DNA of 64,000 nt from Synechococcus sp. WH 8109 (GTDB lineage: Bacteria > Cyanobacteriota > Cyanobacteriia > PCC-6307 > Cyanobiaceae): assembly GCF_000161795.2 (NCBI RefSeq), contig NZ_CP006882.1, forward strand, positions 1,860,001 through 1,924,000. The letters are read 5' to 3'. This document shows, in pieces, positions 1 to 64,000 of the stretch. Made by a program: the position numbers and the translations under genes. Within the stretch, counting starts at the first letter, position 1. Each line of letters begins with the position of its first letter. The notes below the pieces were generated by a model that saw nothing but the letters and a program-made list of their open reading frames with translations, did not search any database and was not told where the DNA came from.

Positions 1-600
1 TATAAGCGGTATCAATGCGGCCAAACTTCGCACAAAAAGGGACATTGTGACACACGCACCAAAGCCAAGTATTTTCCAGCGAAAGATTCTACGCGATGCA
101 TCTTTAGCAGATGTTAAAAAATATACTTGTGCCATTATTAGTGCAATCAAAATCATATCAGGTCCTGCTGTACGCAACGACTGAAAATAAATAGGCATAG
201 CAATTAATGATAAAGAAGCAACCAGAGAATTCAGAGGCTTAAAGTATCTCAGAGAAGTAAAATAAAAAAACAATGTTGCTATATATCCTGCTACAATGCT
301 CGGCAATCTAGAAGCCCAGTCACTAATTCCAAAGATCTTCAGACTTATAGCGATTGCCCAATACGAACCAACTGTTTTGTGGTGAGGCGATGTAAATGGA
401 GAGAGCCAATCTCCTGAATCAGATATTAACCTTGCTCGTCTTGCATAAAGACCTTCGTCATGAGCGATTAAACTCTGAGCATCAGGCCACATTAGCGAAA
501 TAAAGACGATCAATATCAATAAAGATATAAGAAAAATATGTACATTTATAGTATTCTTTTTAAGAAGAGAACGCATTGAAAGCTTGTTAAGCAACTGCAT
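1..600 (-). CDS. GT39/ArnT-like membrane glycosyltransferase, N-terminal part (runs off the window)
   Basis: The minus strand is open from an ATG at 600 to the window edge (200 codons), so only the N-terminal part is visible. After a charged start there is a hydrophobic segment (about residues 20-38), then an acidic HDEGLYARRARL motif (Asp48-Glu49) on the first outer loop, then GDWLSPF and a KTVGSYWAIA stretch, followed by more membrane segments. This order is typical of GT-C enzymes of the PMT/ArnT type, which transfer sugars from polyprenyl-phosphate donors on the outer face of the membrane. A second possible start is the Met at residue 9. The region is AT-rich, unlike the rest of the window, which suggests horizontal acquisition. 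The acceptor cannot be told. Confidence 0.7.
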   Translation of the reverse strand, partial: MQLLNKLSMRSLLKKNTINVHIFLISLLILIVFISLMWPDAQSLIAHDEGLYARRARLISDSGDWLSPFTSPHHKTVGSYWAIAISLKIFGISDWASRLPSIVAGYIATLFFYFTSLRYFKPLNSLVASLSLIAMPIYFQSLRTAGPDMILIALIMAQVYFLTSAKDASRRIFRWKILGFGACVTMSLFVRSLAALIPLI

Positions 601-658
601 TGGGAAAGAAAGATTAGCTCTCAACAAAATTCAGAGTATCGATATAGGATATTGCACA

Positions 659-2221
659 TCACCTACTCAAGGCCTTGACACGACCAACTTTATAAATATG
701 GTATCTTTCTGGCTTATTATACGAACGAAGAAAACTTTTGACAAATTCAATCGTTATATCATCGGAGAGTTCTAAATGACCTCGCCCAAAATCATGCTTT
801 AATTTTGAGCTATTGCTTAGAATTACAAGCAACGAATTATTATTTGGATGCGAATCCATGTATTCTTGAATATAATCCAATGAGTTCTCTCTACTTAATG
901 ATGAATTCCGATTAACCCACTCAGCAAAGGTACCTAATCGATTGATTTCAGGATAATAAATTGATTTCCCAAGATAACCCGAGACAGAAGCAAGCTCTAC
1001 ATCCCTGGAACCAAACAAAGGCCAATTAGCATACTCTGAATTTCTTATAAAAGTAGCAACTTCTTTGCTCGCAGAATATGGGTAAACAATATCAAGGAAA
1101 ACCCTATGAATCCCTGCAAAGAAATGAATAACTAGAATAATAGATAAAAATAACGAGAATCTGGATTTAGATTCAATTAAATATGACTGCTTAACGTTGA
1201 CCCCCGAACTGCTGCAAGACACCGAAAGATCTGATCTACACAGCCAAACCGAAGCCATTATAATTATAAAATAAATTCCGAAATGCCTTGAGCCTGCGCC
1301 ACTATATACAGCAGCATTAAAGCAAAGCAAACAAAATGTAGACGAACAATAGAACAACAGCGCTTTTCGTGAACACCTTATATACAAGATTGTAGTTAGC
1401 ATTAATGCAACAGATACAGCAGCTGACACTGATAAATCAATCCATCGGGAGGAGTTAGGTACAATTAAAATATTACCACCTAAGTATCTACCAAAAGCAA
1501 CTAAAATTGACTTCAAGCTTATACCAATGGACGCACTATCAATACTTCGGGAGGTCTGAAAAAGGCTATTCAATGACAGCCATGTAGCAATAAATACAAC
1601 AATCGCAGACGCAAGGTAATTCAAAGAATCTACAGAAGAAAACTCCCGCTCACCTTTGCGTAATCTTTTATATAAAGTGTCATCGGCTACTGTAATAAAA
1701 AATCCAATTGCAATACTCCAAGCGAGAGCATGAGTATTCAGCAGCAAAGCTATGAGAAATGATATGCCAACTAGGCTATATTTTCTCTTGCTTACATAAA
1801 TTACGCCAACAAAAGTCAAAAGCTGGATTACAACATAGTGCCTAGAGATAAGGCAATACTCCCAAAACGGGAAATAGCCAAACGCGAATAATAACTTCTG
1901 AAACTTTGAGAAAGGAGCTCGACTTAAAAATACAAAGACACAAGTCGCCGCAAGTGACCATTGCATTAGCTGCAGGGACAATGGGTTTTCATATATCAAT
2001 GAAGATATAAACGTTAATAATGGGTAAACTATAGGATGTCCAGATGGAGCATTATTATTCCACAGCTCAAAAATATTTGAGCTTCCTACTGCTACCAACC
2101 AACCCTGCATCTCATCACGCCAAAGCACATGTGAAGAGACGCCAACTAGCGTAATCGCGATATAAATTATAAATACTACTTTAAGTGAGATTTTTGAGCT
2201 TAAGTGGCGTATAGACATCAA
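659..2221 (-). CDS. Polytopic membrane protein, probable GT-C-type glycosyltransferase
   Basis: This 520-residue protein has about ten hydrophobic segments. After the first segment (residues 12-33) comes an acidic LWRDEMQGW motif (Asp36-Glu37), the same place where GT-C enzymes carry their catalytic acidic residues. About the last 110 residues are hydrophilic, as in the soluble C-terminal domain of many GT-C proteins. I do not recognise a named family and the acceptor is unknown. It follows the partial glycosyltransferase gene's start region on the same strand with 58 nt between them, and both are AT-rich. They may belong to an island for surface polysaccharide or protein glycosylation. The function is inferred from topology and one motif only. 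Confidence 0.6.
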   Translation of the reverse strand: MMSIRHLSSKISLKVVFIIYIAITLVGVSSHVLWRDEMQGWLVAVGSSNIFELWNNNAPSGHPIVYPLLTFISSLIYENPLSLQLMQWSLAATCVFVFLSRAPFSKFQKLLFAFGYFPFWEYCLISRHYVVIQLLTFVGVIYVSKRKYSLVGISFLIALLLNTHALAWSIAIGFFITVADDTLYKRLRKGEREFSSVDSLNYLASAIVVFIATWLSLNSLFQTSRSIDSASIGISLKSILVAFGRYLGGNILIVPNSSRWIDLSVSAAVSVALMLTTILYIRCSRKALLFYCSSTFCLLCFNAAVYSGAGSRHFGIYFIIIMASVWLCRSDLSVSCSSSGVNVKQSYLIESKSRFSLFLSIILVIHFFAGIHRVFLDIVYPYSASKEVATFIRNSEYANWPLFGSRDVELASVSGYLGKSIYYPEINRLGTFAEWVNRNSSLSRENSLDYIQEYMDSHPNNNSLLVILSNSSKLKHDFGRGHLELSDDITIEFVKSFLRSYNKPERYHIYKVGRVKALSR

Positions 2222-2537
2222 CTTTTTAAAATAGGCAAGGCATATAAAGCGTAAGCAAAGATGGAGCGAAAAGATATTTTGTAACCAAATTTAATTACTT
2301 TTTTAGATTCAAAAGTATCGACTAGGTAGCAAGGCGAAGTATTGATTGCGATTAACGAACTCAGAACAAGACGAGGGTAATACTTAGAGCTAATCTAGAG
2401 AATATTATTACCAAGCGACCGCGGATCAGTACAAGCAGATTTACCATTCATTGCCGCCCAGGAATCGTCAATAAGAGCAGCCTAACGCTTAAAATAAAGG
2501 CAAATAAATTATAAAAGATTTTTGCAAAATAATTAAT
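2222..2537. other. AT-rich intergenic stretch at the island edge
   Basis: This 316-bp stretch has no convincing reading frame on either strand. It is AT-rich like the two glycosyltransferase-like genes to its left and stops sharply at 2537/2538, where a GC-rich copy of psbD begins. It should contain the promoter of the gene ending at 659. I see no tRNA, no integrase gene and no clear terminator in it. Confidence 0.6.
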
Positions 2538-3001
2538 GCAGACCTTCATTCAGAAGGATGTTCTTGGTGTAGAAGGTCTCGAATTCGGGATCTTCTGCAG
2601 CGCGGATTTCCTGTGACACGAAGTCATAGGCGCGCAGGTTGAGGGCCAGGCCGATGATGCCGATGGAACTTGTCCACAGGCCCATCACAGGCACGAACAG
2701 CATGAAGAAGTGCAGCCAGCGCTTGTTGGAGAAGGCGATACCGAAGATCTGACTCCAGAAGCGGTTGGCGGTGACCATCGAATAGGTCTCTTCTTCCTGA
2801 GTGGGCTCGAACGCCTTGAAGGTGTTGGCCTGCTCACCGTCCTCAAACAGTGTGTTTTCCACGGTGGCGCCGTGAATGGCGCAGAGCAGTGCACCGCCGA
2901 GGATGCCGGCGACGCCCATCATGTGGAAGGGGTTCAGGGTCCAGTTGTGGAAGCCCTGGAGGAAGAGAAGGAAGCGGAGATTGCAGCCACACCGAAGGAG
3001 G
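2538..3001 (-). pseudogene. psbD: psbD 3' fragment (duplicated piece of the D2 gene)
   Basis: This segment repeats 3991-4455 of the intact psbD in the same orientation. Comparing the two by eye I find no difference over the first 441 bp; near its upstream end the fragment lacks one A (opposite 4432) and has one T for C (2982 versus 4436). It covers codons about 170-325 of D2 and has no promoter, start codon or N-terminal half. Translation from the missing base is out of frame, so only residues 179-324 read correctly. It ends with a His codon and a TAA supplied by the AT-rich flank. It cannot make a D2 protein. It marks the junction between the AT-rich island and the core chromosome. Confidence 0.93.
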
Positions 3002-3114
3002 TGCAACCCCCTTGCAGGTCACAGCCAAAAGCAGCACCTTGCATAAAGCACAGGTTAAGCAAAGGTTTAGGAACGAAGTATGAGGCCGGAGTTCATCCAC
3101 CCCACAAGCGAACC

Positions 3115-3855
3115 GTGATTAAGGAACCCACTACAGCAAATCCAAACCAGATCGGAATCATTCCGCTCACGCCACGATCGATCCGAAAGCTGCTATTGGC
3201 CATCACCGCAGGGCTATTGCTGGCCCACAGCGTCGTGCAAGTGGGCATTTACGGCTTCGGGGCGGAGAAACATTGGCTGGACAGCCTCAACATGGACCGC
3301 GAACTCAACCTGCCCACACTGTTCAGCAGCGCGCTGTTGCTGATGGCGGCACTGTTGATGCAACGACTGGGGCAGAGCAGCGATCGCATCGCTGCTCAGG
3401 ACTGGCGTTTGCTGTCGAAGATTTTCATCTTTCTGGCACTCGACGAAGCCCTTCAGATCCACGAGATCCTTATCATTCCAGGGCTCAGGCACCAGGTGCA
3501 CCCAGCTCTGGCATCTACCTGGGTGGTGCCCTATGCCGTCCTCGCCCTCATCCTCCTGTGGCGGTTTCGCCACTTCCTCGGCTCAATCTCGCCAGCAACG
3601 GCATCACGGTTGCTGCGATCAGGTGCCGTTTACATCGGCGGTGCCATCGGCATGGAAATGATCGGCAGCTTCGCCGTTCGATCCAGCCTGATCCGCCTGC
3701 ATAGCCCCTGGTATGGCGCAATTACAGGTATGGAGGAAGCGTTGGAACTGCTTGGCATCATTCTGCTCATCGATGCACTGTTGCGAGCGCTGCTCGATCA
3801 ACGCAACAGAATTGATTTCACCTTGCGTCTGGGACCTAATTCAGACAGCAACTGA
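3115..3855 (+). CDS. Membrane protein of unknown function with LDExxxxHE and MEExxxxLGI motifs
   Basis: The frame encodes about 246 residues if it starts at the in-frame GTG at 3115. The frame is open further upstream, but that part is antisense to the psbD fragment and is unlikely to be real. There are five or six hydrophobic segments. One carries LALDEALQIHE, and a late segment carries MEEALELLGI. The acidic and histidine residues inside membrane segments hint at metal or cofactor binding, but that is a guess. A decayed gene at 46476-47100 shows the same motif order. The gene lies between the psbD fragment and intact psbD and converges on psbD with the terminator in between. The start codon is uncertain because no clear ribosome binding site is seen. 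Confidence 0.7.
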   Translation: MIKEPTTANPNQIGIIPLTPRSIRKLLLAITAGLLLAHSVVQVGIYGFGAEKHWLDSLNMDRELNLPTLFSSALLLMAALLMQRLGQSSDRIAAQDWRLLSKIFIFLALDEALQIHEILIIPGLRHQVHPALASTWVVPYAVLALILLWRFRHFLGSISPATASRLLRSGAVYIGGAIGMEMIGSFAVRSSLIRLHSPWYGAITGMEEALELLGIILLIDALLRALLDQRNRIDFTLRLGPNSDSN

Positions 3856-3857
3856 AC

Positions 3858-3885
3858 CAAAAAAAAACCGCCCGGTTGGGCGGTT
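3858..3885 (-). terminator. Rho-independent terminator of psbD
   Basis: Read on the minus strand, an 8-bp GC-rich stem (AACCGCCC/GGGCGGTT, at 3866-3885) with a 4-nt loop is followed by nine T residues. It lies 22 bp after the psbD stop codon. On the plus strand the same A-tract precedes the hairpin, so it is not a good terminator for the convergent membrane-protein gene ending at 3855. Confidence 0.85.
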
Positions 3886-3907
3886 GAAGGAACCATCGAA
3901 CTTGCGT

Positions 3908-4963
3908 TCAGAGGGCATTACCACGGGGCAGAACCTCTTCAGGGAAGACGAAGTTTTCGTGCGGCTGGTCAGCCGGTGCCATCCAGGCACGCAGACCTTC
4001 ATTCAGAAGGATGTTCTTGGTGTAGAAGGTCTCGAATTCGGGATCTTCTGCAGCGCGGATTTCCTGTGACACGAAGTCATAGGCGCGCAGGTTGAGGGCC
4101 AGGCCGATGATGCCGATGGAACTTGTCCACAGGCCCATCACAGGCACGAACAGCATGAAGAAGTGCAGCCAGCGCTTGTTGGAGAAGGCGATACCGAAGA
4201 TCTGACTCCAGAAGCGGTTGGCGGTGACCATCGAATAGGTCTCTTCTTCCTGAGTGGGCTCGAACGCCTTGAAGGTGTTGGCCTGCTCACCGTCCTCAAA
4301 CAGTGTGTTTTCCACGGTGGCGCCGTGAATGGCGCAGAGCAGTGCACCGCCGAGGATGCCGGCGACGCCCATCATGTGGAAGGGGTTCAGGGTCCAGTTG
4401 TGGAAGCCCTGGAGGAAGAGAAGGAAGCGGAAGATCGCAGCCACACCGAAGGAGGGCGCGAAGAACCAGCTGCTCTGGCCGAGGGGATACATCAGGAAGA
4501 CACTGACGAACACCGCGATCGGACCGGAGAAGGCGATGGCGTTGTAAGGGCGGATGCCCACCAGACGAGCGATCTCGAACTGACGGAGCATGAAGCCGAT
4601 CAGTGCGAAGGCGCCGTGCAGGGCCACGAAGGCCCAGAGGCCGCCGAGCTGGCACCAGCGAACGAAGTCACCTTGGGCTTCAGGGCCCCAGAGCAGCAGC
4701 AAGCTGTGACCCATCGCATCAGCGGGGGTGGACACAGCAGCGGTCAGGAAATTGCAACCTTCCAGGTACGAAGAGGCAATGCCGTGGGTGTACCAAGAGG
4801 TGACAAAGGTGGTGCCTGTCAGCCAGCCACCGATGGCCAGGTAGGCCGTTGGGAGGAGAAGGATGCCGGACCAGCCGACAAAAACGAAGCGGTCGCGCTT
4901 GAGCCAGTCATCGAGGACGTCAAACCATCCCCGCTGTGGCGCGCGTCCTACAGCGATCGTCAT
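3908..4963 (-). CDS. psbD: Photosystem II D2 reaction-centre protein
   Basis: The product is the full 351-residue D2 subunit of photosystem II in the thylakoid membrane. Key residues are visible: His116 (accessory chlorophyll), Tyr159 (redox-active tyrosine D), His196 (P680 chlorophyll), His213 and His267 (non-haem iron) and Trp252 near QA. I chose the ATG at 4963, giving the usual [10 protein letters not shown] start; the frame is open 49 codons further upstream but that is not part of the family. No psbC follows, so this is a monocistronic psbD, probably the second copy that cyanobacteria carry besides psbDC. Its 3' half is repeated at 2538-3001. The UPF0367 gene diverges from it across 164 bp. 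Confidence 0.98.
3991..4455. repeat. Parent copy of the psbD direct repeat
   Basis: This part of intact psbD is repeated at 2538-3001 in direct orientation, offset by 1453 bp. It encodes D2 residues about 170-325, including both iron-ligand histidines. Recombination between the copies would remove the membrane-protein gene at 3115 and the psbD terminator, and would replace the last 27 codons of D2 by a single His. Confidence 0.95.
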
Positions 4964-5127
4964 GAGAGGTACTTCATGATCCGTTACATGGCTGAGCCTA
5001 GGGGGTGATGGCCGAAATGTGGCGGCTCCCCACACCCTTTTCTTGGGGATGAGTAGAAATGCGCATTTTAAGACCGACAGGATGCCGGTCCCTCCGCGAA
5101 GATGACGCATCGCTTCTTTCCAACGCT

Positions 5128-5391
5128 GTGTACGTCATCGAACTGGCCCTGCGCATGAGTCCTGTCCCGGTGTCTGTTCAGCGCAAGGATCATGCAGATT
5201 CCGATGCGCTGTATCAGCAGATCCGCCAGGCCCTCGAGAACGGCCAACCGCGGCTGCTGGAGCTCACCTGCGAGAAAGTGGAAGGCAAGAAAGTAACGCT
5301 GCTGGTCAGTGAAGTTCTTGCCGTTCAGCTTTATGAGAAAGCTTCGGCAGCGGGTGGCAGCAAGCGTCCCGGCTTTTCCTTTGATTCCTGA
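5128..5391 (+). CDS. UPF0367 family protein
   Basis: This is a small soluble protein of 87 residues if it starts at the GTG at 5128. That start gives [12 protein letters not shown], which matches the usual beginning of the cyanobacterial UPF0367 family as I remember it (MYVIELAL...), and the expected length of 86-89 residues. An upstream ATG at 5059 would add 23 unrelated residues. The function of the family is not known. The gene diverges from psbD across 164 bp, so the two may share regulatory sequence. Its 3' end overlaps the next gene, the ABC ATPase, by about 60-80 nt in a different frame, which suggests co-transcription. Confidence 0.85.
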
Positions 5392-6070
5392 CAACTCGAC
5401 CGCCGAACTATGCATTGAGGCCGTTAGCCACCGCTGGCCGAACGGCCAACAGGCCCTCAACCGTTGCAGCCTGGTCATTCCTGGCCCAGGCCTCTGGATG
5501 CTGGTGGGCAGCAACGGCAGCGGCAAAAGCACCCTGTTCCGCCTGATTTCAGGACTGCTCGAACCCCAGAGCGGACGAATCGCCTGCCGCACCAAAACGG
5601 CCTTGGTATTTCAGAACCCAGACCATCAGCTACTGCTCCCCAGTTGCGGCAGCGATCTGATGCTGGGCATGGACCCTGAAGGCCCCCAGCAGGACCGCCT
5701 GAGCACTGTGCGCGACCTGCTTCTCCAGCTTGGCCTCGCCCAGCTGGAGAAGCGGCCGATTCACAGCCTCAGCGGCGGCCAGAAACAACGCCTGGCCATT
5801 GCCGGAGCCCTGGCCAGTGACGCCGGGCTCCTGCTGCTGGATGAACCGACCGCCCTGCTCGATCCCAACAGCCAATCAACTGTTCTGAGCACCGTGCAAC
5901 GGCTTTGCAAAGACCCCGTGAAGCCGATCACGGCGCTGTGGATAACCCACAGGCTTGGGGAATTGGCCTTCGCCGATGGCGCCGCCCGCATGCAAGACGG
6001 TCGGATTGGACCATGGACCCGGGGAACAGAACTGCAACGGCGCTTGCAGGGGGGCACATTCGAGGGTTAA
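5309..6070 (+). CDS. ABC transporter ATP-binding protein, ECF (EcfA/CbiO-like) type
   Basis: This is a 253-residue ATPase with Walker [10 protein letters not shown] (67-75), a Q-loop in FQNPDHQLL (101-109), the LSGGQ signature (154-158), Walker B LLLLDEP (174-180) and an ITHR H-loop. The FQNPD-Q motif is characteristic of energy-coupling-factor ATPases, which drive uptake of vitamins or metal ions with a T component and a substrate-binding S component. No membrane partner is present nearby, so the substrate is unknown. The start is ambiguous: ATG at 5309, ATG at 5333 and GTG at 5354 are all possible, and every one overlaps the UPF0367 gene. The tRNA-Asn gene follows 16 bp after the stop. Confidence 0.88.
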
Positions 6071-6086
6071 GTTCTTCGGGTCTCAT

Positions 6087-6158
6087 TCCTCGGTAGCTCA
6101 GCGGTAGAGCGGTCGACTGTTAATCGATTGGTCGCAGGTTCGAATCCCGCCCGGGGAG
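6087..6158 (+). tRNA. tRNA-Asn (GUU)
   Basis: The 72-nt cloverleaf has an acceptor stem TCCTCGG pairing with CCGGGGA (one T-G pair), a D-arm with GGTAGAGC, an anticodon stem GTCGA/TCGAT around loop CTGTTAA (anticodon GTT), and a T-loop TTCGAAT. The discriminator base is G and CCA is not encoded. The middle pair of the T stem (GCAGG/CCCGC) is an A-C mismatch, which is unusual. A strong terminator follows 6 nt after the gene. Confidence 0.95.
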
Positions 6159-6164
6159 CTTTAA

Positions 6165-6192
6165 AGCCACAGCCCACGCTGTGGCTTTTTTT
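6165..6192 (+). terminator. Rho-independent terminator after tRNA-Asn
   Basis: A perfect 9-bp stem AGCCACAGC/GCTGTGGCT with a CCAC loop is followed by six more T residues (seven Ts in all). It ends the tRNA-Asn transcript, and possibly the preceding ABC ATPase transcript. Confidence 0.93.
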
Positions 6193-6438
6193 GATTAAAA
6201 GAGGAATTTCGTGACGGGTGATTGCCCGAAGCGGAAGACTTCCTAAACAGCCACCGGCAAAAGACAAGCAAAAAAACCTCCAGATCGCTCTTCCTGCAAG
6301 CGATCTGCGACAACCATGCCCCTGATGGCCTCCTTGTTGACAATCTGCAGACAGTTGAAAAGCTTGAGAGAATCAGTTCAGCGTTAATCCCTGCAGACAA
6401 GCGCTCTTTATTTCTCCAGCCGAATTGCCGCCGAACCG
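6193..6438 (+). promoter_or_regulatory. Upstream region of rpaA
   Basis: These 246 bp between the tRNA terminator and the rpaA start must hold the rpaA promoter and 5' leader. The frame open here (from 6222) is not protein-like. The only structure I see is an inverted repeat at 6281-6307. No confident -10/-35 pair can be given. Confidence 0.5.
6281..6307 (+). promoter_or_regulatory. Inverted repeat in the rpaA leader or promoter
   Basis: Perfect 9-bp arms CAGATCGCT and AGCGATCTG flank a 9-nt spacer, 132 bp before the rpaA start. It has no T-tract and is therefore not a terminator. It could be an operator for a dimeric regulator or an mRNA hairpin. Confidence 0.4.
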
Positions 6439-7227
6439 ATGAAGCCCTGCATCCTGCTAATCGAAGATGACCAGGACATGCGCGACCTGGTGAGCGGCCA
6501 CTTAGAGCACAGCGGCTTCGATGTGCAGCGCGCCGACGATGGCATCAAAGGTCAGGCCCTCGCATTGCAATACACCCCGGATCTGATCCTGCTGGATCTG
6601 ATGCTGCCCAAAGTGGATGGCCTCACCCTGTGTCAGCGTCTGCGGCGCGATGACCGCACTGCTGGGATTCCGATCCTGATGCTCACGGCTCTCGGTGGAA
6701 CCAAAGACAAGGTGAGCGGTTTCAATTCCGGAGCCGACGATTACCTGACCAAACCCTTCGACCTGGAGGAACTTCAGGTGAGGATCAAAGCCCTGCTGCG
6801 TCGTAGTGACCGAGCTCCTGTTGGAAGCAGCAACCACAACGAGATCCTCAGCTACGGGCCTCTCACCCTGGTGCCCGAGCGCTTTGAAGCCATCTGGTTT
6901 GATCAACCCGTTCGGCTCACGCACCTGGAGTTCGAACTGCTTCATTGCCTGCTGCAGCGACACGGTCAGACGGTGGCCCCCTCGTTGATCCTCAAGGAGG
7001 TGTGGGGCTACGAGCCCGATGACGACATCGAGGCCATTCGCGTGCACGTCAGACACCTGCGCACCAAGCTGGAACCCGATCCCCGCAAACCACGCTTCAT
7101 CAAGACGGTGTACGGAGCGGGCTATTGCCTGGAACTGCCCGCCAGCACCCAGATGGATGGCCTGGAGGACGTGGTGGCCATGGCACGCGAAGAGCGCAAA
7201 CAGCAAGGCGATCGAGCCTCGGCTTAA
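6439..7227 (+). CDS. rpaA: Response regulator RpaA (circadian clock output)
   Basis: This 262-residue OmpR/PhoB-type regulator has a receiver domain (1-120, phospho-acceptor Asp53 in [10 protein letters not shown] near residue 105) and a winged-helix DNA-binding domain (about 140-232). The stretch [19 protein letters not shown] and the tail reading [10 protein letters not shown] are hallmarks of RpaA as I know it. RpaA receives the signal of the KaiABC clock through the kinase SasA and sets the dusk programme; in Synechocystis it also affects energy transfer from phycobilisomes. The start ATG gives the usual MKP beginning. The gene is alone on this strand and converges on holB with 18 bp between stop codons. 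Confidence 0.93.
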
Positions 7228-7245
7228 TCGCCGTTAATGCACTTA

Positions 7246-8178
7246 TTAGACAGATGCCGTGAGGTCCAGCAACGCCACTTCCCAGGCTAATCGCGGCTGA
7301 ACGAATGAAAGCAGCTGGCCCCGCAGCCTGTCCAAGCGCTTGAGGCTTGAGGCGGAACTGCCGGAGTTCCAAAGCCGGTGTTGCCACCAGCCAATCAACC
7401 AAAGCTGCTGCTCGCCATCGAGGGCTTCGCAGAGATCGCGTGCCAACGCCAGTGCATCCATTGGAGTGACGGGAAGCGAATCGAGGCGCTGAACCAACTG
7501 CTCGGGCAGACCAGCCAGGCTGCGGCGATGGTCGATTAGGGCGCCTGGAGACCCGGCAGCCAAGGCCAGAAGTTCCGGCGAATCTTGAGAGGTTGCATCG
7601 GTGCGCTCGAGCACCTGAGCCATGGCCTCGGGGTTGAGCCGAAGGAAACGGATCAACTGACAGCGGGAGCGAATTGTGCTGAGCAACCGCTCAGGGGCTG
7701 ACGTCAACAGAATCAGCACCCCATGGCCGGGTTCCTCCAGCGTTTTCAACAGGGCATTGGCCGCAGCTTCCGCCATCGCCTCAGCAGCCTCAATCACAAC
7801 CATCCCGCGCTTCGCCTCCACCGGCTGACGGGCCAAACAGCGTCCGATGTCGCGGATCTGCTCCAGGCGCAACTGGGGCGGAGTGCGGCGGCTGAGTCCC
7901 GCCTCCTCGGCTTCGGCGCGGGTCAGCAAACGGCCCTGATGCTGATAGGTGGGTTCCACCCAGAGCAGGTCGGGGTGATTGCGTTCCAGCAGGCGTCGAC
8001 GTTCCCGCGACGAGGGCTGACCATCGGCCAGCAGTCCCTCCAGAAAACGCACTGCCGCCAACTGACGTCCTACCCCCTCAGGGCCGGCAAAGAGGTAGGC
8101 CGGGGCAACGCGTTCCTGGGCTAGGGCCGCCGAAAGCAGATCAACGGCGAGGGACTGGCCGATCAGATCCCCGAACAT
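7246..8178 (-). CDS. holB: DNA polymerase III delta' subunit
   Basis: This 310-residue clamp-loader subunit belongs to the AAA+ fold. The Walker A region reads GPEGVGRQ, where Lys-Ser/Thr are replaced, as expected for delta', which does not hydrolyse ATP. The sensor/SRC-type motif region STIRSRCQLIRF is present, and the C-terminal half is the helical collar. The start is the ATG at 8178, giving MFGDLIGQ; the longer open frame upstream overlaps tmk and is not real. It is the last gene of the series copper ATPase-tmk-holB, with 5 bp between tmk stop and holB start. I do not see the Zn-binding cysteines found in some bacterial delta' proteins. Confidence 0.92.
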   Translation of the reverse strand: MFGDLIGQSLAVDLLSAALAQERVAPAYLFAGPEGVGRQLAAVRFLEGLLADGQPSSRERRRLLERNHPDLLWVEPTYQHQGRLLTRAEAEEAGLSRRTPPQLRLEQIRDIGRCLARQPVEAKRGMVVIEAAEAMAEAAANALLKTLEEPGHGVLILLTSAPERLLSTIRSRCQLIRFLRLNPEAMAQVLERTDATSQDSPELLALAAGSPGALIDHRRSLAGLPEQLVQRLDSLPVTPMDALALARDLCEALDGEQQLWLIGWWQHRLWNSGSSASSLKRLDRLRGQLLSFVQPRLAWEVALLDLTASV

Positions 8179-8183
8179 CGCGC

Positions 8184-8813
8184 TCAAGCCAGACGCTCCT
8201 GAAACTGACGTTCCAGAGCAGCACGAACAGCACTGGCTGACTGATCTGCAGCGACAGCGCACCAGGAGCGCTGCCGGGCTAACTCGGCAAAACCCTGTGC
8301 AACCCGCTCCAGGAATGCGGCTCCCTCGGCTTCGATTCGGTCCTCTTTGTCCCCGAGACGGCGCTGCAGGCTCTCTTGAACGGAAAGGCGCAGCCAGAGG
8401 GTGAGATCGGGCTGCAGCCCCGTGGTGGCGATCCGTTCGAGCCGCTGAATCAAGTCCCGATCCAACCCACGGCCATAGCCTTGATAGGCAAGGGTCGATC
8501 CCGAGAAACGATCGCTGATCACCCAATCACCACGCTCAAGAGCAGGACGGATCAGCGTTTCAACATGCTGAGCCCGATCGGCGGCATACAGCAACAGTTC
8601 AGCGGTGGGAGCTGGTGCCTCCTGGTCTGCCGTGTGCAGCAGGAGTTCACGGATCGAGCGCCCCAGGGGAGTGCCTCCGGGCTCACGGGTGCAGACCACA
8701 GCAGCGCCCTTCGGCATCAGACCGCTGTTGGGCAACCACTCGATCAGATGCTGGATCTGCGTGGTCTTGCCGCAGCCGTCGATGCCCTCCAGAACAATGA
8801 AGCGACCTGTCAT
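8184..8813 (-). CDS. tmk: Thymidylate kinase
   Basis: The 209-residue enzyme phosphorylates dTMP to dTDP for DNA synthesis. It shows the P-loop GIDGCGKTT (10-18), the DR-type motif ISDRFSGSTLAYQG in the middle and the lid region DKEDRIE. It lies directly upstream of holB, a common bacterial pairing. Its start codon overlaps the stop of the upstream copper ATPase gene by 4 nt (8810-8813), so translation of the two is probably coupled. Confidence 0.96.
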   Translation of the reverse strand: MTGRFIVLEGIDGCGKTTQIQHLIEWLPNSGLMPKGAAVVCTREPGGTPLGRSIRELLLHTADQEAPAPTAELLLYAADRAQHVETLIRPALERGDWVISDRFSGSTLAYQGYGRGLDRDLIQRLERIATTGLQPDLTLWLRLSVQESLQRRLGDKEDRIEAEGAAFLERVAQGFAELARQRSWCAVAADQSASAVRAALERQFQERLA

Positions 8814-11125
8814 GGCAAACGAAGAGCCAGAGCGTTGAGCACTACAGTGATCGAACTCAGGGCCATCAAAAGCGCTGCTAATGGAGGCGACAGCAGCACC
8901 CCATGGCTGGGGAGCAGGGCACCGGCGGCCACTGGGAGAACTATGAGGTTGTAACCGAAGGCCCAGAACAGGTTCTGCCGCACCTTCACCAGGGTGCGGC
9001 GCGCCAGGCTGAGGGCTTCGGGCAGATTGTCGAGCCGATCGCCGAGCAACACCAAACCAGCGGAGTCCTGCGCGATCTGGGTTCCAGTGCCAATGGCAAT
9101 CCCAAGATCAGCCGCGGCCAGGGCCGGCGCATCGTTGATGCCGTCGCCCACCATTGCCACCCTCTCCCCCTGCCGCAGCTGCTCGAGGCGCTGCAACTTC
9201 TGTTCCGGCAGCATCTGCCAGCCCAGATCCTTGGCGGCAAAGCCCAGCTGCTGACCAAGGCGCTGCACAGCCGCCTGCCGATCACCACTGAACACCGAAA
9301 GCGCCAGACCGTGAGAGCGAAGGCGTTGCAACGCCGGAGCAACATCCGGGCGCAGCTGATCCTCGATCTGCACCAGGCCCACCAGGACAGCTCCCACAGC
9401 CACAGCCACCACCGAGCCTTCAGCGGCAGAGAGCCAGTCCTGGGCGGTGGGGGCGATGGCAACACCCTGCTCCTCCAACCAGTCGGGCTTGCCAACACGC
9501 ACCTGAGCCGATGCACCCTCCACCTGGCCCTCCAGGCCCAGGCCGGAGACAGTGCGAACGTCCTCGCAGTTCAGTAGCGCGAGCTCCCGGCGCTGGGCCT
9601 CCTGCAGCAGGGCGTAGGCCAAGGGATGGCGGCTGCTTTGCTCCAAGCTGGCCGCGAGCTGCAACAAATGATCCGGGTCATCACCGTACACATCGGTCAC
9701 GAGGGGACGACCCAAGGTGAGGGTGCCGGTCTTGTCGAAGACCACATGCTCCAAACCGGCGGCGGTTTCGATCACATCACCACCGCGGAACAGCCAGCCG
9801 CGCCGTGCTGCCAAGCCGGTGGCCACCGTGATCACAGTGGGGGTCGCCAAACCGAGGGCACAGGGGCAGGCGACCACCAGCACGGCGATTGACAGTTGCA
9901 GGGCCAGACCCATCGGAGTGCTGGCTCCACTGCCCAAGCCGCCGTGATGCATCCCATGGCCATGGGACATCTCATGGGTCATGGGCATCCCAGGTGCTGA
10001 CGCCTGCAGAACCTCAGGCCAGTGTTCAGCGCCGAACAACCACCAGAACAAAAACGTGGCGAGGGCCAAGCCGATCACGCCGTAGCAAAAACGGCCTGCC
10101 ACACGATCGGCCAGGCCCTGGATGGGGGCCCGACGGGCCTGGGCCTGCTCCACCAGACGAATGATCCGGGCCAGGGCGGTTTCGGCACCAACACGGGTGA
10201 CCTTCAAAACCAGGGTTGACTCCAGATTGAGGCTGCCGGAGGACAACTCCGTGCCGGGCTCCGCCTGCAGCGGCAGGGGCTCACCGGTGATGCTTGACAC
10301 ATCAACGGCCGAGGCCCCCTCAAGCACCACCCCATCCACTGGAATGCGGTCACCGGCCAGCAGCTGCACGGTTTCACCGGGCCTGAGAGCGCCAACGCGC
10401 ACCTCACGAATCGCCCCGTCGCTCAACAACAGGCGCGCGGTGTCCGGCTGGAGCTCAGCCAGCTGCTGCAGGGCCTGACCGGTCCGGAAACGGGCCCGTT
10501 CCTCCAGGAAACGTCCCAGCAGAACGAACCCCAGCAACATCACCGGTTCATTGAAAAAGCAGGGCCAACCCACCTGGGGCCAAACCAAGGCCACCAGGCT
10601 GGCCACATAGGCACTGCTCACCCCCAGGCCCACTAGGGAATCCATGCTGGGGGCCCCTGCACGAGCGGCCGCAACACCACCCACCAGGATCGGACGACCC
10701 GGCCCCAGCAGAGCCACCGTTGCCAGCGTGGCGTGAAAAGGCAGGCTGCCGATCAAGGGAAGCGACAGGTGACCTGCCTCGCTGAGATGCCCCAGCACCG
10801 ACAGCAACAGCAGCACCAGGGCCACCATCAGCTGTCGCCATTGCTGCCACCAGCCCGGCAGCGCCTGCCTGGCAGCCACCGCTCCGATCGGGGCATCCAG
10901 GGAACGCTCCTTGGCTGGAAAGCCCCTGTCTGCCAGGGCTTTCAAGACACCATCCACATCAATCTCACCGGCAGTGAGATCGAGCCAGGCAGAGCGACTG
11001 ACCAGATTCACATCGGCACGCTGAACACCAGGCTGATCCAGCAAGGTGGTTTCCACAGCGCGGACGCAACCGCCGCATTTCATCCCTTCCACATCCAGGA
11101 CGACGGTCTGAACCGAAGGGCTCAC
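8810..11125 (-). CDS. Copper-transporting P1B-type ATPase (PacS/CtaA/CopA type)
   Basis: The 771-residue pump has an N-terminal heavy-metal-binding domain with GMKCGGC (Cys17, Cys20), eight membrane segments, a TGEP actuator motif, the CPC ion-binding motif (Cys420-Pro-Cys422), the phosphorylation site DKTGT (Asp464) and a [10 protein letters not shown] hinge. CPC points to monovalent copper. In cyanobacteria such pumps supply copper to plastocyanin and cytochrome oxidase or export excess copper; which of these applies cannot be told here. A loop before the CPC helix (381-395) is rich in Met and His. The gene overlaps tmk by 4 nt and diverges from ycf3 across 85 bp. Confidence 0.95.
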
Positions 11126-11210
11126 AGGTGTTTACGCAACAGGGATCTTTACGAGCAGGCTAGGTCGGGCTCCGGTCCCGTCAGGATGGGGGTCCGTCCG
11201 CCGGAGCGCC

Positions 11211-11732
11211 GTGCCCCGCAGCAACCGCAACGACAACTTCATTGACAAGAGCTTCACGGTGATGGCGGACCTGATCGTCAAGCTGTTGCCGATCAATGCC
11301 CGCTCTAAAGAGGCCTACGTCTATTACCGGGATGGCCTCTCCGCCCAGAACGACGGTGACTACGCCGAAGCGCTGGAGAACTACGAGGAGGCCCTGAAGC
11401 TTGAGGAGAACTCCACCGACCGGAGCGAAACCCTCAAGAACATGGCCATCATCTACATGTCCAACGGCGAGGAGGAGCGGGCGATCGAGACCTACCGCAA
11501 GGCACTCGAGGAAAACCCGAACCAGCCCTCCTGCCTGAAGAACATGGGACTGATCTACGAGAAGTGGGGCCGCATCGCCGAGGAAGGCGGTGAGCAGGAC
11601 GCAGCGGATCGCTGGTTTGACCAGGCCGCTGACGTCTGGACCCAGGCCGTGCGCCTCAATCCCGGCGGTTATCTGGATATCGAGAACTGGCTGAAGTCCA
11701 CGGGCCGCAGCAACGTCGACGTTTACTTCTGA
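11211..11732 (+). CDS. ycf3: Photosystem I assembly protein Ycf3
   Basis: The 173-residue protein consists largely of three tetratricopeptide repeats (about 35-70, 72-105 and 120-153). It begins [20 protein letters not shown], typical of Ycf3. In chloroplasts and cyanobacteria it is a thylakoid-associated chaperone needed to assemble photosystem I. The gene stands alone on the plus strand and ends one base before the stop of the convergent radA. Confidence 0.96.
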
Positions 11733-11733
11733 A

Positions 11734-13131
11734 TCAGTCCTGGTCGGGCTGCACGGCATCACCGAGCGCCAACACCAGGGCCTCGGTGACGCTGTCGGCC
11801 TCCAGAAGAGCAAGATCCAAACCAGAGGCCAGATCGCCCAAGCCACTGCCCCGGGGGACGACGGCCCGCTGGAACCCCAGCCGGGCAGCTTCCTGGAGCC
11901 GAAGCTCCAGCTGACCCACAGGGCGCAACTGCCCCCCCAAACCAAGCTCGCCGATCAAGACCGTGCCCGCAGGCAGGGTGAGATCTCTGAAGCTGGCCAC
12001 CACCGCTGCAGCCACCCCAAGATCCGCCGCAGGTTCCTCCACCTCCAAGCCACCGGCAACGGCCAGGTAGCAGTCGAAGCGGGAGAGCGGCAGTCCCATG
12101 TGCTTCTCCAGCACCGCGAGGATCTGGTGCAAACGGTTGGTGCCGATCCCTGTCGCCGTACGTCGCGGACTGGCATAGCTGGTGACATTCACCAAGGCCT
12201 GCAGATCCACCACCAACGAGCGGGTGCCCTCACAGGCCACGATCGTAGCGACACCGGAGGCGCGGGCATCGCTGAGGAACAGCTCGCTGGGGTTGCCCAC
12301 CTCGGCCAGGCCACCGCTTTGCATCTCAAACAAACCCAACTCATGGGTTGCACCGAAGCGGTTCTTGACGGCCCGCAGCAGGCGATGACTGGCGAAGCGG
12401 TCTCCCTCAAAGGTGAGCACCGCATCCACGAGGTGTTCCAACACCTTCGGGCCGGCCAACATGCCTTCTTTGGTGACGTGGCCCACCAACAACAATGAGA
12501 TGTTCTGGCGTTTCGCCAGCCGTTGCAGGGCCGCCGCACATTCACGCACCTGACCGACGGACCCCGGCGCACTTGTGAGGTTGGCGTCATGCAACGCCTG
12601 AATGCTGTCGATGATCGCCACAGCGGGGCGCAGGGCCTCCAGCTCCTCCAGCACCAGTTCCAGATCGGTTTCGGCCAGCAACTGCAGCTCCGATGCCCCC
12701 CCGGCAAGCCGCTGCCAGCGCAGCTTCACCTGCTGCGCTGATTCCTCAGCACTGACATAGAGCACTGATGCACCGGCCGCCATTGCTGAGGCGCTCTGCA
12801 GCAGCAATGTGCTCTTACCGATGCCCGGATCACCTCCCACCAGCACCAGCGAACCGGGAACCAGACCACCACCCAGAACGCGATCAAATTCCGCCGACCC
12901 GGTTGCCAGCCGCTGCAGCGGCTGATCCTCCAACGAGGCCATGGCCGTGGACCGTCGCGGGGCAGCGGCCTGCTCCGGATCCGGAGCACTGCGGCGGCGA
13001 CGGCCATCGTCGGCGGGCTGGGATTGCTCCACCAACGAATTCCAGCTGCCGCACTCCGGGCAACGGCCGAAAAACTGTCGGGCACGGGCTCCGCAGACCT
13101 GACAGATGAAAACAGCGGTGGACTTGGGCAC
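11734..13131 (-). CDS. radA: DNA repair protein RadA (Sms)
   Basis: The 465-residue protein has an N-terminal zinc finger (Cys10, Cys13, Cys24, Cys27), a RecA-like ATPase with Walker A GGDPGIGKST (about 108-117), the RadA-specific KNRFG motif and a C-terminal Lon-type fold. RadA acts in recombination, driving branch migration and helping process stalled forks. The gene diverges from rpaB across 90 bp, which must hold both promoters. Confidence 0.96.
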   Translation of the reverse strand: MPKSTAVFICQVCGARARQFFGRCPECGSWNSLVEQSQPADDGRRRRSAPDPEQAAAPRRSTAMASLEDQPLQRLATGSAEFDRVLGGGLVPGSLVLVGGDPGIGKSTLLLQSASAMAAGASVLYVSAEESAQQVKLRWQRLAGGASELQLLAETDLELVLEELEALRPAVAIIDSIQALHDANLTSAPGSVGQVRECAAALQRLAKRQNISLLLVGHVTKEGMLAGPKVLEHLVDAVLTFEGDRFASHRLLRAVKNRFGATHELGLFEMQSGGLAEVGNPSELFLSDARASGVATIVACEGTRSLVVDLQALVNVTSYASPRRTATGIGTNRLHQILAVLEKHMGLPLSRFDCYLAVAGGLEVEEPAADLGVAAAVVASFRDLTLPAGTVLIGELGLGGQLRPVGQLELRLQEAARLGFQRAVVPRGSGLGDLASGLDLALLEADSVTEALVLALGDAVQPDQD

Positions 13132-13221
13132 TGCGAACTGTGAAGAAAGTTGCCGTTGAATGAACGAAGCGGGGGGCTGCCCTTTTATTTGTGGCGAGAA
13201 GTGACTAACGCCTCGGTGCCC

Positions 13222-13968
13222 ATGACGGCCACGGCTCCCACCAAGGAAACGATCCTCGTGGTCGACGACGAGGCATCGATCCGACGGATCCTGGAAACCC
13301 GTTTGTCAATGATCGGGTACAACGTCGTGACTGCCTGCGACGGCACGGAAGCTCTGGAATTGTTCCCCACCTGCACGCCCGACCTGGTGGTGCTTGACGT
13401 GATGATGCCAAAGCTTGACGGCTACGGCGTCTGCCAGGAGCTGCGCAAGGAATCCGACGTTCCCATCGTGATGCTGACGGCCCTCGGCGACGTGGCTGAC
13501 CGGATCACCGGGCTTGAGCTCGGTGCCGATGACTATGTGGTGAAGCCCTTCAGCCCGAAGGAGCTGGAAGCCCGCATCCGCTGCGTGCTGCGCCGGGTCG
13601 AGAAGGAGCAGGTGGCGGGCATTCCCAACTCCGGCGTGATCCAGGTCAGCGACCTGCGCATCGACACCAATAAACGCCAGGTGTTCCGCGGCGATGAACG
13701 CATCCGCCTAACGGGGATGGAATTCAGCCTGTTGGAACTGCTGGTGAGCCGTTCCGGCGAACCGTTCAACCGCGGCGAAATCCTCAAAGAGGTGTGGGGT
13801 TATACCCCGGAGCGCCATGTGGACACCCGGGTGGTTGATGTTCATATCTCCCGTCTGCGCTCCAAATTGGAGGATGATCCTGCCAATCCCGAGTTGATCC
13901 TCACAGCTCGGGGCACCGGCTACCTGTTCCAGCGCATCGTCGATTCCGTTGCCTCCGAAGGACCCTGA
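13222..13968 (+). CDS. rpaB: Response regulator RpaB (Ycf27)
   Basis: This 248-residue OmpR-type regulator has a receiver (Asp59 in VVLDVMMP, KPF near residue 110) and a winged-helix domain with GMEFSLLELL and a RGTGYLF end. RpaB is the high-light regulator that binds HLR1 elements in front of hli, psbA and photosystem I genes; its partner kinase is Hik33/NblS. I chose the ATG at 13222 (MTATAPTKETILVVDDE); the ATG at 13150 adds 24 residues unlike the family. plsX overlaps its end by 20 nt, and fabH, fabD and plsC follow closely, so it appears to lead a lipid-synthesis operon. Confidence 0.94.
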   Translation: MTATAPTKETILVVDDEASIRRILETRLSMIGYNVVTACDGTEALELFPTCTPDLVVLDVMMPKLDGYGVCQELRKESDVPIVMLTALGDVADRITGLELGADDYVVKPFSPKELEARIRCVLRRVEKEQVAGIPNSGVIQVSDLRIDTNKRQVFRGDERIRLTGMEFSLLELLVSRSGEPFNRGEILKEVWGYTPERHVDTRVVDVHISRLRSKLEDDPANPELILTARGTGYLFQRIVDSVASEGP

Positions 13969-15268
13969 TCCCACCCCGGCCCCTCAGCCGCGGCATAAGA
14001 CCACCCGTCCTCGGGCGATCCGTCGCCTGGTGATTTGGTATCGGCGCAACGCCGCCGTCACAACCATCGTTGATGGCGCTACCAGCTCAGCAACGGCAGC
14101 GGGTTCGATGGCCGGCAACGTGGCGGAAACCGTTGTCTCCGGAGCTGGAACGGTGGCCAGCAGCGTGCTCCAACCGCTGGTGTTTGATCCCCTGCGCTGG
14201 CTGCAAGGGGGCACCGACACCGATGAGATCGACGATGCGGAGCGCCTCTGGGTAGCCGTGGATGGCATGGGCGGTGACCATGCGCCGGGACCGATCCTGG
14301 AGGGATGCCTGGACGCCATTGACCGGCTGCCGCTGAAGATCCGCTTCGTGGGGGAGATCGACCGGGTGATGGCTGCCGCCAACAGCCTCGGCCTACGCGA
14401 AGCCTTGGAGAGTGCGCGTGCCGCAGGACATATGGACCTGGTGGCCAGTGGGCCCTCCATCGGCATGGATGACGAAGCCACCGCGGTGCGGCGCAAACGG
14501 GACGCCAGCATCAATGTGGCCATGGACCTAGTGAAAAAAGGCGAGGCCGGGGCGGTGTACTCCGCCGGCAATTCCGGGGCGGTAATGGCCTCGGCGATTT
14601 TTCGACTGGGACGGCTGAAGGGCATCGACCGCCCCGCCATCGGTGCGCTGTTCCCCACCAAGGATCCAGGCAAGCCGGTATTGGTGCTCGATGTGGGCGC
14701 CAACATGGACTGCAAACCCACCTACTTGCACCAGTTCGCCCTGCTGGGGAACATCTACAGCCGGGATGTGCTGCAGGTGAAACGGCCACGCATCGGCCTG
14801 CTGAACATTGGCGAGGAGGAGTGCAAGGGGAACGATCTCTCCTTAAAGACTCACGAATTGCTGCGGGACGAATCCAGGCTCCACTTCGCCGGAAACTGCG
14901 AAGGCCGGGATGTGCTTTCGGGCGACTTCGATGTGGTGGTCTGCGATGGATTCACCGGCAATGTGCTGCTGAAGTTCCTGGAGTCCGTCGGCAGTGTTCT
15001 GCTGGGGGTGCTGCGGGCGGAGTTGCCCCGAGGGCGTCGCGGCAAGGTGGGATCAGCTTTTCTGCGCAGCAACCTGAAGCGCATTAAGAAGCGGCTCGAC
15101 CATGCCGAGCACGGTGGTGCTCTGCTACTGGGCGTGAACGGCATTTCCGTGATTGGCCACGGCAGCAGCAAGGCCCTCTCGGTGGTCAGTGCCCTGCGCA
15201 TTGCCCACTCCGCAGCCAGCCATGGGGTGATGGAGGATCTCGCCACGCTGCAACAAGGTTGTGATTGA
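13949..15268 (+). CDS. plsX: Phosphate acyltransferase PlsX with an N-terminal extension
   Basis: PlsX converts acyl-ACP to acyl-phosphate, the first step of one phospholipid pathway. The catalytic part starts at about residue 99 (LWVAVDGMGGDHAPG) and contains SAGNSGA and NIGEEECKG. The 439-residue frame begins at a TTG (13949) overlapping rpaB by 20 nt. Residues 1-98 form a basic, proline-rich start followed by an Ala/Ser/Gly-rich amphipathic stretch not found in the usual PlsX of about 340 residues. A GTG at 14030 and an ATG at 14108 are alternative starts, but an overlap-free start would still leave an extension. It precedes fabH by 27 bp. Confidence 0.92.
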   Translation: MPPKDPDPTPAPQPRHKTTRPRAIRRLVIWYRRNAAVTTIVDGATSSATAAGSMAGNVAETVVSGAGTVASSVLQPLVFDPLRWLQGGTDTDEIDDAERLWVAVDGMGGDHAPGPILEGCLDAIDRLPLKIRFVGEIDRVMAAANSLGLREALESARAAGHMDLVASGPSIGMDDEATAVRRKRDASINVAMDLVKKGEAGAVYSAGNSGAVMASAIFRLGRLKGIDRPAIGALFPTKDPGKPVLVLDVGANMDCKPTYLHQFALLGNIYSRDVLQVKRPRIGLLNIGEEECKGNDLSLKTHELLRDESRLHFAGNCEGRDVLSGDFDVVVCDGFTGNVLLKFLESVGSVLLGVLRAELPRGRRGKVGSAFLRSNLKRIKKRLDHAEHGGALLLGVNGISVIGHGSSKALSVVSALRIAHSAASHGVMEDLATLQQGCD

Positions 15269-15295
15269 CTGACGCGACGTCAATCAACCTCCGCA

Positions 15296-16315
15296 TTGGT
15301 CGAGCCGCTCAGCACAACCAGAGGAGTGTTGTTCCGAGGGTCTGGCAGCGCGACGCCCAGCCGCTCGATCAGCAACGCAGAGCTTGGCCAACGGGTTGAG
15401 ACGAGTGACGAATGGATCCGCAGCCGCACCGGTATTGCCGCGCGACGGGTGGTCAACTGCGACGAATCCCTAGCGGAACTGAGCGGACTGGCGGCGGAAC
15501 GAGCTTTGGAGATGGCCGGTTGGTCGGCCGACAGCCTCGATCTCATCCTGTTGGCCACCTCCACCCCTGACGACCTGTTCGGTTCGGCTCCAAGGCTGCA
15601 GGCGCGCCTCGGCGCCACCCATGCCGCGGCCTTTGATCTCACCGCTGCCTGCAGCGGCTTTCTCTTCGCCGTTGTGACCGCCGCCCAGTACCTGCGCAGT
15701 GGAGCGATGCGCCGCATTCTCGTGGTGGGAGCCGATCAACTCAGCCGCTGGGTGAACTGGGACGATCGACGCTCCTGCGTTCTTTTCGGTGATGCGGCCG
15801 GTGCCGTGGTGCTGGAGGCCTCGGAGAACGGCCAGGACGATCTCGTTGAATTCCTGTTGCGCTCCGATGGCAGCCGTGGCGAAGTTCTCCAGCTGCCCCA
15901 GGTGAACCAGCGCCAGCCCCTGGTGGGGGACGCCAGCCATCAGTGCGGCGGCTTCGACCCCATCCAGATGAACGGGCAGGAGGTCTACAAATTCGCTGTG
16001 CGCGAGGTGCCGGCGATTCTCGAGAAGCTGCTTGCTCAGGGTGGTGTCCCCGCAGATTCCCTGGATTGGCTGCTCCTGCATCAGGCCAACCAGCGCATCC
16101 TTGATGCCGTGGCGGATCGCTTCTCGGTGCCCTCCGAAAAAGTGCTCAGCAACCTGGCTTACTACGGCAACACCTCGGCAGCCACCATTCCCCTGATGCT
16201 GGATGAGGCCGTGCGCGATGGACGCATCCAACCCGGCCACCGCATCGCCAGCAGCGGATTCGGCGCGGGATTGAGCTGGGGTGCAGCCCTCTTCCGCTGG
16301 AGCGGGCCCGCCTAA
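15296..16315 (+). CDS. fabH: Beta-ketoacyl-ACP synthase III
   Basis: FabH starts fatty-acid synthesis by condensing acetyl-CoA with malonyl-ACP. The 339-residue protein shows the catalytic triad: Cys119 in TAACSGF, His in LLHQANQRI and Asn in YYGNTSAA, plus the C-terminal GFGAGLSWGA loop. The start is probably the TTG at 15296; a GTG at 15326 is an alternative and would shorten the protein by 10 residues. It sits between plsX and fabD, with 28 bp before fabD, in a lipid-synthesis operon. Confidence 0.95.
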   Translation: MVEPLSTTRGVLFRGSGSATPSRSISNAELGQRVETSDEWIRSRTGIAARRVVNCDESLAELSGLAAERALEMAGWSADSLDLILLATSTPDDLFGSAPRLQARLGATHAAAFDLTAACSGFLFAVVTAAQYLRSGAMRRILVVGADQLSRWVNWDDRRSCVLFGDAAGAVVLEASENGQDDLVEFLLRSDGSRGEVLQLPQVNQRQPLVGDASHQCGGFDPIQMNGQEVYKFAVREVPAILEKLLAQGGVPADSLDWLLLHQANQRILDAVADRFSVPSEKVLSNLAYYGNTSAATIPLMLDEAVRDGRIQPGHRIASSGFGAGLSWGAALFRWSGPA

Positions 16316-16343
16316 TCTCCGGCACGATCAGCACAACACAGCA

Positions 16344-17240
16344 ATGGCGATCGCCTGGGTCTTTCCCGGTCAGGGCTCTCAAAAAGTGGGCATGGCAGAA
16401 GCGCTGCTCAGCATCGAAGGCAGTCGCGAGCGTTTCGCCATGGCCTCCGAGCTGCTGGGGCGCGACCTGCTGGCGATCTGCCAGGGGGATAGCGGCGGTG
16501 GTGATGGACCGGATGACCTCAACGACACCCGCAACACCCAGCCCGCCCTATTCGTGATCGAATCGGTGCTGGCCGACAACCTTCAGCAGCAGGGCCGCGA
16601 GCCTGCGCTGGTGGCCGGCCACAGCCTGGGCGAGCTGGTTGCTCTTTACAGCGCAGGAGTGTTTGGGCTGGAGACCGGTCTGCAGCTGATGAAAACCCGC
16701 TCAGAACTGATGGCGAACGCCGGGGGCGGTGCCATGACGGCCGTGATCGGCTTCGATCGCGCTCAGCTGGACGACCTGGTGGCCGCCACGGAGGGCGTCA
16801 GCATCGCCAACGACAACAGCGATGCTCAGGTGGTGATCTCTGGCTCTCCAGAGGCCGTGGAAAGCGTGAGTGGAGCCCTGAAATGCAAGCGCGCCATCCC
16901 TCTGGCTGTCTCCGGAGCCTTCCACTCCCCATTCATGGCGGAGGCTGCTGATCGCTTCGCCGCCGAGCTGGACAACGTGCCCTTCCTGGATGCCCGTGTT
17001 CCGGTGCTCAGCAACAGTGCCGGCAGCGCTAGCACCAGTGCGGACGAGCTCAAACAGCGCCTGAAGCAGCAGATGACCACCGGCGTGCGCTGGCGTGAAA
17101 CCATGTCGGTCATGACCGACAGCGGCGTGGACACCCTGGTGGAAATCGGTCCAGGCAACGTGCTCAGCGGCCTGGCCAAACGCAGCATGAGCGGGGTCAC
17201 CACCGCCCAGATCTCCGGGGCTGGAGACCTCGGACAGTGA
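16344..17240 (+). CDS. fabD: Malonyl-CoA:ACP transacylase
   Basis: FabD loads malonate onto acyl carrier protein. The 298-residue protein begins MAIAWVFPGQGSQ and has the nucleophile Ser94 in GHSLGE, Arg in the MKTRSELM region and His in SGAFHSPFM. The start at 16344 was chosen over an upstream in-frame ATG (16281), which lies within fabH. Its stop overlaps the plsC GTG start by 4 nt, so translation is likely coupled. Confidence 0.96.
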   Translation: MAIAWVFPGQGSQKVGMAEALLSIEGSRERFAMASELLGRDLLAICQGDSGGGDGPDDLNDTRNTQPALFVIESVLADNLQQQGREPALVAGHSLGELVALYSAGVFGLETGLQLMKTRSELMANAGGGAMTAVIGFDRAQLDDLVAATEGVSIANDNSDAQVVISGSPEAVESVSGALKCKRAIPLAVSGAFHSPFMAEAADRFAAELDNVPFLDARVPVLSNSAGSASTSADELKQRLKQQMTTGVRWRETMSVMTDSGVDTLVEIGPGNVLSGLAKRSMSGVTTAQISGAGDLGQ

Positions 17241-17890
17241 GTCAGTCCAGCCTCGTTCGCACCCCCAAGCCGAACCTCACCTACCGCCTGGTCAGCAGCC
17301 TGCTGGTGTTCCCGGTCTTCCGCTTGCTGTTCCGGGGATCAACCGCCGGCAACAACCGAGTGCCCATGCAAGGCCCCCTCGTGGTGGTGGCCAACCATGG
17401 CTCGCACATGGACCCGCCCCTGCTTGGCCATGCCCTGGGGCGCCCCGTGGCCTTCATGGCCAAGGCGGAACTGTTCGGCATCCCGCTGCTAGGCCGCGTA
17501 ATCCGAGCCTGTGGTGCCTACCCCGTGCGACGGGGTGCCAGCGATCGTGAAGCGATCCGCACCGCCACGGCTCGCCTCGAAGAAGGCTGGGCCACGGGTG
17601 TGTTTCTGGACGGCACCCGACAGAGCGACGGCCGGGTCAACAACCCACTCCCCGGAGCGGCCCTGCTGGCGGCTCGCACAGGAGCACCGCTGCTGCCGGT
17701 GGCCATCTGCAACAGCCACCGCGCCTTGGGCAGCGGGCGCTGCTGGCCGCGCCTGGTGCCGATTCAGCTGCGCATCGGCGACCCCATCCCAGCCCCGTCC
17801 AGTCGCCGCAGGCCTGATCTAGATGCCGCCACTGCTTTGCTTCAGGAACGCATCAACGCTCTGCTGGATCAGGGTCCGCAGCATCCCTGA
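17237..17890 (+). CDS. plsC: 1-acyl-sn-glycerol-3-phosphate acyltransferase (PlsC family)
   Basis: The 217-residue membrane-associated enzyme would add the second acyl chain to lysophosphatidic acid. The HX4D catalytic motif is NHGSHMD (His54, Asp59), and FLDGTRQSDG stands where EGTRS is usual. One hydrophobic segment lies near residues 17-33. It starts with GTG overlapping the fabD stop and ends the rpaB-plsX-fabH-fabD-plsC series. Its last 38 nt overlap the convergent YdcF-like gene. Confidence 0.9.
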   Translation: MSQSSLVRTPKPNLTYRLVSSLLVFPVFRLLFRGSTAGNNRVPMQGPLVVVANHGSHMDPPLLGHALGRPVAFMAKAELFGIPLLGRVIRACGAYPVRRGASDREAIRTATARLEEGWATGVFLDGTRQSDGRVNNPLPGAALLAARTGAPLLPVAICNSHRALGSGRCWPRLVPIQLRIGDPIPAPSSRRRPDLDAATALLQERINALLDQGPQHP

Positions 17891-18428
17891 GGTCGCGACC
17901 GGTAATCACCCAGGCCACCGCGCGAAGCCAATCACTCCATTGCTTGAAGTGCCCCTCCTGGACGCAGTCCTCGCGGCAGGCCACAGGAACGCCGGTGAGC
18001 TGAATTCCGCGACTGCCGGCCACCACCTGGCCCACCGCCATGGAGCGGGGCAGGTGGTCTTCGCTGGTCACCAGCAGGACATGGCGAACGCCATCCGCCT
18101 GCAGCTCATCCACCACAGACGTGAAATTGCTGAGGGTGTCACGGGCTCGGTAATCCAGGGTGACGCGGTCGGGATTGAAGCGCTCCTCACTGAGCATCCA
18201 TTCGGCATACTCACGGTTGCTGCCGCCGCTCACCAGCAGGGGTAGATCGAGCTGACGCGCCAACCGGGCACCCATTCGTTCCCGGTCGACATCCCCCCCG
18301 AGCACCAGCACCAGCTGGGGCGGGCTGCGATCCAAAAGAGCCCGCCGATAGGGCGACAGCGGGCCGGGCCCCAGCAGCCAGGCCATGAGACCAGCTCCCA
18401 GCAGCAGCCCTGTACGCACGCCCGCCAT
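17853..18428 (-). CDS. YdcF-like DUF218 protein
   Basis: The 191-residue protein has an N-terminal hydrophobic segment (about 5-20) and a DUF218 domain with VLVLGGD, LLVSGGSNREYAEWM and a VTSEDHLPRSM stretch. DUF218 proteins such as SanA, ElyC and YdcF are envelope-linked in bacteria; their reaction is not settled. Its ATG overlaps the stop of tsaB by one base, so the two are probably translated together. Its end overlaps plsC by 38 nt on the other strand. Confidence 0.85.
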   Translation of the reverse strand: MAGVRTGLLLGAGLMAWLLGPGPLSPYRRALLDRSPPQLVLVLGGDVDRERMGARLARQLDLPLLVSGGSNREYAEWMLSEERFNPDRVTLDYRARDTLSNFTSVVDELQADGVRHVLLVTSEDHLPRSMAVGQVVAGSRGIQLTGVPVACREDCVQEGHFKQWSDWLRAVAWVITGRDLRDAADPDPAER

Positions 18429-19051
18429 CAGACCTGTCCAACAGGTGAGGTGGGGTAAATCGGCAGGACCTCAGCCCAGGGCATCGCAGCCCCGGCGGCA
18501 TGGCTGCGATGCAACAGCTGCAGCAACCGCGCCACATCCGATTTCACATCCAGCTGCACCTCAACAGCGGGCTGGGGTGATGCCCCCTGAGGCAGCAAGG
18601 TCGGCAGGCTGAGTTCGTGAACCTGCCCGGCCGTGAGCCGGTACTGACCACCCACCACCCCCCGCCGGGGTAACTCCTGGGTGATCCAAAACGGTTCCCC
18701 CTGCATGGCTTGGGGCAGTTGCCGCTCCAGGCGTGGGGCCATCAGGGCGTAGCTGCTCACCCCCAGCAGGGGGCAATCCAGCTGTTGCGCCAGGGTGCGG
18801 GCCATCACCACCGTGAGGCGGGTGCCGGTGAAGCCGCCGGGTCCCGTCGCGACGGCAAGGCCCTGCAACTGGGGCCAACGCTCCGGCGGGAGGAGCGCCT
18901 GAACCCGCGCAATCAAACTGTTGGACAGGCCCCGGCCTTCCGGATGGACCTGCACCAGGGGCTCTGCCCCAGGCTGCTGGGGATCCAGCAGCGCCATGCC
19001 AAAGAAGTCGGAACAGCTGTGCAGGGCGAGCAGCAGTGGCGGAGCCGTCAT
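18428..19051 (-). CDS. tsaB: tRNA threonylcarbamoyladenosine biosynthesis protein TsaB
   Basis: TsaB (YeaZ) is the partner of TsaD in making the t6A37 modification of ANN-decoding tRNAs. The 207-residue protein has an ASKHA-type start (LLLALHSCSDFFGMALLD) and the family motif GPGGFTGTRL. I chose the ATG at 19051, which overlaps the ycf34 stop by 4 nt; a start at 19087 would extend further into ycf34. It forms a tight minus-strand series with ycf34 and the YdcF-like gene. Confidence 0.9.
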   Translation of the reverse strand: MTAPPLLLALHSCSDFFGMALLDPQQPGAEPLVQVHPEGRGLSNSLIARVQALLPPERWPQLQGLAVATGPGGFTGTRLTVVMARTLAQQLDCPLLGVSSYALMAPRLERQLPQAMQGEPFWITQELPRRGVVGGQYRLTAGQVHELSLPTLLPQGASPQPAVEVQLDVKSDVARLLQLLHRSHAAGAAMPWAEVLPIYPTSPVGQV

Positions 19052-19299
19052 CGGGGCAACTCCTGCCCAGGACGGCAACGCTGCCACCGCCCTGGATCCG
19101 CCTTGAAGCTAGAGCAGGAACGCACATCCCACTCAATCCCGGCCTGACCATCGGGGAGATCCATCACCGACACGTGTATGCGGGGCGCATCTGGCTCAAA
19201 ATCCGGGGTCTGAGACAGATGCGGGACACCATGCTGGCGCTCAACTGCGTGATAGGCCTGACAACGGTCGACCCAGCTGCAATCCACGCAGATGCACAT
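19048..19299 (-). CDS. ycf34: Ycf34 iron-sulfur protein
   Basis: The 83-residue protein begins MCICVDCSWVDRCQAYHAVE, with Cys2, Cys4, Cys7 and Cys13 clustered, and ends with further cysteines around SCSSF and QRCRPG. In Synechocystis Ycf34 was described as an Fe-S protein linked to photosynthetic electron transport and iron response. The gene leads the ycf34-tsaB-YdcF series and diverges from the CCA-type gene across 32 bp. Confidence 0.93.
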   Translation of the reverse strand: MCICVDCSWVDRCQAYHAVERQHGVPHLSQTPDFEPDAPRIHVSVMDLPDGQAGIEWDVRSCSSFKADPGRWQRCRPGQELPR

Positions 19300-19331
19300 G
19301 CCTCCCGAGGCCGTTCACTCTTCCCATTCTG

Positions 19332-20525
19332 ATGGCCCAAGGCTCCTGCGACGCATTGCTTAACCAGCTGCGAGAGCGACTGGCTCCAGCCCAGTGGCCT
19401 CTACCCCTGGCATGGCTTCCCGAAGGCACAGCGCTGGTGGGTGGAGCCGTGCGGGATGGCTTGCTGGACCGTCTCCAAGAGCAGCCGGATCTTGACCTGG
19501 TGGTCCCATCGGATGCCATCGCCCTAACCAAGGCCTTGGCCCAGGAGCTCCATGGCACTTGTGTGGTGCTCGACGCGGAACGGAGCATTGCTCGGTTGGT
19601 GCTTGGGGGCTGGACGGTCGACATCGCCCGACAGGACGGAGACCGCATCGAAGACGACCTCTGGCGGCGCGACTACCGGCTCAATGCCATCGCCGTGTCG
19701 CTCCAGCCATGGGGAGAGCTGTGGGATCCCACAGGGGGACTCAGCGACCTCCAGCAGGGCTGCCTGACCGCCATCTCGGAAGCCAACCTCATCGATGACC
19801 CTCTGCGGCTGCTGAGGGGATTGCGGCTGATAGCGGAAATCCCCCTCACCATCTCCAGCCAGACCATGGAGTGGATTGAGCACCACGCCGCACGGCTTCC
19901 GGAAGCGGCACCAGAGAGGATCCTGGCGGAGCTGCAGCGCCTGGTGCGGGGCGAACACGCTGACGCCGCGATGGCAGCCCTAAGGAGCCTGCCGTTGCTG
20001 CATCCCTGGGCGGCCGGGGGGCAACCTCCCACACCCGGCAACATCGATGGCCTGACCAGCGAGGAAGCCGCATCAGCAGTGCCCTTGGCGCGGCTGACGG
20101 CCCTGGTGAGCGATGAGGGCCTCAGCCAACTCCGGGCTAGTCGCGCCCTGCGCCAGCGCTGCAAACGGCTGCGGAGCTGGCAGCAACGCACCGGTCAGGC
20201 ACCGGACGCGCTACCCGATAGCGATCGACTGCAATTGCACGAGGAGCTGGAGGGGGATCTCCCCGCCCTGGTCCTGCAACTGCCCATGCCCGAGAAAGAA
20301 ATCTGGCTGCGTCGATGGCGCAACGCGAAGGATCCTCTGTTCCACCCCAGAACTCCGGTCGACGGCAACGGCCTGCTCACAGCCCTGGAGATAGAACCCG
20401 GCCCCCATCTCGGACGCCTGCTGCATCATCTGAAGCTTGAACATGCCTTTGGACGCATCCAGACCCCAAGCGAGGCGCTGAAGGAGGCCCAACATTTCTT
20501 GGCGCTCGAAAGCGAGGCTCTGTGA
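19332..20525 (+). CDS. tRNA nucleotidyltransferase / poly(A) polymerase family (class II CCA-type)
   Basis: The 397-residue protein has the class II nucleotidyltransferase head with LVGGAVRDGLL and the metal-binding DLDLV, then RRDYRLNAIAV and the DDPLRLLRGLRL motif of the neck. Enzymes of this type add CCA, or only CC or A, to tRNA 3' ends. Which activity it has cannot be decided here. tRNA-Asn in this window lacks an encoded CCA, so such an activity is needed. It is followed by the RRM gene with 61 bp between. Confidence 0.88.
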   Translation: MAQGSCDALLNQLRERLAPAQWPLPLAWLPEGTALVGGAVRDGLLDRLQEQPDLDLVVPSDAIALTKALAQELHGTCVVLDAERSIARLVLGGWTVDIARQDGDRIEDDLWRRDYRLNAIAVSLQPWGELWDPTGGLSDLQQGCLTAISEANLIDDPLRLLRGLRLIAEIPLTISSQTMEWIEHHAARLPEAAPERILAELQRLVRGEHADAAMAALRSLPLLHPWAAGGQPPTPGNIDGLTSEEAASAVPLARLTALVSDEGLSQLRASRALRQRCKRLRSWQQRTGQAPDALPDSDRLQLHEELEGDLPALVLQLPMPEKEIWLRRWRNAKDPLFHPRTPVDGNGLLTALEIEPGPHLGRLLHHLKLEHAFGRIQTPSEALKEAQHFLALESEAL

Positions 20526-20586
20526 TTAACTTTCCTGGTGTCAATGATGACGGTCAGACACCGACAGATCGCATTCCCTTTCCTTC

Positions 20587-21018
20587 ATGAGCATCCGCCT
20601 GTACATCGGCAACCTGCCGCAAACCTTTGAAGAACAGGAGCTGGTGGCTCTGCTCAAGGCAGTGGGAGAAGGGATTCGGTTCAAGTCGGTTCTCGACCGC
20701 GAAACCGGTGCATGCCGCGGTTTCGGCTTCGCCAACGTGGATGATCCGAAACTGGCCGACGCCGTGATCGAAGCTCTCAACGGCAAGGAGTTCGGTGGCA
20801 GTGCTCTGCGGGTCGAGCGCTCCGAGCGCCGCGACAACAATGCTGGCGGCAACCGTCGTGGAGCCCCCAATGCAGCCGGTCAGCCTCAAGTGGCCCGCAA
20901 GGCTGTGAACAAAGTGGTCCACAGCGATGCGAAGAGCGAAGGTGCTCCTGACCCCCGCTGGGCCGGCGAACTGTCCAAGCTCAAGGATCTGCTAGCCAAC
21001 CAGAAAACGGCGGTTTGA
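20587..21018 (+). CDS. RRM-type RNA-binding protein
   Basis: The 143-residue protein has one RNA recognition motif (about 1-80) with RNP2 LYIGNL and RNP1 RGFGFANV, then a low-complexity Gly/Asn/Arg linker and a charged C-terminal helix. Cyanobacterial Rbp proteins of this kind bind U-rich RNA and are linked to cold response and mRNA localisation. The C-terminal extension after the linker (DPRWAGELSKLKDLL) is longer than in the minimal glycine-tail type. A terminator follows at 21061. Confidence 0.92.
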   Translation: MSIRLYIGNLPQTFEEQELVALLKAVGEGIRFKSVLDRETGACRGFGFANVDDPKLADAVIEALNGKEFGGSALRVERSERRDNNAGGNRRGAPNAAGQPQVARKAVNKVVHSDAKSEGAPDPRWAGELSKLKDLLANQKTAV

Positions 21019-21060
21019 TCCGTCGCCGATCTGATCGATGGAAACAGCAGATCAACTCAA

Positions 21061-21090
21061 CCCCTGCCGGTACGACCGTCAGGGGTTTTT
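21061..21090 (+). terminator. Rho-independent terminator after the RRM gene
   Basis: Stem CCCCTG(c)CGG pairs with CCG(t)CAGGGG around a TACGA loop and is followed by five T residues. It lies 43 bp after the RRM gene stop and touches the crtB stop codon from the other side. Confidence 0.88.
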
Positions 21091-21997
21091 AGCGTGACTG
21101 AGCCAACAGGAATGAACGGGGCAGATCAAGCAGCTTGTTGACCTTGGCCACATAGGCACGGTGATTGAACACGTCGTAATCGACCCGTTCAATTTCATCC
21201 AGGATGCCGCGGTACAGCCGCAACGACGTCCACACAGGCCAGCGCGCATCGGCGGACAGCCAACGGACTCCGGCTTCCGAGCGAGCAAACCAATCGCGAG
21301 CCCGCTCCAGTTGAAAGCGCATCAACGCACGCCAGGCGTTGTTGAGGGTTCCAGCCATAAGCTCCTCCTCGGAATAGCCGAAACGCTCGAGATCTTCCTG
21401 GGGCAGATAGATACGACCACGGCCCCGGTCTTCCCCCACATCCCGAAGGATGTTGGTGAGTTGGTTAGCGATCCCCAGGGCGACGGCGGCATCGGAGGTG
21501 TCGGGACAGTCGCTCCAGGGAGCTGAGGTGTAGGCCTGGTCGACGCCCATCACCCCCTGGGTCATCAGGCCAACGGTGCCTGCCACGCGATAGCAGTAGA
21601 GCTTGAGGTCTTCAAAGCGGGGGTAGCGGGTCCAGGTGAGGTCCATCCGCTGGCCCTCAATCATGTCGAGGTAAGGCTGAATGCCCTGGGGGAAGCGCTC
21701 CAGGGTGTCCACCATCACCGCATCCAGGTCGTCCGCCACCCGACCATCAAACAGAGCGCGGGTCTTCTCCTCCCAACGGTCGAGCCGCTCTGCCAGCTCC
21801 TCCACCGGACGCCCCTGGGCCTCCGAGCTGTCCATCAACTCATCCGTGCGCCGGCACCACACATAGATCGCCCAAATGGCACGCCGCTTCTCCGGAGGGA
21901 GAAGCAAGGTGCCGAGATAAAACGTCTTGGCCCACTCGGCGGTCTCCCGACGGCAGGCCTCAAAGGCTGCGTCGAGATCCGGGGAGGCGAGGGGCAT
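21089..21997 (-). CDS. crtB: Phytoene synthase
   Basis: The 302-residue enzyme joins two geranylgeranyl diphosphates to phytoene, the first carotenoid step. It shows the two acidic motifs of squalene/phytoene synthases: CRRTDELMDSSEA (about 49-61) and DVGEDRGRGRIYLPQED (about 184-200). It lies 3 bp downstream of crtP, so crtP and crtB form an operon, the usual cyanobacterial arrangement. Confidence 0.96.
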   Translation of the reverse strand: MPLASPDLDAAFEACRRETAEWAKTFYLGTLLLPPEKRRAIWAIYVWCRRTDELMDSSEAQGRPVEELAERLDRWEEKTRALFDGRVADDLDAVMVDTLERFPQGIQPYLDMIEGQRMDLTWTRYPRFEDLKLYCYRVAGTVGLMTQGVMGVDQAYTSAPWSDCPDTSDAAVALGIANQLTNILRDVGEDRGRGRIYLPQEDLERFGYSEEELMAGTLNNAWRALMRFQLERARDWFARSEAGVRWLSADARWPVWTSLRLYRGILDEIERVDYDVFNHRAYVAKVNKLLDLPRSFLLAQSR

Positions 21998-22000
21998 GGC

Positions 22001-23446
<1,446 letters not shown>

Positions 23447-23507
23447 TTAAAAGGGCTTGACCCCCCTTTGCTTCTTAAACTCGTGTCAGCTTTCCCGTGG
23501 TCGCGTC

Positions 23508-23855
23508 TTGGCTGACACCCTTCTCAAGTGCACCACCCGCCACGTGCGCCTGTTCACAGCAGCACTTCAAGAGGAGGATCTGGTTCCTTCGGATGACCAA
23601 CTGACCTTGGATCTGGATCCCGACAACGAATTTCTATGGGATGCCGCCAGCCTCGCCAAGGTGCAGGGACGCTTTAAGGAACTGGTAGATGCCGCAGCCG
23701 GCGGCGAATTGAGTGACTACACCCTGCGCCGCATTGGTACAGACTTGGAGGGATTCATCCGGCAACTGCTCCAGGCCGGAGAACTCAGCTACAACCCGGA
23801 TGGCCGCGTGCAGAACTTCTCCATGGGCCTGCCCCGCACCCCTGAACTGTTGTGA
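23508..23855 (+). CDS. ndhM: NAD(P)H-quinone oxidoreductase subunit M
   Basis: NdhM is a small soluble subunit of photosynthetic NDH-1, specific to cyanobacteria and chloroplasts. I chose the TTG at 23508, which gives a 115-residue protein starting [16 protein letters not shown], the usual NdhM start and length. The conserved [10 protein letters not shown] and [11 protein letters not shown] stretches are present. The stop overlaps the GTG start of the DUF3172 gene by 4 nt. It diverges from crtP. Confidence 0.93.
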
Positions 23856-24487
23856 CCGGCTCGCGCTACGACCGCGGCGGCCGCCGACCGCGTGATGGCC
23901 GCTACAACCGCGTTGAGCGTGACCGCTATGACGCTCCACCTCGGGGCGGATACGGCCGTCCTGCCGGCCCCCCACCGGGTGGTGGAGGCAGCCAGGGCGA
24001 CTTTCAATTCAGCACCCTCACCTTGGCCGTCTTGGCAGGAGTTCTCGTGGTGGGGATCGGCATCGGCAGCGCTGTCACCAGCACCACCACGGGCGACCAG
24101 GGAAACATCGCCAGCTCCCAGCAACTGGACATGGCCGTTCCCGACCCGGAGTTCTGCCGCCAGTGGGGGGCGAGCGCCTTCGTCATGGACATCGAGATGT
24201 ACACAACGCTCAACCCCTCCAGCAGCTTTGTGACCCAGCCGACCCTGCAACCGGGTTGCGTGATCCGTCGGGAGAACTGGTCGGTGCTGCGCAAGGAGGG
24301 GGCCATCACCGCCGAGCAGGAGCGTGAGTGCAAACAGCGGATGAATACCTTTGCCTACATCGGCTCCGTGCGGGACAAGCCCGTGGTGCGCTGCGTCTAC
24401 CAAACCGACATCAGTGACAACAAATTCCTCACCCGAGGCGTGGCAGATGACGCTGTGGGCGTCACACCAGAGGCCGATCAGTTCTGA
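23852..24487 (+). CDS. DUF3172 protein
   Basis: This 211-residue protein has an Arg/Gly/Pro-rich, basic N-terminus (1-50), one membrane segment (about 54-75) and a C-terminal domain with [14 protein letters not shown] and [11 protein letters not shown]. It resembles the cyanobacterial DUF3172 family, whose role is unknown. The Arg-Gly-rich tail facing the cytoplasm could bind RNA or an acidic partner, but this is speculation. It is translationally linked to ndhM and its last 10 nt overlap the convergent rbcR. Confidence 0.8.
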
Positions 24488-25467
24488 ATAAGTTGCTCCC
24501 CGATCGCTTCAGGCACGACCTTCGCTGCCTGGCGAATCGGGCTGTCAGCACTGGCAAAGACTGGCAGAACGTCATTGCGGAAGGCCACCGAAGCGCGTGA
24601 GCAGTAGCGGGCGGGATGGGTGATCAGCTTGAGCTGGCGTCTCACCTGCAGATCAGCCACCTGGGGCCGATGAATCGTGCCAGCCGATAACTCCCGCTCG
24701 ATCGACACCACAGGAACAAAGGCGGCGCCCAGACCCGCCTGAACGGCATTCTTGATGGCTTCCAGCGAATTCAGCTCCATGTCGATGCGTAGGCGCTGCA
24801 CATCCAGGCCGGAGCGCGCCAAGAGCTGGTCAACCATCTTCCGGGTGGTGGATTGGGCGTCGAGGCAGACAAAGCCCAGGCGATAGAGGTCTTCCTTGGT
24901 GAGTTCAGCCAGTCGGGCCAAGGGGTGCTTCACCGGCAACACCAGGGCCAGCTCATCACTGGCGTAGGGCACAACCTGCAGCAGTTCATTGAGTTCTGCC
25001 GGCAATTCACCACCGATGATCGCCAGGTCGATCTGACCGTTGGCCACGCTCCAGCCCGTGCGTCTTGTGCTGTGGACCTGAAGCTGCACGGACACGTCCG
25101 GATATTTCTGGCGGAACAGGCCGATCATCCGGGGCATCAGATAAGTGCCGGTGGTCTGACTTGCCCCCACGATCAGGGATCCACCTTTGAGGTTGTGGAG
25201 ATCATCCAGGGCCCGACAGGCTTCGTGGCACTGGCTCAGGATCCGGTCGCAGTAACTCAGCAACAGATGGCCAGCCTCAGTGAGCTGCGCCTTGCGCCCG
25301 CCGCGATCAAACAACGACACCTCCAGCTGCTTCTCTAGGTTCTGGATCTGAAGGCTGACGGCGGGCTGGGTGACGTAGAGACTGTCGGCGGCTTTCTTGA
25401 AGCTGCCCTCACTGACAATCGCGCGAAGGATCCGCAGCTGGTCGAGGGTGAACGGCAGATCGGCCAC
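24478..25467 (-). CDS. rbcR: LysR-type regulator RbcR (Ycf30)
   Basis: The 329-residue LysR-type protein has an N-terminal helix-turn-helix ([20 protein letters not shown], about 23-42) and a periplasmic-binding-like effector domain. In cyanobacteria and red-lineage plastids this subgroup controls RuBisCO and carbon-fixation genes, responding to metabolites such as RuBP. The related NdhR/CcmR is an alternative, but the RbcR reading fits the start better. I chose the GTG at 25467 ([13 protein letters not shown] follows). It diverges from the Z-ISO gene across 81 bp, upstream of ndhF-ndhD. Confidence 0.85.
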
Positions 25468-25548
25468 CGCGGAACACCCGGAGGAACACCAGAAATTTAG
25501 GACCGCCACGTCCGACAGCCAGAATCACGCCCTTCCAACGCAGCCGCC

Positions 25549-26280
25549 ATGGCCTCCACCCACCACAGCAGCGTCGTGATGCTGGTGCTGCTGATCCTGT
25601 TTGCCGTGATTCACAGCGGTGGTGCTGCCCTGCGCAGCCGGGCTGAGGCCGTGATCGGAGCGAGGGCCTGGCGCCTGATCTTCGCGGCAGCCAGCATTCC
25701 TTCGGCCGTGGTGGTGATCGGCTGGTTCCTGGCCCATCGCTACGACGGGGTGCGGCTGTGGAATCTCCAGGGCGTGCCTGGGGTGATTCCGATCGTCTGG
25801 ATCGGAACCGCCATCAGCTTTCTCTTCCTTTATCCAGCCACCTACAACCTGCTGGAGATCCCGGCGGTGCTGAAACCACAGGTGCGTCTTTATGCCACGG
25901 GAATCATCCGCATCAGCCGCCATCCCCAGGCCATCGGGCAAATTCTCTGGTGCCTCACCCACGCCCTCTGGATCGGCAGCAGTTTCATGTTGGTGACCTG
26001 CGTGGGCCTGATCGGCCATCACCTCTTCGCCGTCTGGCATGGCGACCGGCGCCTGAAGGCCCGCTTCGGTGAGGCCTTTGATGAGCTCAAGGCCAGCACC
26101 TCGATCGTGCCGTTCGCTGCCGTTCTGGATGGACGCCAGCAGCTGCAGTGGCAGGAATTTGTCCGGCCCGCGCAACTAGGCATCGCCATTGCCGTCGGCG
26201 TCTTCTGGTGGGCCCACCGCTTCATTCCGACGGCTGCCGAGTTAATGCGCAATTCAGCACTCCAGAACCTGCTGGGCTGA
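25549..26280 (+). CDS. 15-cis-zeta-carotene isomerase (Z-ISO, NnrU family)
   Basis: The 243-residue protein has six or seven membrane segments and would be called NnrU by domain. It contains AVIHSGGAALR (His22), HRYDGVRLWNLQGVPGV, FLYPATYNLLE, RISRHPQAIGQILWC (His125), GLIGHHLFAVWHGDRRL and TSIVPFAAVLDGRQ. As far as I remember the plant Z-ISO sequence, these blocks match it closely and in order. Z-ISO is a haem-dependent enzyme that isomerises the central cis bond of zeta-carotene between CrtP and CrtQ. crtP and crtB lie within 5 kb, which supports this. It precedes ndhF by 34 bp. Confidence 0.85.
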   Translation: MASTHHSSVVMLVLLILFAVIHSGGAALRSRAEAVIGARAWRLIFAAASIPSAVVVIGWFLAHRYDGVRLWNLQGVPGVIPIVWIGTAISFLFLYPATYNLLEIPAVLKPQVRLYATGIIRISRHPQAIGQILWCLTHALWIGSSFMLVTCVGLIGHHLFAVWHGDRRLKARFGEAFDELKASTSIVPFAAVLDGRQQLQWQEFVRPAQLGIAIAVGVFWWAHRFIPTAAELMRNSALQNLLG

Positions 26281-26314
26281 GCTGCCTACACTCGCTTCAA
26301 CCTGCTGTTTGCGG

Positions 26315-28324
26315 ATGCCCTCGGCCGAGGAACTCGCCTGGCTCATTCCCGTTCTGCCCCTGTTCGGCGCCGTGCTGACCGGGCTGGGATTGATCAGCTT
26401 CAACCGCACGATCAACCGGTTGCGCAAACCCGTTGCGCTGCTATTGATCTCCTGTGTTGGTGCAGCTGCGGCCCTCAGCTACAGCATCCTGTTCAACCAG
26501 CTCAATGGCGCCCCGCCGGTCGAGCATCTGTTCGTCTGGGCCAGTGCCGGCAGCTTCGTTCTGCCGATGGGCTACGTGGTGGATCCGCTTGGAGCGGTGA
26601 TGCTGGCGCTGGTCACCACCATCGCCCTGCTGGTGCTGGTGTATTCCCACGGCTACATGGCCCACGACAAGGGCTATGTGCGCTTCTTCACCTACCTGGC
26701 GCTGTTCAGCAGCTCCATGCTGGGGCTGATCATCAGCCCCAATCTCCTGGAGATCTACGTCTTCTGGGAGCTGGTGGGCATGTGCTCCTATCTGTTGGTG
26801 GGCTTCTGGTACGACCGTGATGGCGCCGCCCACGCCGCCCAGAAAGCCTTTGTGGTGAACCGGGTGGGTGACTTCGGCCTGCTGCTAGGCATCCTTGGCC
26901 TGTTCTGGGCCACCGGCAGCTTCGATTTCCAGGGAATCGCCGATGGCTTGCAGAACGGCCTGGCCGCCGGAACGGTGGCCCCATGGGCAGCGCTGCTGCT
27001 CTGCCTGCTGGTGTTCATGGGTCCGATGGCCAAGTCGGCCCAGTTCCCTCTCCATGTCTGGCTGCCCGATGCCATGGAGGGGCCGACGCCAATTTCAGCG
27101 CTGATTCACGCCGCCACGATGGTGGCCGCAGGGGTGTTCCTGGTCGCCCGCCTCGATCCCCTCTACGCCCAGTTCCCTGTCGTTCAAACAGTGATCGCCG
27201 TCGTTGGCACGATCACCTGCTTCCTGGGAGCCTCCATTGCCCTCACCCAGATGGATCTCAAGAAGGGTCTGGCCTACAGCACCGTCTCCCAGCTCGGTTA
27301 CATGATGCTGGCGATGGGTTGCGGCGCCCCGGTCGCCGGCATCTTCCACCTGGTGACGCATGCCTTCTTCAAGGCGATGTTGTTCCTGGGATCAGGCTCC
27401 GTCATTCACGCCATGGAGGAGGTGGTGGGCCACGAGCCCGTTCTCGCCCAAGACATGCGCCTGATGGGAGGCCTGCGCAAGAAGATGCCCGTCACCTCGA
27501 TCACCTTCTTCATCGGCTGCATCGCCATCAGCGGCATTCCGCCCCTGGCCGGCTTCTGGAGCAAGGACGAAATTCTTGGTCAGGCCTTCAACAGCTACCC
27601 GCTGCTCTGGGTGGTGGGCTTCCTGACAGCAGGGATGACGGCCTTTTACATGTTCCGCCTTTATTTCCTCACCTTTGAAGGGGAGTTCCGCGGCAACGAC
27701 ACCGCCATGCAGGCCCAGCTGCTCACTGCAGCGGGCAAGGATCCTTCCGAGCACCACGCCCATGGCGGCAGTGTGCATGAATCGGCCTGGCCGATGGCGG
27801 CCCCCTTGGCGGTGCTAGCGGTGCCTTCCGTACTGATAGGTCTGCTTGGAACACCCTGGAACAGCCGCTTCGCAGGCCTTCTCAATCCCGAAGAAGCCCT
27901 CGAGATGGCCGAACAATTCAGCTGGGGCGAGTTTCTGCCTCTGGCGGGCGCCTCCGTGGCCATCTCCGTTGCCGGCATCACCCTGGCTGTTCTGGCCTAT
28001 GCCCTTCATCGGATTGATCTGGGGCAGCTGGTGGCAGGTCGCTTCCCGGCGGTGAATGCCTTCCTCGCCAACAAGTGGTACCTCGATGTGGTGAACGAGA
28101 AGCTGTTCGTTCGCGGCAGCCGCAAACTGGCGCGCGAGGTGCTCGAGGTGGACGCCAAGGTGGTGGATGGCGTGGTCAACCTCACCGGACTGCTCACCCT
28201 CGGAAGCGGCGAAGGTCTCAAATATCTCGAGACCGGACGGGCCCAGTTCTATGCCCTGATCGTGTTTGCCGGCGTGATCGGCTTGGTGGTGCTGTTCGGC
28301 GTGATCGGCGGACCAATCGCTTAA
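26315..28324 (+). CDS. ndhF: NAD(P)H-quinone oxidoreductase subunit 5 (NdhF1 type)
   Basis: The 669-residue antiporter-like subunit forms the distal membrane arm of NDH-1 and helps pump protons. About 16 membrane segments are visible, with EIYVFWELVGMCSYLLVGFWY, HVWLPDAMEGPTPISAL and YSTVSQLGYMMLAMG blocks, and the long C-terminal region of the NdhF type. I chose the ATG at 26315; a TTG two codons upstream is possible. It is followed by ndhD after 92 bp containing a strong palindrome. The pair resembles the NdhF1/NdhD1 module of respiratory and cyclic electron flow rather than the CO2-uptake forms, but this was not tested. Confidence 0.95.
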   Translation: MPSAEELAWLIPVLPLFGAVLTGLGLISFNRTINRLRKPVALLLISCVGAAAALSYSILFNQLNGAPPVEHLFVWASAGSFVLPMGYVVDPLGAVMLALVTTIALLVLVYSHGYMAHDKGYVRFFTYLALFSSSMLGLIISPNLLEIYVFWELVGMCSYLLVGFWYDRDGAAHAAQKAFVVNRVGDFGLLLGILGLFWATGSFDFQGIADGLQNGLAAGTVAPWAALLLCLLVFMGPMAKSAQFPLHVWLPDAMEGPTPISALIHAATMVAAGVFLVARLDPLYAQFPVVQTVIAVVGTITCFLGASIALTQMDLKKGLAYSTVSQLGYMMLAMGCGAPVAGIFHLVTHAFFKAMLFLGSGSVIHAMEEVVGHEPVLAQDMRLMGGLRKKMPVTSITFFIGCIAISGIPPLAGFWSKDEILGQAFNSYPLLWVVGFLTAGMTAFYMFRLYFLTFEGEFRGNDTAMQAQLLTAAGKDPSEHHAHGGSVHESAWPMAAPLAVLAVPSVLIGLLGTPWNSRFAGLLNPEEALEMAEQFSWGEFLPLAGASVAISVAGITLAVLAYALHRIDLGQLVAGRFPAVNAFLANKWYLDVVNEKLFVRGSRKLAREVLEVDAKVVDGVVNLTGLLTLGSGEGLKYLETGRAQFYALIVFAGVIGLVVLFGVIGGPIA

Positions 28325-28339
28325 GGCCTAACGCCCATG

Positions 28340-28369
28340 TGTGTCATCGCCTATCGAGGTGATGACACA
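28340..28369 (+). promoter_or_regulatory. Perfect hairpin between ndhF and ndhD
   Basis: A 13-bp stem (TGTGTCATCGCCT pairing with AGGTGATGACACA, one G-U pair) closes a 4-nt ATCG loop. It starts 15 bp after the ndhF stop and ends 47 bp before the ndhD GTG. No T-tract follows, so it is more likely an mRNA processing or stability element, or a DNA palindrome for a regulator, than a terminator. Confidence 0.6.
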
Positions 28370-28416
28370 GCGGCCATGATTTCTACGATCCAACCAGTAA
28401 GGATCGGATTGACAGC

Positions 28417-30054
28417 GTGTTCGAATTCGCAGTCGCCGGGGTGAGTGAGCCGGTGCAGGCCACCGTTCCATGGCTGAGCCTGTCGATCCTGGTGCCGATT
28501 GTGGGTGCCCTGCTGGTTCCGCTAGTTCCAGACAAAGGCGAAGGCAAGCAGGTGCGCTGGTACGCCCTGATCGTGACGCTGATCACCTTCCTGATCACCG
28601 TCGCGGCCTACCTCACCGGCTACGACCCGAGCCTGAGTGGCTTGCAGTTGTCCGAACGGGTGAGCTGGCTGCCAGATCTTGGCCTCACCTGGGCGGTGGG
28701 AGCCGACGGCCTCTCGATGCCGTTGATCCTGCTCACCAGCTTCATTACAAGCCTGGCCTGCCTGGCGGCATGGCCGGTGAGTTTCAAACCTCGGCTGTTT
28801 TATTTCCTGCTGCTGGCCATGGACGGCGGCCAGATCGCGGTGTTCGCCGTGCAGGACATGCTGCTGTTCTTCCTGGCCTGGGAGCTGGAACTGATCCCGG
28901 TGTATCTGTTGTTGGCCATCTGGGGCGGCAAGAAACGCCAGTACGCCGCAACCAAATTCATCCTCTACACAGCCGGCAGCTCGTTGTTCATCCTGTTGGC
29001 CGCCCTGGCCATGGGCTTCGTCGGCGGCGGCACACCCAGTTTTGAGTACACCGCTCTTGCGGCCAAAGACTTCGGAACGGGCTTTCAACTGCTCTGCTAT
29101 GCCGGGCTGCTGATCGCCTTCGGCGTGAAGCTGCCCATCGTGCCCCTGCACACCTGGCTGCCGGATGCCCATGGCGAAGCAACGGCACCGGTGCACATGC
29201 TGTTGGCAGGCATCCTGCTGAAGATGGGCGGGTATGCACTGCTGCGCTTCAACTGTGAACTGCTGCCAGCGGCACACTCCCAGTTCGCCCCACTGCTGAT
29301 CGTGCTGGGGGTGGTGAACATCATCTACGCCGCCCTCACCTCCTTCGCCCAGCGCAACCTCAAGCGAAAGATCGCCTACAGCTCGATCAGCCACATGGGC
29401 TTCGTGCTGATCGGCGTGGGCAGCTTCAGTGCCCTGGGCACCAGTGGCGCCATGCTGCAGATGATCAGCCACGGCTTGATCGGTGCCAGCCTGTTCTTCC
29501 TCGTGGGTGCCACCTACGACCGCACCCACACGCTTCAGCTGGATGAGATGGGAGGCATTGGCCAGAAGATGCGAATCATGTTCGCGCTCTGGACGGTGTG
29601 TGCCCTCGCCTCCCTGGCCCTACCCGGCATGAGCGGATTCGTGAGCGAACTGATGGTTTTTGCCGGTTTCGCCACGGATGAGGCCTACACCCTGCCCTTC
29701 CGAGTGGTGATCTGCGGGCTGGCCGCCGTCGGCGTGATCCTCACACCGATCTATCTGCTCTCGATGCTTCGCGAGATCTTCTTCGGCAAGGAGAAAGAGG
29801 AGTTGGTGTCCCACACCAACCTGGTGGATGCGGAGCCGCGCGAGGTGTACATCATCGGCTGCCTGCTGGTGCCGATCATCGGAATCGGGCTGTACCCCAA
29901 GCTGATGACCGACAGCTACCGCAGCTCGATCGAAGCACTGGTGAGCCGAAACCTGGGTGCGATGGAACAGGTGATCTCGCCAACGGCCCCCTTGATTCGA
30001 GGTCAGGCCCCCGTTCCAGCGATCATCCAGGCCCCCGCCGTGGGCGCGTCATAA
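28417..30054 (+). CDS. ndhD: NAD(P)H-quinone oxidoreductase subunit 4 (NdhD1 type)
   Basis: The 545-residue antiporter-like NDH-1 subunit has about 14 membrane segments. The conserved acidic residue lies in [20 protein letters not shown], and the broken-helix region reads [20 protein letters not shown]. It starts with GTG at 28417. It follows ndhF in the same orientation and is probably co-transcribed. The short hydrophilic C-terminal tail rich in Ala/Pro is outside the membrane domain. Confidence 0.95.
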
Positions 30055-30101
30055 ATCAAGTATCGATTCCGATTCATTCACGGCCAACCGTCCGTAAGTT
30101 C

Positions 30102-30119
30102 CAGGGGAACGCTCCCCTG
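30102..30119 (+). promoter_or_regulatory. Hairpin just before the LapA-like gene
   Basis: Perfect 7-bp arms CAGGGGA and TCCCCTG surround the loop ACGC, ending 2 nt before the ATG at 30122. The only Shine-Dalgarno-like AGGGGA upstream of the gene lies in the left arm. It has no T-tract. Confidence 0.5.
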
Positions 30120-30121
30120 CC

Positions 30122-30523
30122 ATGCGTCAGATCAACTTCGGCCTGATCTTCAGCTTCGGCCTGATAACGGTGTTCTTCACCCTGGCGAACACCAGCCCCA
30201 CGACTGTTCACGTGTTGCCTGGGGTCGAGTACACCCTGCCTTTGGCGGGTCTGCTGCTGCTGGCAGCGGGGTTGGGAGCCGTTTCGGCCTGGTTCTTCGC
30301 GGCCTGGACCGGGATGCTCAACAACGTTGAACAGTTCAGCAAGGCCAACGAATACGAGGCCCAGCAGGTGCGTATCCAGGAACTGGAGACCGACCTCAGC
30401 CGCTACCGCTCCACCGTTGAAACCCAGCTGGGACTCCTGCCTGCCACAACCGTCAGCGCAACCAGTGCTGGGAGCGACGACAGCGACCAGGCGGAGGTAA
30501 CCGACGCCAGCAGTGCGGCCTGA
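30122..30523 (+). CDS. LapA-domain (DUF1049) membrane protein
   Basis: The 133-residue protein has two membrane segments (about 6-24 and 38-62), then a charged helical stretch likely to form a coiled coil (about 68-95), then an acidic, low-complexity tail. This is the LapA/YciS-type pattern (DUF1049), seen in proteins that help organise envelope assembly in Escherichia coli. Its role in cyanobacteria is unknown. It lies between ndhD and scpA. Confidence 0.75.
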   Translation: MRQINFGLIFSFGLITVFFTLANTSPTTVHVLPGVEYTLPLAGLLLLAAGLGAVSAWFFAAWTGMLNNVEQFSKANEYEAQQVRIQELETDLSRYRSTVETQLGLLPATTVSATSAGSDDSDQAEVTDASSAA

Positions 30524-30571
30524 GGCAGCACTGGCGACACCGGTTGAGGACCGATACCTTGCCGGAAAAGG

Positions 30572-31483
30572 GTGAATGACTTGCTCCAGGTAGCCCCTAA
30601 AGACGGCGCTGATGCTGGAGCCCGCCTTGCGATTCGGCTGCTGCAGGACGCAGCGGAGCGAGGGGATCTGGATCCCTGGGATGTGGATGTGATCGCCGTC
30701 ATCGACGGCTTTCTGGATCAACTCCGGCAACGCATTGAAGTTCCCGGGCAGATGGCAGCCGCCCTGGCCGGACGGGGCGGCAGCTACGAGCGGGACCTGG
30801 CCGACAGCAGCGAAGCCTTCCTGGCCGCCTCGGTGTTGGTAGGACTCAAAGCGGAGATGCTCGAAACAAGCATGCTGCCGCCACCGCCCGAAGTCGAAGA
30901 TCACTTCGATGCCGACTTCGATGAGCAAGGATGGCTTGATCCGGCCTTTGATCTGCCCCGACGGCCGGAGCGCCATCTGCAGCGACGTCCTGTGGCACCG
31001 CCGCCCTTGCGTCGCCCCGTCACCCTTGGCGAGCTGATCGAACAGCTGGAATCGATTGCCGAGCAGCTGGAATCAGACGAACTCGAGGCACGCCGCCGCA
31101 AACGCCAAAAGCGCTACAGCAACCGTGAAGCCATCGCCCAGGTGGCCGGGCTGGCCCACCGCGAAAAGCTGCCGGAAACAACTGCAGCACTGGGCGTGTT
31201 TCTGAACGGTTGGGAGACCGCCCTGGACTGGGTGGGCTTCGATCAACTGGTGGATCAGTGGGAGGTGGCCGCCGCGGCGGACCTGGACCGGGATCGGGTT
31301 GGGGTGTTCTGGGCCCTGCTGTTTCTCTCCTCCCAGGGACGGGTTGAGCTGGAGCAGGAGGGTTGGCTCCACGGACCACTGCGATTGAAATTCATCCCTG
31401 CGAGTGGAACTGCAACGCAACTGCCGATCCGCAGCCTTCAGGTGCCAGATCCATCGCCGACCCGGACGGTCGTGGCGGCCTAA
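30572..31483 (+). CDS. scpA: Segregation and condensation protein A (kleisin)
   Basis: The 303-residue protein matches ScpA, the kleisin that links SMC heads to ScpB for chromosome organisation. The N-terminal part reads IRLLQDAAERGDLDPWDVDVI (SMC-binding helices), followed by FLAASVLVGLKAEML. An acidic and Pro/Arg-rich middle region (about 110-155) and a C-terminal winged-helix region (FWALLFLSSQGRVELEQEG) follow. It begins with GTG after GGAAAAGG. scpB is not in the window. Confidence 0.88.
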   Translation: MNDLLQVAPKDGADAGARLAIRLLQDAAERGDLDPWDVDVIAVIDGFLDQLRQRIEVPGQMAAALAGRGGSYERDLADSSEAFLAASVLVGLKAEMLETSMLPPPPEVEDHFDADFDEQGWLDPAFDLPRRPERHLQRRPVAPPPLRRPVTLGELIEQLESIAEQLESDELEARRRKRQKRYSNREAIAQVAGLAHREKLPETTAALGVFLNGWETALDWVGFDQLVDQWEVAAAADLDRDRVGVFWALLFLSSQGRVELEQEGWLHGPLRLKFIPASGTATQLPIRSLQVPDPSPTRTVVAA

Positions 31484-31529
31484 GGCCGGGTCTATGGTCA
31501 CTACCTTGTATTGACCCGACCAAACGCCA

Positions 31530-32708
31530 ATGAAGGCGATGATTCTGGCGGCTGGTAAGGGGACACGGGTCCAACCGATCACCCATGTGATCCCCAAGCC
31601 AATGATTCCGATCCTGCAGAAGCCGGTGATGGAATTTTTGCTGGAACTGCTCAAGGAGCACGGCTTCACCGAAGTGATGGTGAACGTCTCCCACCTGGCC
31701 GAAGAGATTGAAAATTACTTCCGGGATGGCCAGCGTTTCGGGGTTGAAATTGCCTACAGCTTTGAAGGACGTATTGAAGACGGTGAACTGATCGGAAGTG
31801 CCCTGGGGTCAGCTGGCGGACTCAAAAAAATCCAGGATTTCCAGCACTTCTTTGACGACACCTTCGTGGTGCTCTGCGGCGACGCGCTGATCGACCTTGA
31901 TCTCAGCGAAGCGGTACGCCTGCACAAAGAAAAGGGTGCGATCGCAAGCCTCGTCACCAAACGGGTCCCCAAGGATCAGGTGAGCAGTTACGGCGTTGTG
32001 GTCACCGATGACCAGAACAGAATTTCAAGCTTCCAGGAGAAGCCCAGCGTCGACGAAGCCCTCAGCGACACGATCAACACCGGCATCTACATCTTCGAGC
32101 CGGAGATCTTTGAGCACATCCCATCGGGTCAGTCCTTCGACATCGGATCCGATCTATTCCCGAAACTGGCCGAGCTCGGTGCACCCTTCTATGCCATCCC
32201 GATGGATTTCGAATGGGTGGATATCGGCAAGGTTCCCGATTACTGGCAAGCCATCCGCAGCGTGTTGATGGGTGACGTTCGTCAGGTGGGCATTCCCGGC
32301 AAGGAGGTGCGTCCCGGGGTGTACACCGGCCTGAATGTGGCCGCCAACTGGGACAAGATCAACGTCAGCGGCCCCGTCTACGTGGGCGGCATGACCAAGA
32401 TCGAAGACGGCGCAACCATCGTTGGACCCACCATGATCGGCCCCAGCTGCCACATCTGTGAGGGCGCCACCGTCGATAACTCGATCATCTTCGACTATTC
32501 GCGCATCGGCCCTGGCGTGCAGCTGCTCGAGAAGCTGGTGTTCGGCCGCTACTGCGTTGGCAAGGACGGTGATCACTTCGACCTGCAGGAAGCTTCGCTC
32601 GACTGGCTGATCACCGATGCCCGTCGTCAGGACCTGGTGGAGCCTTCCCCACAGCAAAAGGCCATGGCAGAGCTGCTCGGCACCGACCTCACCCAGGCAG
32701 CGAGCTGA
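31530..32708 (+). CDS. Sugar-phosphate nucleotidyltransferase with left-handed beta-helix
   Basis: The 392-residue enzyme has the nucleotide-binding start MILAAGKGTRVQPIT, the metal-binding Asp in LCGDALIDLD and a C-terminal hexapeptide-repeat region (about 270-345: GATIVGP, MIGPSCHI, SIIFDYSRIG). It resembles mannose-1-phosphate guanylyltransferases and glucose-1-phosphate thymidylyl/uridylyl transferases; the exact substrate is not clear. It would supply activated sugars for surface polysaccharide. Its last 20 nt overlap the convergent metF. Confidence 0.88.
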   Translation: MKAMILAAGKGTRVQPITHVIPKPMIPILQKPVMEFLLELLKEHGFTEVMVNVSHLAEEIENYFRDGQRFGVEIAYSFEGRIEDGELIGSALGSAGGLKKIQDFQHFFDDTFVVLCGDALIDLDLSEAVRLHKEKGAIASLVTKRVPKDQVSSYGVVVTDDQNRISSFQEKPSVDEALSDTINTGIYIFEPEIFEHIPSGQSFDIGSDLFPKLAELGAPFYAIPMDFEWVDIGKVPDYWQAIRSVLMGDVRQVGIPGKEVRPGVYTGLNVAANWDKINVSGPVYVGGMTKIEDGATIVGPTMIGPSCHICEGATVDNSIIFDYSRIGPGVQLLEKLVFGRYCVGKDGDHFDLQEASLDWLITDARRQDLVEPSPQQKAMAELLGTDLTQAAS

Positions 32709-33594
32709 GCCCGGCGCGATCGAGGATCATCGGGATCCGCTCCTCCGCCTTGATCGCCATCAGGTGCACGCCACGAACGATGCCGAGATAGCGCTTCACC
32801 TGTTCAGCGGCGATGGCCACACCCTCCATGGCAGGGTTCTCGGCACACTCCAGCCGATGGATCAACGCATCGGGGATACAGGCTCCCGGCACAACGCGAT
32901 TGATGAACCGGGCATTTTTGGCTGACTTCAGCAGAAACACGCCAGCGAGCACGGGCAGGTCCAGGGGGCCGGCCAGCTCGCGCTGGAAGCGCTCGAGCGC
33001 TTCAGGGTCCATCACCATCTGGGTTTGAACGAAACGGGCTCCCGCCGCCTGCTTGCGCTGCAACCGACGCTGGAGACCGCTCCAGCTCCTCGATTGCGGG
33101 TCGGCGGCACACCCGGCAAACAGCGTGGTCGCCCCGTTCGGCAGGGTGCCCTGCACGGGATCAACGCCTCGATTAAGAGCGTCCACCTGCTGCAGGAGCT
33201 TCACCGACTCGAACTCATTCACCGGCCGCGCATCCGCCTGATCACCCGCCCGCACCGGATCGCCAGTGAGACACAACAGGTTGCGGATCCCCAGCGCATG
33301 GGCCCCGAGCAGGTCGGCCTGGAGGGCGATTCGGTTGCGATCCCGGCAGGCCATCTGCAACACCGGCTCCAGACCGGCCTCAAGCAGCAACTTGCAGGAG
33401 GCCAGGCTGCTCATCCGCATCACGGCCCGACTGCCATCGGTCACGTTCACCGCATGGACACGGCCTTGCAACGATGCTGCCATGGCCAGCATGTGCGAGG
33501 GATCGGCTCCGCGGGGAGGCATCACCTCGGCCGTGAGCACCTTATCCCCGGCCTCAATTGCGCGCTGCAGCGCCGTCCTCAAGTCTCGTTCCAT
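32689..33594 (-). CDS. metF: Methylenetetrahydrofolate reductase
   Basis: The 301-residue flavoenzyme makes 5-methyl-tetrahydrofolate for methionine synthesis. Visible are EVMPPRGADPSHM near the start, the folate/FAD-binding LCLTGDPVRAGDQ and QTQMVMDPEALERF. The start is the ATG at 33594. It converges on the nucleotidyltransferase gene (20-nt overlap) and diverges from pedR across 67 bp. Confidence 0.93.
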   Translation of the reverse strand: MERDLRTALQRAIEAGDKVLTAEVMPPRGADPSHMLAMAASLQGRVHAVNVTDGSRAVMRMSSLASCKLLLEAGLEPVLQMACRDRNRIALQADLLGAHALGIRNLLCLTGDPVRAGDQADARPVNEFESVKLLQQVDALNRGVDPVQGTLPNGATTLFAGCAADPQSRSWSGLQRRLQRKQAAGARFVQTQMVMDPEALERFQRELAGPLDLPVLAGVFLLKSAKNARFINRVVPGACIPDALIHRLECAENPAMEGVAIAAEQVKRYLGIVRGVHLMAIKAEERIPMILDRAGLSSLPG

Positions 33595-33661
33595 TTCACC
33601 GGCCCACTATGCAGGATCAGACCGGTCGGCCGGACTAGCATGGCTCCAACGGCGGTCAGGC

Positions 33662-33940
33662 ATGTCCTCCCTCGACGGTGCGGATCCTCTGGAGATCTCC
33701 CTCTCTGCCAGGGAGATCGAGATCATCGAGCTTGTGGCCGAAGGACTGACCAATCAGGAAATCGCTGACCGGCTCACCATCAGCAAACGAACGGTCGACA
33801 ACCACGTGAGCAACGTGTTCACCAAGACCGGTTCCAAGAACCGGGTGGCACTGCTCAACTGGGCCATGGACAACGGCAAGATCTGCCGGGACGGCTTCAA
33901 CTGTTGCGTCCTTCCAGAACACGATCCCCCCTCAGCCTGA
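33662..33940 (+). CDS. pedR: LuxR-type regulator PedR
   Basis: This 92-residue protein is a stand-alone LuxR-type helix-turn-helix domain without receiver: LSAREIEIIELVAEGLTNQE followed by TISKRTVDNHVSN. Its C-terminus (GKICRDGFNCCVLP) with paired cysteines matches PedR of Synechocystis as I remember it. PedR senses photosynthetic electron transport through thioredoxin and adjusts light-response genes. The start at 33662 was chosen over much longer upstream frames that are antisense to metF. Confidence 0.88.
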   Translation: MSSLDGADPLEISLSAREIEIIELVAEGLTNQEIADRLTISKRTVDNHVSNVFTKTGSKNRVALLNWAMDNGKICRDGFNCCVLPEHDPPSA

Positions 33941-34112
33941 TCGTGGAGCTGACAGGCTCCGGCAGGCTTTGCAGGGAGGTGGGGCCTACAGGAATCTGAA
34001 ACAGCAAGGCGTATTCCAAGCAGGCCTCCACGCTCGACCCTGCGAAGCGCAGCATTCCAGTTGTGTCGTACAGACCCACCACTGGAAGGAGCCACCAATC
34101 AGAACTCCTCAA
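33897..34112 (-). CDS. Small hypothetical protein
   Basis: A 71-residue frame starts at TTG (34112). Its core, SDWWLLPVVGLYDTTGMLRF followed by AGSSVEACLEYALLF, reads like a real small soluble protein rather than antisense noise, and it fills a 208-bp gap that otherwise holds nothing. Its last 44 nt overlap the end of pedR on the opposite strand. It lies 36 bp downstream of the CYTH gene on the same strand, so it may be the last gene of that operon. I do not recognise a family and the start is uncertain. Confidence 0.45.
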   Translation of the reverse strand: MRSSDWWLLPVVGLYDTTGMLRFAGSSVEACLEYALLFQIPVGPTSLQSLPEPVSSTIRLRGDRVLEGRNS

Positions 34113-34148
34113 AGCTAAAGGAAATCTGAAGACAAATCCAGTCCTTCC

Positions 34149-34655
34149 TTAGGGCCAGCCAAAACGGCGACGCTGCTCTTCGGGCCAGGACTGAACCGGG
34201 TGCTGGGCCAGCACCGCATTGCTCCAGCGGGATTCCCCGGTGATCTCCTCTCCGCACCAGGGCGGAATCAGCAGATCCGCCTGGGCCGATGCCAGCTCCA
34301 CCTCCGCCAGCACCAAGGGGGCGTTCTCGCCCTGGAAACAATCCACCACCCAGTCACCACCAGGGCAATCCAAGGCGTAGCGGACTTTGTCCAGGCGGTG
34401 CGGCGCCAGATCCCAGAGGGCTTCGGCGTCCGCCACGGGAATCGGATATTCGAACTCATGGCGCACCAGACCAACGGCATCAGCAGCAGCCTTCAGGGTG
34501 AGCCAAGCCTGATCCGATCCGCGCAGACGCATCCTCACCGTCACACCTTCAGCACTGGCGGCCAGATATCCCTGACGCAACGGCTGTGCGGAGCCAGCAC
34601 TGCTGCGCCAGGCATCCGACCGCACCAGAAAGCGTCGTTCAATCTCGAGGGCCAT
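34149..34655 (-). CDS. CYTH-domain protein (triphosphate tunnel metalloenzyme family)
   Basis: The 168-residue protein begins with the CYTH signature ALEIERRFLV. The family motif ExExK appears as EIERR, with Arg8 in place of Lys. Further charged strands (VRMRLRG, WLTLKA, RHEFEYPIP, LAEVELA) match the tunnel fold that binds triphosphates and divalent metal. Members include inorganic triphosphatases and thiamine triphosphatases; the substrate here is unknown. It follows nadK with 3 bp between, in a minus-strand operon. Confidence 0.9.
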   Translation of the reverse strand: MALEIERRFLVRSDAWRSSAGSAQPLRQGYLAASAEGVTVRMRLRGSDQAWLTLKAAADAVGLVRHEFEYPIPVADAEALWDLAPHRLDKVRYALDCPGGDWVVDCFQGENAPLVLAEVELASAQADLLIPPWCGEEITGESRWSNAVLAQHPVQSWPEEQRRRFGWP

Positions 34656-34658
34656 GGC

Positions 34659-35609
34659 TCAATTCTGCGAGGGCTGCGCCGCGTGCAGGCTTCCCGCCCA
34701 GTGCAGCTTGTGGGACAGGGTTCGGTAGTACGACGGGCTTTGATTGAGCAACACCATCAGGGCATGGTGGCGCGCCTGCTGAACAACACAGCACTCCCCA
34801 GGCTCGAGCACCGTGCAGCCCACTCCGTCTTTCCATAGCTTTATCCTGTGATCCCCAGCCCCAAGAGGCCAGATCGCCAACCTGGCCCGGGGCGGCACCA
34901 CCAGCGTTCGGCTGGAGAGACTCATCGGGCAGATGGGGGCCACGATGATGGCATCGATGCCGGGATGAAGAATCGGGCCCCCTGCCGCCAGGGCGTACCC
35001 GGTGGAGCCCGTGGGGGTGGAGAGGATCAGGCCATCACCGCGCACCTGATCGATCACTTCCCCATCGATCTCGAGCTCCAGGGTGCAGGTGGGCGAAATT
35101 TCATCGCGATAGGCCCGCAAGTAGAAGTCGTTGAAGGCCCAGTGGTGCTCTTCATCGTCTTCGAGATCCGGCTGCTGCAACGGGCCCGGCGAAACCGCTC
35201 GATCTTCAGCAGAACGGCGATCTACCATCCCCTGAAGCATCATGCGCCGTTCAATCGCGAACTGATCGTCCTGAAGGCGTTGCCAGATTTGATCGCCGCG
35301 CAACACACGGCGATCATGGGTGAGAAAACCCAGATGGCCTCCCACATTGATGCTGAGGATCGGGATGTCATGCACCGCCAGGTGGCGGGCAGCCCCCAGA
35401 ACAGTGCCATCTCCCCCAAGCACCAGAGCAAGGTCGGGGAACGACTCCTCAACAGCCAGCAGGCCAGGGAAAGGATTCACCCGCGGCCCCGACATTGCGG
35501 TGACCACATGGGAGCCGAGGGCTTTCAGCTCCTTGGCACATTGCCGGGCCTCACGCTGGGCGGGCTGGCTGTCGGCCCGATAGATCACCCAGACCCGATC
35601 GAGACGCAT
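34659..35609 (-). CDS. nadK: NAD kinase
   Basis: The 316-residue enzyme phosphorylates NAD to NADP. The GGDGT motif ([16 protein letters not shown], about 80-95) and the substrate-binding [22 protein letters not shown] stretch are present (quoted in two known blocks, [11 protein letters not shown] and [11 protein letters not shown]). It lies between ndhE (18 bp upstream) and the CYTH gene. Co-transcription with NDH-1 genes would tie NADP supply to the electron-transport operon; this is inference from order and spacing. Confidence 0.95.
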
Positions 35610-35627
35610 GACCCAGGTGTGCGGGAG

Positions 35628-35957
35628 TTACCAGCGCAGCAGGTTGAACTGCTCCATATCGACGGTAACGCGATTGCGATAAAGCGACAGCAGGATTGCC
35701 AGACCGACCGCTGCCTCAGCGGCGGCCACCGTGATCACGAACACAGCGAAGACCTGGCCGCGAATCAGATCACCATCCACGAAGGAGGAGAAAGCCATCA
35801 GGTTGATGTTCACAGCATTGAGCATCAGCTCAATGCTCATCAGCACGCGCACCGCATTGCGGCTGTTGATCAAACCCCAGACGCCGATACAGAAGAGCAT
35901 CGCGGCCACCAGGAGGTAGGCCTGCAGGGAGGGAAGTGTGGCAAGTAAATCGCTCAT
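35628..35957 (-). CDS. ndhE: NAD(P)H-quinone oxidoreductase subunit 4L
   Basis: The 109-residue membrane subunit (NuoK homologue) has three membrane segments. The conserved acidic residue lies in [20 protein letters not shown] and a second one in [11 protein letters not shown]; both are needed for proton pumping in the family. The ATG overlaps the ndhG stop by one base (TAATG). It is the last of ndhA-ndhI-ndhG-ndhE. Confidence 0.96.
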
Positions 35958-36556
35958 TAGTCCGCTCGATTCATCAGCAGGGGAGTACGGGCCTTCTCAA
36001 TCAGGCCTTGATCGGCCACCTCACCGGTGACCACATCGGTGGCGAGCACATCGCGACGGGCCAAGACGATGGCGCCGATCATGGCCATCAGCAACAGCAC
36101 AGATGCCACCTCAAACGGCAGCAGATAATCGGTGAATAGGTGTTCACCAATGCGGGCCGTGGCTTCCTCACCCACGGCGGCAGGGCCGGGCAGCGACCAG
36201 GGGGTGGTGACCACAACACGAACCAGCAACGCCAGCAGACCGACACAGACGCCGGCGGACACCACACGGCGCGTGGTGAGGTTGGCGATGGCCTTGAGGT
36301 CTTCCCGCTTGTTCACGAGCATGATCGCGAACAGGATCAACACGTTGATCGCGCCCACGTAAACCAGGATCTGGGCCATGGCCACGAAACTGGCGTTCAG
36401 CAGCAAGTAGAGCCCTGCAACGGCCGTGAACACCCCGCCCAGCAGGAAAGCTGAATAGACGATGTTGCTGAGCAGCACCACACCCAGGGCGCCAATCACC
36501 ACAACTGCGGACAGCACCAGGAAACAGATCAGCTCGGTGGTTGTCGCGATGGTCAT
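35957..36556 (-). CDS. ndhG: NAD(P)H-quinone oxidoreductase subunit 6
   Basis: The 199-residue NuoJ homologue has five membrane segments, with [20 protein letters not shown] in the third. It overlaps ndhI by 4 nt upstream and ndhE by one base downstream, so translation of these subunits is coupled. Confidence 0.96.
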
Positions 36557-37200
36557 GCGTCGCCCTCCTTGGCCTCACTGGAGGATTGTCCCTCATTCTT
36601 GGCTGTGGGCTTGGCTGGAGGTGTGAGGGTCTCCAACACCTGAGCAGGGAGCTGGCCAGCCCGGGGGCGATCGGTAGCAACACCATGGGGATCCATCTCA
36701 CCTGCCGGCAGATAGGCGAGCTCCCGCAGAGGAACAACTGAGGGATCGGTGGTGACGCTGGTGGGAAGGCGTCCGAGGGCGACGTTGTCGTAATTGAGGC
36801 TGTGGCGATCAAAAGCGGCCAGCTCGTACTCCTCCGTCATCGAAAGGCAGTTGGTGGGGCAGTACTCGACGCAGTTGCCACAGAAAATGCAGACGCCGAA
36901 GTCGATGGAGTAGTTGCGCAGCTCCTTCTTCTTCGTGGCTTTGTTCATCACCCAATCGACCACCGGAAGGTTGATCGGGCAGACCCGTACGCACACCTCA
37001 CAGGCGATGCACTTGTCGAACTCGTAGTGAATCCGGCCCCGATAACGCTCGGATGGGATGAGCTTCTCGTAGGGGTACTGCACCGTGACCGGGCGGCGCT
37101 GCATGTGGTCGAAAGTGACCGAAAAGCCTTGGGCCAGATTCCGGGCTGCATCGACTGCATCCCGGGTGTAATCACCGACCTGTTTGAGAAAGCCGAACAT
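36553..37200 (-). CDS. ndhI: NAD(P)H-quinone oxidoreductase subunit I (two 4Fe-4S clusters)
   Basis: The 215-residue ferredoxin-like subunit carries electrons in the connecting arm of NDH-1. It has two cluster motifs, [12 protein letters not shown] and [12 protein letters not shown] (about 64-75 and 103-114). Beyond the usual core there is a C-terminal hydrophilic tail (from about 170) rich in Pro/Lys/Glu. It follows ndhA by 59 bp. Confidence 0.97.
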
Positions 37201-37259
37201 GGTCTGAGGGGGAGAGAACGAAGCGGAACCGGGAGCGTGGAAATCCTAGGTAGGAAAAC

Positions 37260-38381
37260 TTAGCCGCCGAACGCAACGGGAAAAGCGAGCTTGAGAGCTG
37301 CTGTCACCAGAAGGTTCACCAGGGAAAGGGGCAGCAGGAACTTCCAGCCCAGATCGAGCAGCTGGTCAATACGGACGCGGGGGGTGGTCCAGCGAAGCAG
37401 GATCGCCACGAACACCAGCAGATAGGCTTTGAGCACCGTCATCACGATGCCAACGGTGCCCGTGATCACCTGCACCACGGGGGCATCGATGGGCTGGTTC
37501 AGCCAGCCGGCGAGCCACTCCACAGGGATCGGGAAGCCCCAGCCACCGAGATACAGAACGCTGACCAGAACGGCAGAGAGCACCAGGTTGATGTAACCCG
37601 CCAGGTAGAAGAGGGCAAATTTCATGCCCGCGTACTCGGTCTGGTAGCCGGCAACCAACTCTTCCTCAGCTTCGGGAAGGTCGAAGGGAAGCCGCTCACA
37701 CTCGGCCAGAGCACAGATCCAGAAAATCAGGAATCCCACCGGCTGACGCCAAATGTTCCAGCTCAAGATGCCGGCACCGGTCTGCTGACCAACGATGTCA
37801 ACCGTGCTCAGCGAGTTGGTCATCATCACGATGGCCAGCACCGCCAGAGCTAGGGGAATTTCGTAGCTGATCGATTGAGCTGCGGCCCGCAGTCCCCCGA
37901 GCAGCGAATACTTGTTGTTGGAGGCATAGCCGCTCATCAACAGGCCGATCGGCTGAATGCTGCTGAAGGAGATCCAGAGAAAGATCCCCACGCCCACATT
38001 GCTGATCAGCAGGTTCTGGCCGAAGGGAATGATGAGCCAGGAGATGATCACCGGCACCACCACCAGCACCGGGCCGAGGGTGAACAGCAGGCTGTCGGCC
38101 CGCGCCGGAATAATGTCTTCCTTGACGAGCAGCTTGAGTCCGTCGGCCAGGGGCTGAAGCACACCCAGGGCACCGGCATATTCCGGACCGATTCGCTGCT
38201 GGACAGCGGCGGAAATTTTGCGTTCCAGCCACACCGAAACCAACACACCCACCACTGCAGCCACCAGAACAAGCAGCATCGGCAGCGGCAGCCACAGCAG
38301 TCTCGCCACCTCCGGGGAGAAGCCAAACCCTTGCAGGGCCTGGCTAAAGCTCAATTCCAGGTCCAGTCCCGGACTCACCAT
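37260..38381 (-). CDS. ndhA: NAD(P)H-quinone oxidoreductase subunit 1
   Basis: The 373-residue NuoH homologue has eight membrane segments and contacts the quinone-binding chamber. Conserved blocks are [20 protein letters not shown] and [20 protein letters not shown] (about 227-247). It starts the ndhA-I-G-E series and lies 24 bp after the stop of gltA. Confidence 0.97.
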
Positions 38382-38405
38382 GGTGTCGACGGAAGTGGGT
38401 GCAAC

Positions 38406-39596
38406 TTAGGCGGCCGGAGCCGAGACGCGCTCCTCAATGGGCATCCAGGAGCGTGGCTGGGATCCGGAGTAGATCTGCGAAGGCCGGAAAATCCGGTTCG
38501 CCCCGAGCTGCTCCCGCCAATGGGCCAGCCAGCCGGCAACCCTGGCAATGGCGAAGACCGGCGTGAACAGATCCCTGGGAATACCGAGCTTGCGGTACAC
38601 CAGGCCCGAATAGAAATCGACGTTGGGGTAGATGCCTTTGGGGCCGAGGCGAGACGCTGCTTCTGCTTCGATCGCCCGGGCCACGTCGTAGAGGTCGTCA
38701 TGGCCGAAGCTGGCGAACATCTCCTCCACCAGGGCCTGCAGGATCACGGCACGGGGATCCTTCACCTTGTATTCCCGGTGGCCGAAGCCCATGATTTTGC
38801 GCTTGGCAGCTATGGCCTCATCCAGGAAAGCGCCTGCGTTCTCGGGACTGCCCACCTGCTCGAGCATGGCGAGGACATCTTCATTGGCGCCGCCATGGAG
38901 TGGGCCAGCCAGGGTGCCGACGGCTGAAGCCACCACTGCGTAGGGGTCGGTGAGGGTGCTGGCGGTGACGCGGGCACTGAAGGTGCTGGCGTTGAGGCTG
39001 TGCTCGGCATGGAGCATCAGGCAGCGATCAAAGATGCGCGCCGCCAGGGGATCCGGCTCACGTTCGGTGAGCATGTAGAGGAAATTGGCGGAGTAGGCCA
39101 AATCATCCCGGGGCTGGATTGGGTCCTGGCCTTTGCGGATCAGCTGAAAAGCGGCCACCATCGTGGGGATCTTGGCGATCAGCCGCACCACCGCGTCATA
39201 GATGTACTGAGGGTCGTCGATCGCCCGGCGCGAATAGAACAGCCCCAGGGAAGCGGCACTGGACTGCAGCGCGTCCATCGGGTGCCCGCTGGCCGGGAAG
39301 CACTTCATCATGTCTCGCACCCGGAAGCTGACCCGCCGGTGCATTTGCACCGCGTGCTCAAACTCCGCCAACTGGTCGCGGCTGGGCAGCTCTCCCCAGA
39401 TCAGCAGGTAGGCCGTTTCCAGAAAGCTGCTATTGGCCGCCAGATCCTGCATCGGGTAGCCGCGATAGGTGAGCAGCCCTTGCTCTCCATCGATGTCGCA
39501 GATCGCCGACTGGGTGGCCGGCACGCCATCTAGGCCTGGACGCAGTTCGATCCCGGTCCGCGCATGGCGCAGGTCGCCTGTCTGCTGCTGGGCCAC
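38406..39596 (-). CDS. gltA: Citrate synthase
   Basis: The 396-residue enzyme condenses acetyl-CoA and oxaloacetate in the cyanobacterial TCA pathway. The active-site regions are HAEHSLNASTFSARV, GPLHGGANEDV and MGFGHREYKVKDPRA; an Arg/Asp-containing FYSGLVYRKLGIP block follows. It starts with GTG at 39596. It is 13 bp after sixA and 24 bp before ndhA on the same strand. Confidence 0.95.
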   Translation of the reverse strand: MAQQQTGDLRHARTGIELRPGLDGVPATQSAICDIDGEQGLLTYRGYPMQDLAANSSFLETAYLLIWGELPSRDQLAEFEHAVQMHRRVSFRVRDMMKCFPASGHPMDALQSSAASLGLFYSRRAIDDPQYIYDAVVRLIAKIPTMVAAFQLIRKGQDPIQPRDDLAYSANFLYMLTEREPDPLAARIFDRCLMLHAEHSLNASTFSARVTASTLTDPYAVVASAVGTLAGPLHGGANEDVLAMLEQVGSPENAGAFLDEAIAAKRKIMGFGHREYKVKDPRAVILQALVEEMFASFGHDDLYDVARAIEAEAASRLGPKGIYPNVDFYSGLVYRKLGIPRDLFTPVFAIARVAGWLAHWREQLGANRIFRPSQIYSGSQPRSWMPIEERVSAPAA

Positions 39597-39609
39597 CGCC
39601 TGATTGCCT

Positions 39610-40083
39610 CTAGAAGCAACCTAAATCGTCAATCAACAGTGCTGGTCGAAGCAAGGCCTTCAACTGCCACTGGCCCGCGGAATGACGCAGCTGGATCACG
39701 CCGGCTTTCTTCAGCACCAGGGCACCCGGGGCACACCCCAGAAGACCGCAGGCCAGATCGCCAAGATCCGGCTCATGGCCGATCAAGCCAAGCCGTTCAT
39801 CCAAGGCGGTCACCAGCATGTTGAGGGCCCCGCCCGGCTGGAGCCGTTCATCCACCGCAAGCTCAGAAGCGAGCCCCGCATCCAACGCCAGTTCCGCCGT
39901 TTGCAGAGCCCGGCGATAAGGGCTGGACAGCAGGCGATCCAAGCGCAGCCCCCGTTGCACCAGGGCCGCCATCACCCGCTGGGTTCGCTGACGGCCAGCG
40001 GCGTTCAGGGGGCGATCCGGATGGTCCTGGCCCCCCTGGCGGGGTTCGGCGATGCCATGCCGCAACAGAACCAGGTCAGCCAA
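39610..40083 (-). CDS. Phosphohistidine phosphatase SixA-like
   Basis: The 157-residue histidine-phosphatase-superfamily protein begins ADLVLLRHGIAEP, with the RHG motif at residues 8-10, and has a later catalytic His in LGLIGHEPDLGDLA. SixA removes phosphate from His of phosphotransfer domains; the substrate here is unknown. I chose the TTG at 40083, which overlaps the DUF3352 gene's stop by 8 nt and gives the usual start shortly before RHG. Confidence 0.82.
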   Translation of the reverse strand: MADLVLLRHGIAEPRQGGQDHPDRPLNAAGRQRTQRVMAALVQRGLRLDRLLSSPYRRALQTAELALDAGLASELAVDERLQPGGALNMLVTALDERLGLIGHEPDLGDLACGLLGCAPGALVLKKAGVIQLRHSAGQWQLKALLRPALLIDDLGCF

Positions 40084-41692
40084 GTTCGAGCCGGGCGTGC
40101 AACGGAATCTCGGTACCGCCCTGCTCCTGGCGATCAACATCGACGGCCAGCGCAAGGCCGCGGACCTGATCCTGGAGCGGACGCCCCGCCATCACCTGCA
40201 GCAGGGCCCATGGCCGCCATTGCCCCAACAGTGCCCGGGCCGGCTCATCCGCCAGCAGGAGGGCCTGCGCCGGTTGGGCGGAGGCTGTGAGCTCCTGCCA
40301 CTGGTTCAAGCGGGGCTGGAGGGCACGCCCGTTCTGGCGCTGCGCCAGAGCCATCAGAGACTCGCCCCACCAGTTCAGCGCAGACGAGCGAACCTGAGCC
40401 ACGGCCAATTGAGCATCCACCCCTGGCTGGCGTCCCCGCTGGCGCACCAGCCGCGTCCACACGCTCAACATCTCGCCATCGCCCTCCAGCTCAGAACGGG
40501 TCAGGCCCTGCTCCTGCAGACGCGTATCCACCGCATCCCTGGCGGGGCTTTGCGGGCGGCTGGCCAGCAACCAGCCCTCAGGTTGGTCCTGCCAAAGCAG
40601 AGGGCCTTCATCGGCCCCCACAACAGCCTCTGCCGCCGGCTGGTCCGCCAAGTGCTTCTCCAGCACCGGACCGAACCATTGGGCCAGCGGATGACTTTCG
40701 CTGAGATCCAGCAAACGGGCTGGACTCTGCAGCTGAGCCAGCCAGCGGGCATGGCCGCCGGCCGACGCCGTCAGATCCGTGAGCTCAGGCCAGGGGTCGG
40801 CGCCAAGGCCTTGCCGGAACCCTAGGCGCCCATCCACCGCCAGGGTTGAACCCTCTGGTCGCAGTGATGCCACGAGTCCGCTCAAATCGTCCCGTTGGGC
40901 TACTAGCTCAGGCAGCTGCAGCCAATGCTCAAGGGCATGGGGAGATGCCGTGAGCAGAGCCACGCCCTCGCCGAGCTCAGCCACCTGACGTTGCAGGCTT
41001 TGATCCCCCAGCTGATGCTGATCCGGAAGCTGGGAGACATCGAGGGCCTGCTCCAGCACACCCCTGCCTGAGGCCACGAGCAGCAGATCATCGTCAATCA
41101 AGGCCGTGGCCAGGGGTTGGGGGTCATGCCCCACCAACGCCCCCTGGCCACTGATCACACCGACACCGCGGTAACTGCTGATCTGCAAGTCGGTGCCCGC
41201 CAGGCTGCGGGTCTGCCAGAACCGTTGCAGAAAGCGCCGGGCGCCGTCGTCATCCCGACTGGTCAAAGCCAACACCCAACCGGTGAAGGAATCCCCGTCG
41301 GTGAGGCTGAGACTGACCTCTTCACCAAGCCAGGGCTCCAGCTCCAGACCGAACTGGAGGCCCGCCAAGGCAAAGACGCCTTCGCGCCACTGCCGGGCGC
41401 CATCACGGGCATCGCGGCGTTGGGAGGCAGGGGCAACGGCCTGGGCATAGGCCGGCAACCGTCCTGGATCGGCCAGCCAATGGAGGGACAGGTCAGCATC
41501 CCGGGGCACAAACCGGGCCGCCCGAGGCAGATGCAACGGCTGCTCTGCCAGCTGCAGGGGGCTCTGGCGGTTCATGGTCCAGAGCAGGCCAGCGGCCAGC
41601 AAAATCAGCGACAACAGCACAGCGCCGGCAGCGCTGAGGAAGGGGCGGGCCTTCATGGGCCGGCGGTCTCGGGTCGCCTCATCTTTGTCCAT
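40076..41692 (-). CDS. DUF3352-type membrane-anchored protein
   Basis: The 538-residue protein has a short cytoplasmic start, one membrane segment (about 20-39) and a long exported domain resembling the cyanobacterial DUF3352 family (ARFVPRDADLSLHWLADP near the start). No enzyme motif is visible and the role is unknown. The start is either the ATG at 41692 or the one at 41656; the longer frame runs into the divergent rhodanese gene. It leads the series DUF3352-sixA-gltA-ndhA-I-G-E-nadK-CYTH. Confidence 0.78.
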   Translation of the reverse strand: MDKDEATRDRRPMKARPFLSAAGAVLLSLILLAAGLLWTMNRQSPLQLAEQPLHLPRAARFVPRDADLSLHWLADPGRLPAYAQAVAPASQRRDARDGARQWREGVFALAGLQFGLELEPWLGEEVSLSLTDGDSFTGWVLALTSRDDDGARRFLQRFWQTRSLAGTDLQISSYRGVGVISGQGALVGHDPQPLATALIDDDLLLVASGRGVLEQALDVSQLPDQHQLGDQSLQRQVAELGEGVALLTASPHALEHWLQLPELVAQRDDLSGLVASLRPEGSTLAVDGRLGFRQGLGADPWPELTDLTASAGGHARWLAQLQSPARLLDLSESHPLAQWFGPVLEKHLADQPAAEAVVGADEGPLLWQDQPEGWLLASRPQSPARDAVDTRLQEQGLTRSELEGDGEMLSVWTRLVRQRGRQPGVDAQLAVAQVRSSALNWWGESLMALAQRQNGRALQPRLNQWQELTASAQPAQALLLADEPARALLGQWRPWALLQVMAGRPLQDQVRGLALAVDVDRQEQGGTEIPLHARLELG

Positions 41693-41709
41693 CACCGCAG
41701 AATGGCGCC

Positions 41710-42066
41710 ATGGGCCAATCCCAACAACCACAACCAATCCAAGCCTCTGAACTGCAGCAATGGCTGCAAAGCCAGCGACCTTCACCGCAACTGGTGGATG
41801 TGCGCGAGGAGGCTGAGCTTGCGATCGCTGCCTTCCCAGGTGCGGTGCTGCACCGCCCCCTGAGCCAATCCAATGCATGGCTTGGAAAGCTGCAGGCCGA
41901 CCTCAACCCCGATCAACCCGTCGTGGTGGTCTGCCATGCCGGCGTGCGCAGCTACCACTTCGGCCTGTGGCTGCTTGACCAACCCTGGGGCCTTGAGGTG
42001 TGGAACCTTGAGGGTGGCATTGATGCCTGGAGCCTTCAGGTGAACCCCAGCGTTCCCCGCTACTGA
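41710..42066 (+). CDS. Rhodanese-domain protein
   Basis: The 118-residue single-domain protein has VDVREEAEL and the active-site loop CHAGVRS (Cys75). Such proteins move sulfane sulfur or serve in redox signalling. It diverges from the DUF3352 gene across only 17 bp. Its stop overlaps the hrcA ATG by one base, so the two genes are co-translated. Confidence 0.92.
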   Translation: MGQSQQPQPIQASELQQWLQSQRPSPQLVDVREEAELAIAAFPGAVLHRPLSQSNAWLGKLQADLNPDQPVVVVCHAGVRSYHFGLWLLDQPWGLEVWNLEGGIDAWSLQVNPSVPRY

Positions 42067-43040
42067 TGAGTAAGCCCCTGTCGCTTCGGCAAAAACAGGT
42101 GCTTCAAGCGACGGTGCACCACTACGTCGACACGATGGAGCCGGTGGGCAGCCGCACCCTGGTGCAACGATTCGGCATCCCCGCCAGCTCCGCCACCGTT
42201 CGCTCCGCCATGGGAGCGCTTGAGCGCCGAGGACTGCTGAATCAACCGCACACGTCCGCCGGACGCGTTCCCAGTCCGATGGGTTACCGGCACTACGTGG
42301 ATGCGCTGCTGCCCGAACCCGGCATCGCTGTTCAACACCTGGAACGGGAGCTCACCGGCCTCAGTCTTCGTTGGGCCGGTTTGGACGAGCTGTTGATGCA
42401 TCTGGCCCGGCGGCTGACGGATTTCACCGGTCTGATGAGCCTGATCACCCAACCGCAGCAGGAGAACCAGCAACTTGAGACGATCCGTTTGGTGCCCAGC
42501 GGTGATCGACTGCTGGTGATGCTGGTGGAAGCCAACGGCCGCGCCAGCCACATCAACCTGCGTCTGCCCCACGGGGCTGAAACCGAACTCACCGCGATGG
42601 AACGCTGGGCGTCGGCCCAGCTCGAGCAGGGCGACCTGAACTGGGAAGCACTGCCCAGGCAGCTGCAACGCAGCGGCGCGGTGCTGCGCAACGCCCTTGA
42701 GCAGCCCACCCCCGCCAACTCCACACAGGTGGTGATGCATGGCCTTTCAAGGCTGGTGAGCGAACCGGAATTTGAAAGCACCTCCAGCCTTCGGCCGCTG
42801 CTGGAACTGATCGATGACCAACCCGCCACCTTGATCAGCCGCGGCGAATCCGCACGAGTATGGATCGGCGACGAACATCCTCAGCCAGCCCTAGAGGCCT
42901 GTGCCGTGGTTCAGGCGCCCTACCGCTGCAACGAGGGGCTCGGTCATGTGGCCCTGGTGGGGCCTATGCGGATGGCCTATGCCACGGCACGAGCCGCCGT
43001 GCAGCGAGTGGCCCGCCACCTGGAATTGCTACTGGCCTGA
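42066..43040 (+). CDS. hrcA: Heat-inducible transcription repressor HrcA
   Basis: The 324-residue protein matches HrcA: an N-terminal winged helix (SLRQKQVLQATVHHYVDTME, then GSRTLVQRFGIPASSATVR) with HTSAGRVPSPMGYRHYVD, a GAF-like middle domain and a C-terminal YRCNEGLGHVALVGPMRM block. It represses groESL/dnaK through CIRCE operators. I did not find a CIRCE element in this window, so its targets lie elsewhere. It converges on trpB with 10 bp between stop codons. Confidence 0.94.
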   Translation: MSKPLSLRQKQVLQATVHHYVDTMEPVGSRTLVQRFGIPASSATVRSAMGALERRGLLNQPHTSAGRVPSPMGYRHYVDALLPEPGIAVQHLERELTGLSLRWAGLDELLMHLARRLTDFTGLMSLITQPQQENQQLETIRLVPSGDRLLVMLVEANGRASHINLRLPHGAETELTAMERWASAQLEQGDLNWEALPRQLQRSGAVLRNALEQPTPANSTQVVMHGLSRLVSEPEFESTSSLRPLLELIDDQPATLISRGESARVWIGDEHPQPALEACAVVQAPYRCNEGLGHVALVGPMRMAYATARAAVQRVARHLELLLA

Positions 43041-43050
43041 GATCCACTCC

Positions 43051-44307
43051 TTAGAGCTGATCCCCCAGCTTCTCCGCCACGGTGTTGACGTCCTTGTCGC
43101 CGCGGCCAGAGCAGTTGATCACCACTTCCGTGCCATCGGCCAGGGTGGGGCAAAGCTCCTCAAGCCAGGCGAAGGCGTGAGCGGTTTCCAGGGCTGGAAT
43201 GATGCCCTCTAGCTCACTCACAAGGCGCAGGGCATCAAGGGCCTGTTGGTCGGTGACTGCGGCGTACTCAGCACGCCCGATCTCCCGCAGGTAGCTGTGC
43301 TCCGGCCCCACTCCGGGGTAGTCGAGACCTGCACTGATGGAGTGGGCCTCCATCACCTGACCGTCGCCGTCCTGCAGCAGCAGGCTCATGGCGCCGTGCA
43401 GCACACCGGCACTACCCTCGGTGATCGTCGCAGCGTGGCGACCGGTGGCCACACCATCACCGGCGGCCTCAACACCGATCAGCCGCACAGACGTGTCCTG
43501 CACAAAGGGATGGAAGAGGCCCATGGCATTGGAGCCACCGCCAACGCAGGCCATCAGCACGTCGGGCAGCCGGCCGAAGGCTTCCTGACACTGCTGCTTG
43601 GACTCCTCACCGATCACGGCATGGAAATCCCGCACCAACATCGGATAGGGGTGCGGACCAGCGACGGATCCAAGGATGTAGTGGGTAGTTTCGACGTTGG
43701 TCACCCAGTCGCGGATCGCCTCACTAGTGGCGTCCTTGAGGGTGGCGGTGCCGGCCGTCACCGGTTGAACCGTGGCGCCCAGCAGGCGCATGCGGAAAAC
43801 ATTTAGGGCCTGACGGCGCATGTCTTCAGCGCCCATGTAGATCACGCACCCCAGGCCGAAGCGAGCACAGACCGTGGCAGTGGCGACGCCGTGCTGCCCC
43901 GCACCGGTCTCGGCAATGATCCTCTTCTTGCCCATGCGCAGGGCCAGCAGGGCCTGACCCAGGGCGTTGTTGATCTTGTGGGCACCGGTGTGATTCAGGT
44001 CTTCCCGCTTGAGCCAGATGCGGGGTCCACCGTCGGCGCGGCGGTAGTGGGCGGTGAGACGCTCGGCCTCATACAACGGTGTCGCCCGCCCGACGTAGTT
44101 CTTGAGCAGGCGGTTGAGCTCGGCGGTGAAGGCGGGATCGTTCCAGGCCTGGGCCGCTGCTTGCTCCAGTTCCGCCAAGGCCGGCATAAGGGTCTCGGGC
44201 ACGTACTGGCCGCCGAATCGTCCAAAACGACCATGGGCACCGGGGCGCACCGCTGGCTGCAGGCTGGAGGGATCCGGAGTGCTGGCGTTGGGCAGGGTGC
44301 TGGTCAC
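43051..44307 (-). CDS. trpB: Tryptophan synthase beta chain
   Basis: The 418-residue PLP enzyme joins indole and serine to tryptophan. The PLP lysine is Lys111 in [12 protein letters not shown], and the glycine-rich phosphate loop reads [10 protein letters not shown]. The start is a GTG at 44307. A Ser/Thr/Pro-rich stretch of about 25 residues precedes the conserved [15 protein letters not shown]. No trpA lies next to it. Confidence 0.97.
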
Positions 44308-44406
44308 GGATCCACGGCGGAGCGTCGGCTCAGCGTAAGCAGGCGGTCACGCCGTGGGGCGCCGCATCGGCGGTCATCGACAATGCAATCCGGTTGCGAT
44401 GGGTGG

Positions 44407-44733
44407 ATGCCGAAGGGAGGCTGGGAGGAATTCAGCAGCGCCGAGAGCCTGCAGCGACCGAGCGGCCCTGCGGCGGAGCCCACAGCCAAGGCGCAGCAAA
44501 TGGTGCGGGTGCAGCCCACCCGTGGTGGCAAAGGTGGCAAAACCGTGACGGTGATTCAGGGCCTGGAGCTGGATGCTGCGGGCTTCAAGGTGCTGCTGAA
44601 GAAGCTCAAAACACGCATCGGCAGTGGCGGGACCGCCAAGGACGGCGTGATCGAACTGCAAGGAGATCAGGTGGATCTGGCACTCGAGCTGCTTAGCAAG
44701 GAGGGATACCGGCCGAAACGGGCTGGGGGCTAA
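44407..44733 (+). CDS. SUI1/eIF1-family translation factor (YciH-like)
   Basis: The 108-residue protein has the SUI1 core RVQPTRGGKGGKTVTVIQGL and GSGGTAKDGVIELQGDQ. Bacterial YciH-type proteins can affect initiation fidelity; their physiological role is unclear. The ATG at 44407 (MPKGGWEEF) was chosen; upstream frame is antisense to trpB. It precedes cysC by 31 bp. Confidence 0.92.
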   Translation: MPKGGWEEFSSAESLQRPSGPAAEPTAKAQQMVRVQPTRGGKGGKTVTVIQGLELDAAGFKVLLKKLKTRIGSGGTAKDGVIELQGDQVDLALELLSKEGYRPKRAGG

Positions 44734-44764
44734 GGGAGAATGGCCGCCACTTCATGCCGTGGCC

Positions 44765-45409
44765 ATGACCGCCAGCCCCACCTACGGAGAGCTCACCGAT
44801 AAAGGTGCGTCCACCAACATTGCCTGGCATGAGGCCTCCGTGGGCCGCGACGATCGCTCGCAGCAGCGCGGTCACCGCAGCGCCATTCTTTGGTTCACCG
44901 GACTCTCCGGCTCCGGCAAGAGCACTCTTGCCAATGCCGTCAACGCAGCCCTGTTTGAACGGGGACTCGCCACCTATGTGCTGGATGGCGACAACATTCG
45001 CCACGGCCTCTGCAAAGACCTGGGCTTCTCCGATGCCGACCGTGAGGAGAACATCCGCCGCATCGGTGAAGTGGCCAAGCTGTTCCTGGATGCGGGCGTG
45101 ATCGTGCTGACCGCCTTTGTTTCCCCCTTCCGCGCTGACCGGGACAAGGCCCGGGACCTGGTGGAGGACGGCGACTTCCTCGAGGTTTTCTGCGCCGCTG
45201 ATCTGGAGGTCTGCGAATCCCGCGACCCCAAAGGCCTCTACGCCAAAGCACGGGCGGGGCAGATCAAGGAATTCACCGGCATCTCCAGCCCCTATGAAGC
45301 ACCGGAAACGCCCGAACTGAAGATCGACACCGGCAAGCAGGATCTGGCCTACTCCGTGGAGCTGGTGATCAAAGCGCTCCAGGAGCGTGGGGTGATTCCG
45401 GCCGCCTGA
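44765..45409 (+). CDS. cysC: Adenylylsulfate kinase
   Basis: The 214-residue APS kinase makes PAPS in sulfate assimilation. The P-loop is GLSGSGKST (46-54) and the substrate-binding blocks LDGDNIRHGL, FVSPFRADR and KGLYAKARAG are present. The ATG at 44765 is preceded by an in-frame GTG two codons upstream. Its last 41 nt overlap the convergent permease gene, and its probable terminator lies inside that gene. Confidence 0.95.
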   Translation: MTASPTYGELTDKGASTNIAWHEASVGRDDRSQQRGHRSAILWFTGLSGSGKSTLANAVNAALFERGLATYVLDGDNIRHGLCKDLGFSDADREENIRRIGEVAKLFLDAGVIVLTAFVSPFRADRDKARDLVEDGDFLEVFCAADLEVCESRDPKGLYAKARAGQIKEFTGISSPYEAPETPELKIDTGKQDLAYSVELVIKALQERGVIPAA

Positions 45410-46454
45410 GTTCGCCGTCGCCAGCCCTGGCTGCATCCGCCAGGGTTTTTATGCAACTGGCCACCGGCACCGCCAACAGCAGTCCCAGCAGATCCCCCAC
45501 GCCAAAGAGGGCGCCTACCCGGGCACCGATGGGCAGAGCGATCAGCAACCAGGCCGGTTGCAACCCCACGATGCTGCCCATCAGCCGCGGTTGGATCACC
45601 TGATCCACGATCTGACCAACCACGATCGCCGCGGCAAGCAGCTCAAGGCCTGTGCGGGGGTCCTGAACCGCCAGCACCGCACTCACCGAGACGATCGACA
45701 CGGCACTGGCATAGGGCACCAGGGTGGTGAAGCCGATAAGCACAGCGAACAATACGCCGTAGGGAATGTTCAAGGCGGTGAACACCAGAAGCTGACCGCC
45801 ACTGAGGATCAGCGCCAACACAACCTGGCCAGCGAAATAGCCGCGAAAGGTGCGCTCAAGGGTCATCTTCACCAGATCCCGCCAACGGTCGGGCAGCCAA
45901 CGGGCCAGACCGTCGACGATCGGATCCGCCCCAAGCAGCAGAAAGACCGCCAACACCAACACGATCACCACATTGATTGTGGTGCCCACCGTTGCGCCAA
46001 GCAGGCCCAACAGACGCTGGCTCAACTGCGTGGCCAGACGACTGAACTGGGCCACCAGATCGCTGCTGAGGTCAGCGAAATCAGCCGGCAAGCCATGATC
46101 CAGGGCCCAGAGCTGACCCCGATCGATCCACTGCTCCGCCGCCGTGAGCAAAGACGGCGAGGTACTGATCAATTGACTGAGTTGTTCAATCAACAGCGGC
46201 ACCAGGGCCACAGCTGCCCAGACCAGAAGCCCCAGGGTCACCAGGACCACGCTGACGATGGCCCATGCGCGGGGAAGACCCCGTTGCGCAAGCCAGCGGC
46301 AGGGCAGGTCCAACAAAAAGGCGATTAAAGCCGCGGTGAGGAACAGCCCGGGGAATGGGGCGAACTGCACCAGCAAACCCTTCAGCACAAAGGCGTTCAA
46401 GCCCAGTACCGGCAGCAGAAGACCAAGCCGCAACCAGGCCGGCCAAGGCGTCAT
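45369..46454 (-). CDS. AI-2E-type permease (PerM/DUF20 family)
   Basis: The 361-residue protein has about seven or eight membrane segments and a soluble loop after the second one, rich in charged helices (about 95-150). It fits the AI-2E/PerM family; members export autoinducer or act in cation exchange, so the substrate cannot be given. Conserved blocks include VPYASAVSIVSVSAVL and VDQVIQPRLMGSIVGL. The end overlaps cysC by 41 nt. Confidence 0.85.
   Translation of the reverse strand: MTPWPAWLRLGLLLPVLGLNAFVLKGLLVQFAPFPGLFLTAALIAFLLDLPCRWLAQRGLPRAWAIVSVVLVTLGLLVWAAVALVPLLIEQLSQLISTSPSLLTAAEQWIDRGQLWALDHGLPADFADLSSDLVAQFSRLATQLSQRLLGLLGATVGTTINVVIVLVLAVFLLLGADPIVDGLARWLPDRWRDLVKMTLERTFRGYFAGQVVLALILSGGQLLVFTALNIPYGVLFAVLIGFTTLVPYASAVSIVSVSAVLAVQDPRTGLELLAAAIVVGQIVDQVIQPRLMGSIVGLQPAWLLIALPIGARVGALFGVGDLLGLLLAVPVASCIKTLADAARAGDGELRRPESPHAPGAL
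45425..45450 (+). terminator. Probable cysC terminator inside the permease gene
   Basis: A perfect 7-bp stem CCCTGGC/GCCAGGG with a 7-nt loop is followed by five T residues, 15 bp after the cysC stop. It lies within the C-terminal codons of the opposite-strand permease gene, so one stretch of DNA serves as both coding sequence and terminator. Confidence 0.8.
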
Positions 46455-46475
46455 TGAGACGATGAAGCGAATCGA

Positions 46476-47100
46476 TCAGTGCTGCTCAAGGGAGGCCGGC
46501 ATAAAGGAGGAACTGACGTAATGGCACCAAAAACTGAGCCAAGCGGCAATCCCGAGGGACTTGAATCCCTCCTCAAAGATCTGCACCGTCTCGTAGGAAT
46601 TCGGCCAAAGCCCTTGAGGTGATCGGTCAGAACCGACATGCCCAACAACACCACGGAGACCAGAAAGGTGTAGCCACCGAGGCGCCGCAGGGGGCCACCG
46701 AAGCGAAACAGCAGCAACCCGGTAAAGAAGGCGTAGGTGATGTCAAGTCAGTCCTCACCGAGGTAGCGATCATGCACCAGGAACATGTCGTCGAGGCAGA
46801 GCCAGAGCGAGAAGCCACCCCCACAGAAGGCGAATTGACGTTTAAGAACGGAGCCCTGGATCTGCCGAGTGGATGCCGCAAACAGGGCGATAGCCGCCGC
46901 CATCCAGAGCAGATAGCCCACACTGGAGAGGACACCTTTCTCCAAAGGGGCGTTGCAGGCCTGGGACAAATCCCTCAACACCAGCTTGGCGCTGATGCCC
47001 TCAGCACCACTCCAGACCAAGGCAACCGCTAGGCGATGGCCGCAGGCACCACCGCCCAAAGCAGCGTGGATCGCAGGGTGGAACGAACGGGAACACTCAT
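46476..47100 (-). pseudogene. Decayed membrane-protein gene downstream of purE
   Basis: Starting at the ATG at 47100, which overlaps the purE stop (ATGA), a protein of about 207 residues can be pieced together from two frames. Three lesions break it: a frameshift near 47029-47036 giving an early TAG, an in-frame TGA at 46748-46750 and a frameshift near 46602-46612. The pieces form a sensible membrane protein: SSVGYLLWMAAAIALF, then LWLCLDDMFLVHDRYLGED, the stop, LDITYAFFTGLLLFRFGG, SVVLLGMSVLTDHLKGFG, shift, YETVQIFEEGFKSLGIAAW and an ending at 46476. The motif order LDD-HD...FEE...LGI resembles the protein at 3115-3855. Sequencing error is a less likely alternative because three lesions are needed. 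Confidence 0.8.
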
Positions 47101-47651
47101 GAATTCATCTGAGAGAGGTAATCCGTGCTGCCCAGATCAACCAGGCGCGCATCCTTGGCGACCACAGCATCGTGGAGGCTGCTGCGGTAATCCTCAAGTT
47201 TCCGGGCCAAGTCAGAGTTGGCCACCGAAAGGATCTGCGCCGCCAACAACCCAGCATTGAGGCCCCCACCGATGGCGACGGTGGCCACCGGAATCCCCCC
47301 CGGCATCTGCACGATCGAGTGGAGGGAATCGACCCCGGACAGCGTCCGGCTTTTCACCGGCACGCCGATCACGGGCAGGGTGGTGAGGGCGGCCACCATG
47401 CCAGGAAGATGGGCCGCCCCGCCGGCGCCGGCGACGATCACCCCAAACCCCTGACCCCGGGCCGCTTGAGCGAAGTTCACCATCTCCAAGGGGGTGCGAT
47501 GGGCCGAGAGCACCCGAACCTCCACCTCCACCCCCAATTCGCGCAGGATGGCGGCGGCGGGTTCCATGGTGGGCAGGTCAGAGTCACTGCCCATCACAAC
47601 GGCAACACGGGGGAGCACTGGCGGCACAACGCAGAGTGGCAAGACTGCCAT
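47097..47651 (-). CDS. purE: N5-carboxyaminoimidazole ribonucleotide mutase
   Basis: The 184-residue enzyme acts in purine synthesis. Conserved are [18 protein letters not shown] (active-site His) and [12 protein letters not shown]. The first 14 residues vary in the family, and a later start is possible. It diverges from nagA across 11 bp and is followed by an overlapping broken membrane-protein gene. purK is not adjacent. Confidence 0.94.
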
Positions 47652-47662
47652 CGTCTCCCCCC

Positions 47663-48850
47663 ATGGCTGCAGAAGCCAGTGTTGCGTTGATGCAACAGAT
47701 CACCAACGTTCGACTGCCGGGTCCCCTGCCTGGGGACGGAGACCAGCGCTATGCCATCGACCTGGACGAGCAGGGGCTGATCTGCCACATCGACGCGATG
47801 AGCACCGAGGCGCAACAAGAGGCTCAACAAACCGATGCGGACTGGAACGGCGACTGGCTCAGCCCCCGGGGTGTTGACCTGCAGATCAACGGCGGGTTGG
47901 GGCTGGCCTTCCCGGAACTGAGCGGGGCGGATCTACCCCGGCTGGAGCAACTGCTCGAGCTGCTGTGGCGCGATGGGGTCGAAGCGATCGCCCCGACCCT
48001 GGTGACCTGTGGCATCGCGCCGCTGCGCCAGGCCCTGGCTGTGCTGCGGCAGGCGCGGGACCTGCACAGACCCGGCCGTTGCCGGCTGCTGGGGGCCCAT
48101 CTGGAGGGCCCCTTTCTGGCCGAAGCCCGCCGCGGTGCCCATCCCCGCGAACACCTGGCCAGCCCCAGCTTGGAGGCTCTCGAGGAACGAATCGGTGGCT
48201 TCGAAACGGAGGTTGCCCTGGTCACCCTGGCCCCCGAACTGGAGGGAGCCGCTGCGGTGATCGGGCGACTGCGGGAGATGGGCATCAGCGTGGCCCTGGG
48301 CCACAGCACCGCCACTGCCGAACAGGCCAGCACCGGTTTCGATCAGGGGGTGGCCATGCTCACCCACGCCTTCAATGCCATGCCGGGGTTGCACCACCGG
48401 GCACCGGGGCCACTGGGGGAAGCCTGCAGGCGCGGAGGGGTTGCCCTAGGGCTGATCTCCGATGGCGTGCACGTGCACCCCACGATGGCGGTGCTGTTGC
48501 AACGGCTAGCGCCGGAACAAACGGTGCTGGTGAGCGATGCGCTGGCCCCCTACGGCCTAGCCGACGGAGAGCACCGCTGGGACGAGCGGGTGCTGCTGGT
48601 GGAGAACGGCACCTGTCGCCTCGAGGACGGCACCTTGGCGGGGGTAACCCTGCCGCAACTGGAGGGGGTGAAACGGCTGGCCCGCTGGGGTGACGCCCCC
48701 AGTGCTGCGATCTGGAGCGCCACGGTGGCGCCGCGGCGGTTGATTGGCGATGCAACGGGGTGCATGGACGCCCTGATGGGACAGCCACTGACGCATCTGC
48801 TGCGCTGGCACCAGAAAAAAGGTGATCTTCACTGGACCTGCGCTGCTTAA
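47663..48850 (+). CDS. nagA: N-acetylglucosamine-6-phosphate deacetylase
   Basis: The 395-residue amidohydrolase would deacetylate GlcNAc-6-phosphate in amino-sugar recycling. Metal-binding and active-site blocks are [54 protein letters not shown] and [10 protein letters not shown]. The start is taken as the ATG at 47663; the ATG at 47690 is also possible. It diverges from purE. Confidence 0.92.
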
Positions 48851-48877
48851 GATCCCGCCGACGCAAACTCTTCCGCC

Positions 48878-49591
48878 ATGGCCCCCGATCAACTGCTGGA
48901 GCAGAAACAGGCCGAGAAGGAGGAGGTTAAGGGCTACTTCGAAACCACGGGTTTCGACCGCTGGAACCGCATCTACAGCAACAGCGATGACGTGAACAAG
49001 GTGCAGCGCAACATCCGCATCGGTCACCAGAAAACCGTGGATGAAGTGCTGGCGTGGATCAAGGAGAGCGGAGAAGTCAGCCAGGCGAGCTTCTGCGACG
49101 CCGGCTGCGGTGTGGGCAGCCTGAGCCTGCCGCTGGCGGCGATGGGGGCGGGTTCGATCAGCGCCAGCGACATTTCCGAGGCCATGGCCCAGGAAGCCGA
49201 GCGCCGCGCCCGCGAAGCTGGCCTCGACATGGCCAAGCTGAACTTCTTCGCCAGCGACCTGGAAAGCCTGAGCGGCTCCTTCCACACGGTGTGCTGCCTG
49301 GATGTGTTCATTCACTACCCACAGCAACCGGCCGAGGAGATGGTGAAGCACCTCTGCAGCCTCACCGAAGAGCGGCTGATCGTGAGCTTTGCGCCCTACA
49401 CCCCGCTGCTGGCGCTGTTGAAGGGCATCGGCCAGCTGTTCCCCGGCCCCAGCAAAACCACCCGGGCCTACACCCTCAAGGAAGACGGCATCGTGAAAGC
49501 AGCGGAGGCCTGTGGCTTCAAGCTGGTACACCGCAGCCTGAACAAGGCACCCTTCTATTTCTCTCGCCTGATCGAGTTTCGCAAGGCCTGA
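48878..49591 (+). CDS. chlM: Magnesium-protoporphyrin IX methyltransferase
   Basis: The 237-residue SAM-dependent enzyme makes Mg-protoporphyrin monomethyl ester in chlorophyll synthesis. It begins with the typical EKEEVKGYFETTGFDRWNRI region, then the SAM motif FCDAGCGVGSLSLPLA (about 72-87) and a CCLDVFIHYP block. It follows nagA by 27 bp. Its last 37 nt overlap the convergent RluA-like gene. Confidence 0.96.
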   Translation: MAPDQLLEQKQAEKEEVKGYFETTGFDRWNRIYSNSDDVNKVQRNIRIGHQKTVDEVLAWIKESGEVSQASFCDAGCGVGSLSLPLAAMGAGSISASDISEAMAQEAERRAREAGLDMAKLNFFASDLESLSGSFHTVCCLDVFIHYPQQPAEEMVKHLCSLTEERLIVSFAPYTPLLALLKGIGQLFPGPSKTTRAYTLKEDGIVKAAEACGFKLVHRSLNKAPFYFSRLIEFRKA

Positions 49592-50514
49592 TCTCCCTCA
49601 TTTGGGGGATCCACCTGGAGATTGATCTCCCTCAAGTTAGGGAGATCCGAAAGCCGCCAGGCATGCAAGCGGTAACCACCATCCCCGGGGGTTGAGCTTT
49701 CTGAAATCTCGCGATTATTTAGATAAAGCGGATCCCCCAGCAGCGGACTGCCCAGCTGCGCCAGATGAATACGGATCTGATGCGGCCGGCCGGTGGTGAT
49801 CGTCACCTGCAGGCGATCACCACCGGCCGTGCGCTCCAACAGCTCCAGCTCGGAGTGGGCTGAGAGCCGTTTGCGGATCGGCACATCGTCGAACGGTTCC
49901 GGCCCCCAGATCCAGCCCAATAGCGGATGCGGCCGTTCCACCACATCACTGCTCACCGTCAAACACTGCCCCAACTCCAACCCGGGCACCTGCTGGCTCC
50001 AGGCCTGATAAACCTTGCGGCAACCGCCGTCGGGCCGGAACTGCTTTGACCAGAGGGCGCGGGTTTGCGGGGTGCGGGCACACACCTGCAGACCAGAGGT
50101 GAAGCGCCCCAGGCGGTGCACGGGCAGGGCCCCAGCGTGTTCAAGCAGGGCCGTGAGCGTGTGGCGCAAGAAGCCACCACCGGGCATCACCGGCAAACCG
50201 GAAGGCTTGTTGATCACCAACAGGTCGCCATCGTCGTGAATCGTCTCCCATTGATCGGGGATCGCCTGCTCCAACCAGGGCGGACGCCGCCAAAAGAGGG
50301 TCTCACCGCCATGCAAGGCTCGATCACCGGTAAGCAGCGCTCCGTTCCAATCCAGCTCACCGGCGGCGATCCGCTGCTGCCACACCGCCCTATCGGAGTG
50401 GCGATAGCGATCCGCTAGCCATTCGCTTACCAGCAGTCCAGCATCGGCCCGCGGCACCCGGTCGCGGTAGGTCCAACCGTCGTTGAACGCCGCCTCGCGC
50501 CAACCAACCTTCAA
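49555..50514 (-). CDS. RluA-family pseudouridine synthase-like protein lacking the catalytic Asp
   Basis: The 319-residue protein has an S4-like N-terminal part (about 25-75) and the RluA catalytic fold: DLLVINKPSGLPVMPGG, the core motif PVHRLGRFTSGLQV and TITTGRPHQIRIHLAQLGSPLLGDPLY. In active enzymes the core reads HRLDxxTSG, with Asp as the catalytic residue; here it is Gly. The DNA (CAC CGC CTG GGG CGC) shows this directly. It may be inactive, use another residue or act as an RNA-binding protein. The start is a TTG overlapping the regulator gene's stop by 4 nt. The C-terminal tail covers two palindromes and overlaps chlM. Confidence 0.85.
   Translation of the reverse strand: MKVGWREAAFNDGWTYRDRVPRADAGLLVSEWLADRYRHSDRAVWQQRIAAGELDWNGALLTGDRALHGGETLFWRRPPWLEQAIPDQWETIHDDGDLLVINKPSGLPVMPGGGFLRHTLTALLEHAGALPVHRLGRFTSGLQVCARTPQTRALWSKQFRPDGGCRKVYQAWSQQVPGLELGQCLTVSSDVVERPHPLLGWIWGPEPFDDVPIRKRLSAHSELELLERTAGGDRLQVTITTGRPHQIRIHLAQLGSPLLGDPLYLNNREISESSTPGDGGYRLHAWRLSDLPNLREINLQVDPPNEGDQALRNSIRREK
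49590..49647. repeat. Two tandem palindromes sharing GATCTCCCTCA
   Basis: The units are 49590-49611 (GATCTCCC ... GGGGGATC, one mismatch/wobble) and 49624-49647 (GATCTCCCT ... AGGGAGATC, perfect 9-bp arms, 6-nt loop). Both begin with the same 11-bp GATCTCCCTCA, 34 bp apart. They lie at and just beyond the chlM stop and inside the last codons of the RluA-like gene. They lack T-tracts. Confidence 0.65.
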
Positions 50515-51248
50515 GTCACCAGCCGATGCTCCAGGGCATAGCGCACCAGTTCCGTGCGGCTGGAGGTGCCCGTCTTGTTGAACAGCCGACTCACGTACTT
50601 CTCCACATTGCGGATCGACGTCTCCAGCTGCCGGGCAATCTCCTTGTTCATCAATCCTTCCGCCACCAGCTGCAGCACACTCGCCTCCCGCGGCGTGAAG
50701 CTGTGCACCACCGGCTCGGTGGAGGGCAACGCTTCGGCCTGGGCCAACAGCGAACGGATCTCGGTGATCTGCTTGGCCATCTGGCCCATATCGGTATCAG
50801 CGAAGCGCGCCGCCTCCTGCAGCAGCCGTTGCTGGCGCTGGGCCACATTGCGCACCCGCGCCACCAGCTCATCGGGATCGAACGGCTTTGGGATGTAGTC
50901 ATCCACCCCGGCCAAATAGCCCTGTGTGCGGTCCGCCGTCATGCCCTTTGCGGTGAGGAAGATCACCGGGGTGCCGCCAAGCCTTTCATCGGCGCGCAAC
51001 TTCTGCAGGAGGCCATAGCCATCGAGCCGCGGCATCATCACGTCGCTGATCACCACATCCGGCAGCATCTGCTGCGCCTTGGCGAATCCTTCCTCCCCAT
51101 CCACCGCGGTGGTCACCTCAAAGCCTTCGTCTTCCAGGTAGGCCTGCACAGCCGTGCGCAGACCCGGCTCATCGTCAACCAGCAACAGGCGCGGGGCGAG
51201 CGCCGCGGCCTCTGCGGATTCTGCGGTGGGGGTGGGCGCGTCGCTCAT
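50511..51248 (-). CDS. NarL-type response regulator (Ycf29-like)
   Basis: The 245-residue protein has an acidic Ala/Pro-rich start, a receiver domain (about 20-140, Asp69 in VVISDVMMPRLDGYG, KPF near 122) and a LuxR-type helix-turn-helix (SFTPREASVLQLVAEGLMNK, then RNVEKYVSRLFNKTGTSSRT). The order and the C-terminal helix-turn-helix resemble the plastid Ycf29 family. Its kinase and targets are unknown. The following gene on the same strand, the RluA-like one, overlaps its stop by 4 nt. Confidence 0.85.
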   Translation of the reverse strand: MSDAPTPTAESAEAAALAPRLLLVDDEPGLRTAVQAYLEDEGFEVTTAVDGEEGFAKAQQMLPDVVISDVMMPRLDGYGLLQKLRADERLGGTPVIFLTAKGMTADRTQGYLAGVDDYIPKPFDPDELVARVRNVAQRQQRLLQEAARFADTDMGQMAKQITEIRSLLAQAEALPSTEPVVHSFTPREASVLQLVAEGLMNKEIARQLETSIRNVEKYVSRLFNKTGTSSRTELVRYALEHRLVT

Positions 51249-51287
51249 GGCTGGAATCGCTCTGGCCGCAATTTATGGAGAGCACGC

Positions 51288-51800
51288 TCAACGGGCCAGT
51301 GCGGGTAACTGCTCCTGCTGTTCGGGAATCAGGGTGGAAAAGCCCAGACCCAGGGCCTTCTGACGCAACGTGGCAGGGTCGGTTCCCGCCACCTCCGGCA
51401 CGCAAGCCGCCCACCACACCAGGTGATCCTCCCGGTTCACGTCGGTGATCGGACCGCCGGGATTGAGGGTGCGCACGTAGACCATCGACGGCGTGCGTTT
51501 CACCCGGAAAGGCTTCTTGGTGGAGCAATTGACGCTCTCGACGTAGACGTTCAGATCCGACGCCGACTCCTCCCACAAGCTGTAGCTGCGGGTGTCGGGA
51601 TTGAACGGGGCTGGCTTGACCGCATAAATCCCGATCGACAGGGTGCCGACGGGGGCCGGGCGTTCGATCAGCACCTTGAGATCGGCTGGCCGCGATCGCC
51701 GCATCTGCTCCAGCACCTGCTCACGATCGAGGCCATTGGCGGGTTGCAGGCACACCAGCCCGCCCAGGCCCAGCAGAGCCATTGGCAATCGCAGACCCAT
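51288..51800 (-). CDS. Exported protein of unknown function
   Basis: The 170-residue protein begins with a signal peptide (MGLRLPMALLGLGGLVCLQP, probable cleavage after about residue 23). The mature part contains SLWEESASDLNVYVESVNC and a second Cys in WWAACVPEVAG, which may form a disulfide. I do not recognise a family. The ATG at 51800 was preferred to 51839 because it places the signal peptide at the N-terminus. It lies 39 bp upstream of the regulator gene on the same strand and diverges from the cysteine desulfurase gene. Confidence 0.7.
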   Translation of the reverse strand: MGLRLPMALLGLGGLVCLQPANGLDREQVLEQMRRSRPADLKVLIERPAPVGTLSIGIYAVKPAPFNPDTRSYSLWEESASDLNVYVESVNCSTKKPFRVKRTPSMVYVRTLNPGGPITDVNREDHLVWWAACVPEVAGTDPATLRQKALGLGFSTLIPEQQEQLPALAR

Positions 51801-51826
51801 GCCAGTGCCATTCGCAATGCAGCACC

Positions 51827-52999
51827 ATGATCGCAACATCTGCCTGCATCGTCCTGAGCGGCTCGGCTCTCGCCTTTGATTTCCAGGCCACCACCCCCTG
51901 TGCGGCCGAGGTGGTGAAGGCGATGGCGCCTTTCTGGAGTGCGGACTGGGGCAATCCCTCCAGCCGCCAGCATCGGCTAGGTCTCAGCGCCTCTGCAGCG
52001 GTGAAGCTGGCGCGGCGCCAGCTGGCGGAGGCGTTAGGGGTGAAGCCGGAACGGCTGGTGTTCACCAGTGGTGCAACCGAAGCCAACAACCTGGCGCTGC
52101 TGGGCCATGCCCGCGCCCTGGGGAGAGGCCATCTGATCAGCGTGGCCACCGAACACCACGCCGTGCTCGATCCGCTCCGGCAACTGCAACGGGAAGGCTT
52201 CAGCGTCACCCTGCTGACCCCGAGCCCCGATGGACTGATCAGCCCCGAGCAGCTGGAGGAGGCGATTACTACCGAAACGCGGCTGGTGAGCGTGATGGCG
52301 GCCAACAATGAAATCGGCGTGCTTCAACCGCTCGAACAGCTGGGTGCCCTCTGCCAGTCTTATGGCATCACTCTGCATAGCGATGGGGCCCAGGCCTTCG
52401 GGACGCTGCCACTGAACCCTGATGCCCTGGGGGTTGACCTACTCAGCCTCAGTGCCCACAAGCTCTACGGGCCCAAGGGCATCGGAGCCCTGGTGCTGCG
52501 AGAGGGCATCGCAATCGAACCGCTGCAATGGGGGGGCGGCCAGGAAGCGGGGCTCCGGGCCGGCACCCTGCCCACCGCCTTGATCGTGGGCTTTGCCGCC
52601 GCCGCCCGCATGGCGCTGGAAGAGCGGGATCAACGGAACAGCCGGCTGCAGCAGCTGCGCGATCAGCTCTGGGAAGGCCTGCAGCAACGCCTCCCTGGCG
52701 TGCTGCTCAATGGAGCCATGGCCCCACGACTGCCCCACAACCTCAACATCAGCCTGCCCGGGGTGAACGGCAGCCGCCTGCACCGGGCCCTGCGCCCCCA
52801 CTTGGCCTGCAGCAGTGGCTCCGCCTGCAGCAACGGTGCCCCGTCCCACGTGCTGCAAGCGATCGGCCGCTCGCGCGCTGAAGCCGAAGCCTCTCTGCGG
52901 CTCAGCCTGGGGCGCGAGACCAAAGCCGCCGACGTGGATCAGGCCATCACAGCGATCACCGACGCCGCAACTGCCGCCGGGTTCCTCAGCGGTCGCTAA
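51827..52999 (+). CDS. Cysteine desulfurase (NifS/IscS family)
   Basis: The 390-residue PLP enzyme removes sulfur from cysteine for Fe-S clusters or thio-modified tRNA. The PLP-binding Lys is in [12 protein letters not shown], the substrate-binding region reads [15 protein letters not shown], and the active-site Cys lies in [11 protein letters not shown]. The first 15 residues before FDFQATTP are hydrophobic and may be longer than needed. Its last 4 nt overlap the convergent rsmH. Confidence 0.93.
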
Positions 53000-53880
53000 A
53001 CAGGGTTCAAACGCTGGGCCACCCGCAATTTGGCACTGCGACTGCGGGGATTGGCCTCTTCCTCCTGCTCGGTGGCCACGACAGGCTTGCGGGTGATCCG
53101 TTTCAGGCGTTCATCGCGCAGGAAAGCGGTCTTGACGCGGCGGTCTTCCAGGGAATGGAAACTGATGATTCCCAGCAAGCCCTCGGGCTCAAGCCAGTCA
53201 GGAGCCTGCTGCAGCAGCCGATCCAGCACCCCAAGCTCATCATTCACCGCAATACGCAGGGCCTGGAAGGTGCGGGTGGCGGGGTGAATCCGCCCCCGCC
53301 GCGCCTTTGGGGGATAGCAACCAGCCACCGCGTAGGCCAAGGCCGCGGTGCCCTCATAGGAGCCCTTGTCCTTAAGGTCGGCTTTGATCCGCCGGGCGAT
53401 GCGGCGGGAGAGCCGCTCCTCTCCATAGCCATAGATCAGATCTGCCAACTCGTTCTCCTCCAGGCGATCAATCAGCTCAGCCGCGGTCTCACCTTCACCG
53501 CTGGCATTCATCCGCATGTCCAAGGGACCATCCAGGCGAAAACTGAAGCCCCGCTCCGCCACATCCAGCTGCGGGCTGCTCACCCCCAGATCCGCCAACA
53601 CCATCACGGCGGGCTCGGGCGGCACGTAGTCGGCAAAGTTGGTGGCCACGATCGAGACGCGAGCGCCGAAGGGGGCCAGACGCTCCGCCGCCGCAGCCCG
53701 GGCCGTAGCGTCCTGGTCCAAGCCGATCAGGCGCAGGCTCGGATGCTGCTGCAGCAATCGGGCGCTGTGGCCGCCGCCGCCGAGAGTGGCATCGATCAAC
53801 AGACCATCCGGACGCGGGATCTGCCGGGCCGCATCCAGCACCGCATCGGCCAGAACAGGCTCATGGCTGAAGGGGGGCAC
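52996..53880 (-). CDS. rsmH: 16S rRNA (cytosine1402-N4)-methyltransferase
   Basis: The 294-residue methyltransferase (MraW) has the SAM motif [16 protein letters not shown] (about 28-43), [13 protein letters not shown] and [12 protein letters not shown], and the usual C-terminal [10 protein letters not shown]. It starts with a GTG (PPFSHEPVL follows). It diverges from ndhH across 54 bp. Confidence 0.96.
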
Positions 53881-53934
53881 AAGCCACAGGGGAAGACTCC
53901 TTAAGATCTACACACTGATCGGACCACCGCTCCC

Positions 53935-55119
53935 ATGACGCAGCTGGAAACGCGCACGGAGCCCATGGTGGTGAACTTCGGGCCTCACCACCCCTCAATG
54001 CATGGGGTGCTGCGGCTCGTGGTCACACTCGATGGTGAGGACGTGGTCGACTGCGAACCGGTGATCGGTTATCTCCATCGCGGCATGGAGAAAATCGCCG
54101 AGAACCGCACGAACGTGATGTTCGTGCCCTACGTCAGCCGCATGGACTATGCGGCAGGGATGTTCTACGAAGCGATCGTAGTGAACGCCCCGGAAAAACT
54201 GGCGAACATCCCAGTACCTAAGAGGGCGAGCTACATCCGGGTGCTGATGCTGGAACTCAACCGCATTGCCAACCACCTGCTCTGGCTTGGACCATTCCTG
54301 GCGGACGTGGGAGCCCAGACCCCGTTTTTCTACATCTTCCGCGAGCGGGAGATGATCTATGACCTCTGGGAAGCCGCCACCGGCCAGCGGCTGATCAACA
54401 ACAACTATTTCCGCATTGGCGGCGTCGCCGCTGACCTGCCCTGGGGATGGCTGGAGAAATGCCGTGATTTCTGCGACTGGTTCGGCCCCAAGATTGATGA
54501 ATACGAAAAGCTGATCACCAACAACCCGATTTTCCGGCGCCGGATTGAAGGCCTGGGAACGATCGAGAAGGAAGACGCCATCAACTGGAGCCTCTCCGGC
54601 CCGATGCTTCGCGCCTCCGGTGTTCCCTGGGATCTACGCAAGGTAGATCACTACGAGTGCTACGACGACTTCGACTGGCAGGTGGCCTGGGAGCAGGAAG
54701 GCGACTGCTACGCCCGCTATCGCGTGCGCATCGAAGAAATGCGCCAGTCGCTCAAGATCCTGCGCCAGGCCTGCGACATGATCCCCGGCGGCCCCACCGA
54801 AAACCTTGAGGCCAAGCGTCTCAACGAAGGCAAGGGCAGCGACGCCGCAGGCTTTGACTTCCAGTACGTGGCCAAGAAGGTGGCGCCCACCTTCAAGATC
54901 CCCAACGGCGAGCTTTACACCCGGCTGGAATCAGGCAAGGGCGAGATCGGCGTGTTCATCCAGGGCAACAACGACGTGACTCCCTGGCGCTTCAAGATCC
55001 GTGCTGCCGACAGCAACAACCTGCAGATCCTTCCCCACATCCTCAAGGGGCACAAGGTGGCGGACATCATGGCCATACTCGGTTCCATCGACGTGATCAT
55101 GGGATCGGTGGATCGCTGA
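53935..55119 (+). CDS. ndhH: NAD(P)H-quinone oxidoreductase subunit H
   Basis: The 394-residue NuoD homologue lines the quinone site of NDH-1. It begins [20 protein letters not shown], with [19 protein letters not shown] and the C-terminal DVIMGSVDR typical of the family. It is separate from the ndhA-I-G-E operon 16 kb away and has no ndh neighbour. Confidence 0.97.
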
Positions 55120-55505
55120 TCTCTGAACCGGTTTCTACGGCGGTTGCAATACACCGGATACCCACTGCCCGCGACTTTCACTGGTGCGCTATGGATCAAG
55201 TGACTGCATCCAGGCCCGCCTGGCCTGAGCAGCTCATTGCAGTGGCATCTCTTCGGCCCAGTTGTTGCCGGAGGTCTGGTCTTGTGGAGTGCAGTCGCGC
55301 TCCATCAACGCCGACTGTTCCACCCCAGCCGCGAAGCAAAGCCTTCATCGGCATAGGCATTGCACTGGTCGCCTACTGGATCGTTCGGTTGAGACTGAGC
55401 TACGGATTTGGATTTGTGGGAGGTCTCGGATTCCCCGCACACGGATGAAGCCTTGATCAAGATTGAGAATCGAACACATTCCGTTCCATCCCAACGCAAC
55501 AGTCC
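55120..55505. other. 386-bp gap with remnants of a small membrane protein
   Basis: No intact gene is convincing here. Two overlapping plus-strand frames each encode one membrane-like segment: about 55237-55353 (QWHLFGPVVAGGLVLWSAVA, charged end, then stop) and about 55332-55448 (KAFIGIGIALVAYW, then RLRLSYGFGFVGGLG). Joined by a one-base shift they would form a two-helix protein of about 70 residues. The rest (55120-55230 and 55449-55505) holds nothing I can name; it must contain the menI promoter. Confidence 0.5.
55237..55448 (+). pseudogene. Possible frameshifted two-helix small membrane protein
   Basis: Beginning at a TTG at 55237, the first frame gives a membrane segment and a basic LHQRRLFHPSREAK stretch, then stops at TAG. 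Shifting by one base around 55336-55342 continues with a second membrane segment and ends at 55448. Length and topology would suit a small cyanobacterial membrane protein, but I do not recognise one. Chance hydrophobic frames remain possible. Confidence 0.35.
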
Positions 55506-55964
55506 GTGCCCTCCCCCGACCACTGGCTTCAACTCAAGCGCCACGTCCGCTTTGGCGACACCGATGCTGCAGGCGTGATGCACTTTCACCAGCTGCTGCG
55601 CTGGTGTCATGAGGCCTGGGAAGACAGTCTCCAGCGCCACGGAATTGCAGCTGAATCAGTCTTCCCAGGCTGCCGAGGGCAAGCCGCATGGCCTGACATC
55701 GCTCTGCCTGTGGTGCACTGCGAGGCGGATTTCGTCAGGCCGGTGCACGGCGGTGATTGCTTGCAGGTTCTGCTCGAGCCGCAGCGTCTCGACCCGGGCT
55801 CCTTTGAAGTACGAAGCCGGTTCCAAATCGATGAGATCGATGTAGCCCGGGGCTTAATCCGGCATGTCGCCATCTCCACGAACACGCGCCAGCGCTGCCC
55901 TCTGCCTGAAGCGATCGATCTCTGGCTCGAGGCCTCCGGCATGGGACGACTCAGCAGCCTTTAA
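55506..55964 (+). CDS. menI: 1,4-dihydroxy-2-naphthoyl-CoA hydrolase (hotdog thioesterase)
   Basis: The 152-residue hot-dog-fold thioesterase has the 4HBT-type active-site region VRFGDTDAAGVMHFHQLLRW with the Asp-Thr-Asp cluster (18-20). In cyanobacteria such an enzyme cleaves DHNA-CoA in phylloquinone synthesis. The neighbouring menE, menC, menA and menF support that role. It starts with GTG at 55506. Confidence 0.88.
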   Translation: MPSPDHWLQLKRHVRFGDTDAAGVMHFHQLLRWCHEAWEDSLQRHGIAAESVFPGCRGQAAWPDIALPVVHCEADFVRPVHGGDCLQVLLEPQRLDPGSFEVRSRFQIDEIDVARGLIRHVAISTNTRQRCPLPEAIDLWLEASGMGRLSSL

Positions 55965-56160
55965 TCGGGCGCACGCTGCAAAGCCCAAATCAGCGCAGCT
56001 CATCGCAGCGGCAGGAGACAGGCTGCCCTCACCAGAGGGTGAAAGCCAGACTAAGCAGTGTCAGAGCAGGCAACAAAGCTGAACACAGCCGCCAGAAACA
56101 AGCCAGCCATTGAAGCCGAGTGACGACCGAAATAGCTCACCACTAAAACCAAGGCTTTTG

Positions 56161-56424
56161 CTAGTCTAAATAAGACTCACGGACCTCATCTGTGGCCTTA
56201 GTGAGATAAATTATGCCCTCAAGTAAGCCAATCTTTGACATCAAACCCGTTGCGACACCGCAAGCAAGAAGGCCGCCCGTGAGACTTACAACCAGCATGA
56301 CGATCGCGACATTGTTGCAACCGAGAACAAATTTATCAATACCTAATGAGCCTAAAAAAATCCCTAGCAATCCAGCTGCGAGCTTCTTATTGCTGATCTC
56401 GTTCTTAACAGAACAGCAATGTAC
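56161..56424 (-). pseudogene. TM2-domain frame without a start codon, in frame behind menE
   Basis: Directly after the menE stop the same frame stays open and encodes VKNEISNKKLAAGLLGIFLG, then SLGIDKFVLG and two membrane segments, ending with LLEGIIYLTK and a short acidic tail at 56161. This is a TM2-domain protein of about 80 residues. No ATG or GTG lies between the menE TAA and the domain; the first possible start, a TTG at 56370, falls inside the first helix and would remove KKLAAG. The stretch is more AT-rich than menE. Either it lost its start, or it is made by stop-codon readthrough, or an unusual start is used. Confidence 0.6.
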
Positions 56425-57618
56425 TTAAGGCATTTCTGCAGAGTCTTGCGACTGCAACCAGTTCTTCCAACGCTGGCGTTGCCATTTCCCCGCTTCCGTT
56501 GGCTCCAACCCTGCGCAGTGATGCCAAGCCATTGGTCGTTCAGCTGGCATCCATGAAGCCGTCATCGCCCTAAAACGAACTTCCAGCCGAGACCATTCAT
56601 CCATGGGAACGGGCCCTTCCTCCAAGCGAATCAGGGCCACCAACCTCTGCCCCCACAGCGGATCGTCCACACCAAGAAGCAGCACGGCATTCACCGGGAG
56701 CGATGCCGCCTGCAGCGCCACCATCAAGCGCTCCTCCAGCTGCTCGGGGAACACGGTTTCTCCACCGGAGTGGATGGCGCCATCGATTCGCCCCGCAATC
56801 TGGAGGCCTGGGGTCAACGCGGCCTGATCCCCGGAGCGCCACCAGCCATCGCCATCCCCGAGCGATTCCCACCGATCCGGCTGATCCGCCCGCCAACAAC
56901 CCAAAGCCAACCGATCGGTGCGCACCTGAAGCGCCCCATCAGCGGCCAGCCGCAGCTCCACATCCACCAGCGGGTCCCCACACCCGGGCTCGCCGGTCAA
57001 AAAGCGGTCCGGCGGGAGCGCCGCCACCATCGCCGCCGTCTCCGTCGACCCATAACAGGGCGCCAGCGGCAGCTGCAAGGCACGCGCCTGATCCGCCAAC
57101 GGCGCCGGGAGAGCAGCACCACCGATCCAGATCAACTGCAGCCGCTGCAGAAAGGCCACCCCATCGGGATGGACCAGCAGGCGCGCCAGCTGCGTGGGCA
57201 CCAACGACAGCACGGCAGGGTTCTTGCCCCAAGCCGGCAAACCCTGACAGAACGCGAGCAGTTCGATGGGGGTTTTCATCAACCCCGGCGTCAGTGACTG
57301 ATGCCCCGCGCCCCAGCAGCGGCTGCGCCACCAGGGCATCAGACCACTCACATGGGCCAGCGGGAGAGGATTGAGCAGCAGGGTGGACGCGGGGTCCACG
57401 CCGATGCCCGTCAACCAACGGGCGGTGGCGGCGGCCGAACGGTCCAGATGCAGCGACGGCTGGGCGCAGCAACGGCTGCCGCCACTGCTGCCACCACTGC
57501 GCACCAGCACCCCCGGGCCCGGAGGCAACTGAGCGATGGGGGCCGCTTCCGCCTCGGGCGATAGGGGCATCCACTGCCCCACCGCAAGCCCCTGCTCCAG
57601 CCGCTTGAGCTCGCTCAT
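56425..57618 (-). CDS. menE: o-Succinylbenzoate-CoA ligase
   Basis: The 397-residue acyl-adenylate-forming enzyme activates o-succinylbenzoate in phylloquinone synthesis. The nucleotide-binding loop reads VRSGGSSGGSR, and YGSTETAAMVAAL and WWRSGDQAALTPG blocks follow. It is shorter than the typical ligase, as is common for cyanobacterial MenE. Its start overlaps the menC stop by 4 nt. Confidence 0.92.
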   Translation of the reverse strand: MSELKRLEQGLAVGQWMPLSPEAEAAPIAQLPPGPGVLVRSGGSSGGSRCCAQPSLHLDRSAAATARWLTGIGVDPASTLLLNPLPLAHVSGLMPWWRSRCWGAGHQSLTPGLMKTPIELLAFCQGLPAWGKNPAVLSLVPTQLARLLVHPDGVAFLQRLQLIWIGGAALPAPLADQARALQLPLAPCYGSTETAAMVAALPPDRFLTGEPGCGDPLVDVELRLAADGALQVRTDRLALGCWRADQPDRWESLGDGDGWWRSGDQAALTPGLQIAGRIDGAIHSGGETVFPEQLEERLMVALQAASLPVNAVLLLGVDDPLWGQRLVALIRLEEGPVPMDEWSRLEVRFRAMTASWMPAERPMAWHHCAGLEPTEAGKWQRQRWKNWLQSQDSAEMP

Positions 57619-58583
57619 GCCGCCGCAGCCCAGACCTGCTCTGGATCGTTGGAGAACATCGGCCCCGCTGGCGTCCAGCCGGGGGCCAGACCCGGTGCCG
57701 CCGGCGTGGGCCCCTGGGCCTGAAGACCGGCCAGATGCTCCAGCCAGCGCCGACCAATACCGGTTTCAAACGCTGTGCTCAGCATCCGTTGGGGCAGCCC
57801 CGCCTGCAGCTCCCGCAACAGCAGGCGGGGATCGCCCTCCAGCGCGGGCCGACGCACCTGCCAGCCGCTCCAGCTGCGGCGCAGCTCCGGGTTCTGGTCA
57901 AGGGATTCATCGAGAGCCACCGGCCCCAGCGCCGCTAACTGCTCCAGGCCGGCTTGATCCTCCACCACCAGCGGCTGCTCCAACCAGTCCAGGCGCGGGT
58001 CATCGCGCAACCGCTGCATCCAGGCCTCAGCCGTGCTGCGGTCCCAGCCGCCATTGGCATCCAAACGCAATCGGGCCGTGGGCGGCAGCCGCTGGAGCAG
58101 CTGCTCGAGCAGCTGCCGCTCCAGGCCATCCGGCGCCGTGGCCACCTTCCACTTGAAGGCGCAGCTCTCCAGGCCACCCATCGATGCCGCAGCAGCCTCA
58201 AGTGCCGCAGGCATGGCCTCACCAGCCGGCAGCAACAGCGCAGGGGCAGGAGCCTTGAGCCAGCCCTGGGGCGAAGCAGCACCCACCACACCCTGCAGCT
58301 CCGCCAAGGCCGCCCCAAGGCCAAAACCGATCGGCCCTGGAGCCACCCGCAATACAGCCTCCAGCTGAGCCTGAGGAAGCTCGTCCGGCAGCGCAGCGAG
58401 AGCCTGCTCGCAGGCCGTGAACTGCTGCTGCTGAAGCGGAGCCACTTCGCCCCAGCCCACGGCCCCCTGATCGTCATCCAGCCGCAGCAACCAGCCGCAG
58501 CGCTCCCGCAGCTCGCCGGCTGCGGTGCGCAGCGGCTGCAGCAGGGCAAAGCGGAAGCGGCGACGCTGCAGTCGGAGCGTCAT
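57615..58583 (-). CDS. menC: o-Succinylbenzoate synthase
   Basis: The 322-residue enolase-superfamily enzyme dehydrates SHCHC to o-succinylbenzoate. The catalytic Lys lies in FKWKVA and the metal ligands in RLDANGGW, WLEQPL and VALDES. The ATG at 58583 was chosen; the 481-residue open frame upstream only overlaps menA. The start overlaps the menA stop by 4 nt. Confidence 0.94.
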   Translation of the reverse strand: MTLRLQRRRFRFALLQPLRTAAGELRERCGWLLRLDDDQGAVGWGEVAPLQQQQFTACEQALAALPDELPQAQLEAVLRVAPGPIGFGLGAALAELQGVVGAASPQGWLKAPAPALLLPAGEAMPAALEAAAASMGGLESCAFKWKVATAPDGLERQLLEQLLQRLPPTARLRLDANGGWDRSTAEAWMQRLRDDPRLDWLEQPLVVEDQAGLEQLAALGPVALDESLDQNPELRRSWSGWQVRRPALEGDPRLLLRELQAGLPQRMLSTAFETGIGRRWLEHLAGLQAQGPTPAAPGLAPGWTPAGPMFSNDPEQVWAAAA

Positions 58584-59524
58584 CCGCCTGTCCAGACGCG
58601 CGCCAGAGCCAGGCCCGCACTCAGCCCCAGACCATTCCAGCCCTGAAAGCGCAAGGCCAAAAACTTGCTGCCGCTGATCAGCTCCGGCCGGTCGTGGTGG
58701 CGCTGGAGCAGACGCATCAGCTGCACACCGGCAGGACAACCAAGAGCGCTCAACAACACCGTCGGAGGCCAGTCCCCTTGCAGCACGGGCACCCACTCCA
58801 ACGCCAGCGTCAAGGCCACAAGCCAGGGCACCAAGGCTGCCGCCCGGGCCGTGCCCAGACGCACCACCGGCGAACGTTTGCCATGGGCAGCGTCCTCCTC
58901 CACCTGATGGAAGTGGGAGCAGAACAACACCAGGGTGGTCGCCAGGGCGGGGCCTGATCCCAAGATCCAGGCCGTGCCCCAAGGAATCGATGCTGCCCCC
59001 CGGGGCTGCAGCACCACAAGGGCCGCTGCGGTGGCAAAGGGCCCAAAGGCCAGCCAGCACAGGGGCTCACCCAGCCCGCGGTAGCCCAGGCGGAACGGCG
59101 GGCCCTGGTACACGTAACCCAGGCCACAGCACACCAACACCAGGGCCAGCGCCGCCCCGCTGCTGTTCCAGGCCAACCCGGCCATCACCAGCAACCCAAG
59201 CACCAGCGCAGCGGTCGCCCCCTGGGCGACACGGTCCCGGCGGCCGGTGAGGTTCACCACGGAATGCGGCTTGCCGGTGGCATCCACACCCGTGGCCGCA
59301 TCAAAAACATCGTTGCTGAGGTTTTCCCAAAGCAACAGCAGGATGGCCGCCAGCACAAAGCCCCCCAACTGCAGCCAGCGCAGGGAGCCCGCCACCCCGA
59401 ACTGCCATCCAGCCGCCAGAAACACAGGCATCACGGCGACGGAATACATCGGCCACTTGATCGCTGCCTTCCACAAACGGCGCCGATCGGCGTAACGGGA
59501 TGCGACAGCCTGCGGCTCAGACAT
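58580..59524 (-). CDS. menA: 1,4-dihydroxy-2-naphthoate prenyltransferase (phytyltransferase)
   Basis: The 314-residue UbiA-type membrane enzyme attaches phytyl diphosphate to DHNA. It has about eight membrane segments; the first Asp-rich motif is ENLSNDVFDAATGVD and a second acidic region is FHQVEEDAAHGKRSP. It leads menA-menC-menE and diverges from menF across 70 bp. Confidence 0.95.
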   Translation of the reverse strand: MSEPQAVASRYADRRRLWKAAIKWPMYSVAVMPVFLAAGWQFGVAGSLRWLQLGGFVLAAILLLLWENLSNDVFDAATGVDATGKPHSVVNLTGRRDRVAQGATAALVLGLLVMAGLAWNSSGAALALVLVCCGLGYVYQGPPFRLGYRGLGEPLCWLAFGPFATAAALVVLQPRGAASIPWGTAWILGSGPALATTLVLFCSHFHQVEEDAAHGKRSPVVRLGTARAAALVPWLVALTLALEWVPVLQGDWPPTVLLSALGCPAGVQLMRLLQRHHDRPELISGSKFLALRFQGWNGLGLSAGLALARVWTGG

Positions 59525-59594
59525 GGACAGGATCCGTTCCCGCAGGGCGAAGACTCATACATTTGAGCAGTAACCCTGGCCGGAAACGCCGCGG

Positions 59595-61001
59595 ATGTCG
59601 GCTGATTTTTGTTTCAGCACCCTCCTCTCCGCTGCACAGCGGGGATGGTTGGCCTGTGACGGCGATGAAGCGCTGCTCAGCCTGGCCCTGCCGATCGAGG
59701 GGATCGACCCGCTTTTGGCCTTGCCGCAGCTGGCGGAACAGGAAAGCCTGCAGGTGCTGTGGGACAGCGCGCCGGGCCTCTGCCTGGCTGCCGCAGGGCC
59801 TTGCCAGGAACTGGAGCTCGCCGGCAGCCGTCGCTTTGAGCAGGCCCAGCGCTTCGCCGACCTCTGCCTGAGCCGGCTTCACGATACGGCAGTGGACAGC
59901 CCAGCACATGCGCGGCCTCGGGTGCTGCTGCGCTTCCGCTTCTTTGATCAGGTGAGTGAGCGCCGCCGCAGTGAAGCGGTGGTGCCATCGGTGCAGGCCG
60001 TGTTGCCCCGCTGGCAACTCAGCCGTCAGGGACGCATCGGGTGGCTGCGGCTGAATGGGATTACGAGTAGTGCAGCGGACTGCCGCGAGCTGGCGGAACA
60101 GCTTTGGCTCAAGCACGAACAGCTGCTCAAGACGCCATCCACTCCAACCCCCCTCAAGCCCCAGGCGCTGGTGGCGGCAACGGAACCGGAAACGTGGCGG
60201 CAGCGCTACGCCGCAGCCCTCACCCGCGGAATTGATCTGGTCAACAGCGGCGACCTGCACAAACTCGTGCTGGCGGTGCGACACCGCATTGTTCTGGCCG
60301 ACACCTTCGACCCCTTGCCGCTGTTGAAGCGGCTGCGGCGGCAGCAGGCCGGCAGCTGCCGTTTTCTCTGGCAGCGTCACACCGGCGATGCCTTTTTCGG
60401 TGCATCGCCGGAACGACTGCTCAGCCTGCGCGCCGGTTGGCTACGCAGTGATGCCCTGGCCGGCACGGCGGGGCAAGGAGATTCCGGAGCGCAGCTGCTG
60501 CGCTCCGACAAGGATCGCCGCGAACATGAATTAGTGGTGGAAACGATCACCGACCAACTACGCCGCAACGGACTGAGCCCACGCCGCCGCAGCCAGCCCC
60601 AACTGGCCCGCCACGGCAACCTCACCCACCTGCATACCCCGATCACGGCCGAAACCCAGGCTCAGCCCGTACTCGCGCTGGCTGAACAGCTGCACCCCAC
60701 CCCTGCCGTTGCCGGGTTGCCGCGACGCGACGCGATGGCCTGGTTGCGCACCCTCGAACCCTTCGAACGGGGCAGTTACGCAGCGCCGATTGGCTGGATC
60801 GACAGCGCTGGTGACGCAGAACTGCGGGTGGCGATCCGCTGCGGTCACGCCCGCGGCTGCGAGCTGGACCTCACCGCCGGAGCCGGCCTGGTGCGGGGAT
60901 CTGTGGCCGAGCGCGAGCTGCAGGAAGTGGGGCTGAAGCTGGCGGTGCTGGCGGACCAGCTGGAACTTCAGACCAGCGCGCGCAACCGTTCGATCGTCTG
61001 A
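59595..61001 (+). CDS. menF: Isochorismate synthase
   Basis: The 468-residue chorismate-utilising enzyme makes isochorismate, the first phylloquinone intermediate. The C-terminal catalytic domain contains [29 protein letters not shown] and [14 protein letters not shown]. The N-terminal half is variable. It diverges from menA and its last 34 nt overlap the convergent gshB. Confidence 0.94.
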
Positions 61002-61891
61002 TCCGCAAGGGGCTGGTTCATAAGTCGCTCAACTTCTCGCACCCCCGTGGGGCTGGTGACGTTGATTTCGCTGAGCATGCCGCCGATCACATCAATGCCG
61101 ACGAAAAACAAACCCTCCGCCCGCAGCGCCGGGGCCAGGGCAGCGCAGATCTGACGTTCCCGCTTGGTGAGTTCCGTAGCCTCCGCCTGGCCACCCACAG
61201 CCAAGTTGCTGCGGAACTCCCCCGCTGACGGGCGACGATTGATCGCCCCCAGGGGATCGCCGTCCACCAGCAGGATGCGTTTGTCGCCTTCACTCACGGA
61301 CGACAGAAAGGCCTGGGCCATCACCGGCAGGCTTTCCTGCTCCGTCACCAGCTCCAGCAGGGCTTGGAGGCCTGGCGCCTGACCGTTGACCCGAATCACC
61401 CCCAGGCCGGCACGACCCCCCAGGGGTTTAAGCACAATCTCCTGCTGATCCTGGGCAAACAACAGCAGTTCAGAGACTCTCCCCGCCACCAGAGTGGGGG
61501 CCATCCAACGGCTGAAGCGCAAGGCCCCCAGCTTTTCGTTCCAGCTGCGCAGCGCACTGGGGCGATTGAGCACCCGCACCCCAGCCCGCTCCGCCACCTC
61601 CAGCAGATGGGTGGCGTACAGATACGCCTCATCCACCGGCGGGTCCTTGCGCATCCAAATCACATCAAACCCAGCCAAGGTCTGACGTTCCGCCACCCCA
61701 ACCGTGATCCAGGGCTCCGGCGTCACCGGCAGGGCAATCGCGAGGGGTTCATCGCCCCGCGCAATCAGATCGGAAGGCGTGCAAGCCCACACCTCGTCTC
61801 CGGCGCGATGGGCGGCCTGCATCAGCGCAGCCGAGGAATCCTTGGCAGGATTGATCTGCCCCAGCGGATCCAGAACGAACAGCTGGCGCAT
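60968..61891 (-). CDS. gshB: Glutathione synthetase
   Basis: The 307-residue ATP-grasp enzyme adds glycine to gamma-glutamylcysteine. Visible are the [17 protein letters not shown] block, [17 protein letters not shown] and [20 protein letters not shown]. It lies 3 bp after the glutaredoxin gene on the same strand, a functional pair. It converges on menF. Confidence 0.96.
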
Positions 61892-61894
61892 CGA

Positions 61895-62152
61895 TCAGGC
61901 CTTCAGCAGCGCATCGAGCTGACCAGCGCGATCCATGGCATGGAGATCGTCACAGCCACCGATGTGGCGATCGTCGATGTACACCTGCGGAACGCTGCGG
62001 CGACCATCGCCCCGCGCCGCCATGGCATCCCGAGCAGGCTCATCCCCATCCACGCTGTGTTCGGTGTAGCTCACCCCTTTGCGATCCAGGAGCCCCTTGG
62101 CTCGGACGCAGAACGGGCAGGTCTGCCAGGTGTAGATCTCAACCTTGGCCAT
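61895..62152 (-). CDS. grxC: Glutaredoxin (GrxC-type)
   Basis: The 85-residue protein has the dithiol motif CPFC (Cys12, Cys15) after VEIYTWQT, and the glutathione-binding blocks SVPQVYIDD and [10 protein letters not shown]. It is just upstream of gshB in the same operon, so glutathione synthesis and use are linked. Confidence 0.95.
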
Positions 62153-62229
62153 TGCGTTGGTGATGCCAGTGGTCGGATCCTATGCAGCTACTGCGCTGAT
62201 AGCGTCAGAGGCCGATCAGGACCGAGTCC

Positions 62230-63358
62230 TTGCTGGATCTCACCGACTTCAAACGCGATCTCTCTGAGCTCACCGACCGCCTGGGCAATGCTCAGGACTG
62301 TCTTTGACGTTCCTGCACTGAACGCCAGGCAGCAGGATCTCGAACAACTCGCGGCCCAGCCCGATTTCTGGGACGACCAGCAGAACGCCCAGAAGCAGAT
62401 GCGGCGTCTGGATGAGGTGAAGGCCCAGCTGTCTCAGCTGGCCGGATGGCGCGGTGCTGTCGACGACGCCCAGGCCACCCTTGAGCTTTACGAACTGGAC
62501 CCCGATGAGGACCTGCTGCAGGAGGCTCAGAACGGGCTGAACCAACTGCGCCAGGGGCTGGACCGCTGGGAACTGGAGCGCCTGCTCAGCGGCGAATACG
62601 ACAAGGAAGGAGCCGTTCTCAGCATCAATGCAGGCGCCGGTGGTACCGACGCCCAGGACTGGGCCCAGATGCTGCTGCGCATGTACACCCGCTGGGCCGA
62701 AGACCACGGCATGAAGGTGACCGTGGACGAACTCTCCGAAGGTGAAGAAGCCGGGATCAAGAGCTGCACTATCGAGATCGAAGGGCGCTACGCCTACGGC
62801 TATCTGCGCAACGAAAAGGGCACCCATCGCCTGGTGCGCATCTCGCCGTTCAACGCCAACGACAAGCGCCAGACCAGCTTTGCCGGTGTGGAGGTGATGC
62901 CCAAGATCGAAGAGGACGTCAAGCTCGACATTCCCGAAAAGGACCTGGAGATCACCACCAGCCGCTCCGGCGGCGCCGGCGGCCAGAACGTGAACAAGGT
63001 GGAAACGGCTGTGCGCATCCTGCACATCCCCACCGGGCTGTTTGTGCGCTGCACCCAGGAGCGCTCCCAGCTCCAGAACAAGGAGAAGGCGATGGCGTTG
63101 CTGATGGCCAAATTGCTGGTGATCGCGCAGGAGCAACGGGCGGCCGAAATCGCCGACATCCGCGGCGACATCGTTGAGGCGGCCTGGGGCAACCAGATCC
63201 GCAACTACGTGTTTCAGCCATACCAAATGGTGAAAGACCTGCGCACCAACGAAGAAACCAACGATGTGCAAGCGGTGATGGATGGGGCCCTCGACCCGTT
63301 CATCGATGCCTGTTTGCGCCAGGGTGTCGACAGCCCCGGCGCCGATGCCGATTCCTGA
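62230..63358 (+). CDS. prfB: Peptide chain release factor 2 with programmed +1 frameshift
   Basis: RF2 terminates translation at UGA and UAA. The first 25 codons (62230-62304) run from TTG ([11 protein letters not shown]...) to a CTT TGA C frameshift site at 62302-62308. After skipping one base at 62305 the rest reads through to 63358, giving about 375 residues. An AGGA lies upstream of the site, like the internal Shine-Dalgarno that stimulates shifting in E. coli prfB. The SPF codon-recognition motif ([10 protein letters not shown]) and GGQ ([12 protein letters not shown]) are present. The long upstream part of the second frame is antisense to gshB and is not real. A DUF3285 gene and ybeY follow. 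Confidence 0.93.
62302..62308 (+). promoter_or_regulatory. RF2 frameshift site CTTTGAC
   Basis: CTT TGA C is the canonical +1 shift site; RF2 itself decodes the TGA, so low RF2 favours the shift and raises its own synthesis. The stop is in the short first frame. Confidence 0.92.
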
Positions 63359-63362
63359 TCCC

Positions 63363-63527
63363 ATGGCCAGCGAGAGCACCCCACCGCCGAGCTTCGTCAA
63401 ACAGGCCATGCGGAACATGGTGCGCAAGGGCAGCAAGAGCCTGTTCCACTTCGGCCTTACCGCCATGGGATTCCTCGGCTTCATCACCCTTGTGGCTTGG
63501 CTGGGGCGGCCGACCCTGCCGGGTTAG
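63363..63527 (+). CDS. Small DUF3285 membrane protein
   Basis: The 54-residue protein has a basic middle (VKQAMRNMVRKGSKSLFHFG) and one membrane segment (about 29-48). It resembles the cyanobacterial DUF3285 family; its role is unknown. The ATG at 63363 lies 4 bp after prfB, and ybeY starts 2 bp after its stop, so the three are co-transcribed. Confidence 0.8.
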   Translation: MASESTPPPSFVKQAMRNMVRKGSKSLFHFGLTAMGFLGFITLVAWLGRPTLPG

Positions 63528-63529
63528 GC

Positions 63530-64000
63530 ATGGAGCTCGACCTCGCACTGGATCGTGAGGGGGTGACGCTGCAACCCTCCGACAGCATCGATCTGCTCGA
63601 TGAAACGGTCTGGCTCCAGCAGTTTGATCGCTGGCTCAACGGCATCTGTGGGGATGCAAGCCTCGCCTGCCCACCCTTGGTGCGTTCGGCGGAGGAGCTC
63701 AGCCTGGGGCTGCGCTTCACCGATGACGCCGCCATCGCGGATTTGAACAGCGCCTGGCGCCAGAAAACAGGCCCCACGGATGTGTTGTCGTTTGCCGCCC
63801 TCGACGACGCTGGCGACTGGATGGAAGGCCCCAGCATCGAACTGGGAGACATCGTCGTCTCCCTGGAGACCGCCAGGCGTCAGGCCCAGGAGCAGGGGCA
63901 CAGCCTTAATCGGGAATTGCGCTGGCTGGTTAGCCATGGCCTGCTGCACCTGCTGGGCTGGGACCATCCCGATGAAGACAGCCTTGCCGCAATGCTGGCC
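63530..64000 (+). CDS. ybeY: Endoribonuclease YbeY, 3' end outside the window
   Basis: The visible 157 codons match YbeY, a zinc-dependent RNase in 16S rRNA maturation and ribosome quality control. The metal-binding motif is SHGLLHLLGWDH (H-x3-H-x5-H) and TDVLSFAALDD precedes it. The gene continues beyond the right edge. It follows prfB and the DUF3285 gene. Confidence 0.94.
   Translation, partial: MELDLALDREGVTLQPSDSIDLLDETVWLQQFDRWLNGICGDASLACPPLVRSAEELSLGLRFTDDAAIADLNSAWRQKTGPTDVLSFAALDDAGDWMEGPSIELGDIVVSLETARRQAQEQGHSLNRELRWLVSHGLLHLLGWDHPDEDSLAAMLA

Follow-up and report, generated by a model that had tools for sequence, protein, structure and literature searches.

A truncated third copy of psbD in Synechococcus sp. 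WH 8109, probably a rearrangement scar kept identical to the working psbD genes by gene conversion

The DNA considered here, referred to as the window, is a 64-kb stretch of Synechococcus sp. WH 8109, i.e., positions 1860001-1924000 of a single-contig genome of 2,111,515 bp. Toward the left end of this window (Table 1) a complete gene for the D2 protein, psbD2, is found next to gene M, followed leftward by a second, truncated stretch of psbD, here designated psbD', and then by AT-rich DNA that includes the glycosyltransferase-type genes GT520 and GT540.

Table 1. Features at the left end of the window, in window coordinates
Feature	Position	Strand	Basis or remark
GT540 (PMT_2 family), 5' part	1..627	-	gene runs beyond window (L037:4006-5628)
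GT520, AT-rich, first gene of swapped-in cassette	659..2221	-	Pfam: no match
AT-rich stretch upstream of GT520, 316 bp	2222..2537	.	sharp join to psbD' at 2537/2538
psbD', truncated psbD copy	2538..3001	-	repeat search, alignment; frameshift by 1-bp deletion at ~2977/2978
Remnant, ~30 bp, 5' end of the divergent 312-320-aa gene of relatives	3002..3032	-	alignments; TTG start lost
Gene M, membrane-protein-like, adjoins psbD2 in relatives	3115..3855	+	Pfam: no match
psbD2, complete D2 gene, 351 aa	3908..4963	-	psbC not next after psbD2

That 464 bp of psbD are repeated here had been claimed in a sequence-only reading of this DNA, and the repeat is real. A search of the whole 64-kb window (exact seed 16, minimum 40 bp) returns a direct repeat, 2538-3001 (464 bp) versus 3991-4455 (465 bp) at a spacing of 1453, and no further repeat families. 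Upon full alignment the two copies differ by one 1-base deletion, i.e., of an A at ~2977/2978, and by one substitution, C>T at 2982. Both differences are no more than 25 bp from the right end of 2538-3001, and leftward of them psbD' is identical to psbD2 as far as the junction at 2538. The fragment thereby covers psbD codons ~170-324, that is, nt 509-973 of the 1056 nt of the gene. Its reading frame is lost near its start via the missing base, its end is the island junction, and the frame that lies over it (2533-3006) gives a Photo_RC Pfam match. The left copy was said as well to end where AT-rich DNA begins, and so it does, with a GC content of 0.342 for 2222-2537 versus 0.575 for psbD' (0.369 from GT540 to the fragment). 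Deletion between the copies would, as was also correctly foreseen, cost D2 its last 27 residues, the product being one of 325 residues (ending ...NEGLH, then stop). Among the matches listed from the open-licence literature, no published report of psbD' was found.

A second complete psbD, psbD1, is found in inverted orientation at a distance of ~305 kb (G000:C1:1558164-1559219, G000 being the window's own genome). Its protein is identical to that of psbD2, it is as similar to psbD' as psbD2 is, and it is overlapped downstream by a psbC-like frame which, from its sequence, we take to be psbC. Deletion between the repeats had been expected to be selected against unless another psbD exists. As another psbD does exist, that selection argument is moot.

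Of 34 same-genus genomes searched for copies of psbD, with the best candidates, at most 16 per genome, being scored, 28 yielded a match. Third copies were counted solely among the 14 genomes of two or fewer contigs, as the contigs of draft genomes often end in psbD. A third psbD place is seen in one of these 14, the window's own genome, while 12 have two such places and G004 has one among the matches listed. Contigs of G021 (C7), G027 (C4), and G028 (C11), along with contig L074, start or end inside psbD, as would be predicted were identical copies to break assemblies.

Pairs of full-length psbD genes were compared within 13 genomes (draft genomes as well as G004, with its one listed place, being left out), and in every one the pair is separated by 1-6 differences over 1056 nt, all 13 pairs having at least one of these within the last 19 nt. 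Outside of those 19 nt, differences are seen only at nt 6, 9, 21, or 123, in four genomes. Identity between these paralogues is 0.994-0.999, versus 0.86-0.98 for the other 12 genomes against G000, a comparison in which the first-listed psbD of G007 (perhaps also of G001 and G003) is the psbC-linked type, leaving the within-genome comparison unaffected. Paralogues of psbD within a genome, that is, are closer to each other than are orthologues between genomes, which is the pattern of concerted evolution.

In relatives, a divergent gene of 312-320 aa lies between a glycosyltransferase gene and gene M. Both G012 and G023 have this gene, which diverges from gene M, together with a DUF2079-type gene (the Pfam assignment having been run on the G012 gene) where the window's genome has instead GT540, GT520, and psbD'. 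The AT-rich GT520-GT540 pair together with psbD' thus replaces the divergent gene of relatives, with ~30 bp of the start of the latter left in place. DNA similarity to relatives sets in again at 3000-3006 in five of the 16 loci compared (G012, G023, G002, G021, and G033) and at 3037-3048 in three (G022, G028, and G030); the remaining eight lack a DNA match to gene M. The slot itself, bounded here by gene M (3115) on one side and by the left-hand glycosyltransferase gene on the other (L037:2394-3974), is variable, and is occupied by membrane glycosyltransferase-like genes: in G012 by a 320-aa gene plus the DUF2079 gene, in G023 by a pair resembling these two along with a gene of 482 aa, and in G027 by a 464-aa gene plus GT540 and GT520.

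At the left junction, 2537/2538, no relative of the AT-rich side (2222-2537) was found with which to compare it, either among the compared loci or elsewhere in the genome. Descent of this stretch, via decay, from gene M, the 312-320-aa gene, the DUF2079 gene, or psbD was considered and set aside, with tblastn giving E values of 0.15 or worse only, and its alignment to the corresponding spacer of L074 scores 17.0, under the shuffled mean of 18.3. Between about -1027 and 3855 no mobility gene was noticed among the frames that were read, and the sole tRNA of the window is found at 6087-6159. A genomic island with an integrase or tRNA edge is not supported as a description of this locus.

Relatives of GT520 are present in 46 of 400 genomes of the family, the window's own included, mostly at 36-40% identity, and 34 of the 36 named loci at which genome_contigs has a relative are from Prochlorococcus (mostly 35-42%). 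The closest of these relatives are found in L074 (55%) and in G027 (63% over a partial match), and both have GT540 adjoining. In G027, GT520 and GT540 stand next to the same left-hand glycosyltransferase gene, with the contig stopping inside GT520. L074 (WTIP01000071.1), a contig of 4.1 kb, is assigned to a MAG of Flavobacteriales but in all likelihood comes from a marine cyanobacterium and was binned wrongly. It carries a psbD 3' end, a gene M homologue, GT520, and GT540 (53%), and its M-GT520-GT540 block is without a psbD fragment. As the glycosyltransferase cassette thus occupies the same slot in other lineages, and does so in L074 without the fragment, psbD' therefore is not part of that cassette. 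The sequence-only reading had joined fragment and island at one boundary. At the same locus in relatives the island is indeed present, i.e., in L074 beside gene M, but the psbD fragment is not, and the two consequently are separable.

The right edge of psbD' continues into the ~30 bp in which the beginning of the lost gene is recognizable by alignment. It is at this joint that psbD and the column consensus of eight relatives share the sequence GAGGGCGCGA, of which 8 bp are present in G021 and 7 bp in G022, with G023 and G033 possessing the full 10 bp and the other four relatives having one or more substitutions inside. For a random joint between psbD and the lost gene, the chance of a run of at least 10 is about 1.1e-5 and that of a run of at least 8 is 2.5e-4 to 2.9e-4, assuming a fixed joint, as a slide of 1-2 bases would raise P somewhat. 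The shared 10-mer, a short sequence common to both sides of the breakpoint, points to a microhomology join. The remnant, at its left edge, would seem to carry this joint in decayed form, that is, the sequence now present differs from the GAGGGCGCGA consensus and the joint thus has changed since its formation. The two 10-mers, furthermore, are in direct orientation and one repeat spacing apart, and tandem duplication between them would therefore yield exactly the joint that is observed.

The flank beyond the joint has diverged as well. Over 3002-3114 the window's genome differs at 20 of 96 sites that are invariant in six relatives, each relative differing at 0-6 of 76-82 (with the more distant G022 and G030, though aligned among the eight, left out of these counts). 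By 40-bp bins, divergence stands at 11 of 30 in the bin adjoining the joint, four bases of which belong to the fragment, and falls to zero ~200 bp away. Along the same branch, third positions of gene M, leaving out its first 14 codons, have changed at 9 of 153, versus 18 of 88 for the flank at 3012-3114 (Fisher 0.0011). Given this excess over third positions, simple drift is not the whole explanation, and import from an unsampled lineage or instead error-prone repair may have contributed. The interior of psbD', by comparison, is changed at 0 of 435 positions versus 2 in the 30 bp that adjoin the joint (Fisher 0.004, with this 30-bp cut-off set only once the data had been seen), and versus the 9 of 153 of gene M third positions (Fisher 4.6e-6), an absence of change with P of 3.5e-12 at the gene M third-position rate. 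That interior carries all four of the psbD substitutions which, in this stretch, separate the window's genome from six relatives. Dating of psbD' nonetheless rests on few sites, i.e., two tail changes and the ~30-bp remnant.

We view psbD' as probably an older, truncated third copy of psbD, one which sits at a rearrangement scar and which has been kept identical via psbD gene conversion. In a first step, psbD at ~nt 509-518 would have become fused with the beginning of the divergent 312-320-aa gene next to it, by way of ~8-10 bp of shared sequence. This may have come about through a 1.45-kb tandem duplication between the two direct copies of the 10-mer, or instead through microhomology joining of an incoming donor psbD end, either of which would result in the same joint and which here are indistinguishable. 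In a second step, the old divergent gene pair would have been exchanged for the AT-rich GT520-GT540, an event that trimmed psbD' on its left at the boundary so created; the first and second steps could have taken place in either order. Third, the conversion that keeps psbD1 and psbD2 alike presumably acted on the fragment too and held it identical to both, with only the last ~25 bp by the joint escaping conversion and drifting. The shared 10-mer suggests that the joint predates the changes in the flank, and, if it does, then the interior of psbD' must since have been overwritten with psbD sequence.

Recent duplication or gene conversion, as the sequence-only reading had offered, is the right pair of alternatives. 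Between them the evidence favours conversion, since differences between psbD pairs are confined to gene ends (13 of 13), since those of the fragment are found only at its right end, and since the joint looks old. Counting against conversion are the left end of psbD', which lacks an unconverted tail, and the occurrence of the full 10-mer in only two of eight relatives. Among the genomes compared, none was seen to have a fragment in an intermediate state of partial divergence. Were psbD' instead a very young copy, generated as end-joining filler or by template switching and identical solely through youth, then its ~440 identical bases, inclusive of the four genome-specific substitutions, would readily be accounted for, as too would be the restriction of the third copy to one of 14 genomes and the sharpness of the left junction. 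The joint, however, fits the relatives' consensus of the lost gene rather than the present, decayed sequence, and both differences cluster by that joint. Error-prone joining could mimic a consensus-matching joint along with clustered changes, all made at once, and recent duplication thus is a serious reading, albeit one that we consider unlikely.

It is very improbable that the fragment is not chromosomal, i.e., that it is an artefact of mis-joined psbD repeats. Draft contigs of G021, G027, G028, and L074 do start inside psbD, but psbD' possesses two private differences and a decayed joint which the other copies are without, the blocks both up- and downstream retain the order and orientation seen in relatives (G012, G023, and G002), and the alternative connection would presumably give a free circle of gene M. 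Somewhat less credible still is that the repeats are kept as a switch, with deletion of gene M plus truncation of psbD2 representing a useful state: the geometry of the repeats allows such a deletion and a second psbD would cover the loss, but signs of selection were not found, the arrangement is known from one genome only, and the deletion would be irreversible. Least plausible, to the point of being barely worth entertaining, is the idea of recombination with a cyanophage psbD that also delivered the island, phage-mediated recombination having earlier been thought conceivable, for while 423 phage records have a similar psbD, six of these fall within the 80-90% identity band and none above it, the best among the matches listed being 81.0% versus a two-change match to the host, and contigs of cyanobacterial type carry the same glycosyltransferase pair at this chromosomal position, no phage gene having been noticed in their listed frames.

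The components of this likely scenario are ordinary, namely the swapping of a cassette, the scar of a microhomology join, and known psbD gene conversion. Concerted evolution of psbD across cyanobacteria has been published for full-length genes (PMC6053082). As there, two loci with conserved neighbours are kept alike in each genome, here in 13 of 13 pairs, but, unlike those full-length cases, here a truncated and frameshifted third copy matches too. A functional gene and a dead copy also reportedly exchange sequence within a genome in the rpl23 gene/pseudogene pair of barley chloroplasts (PMC6620283), though that system is organellar, concerns another gene, and involves polymorphisms in mutator seedlings rather than, as here, inference from sequence alone. 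Homology-facilitated illegitimate recombination and microhomology-mediated tandem duplication (a topic of PMC6382021) similarly display short shared sequence at a joint and foreign DNA beside a conserved flank; in the present case, by contrast, the joint is known on the right side only and no donor is named.

The locus shows a glycosyltransferase-type cassette swapped in beside a core photosystem gene. That the non-coding fragment has become a permanent third partner within the psbD conversion network, able to donate sequence back and serving as a point of recombination near a photosystem gene, seems to us distinctly doubtful. If the conversion reading is true, then the identity of psbD' lies beyond the reach of selection, the copy undergoing conversion being a dead fragment and not, like psbD1 and psbD2, a functional gene. 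A dead fragment identical to a working gene would be, that is, a selection-free recorder of bacterial gene conversion, with the edge of the identical tract gauging how closely conversion reaches toward the end of homology: here to ~25 bp from the joint, and, in all 13 full-length pairs, to 19 nt or less from the 3' end.
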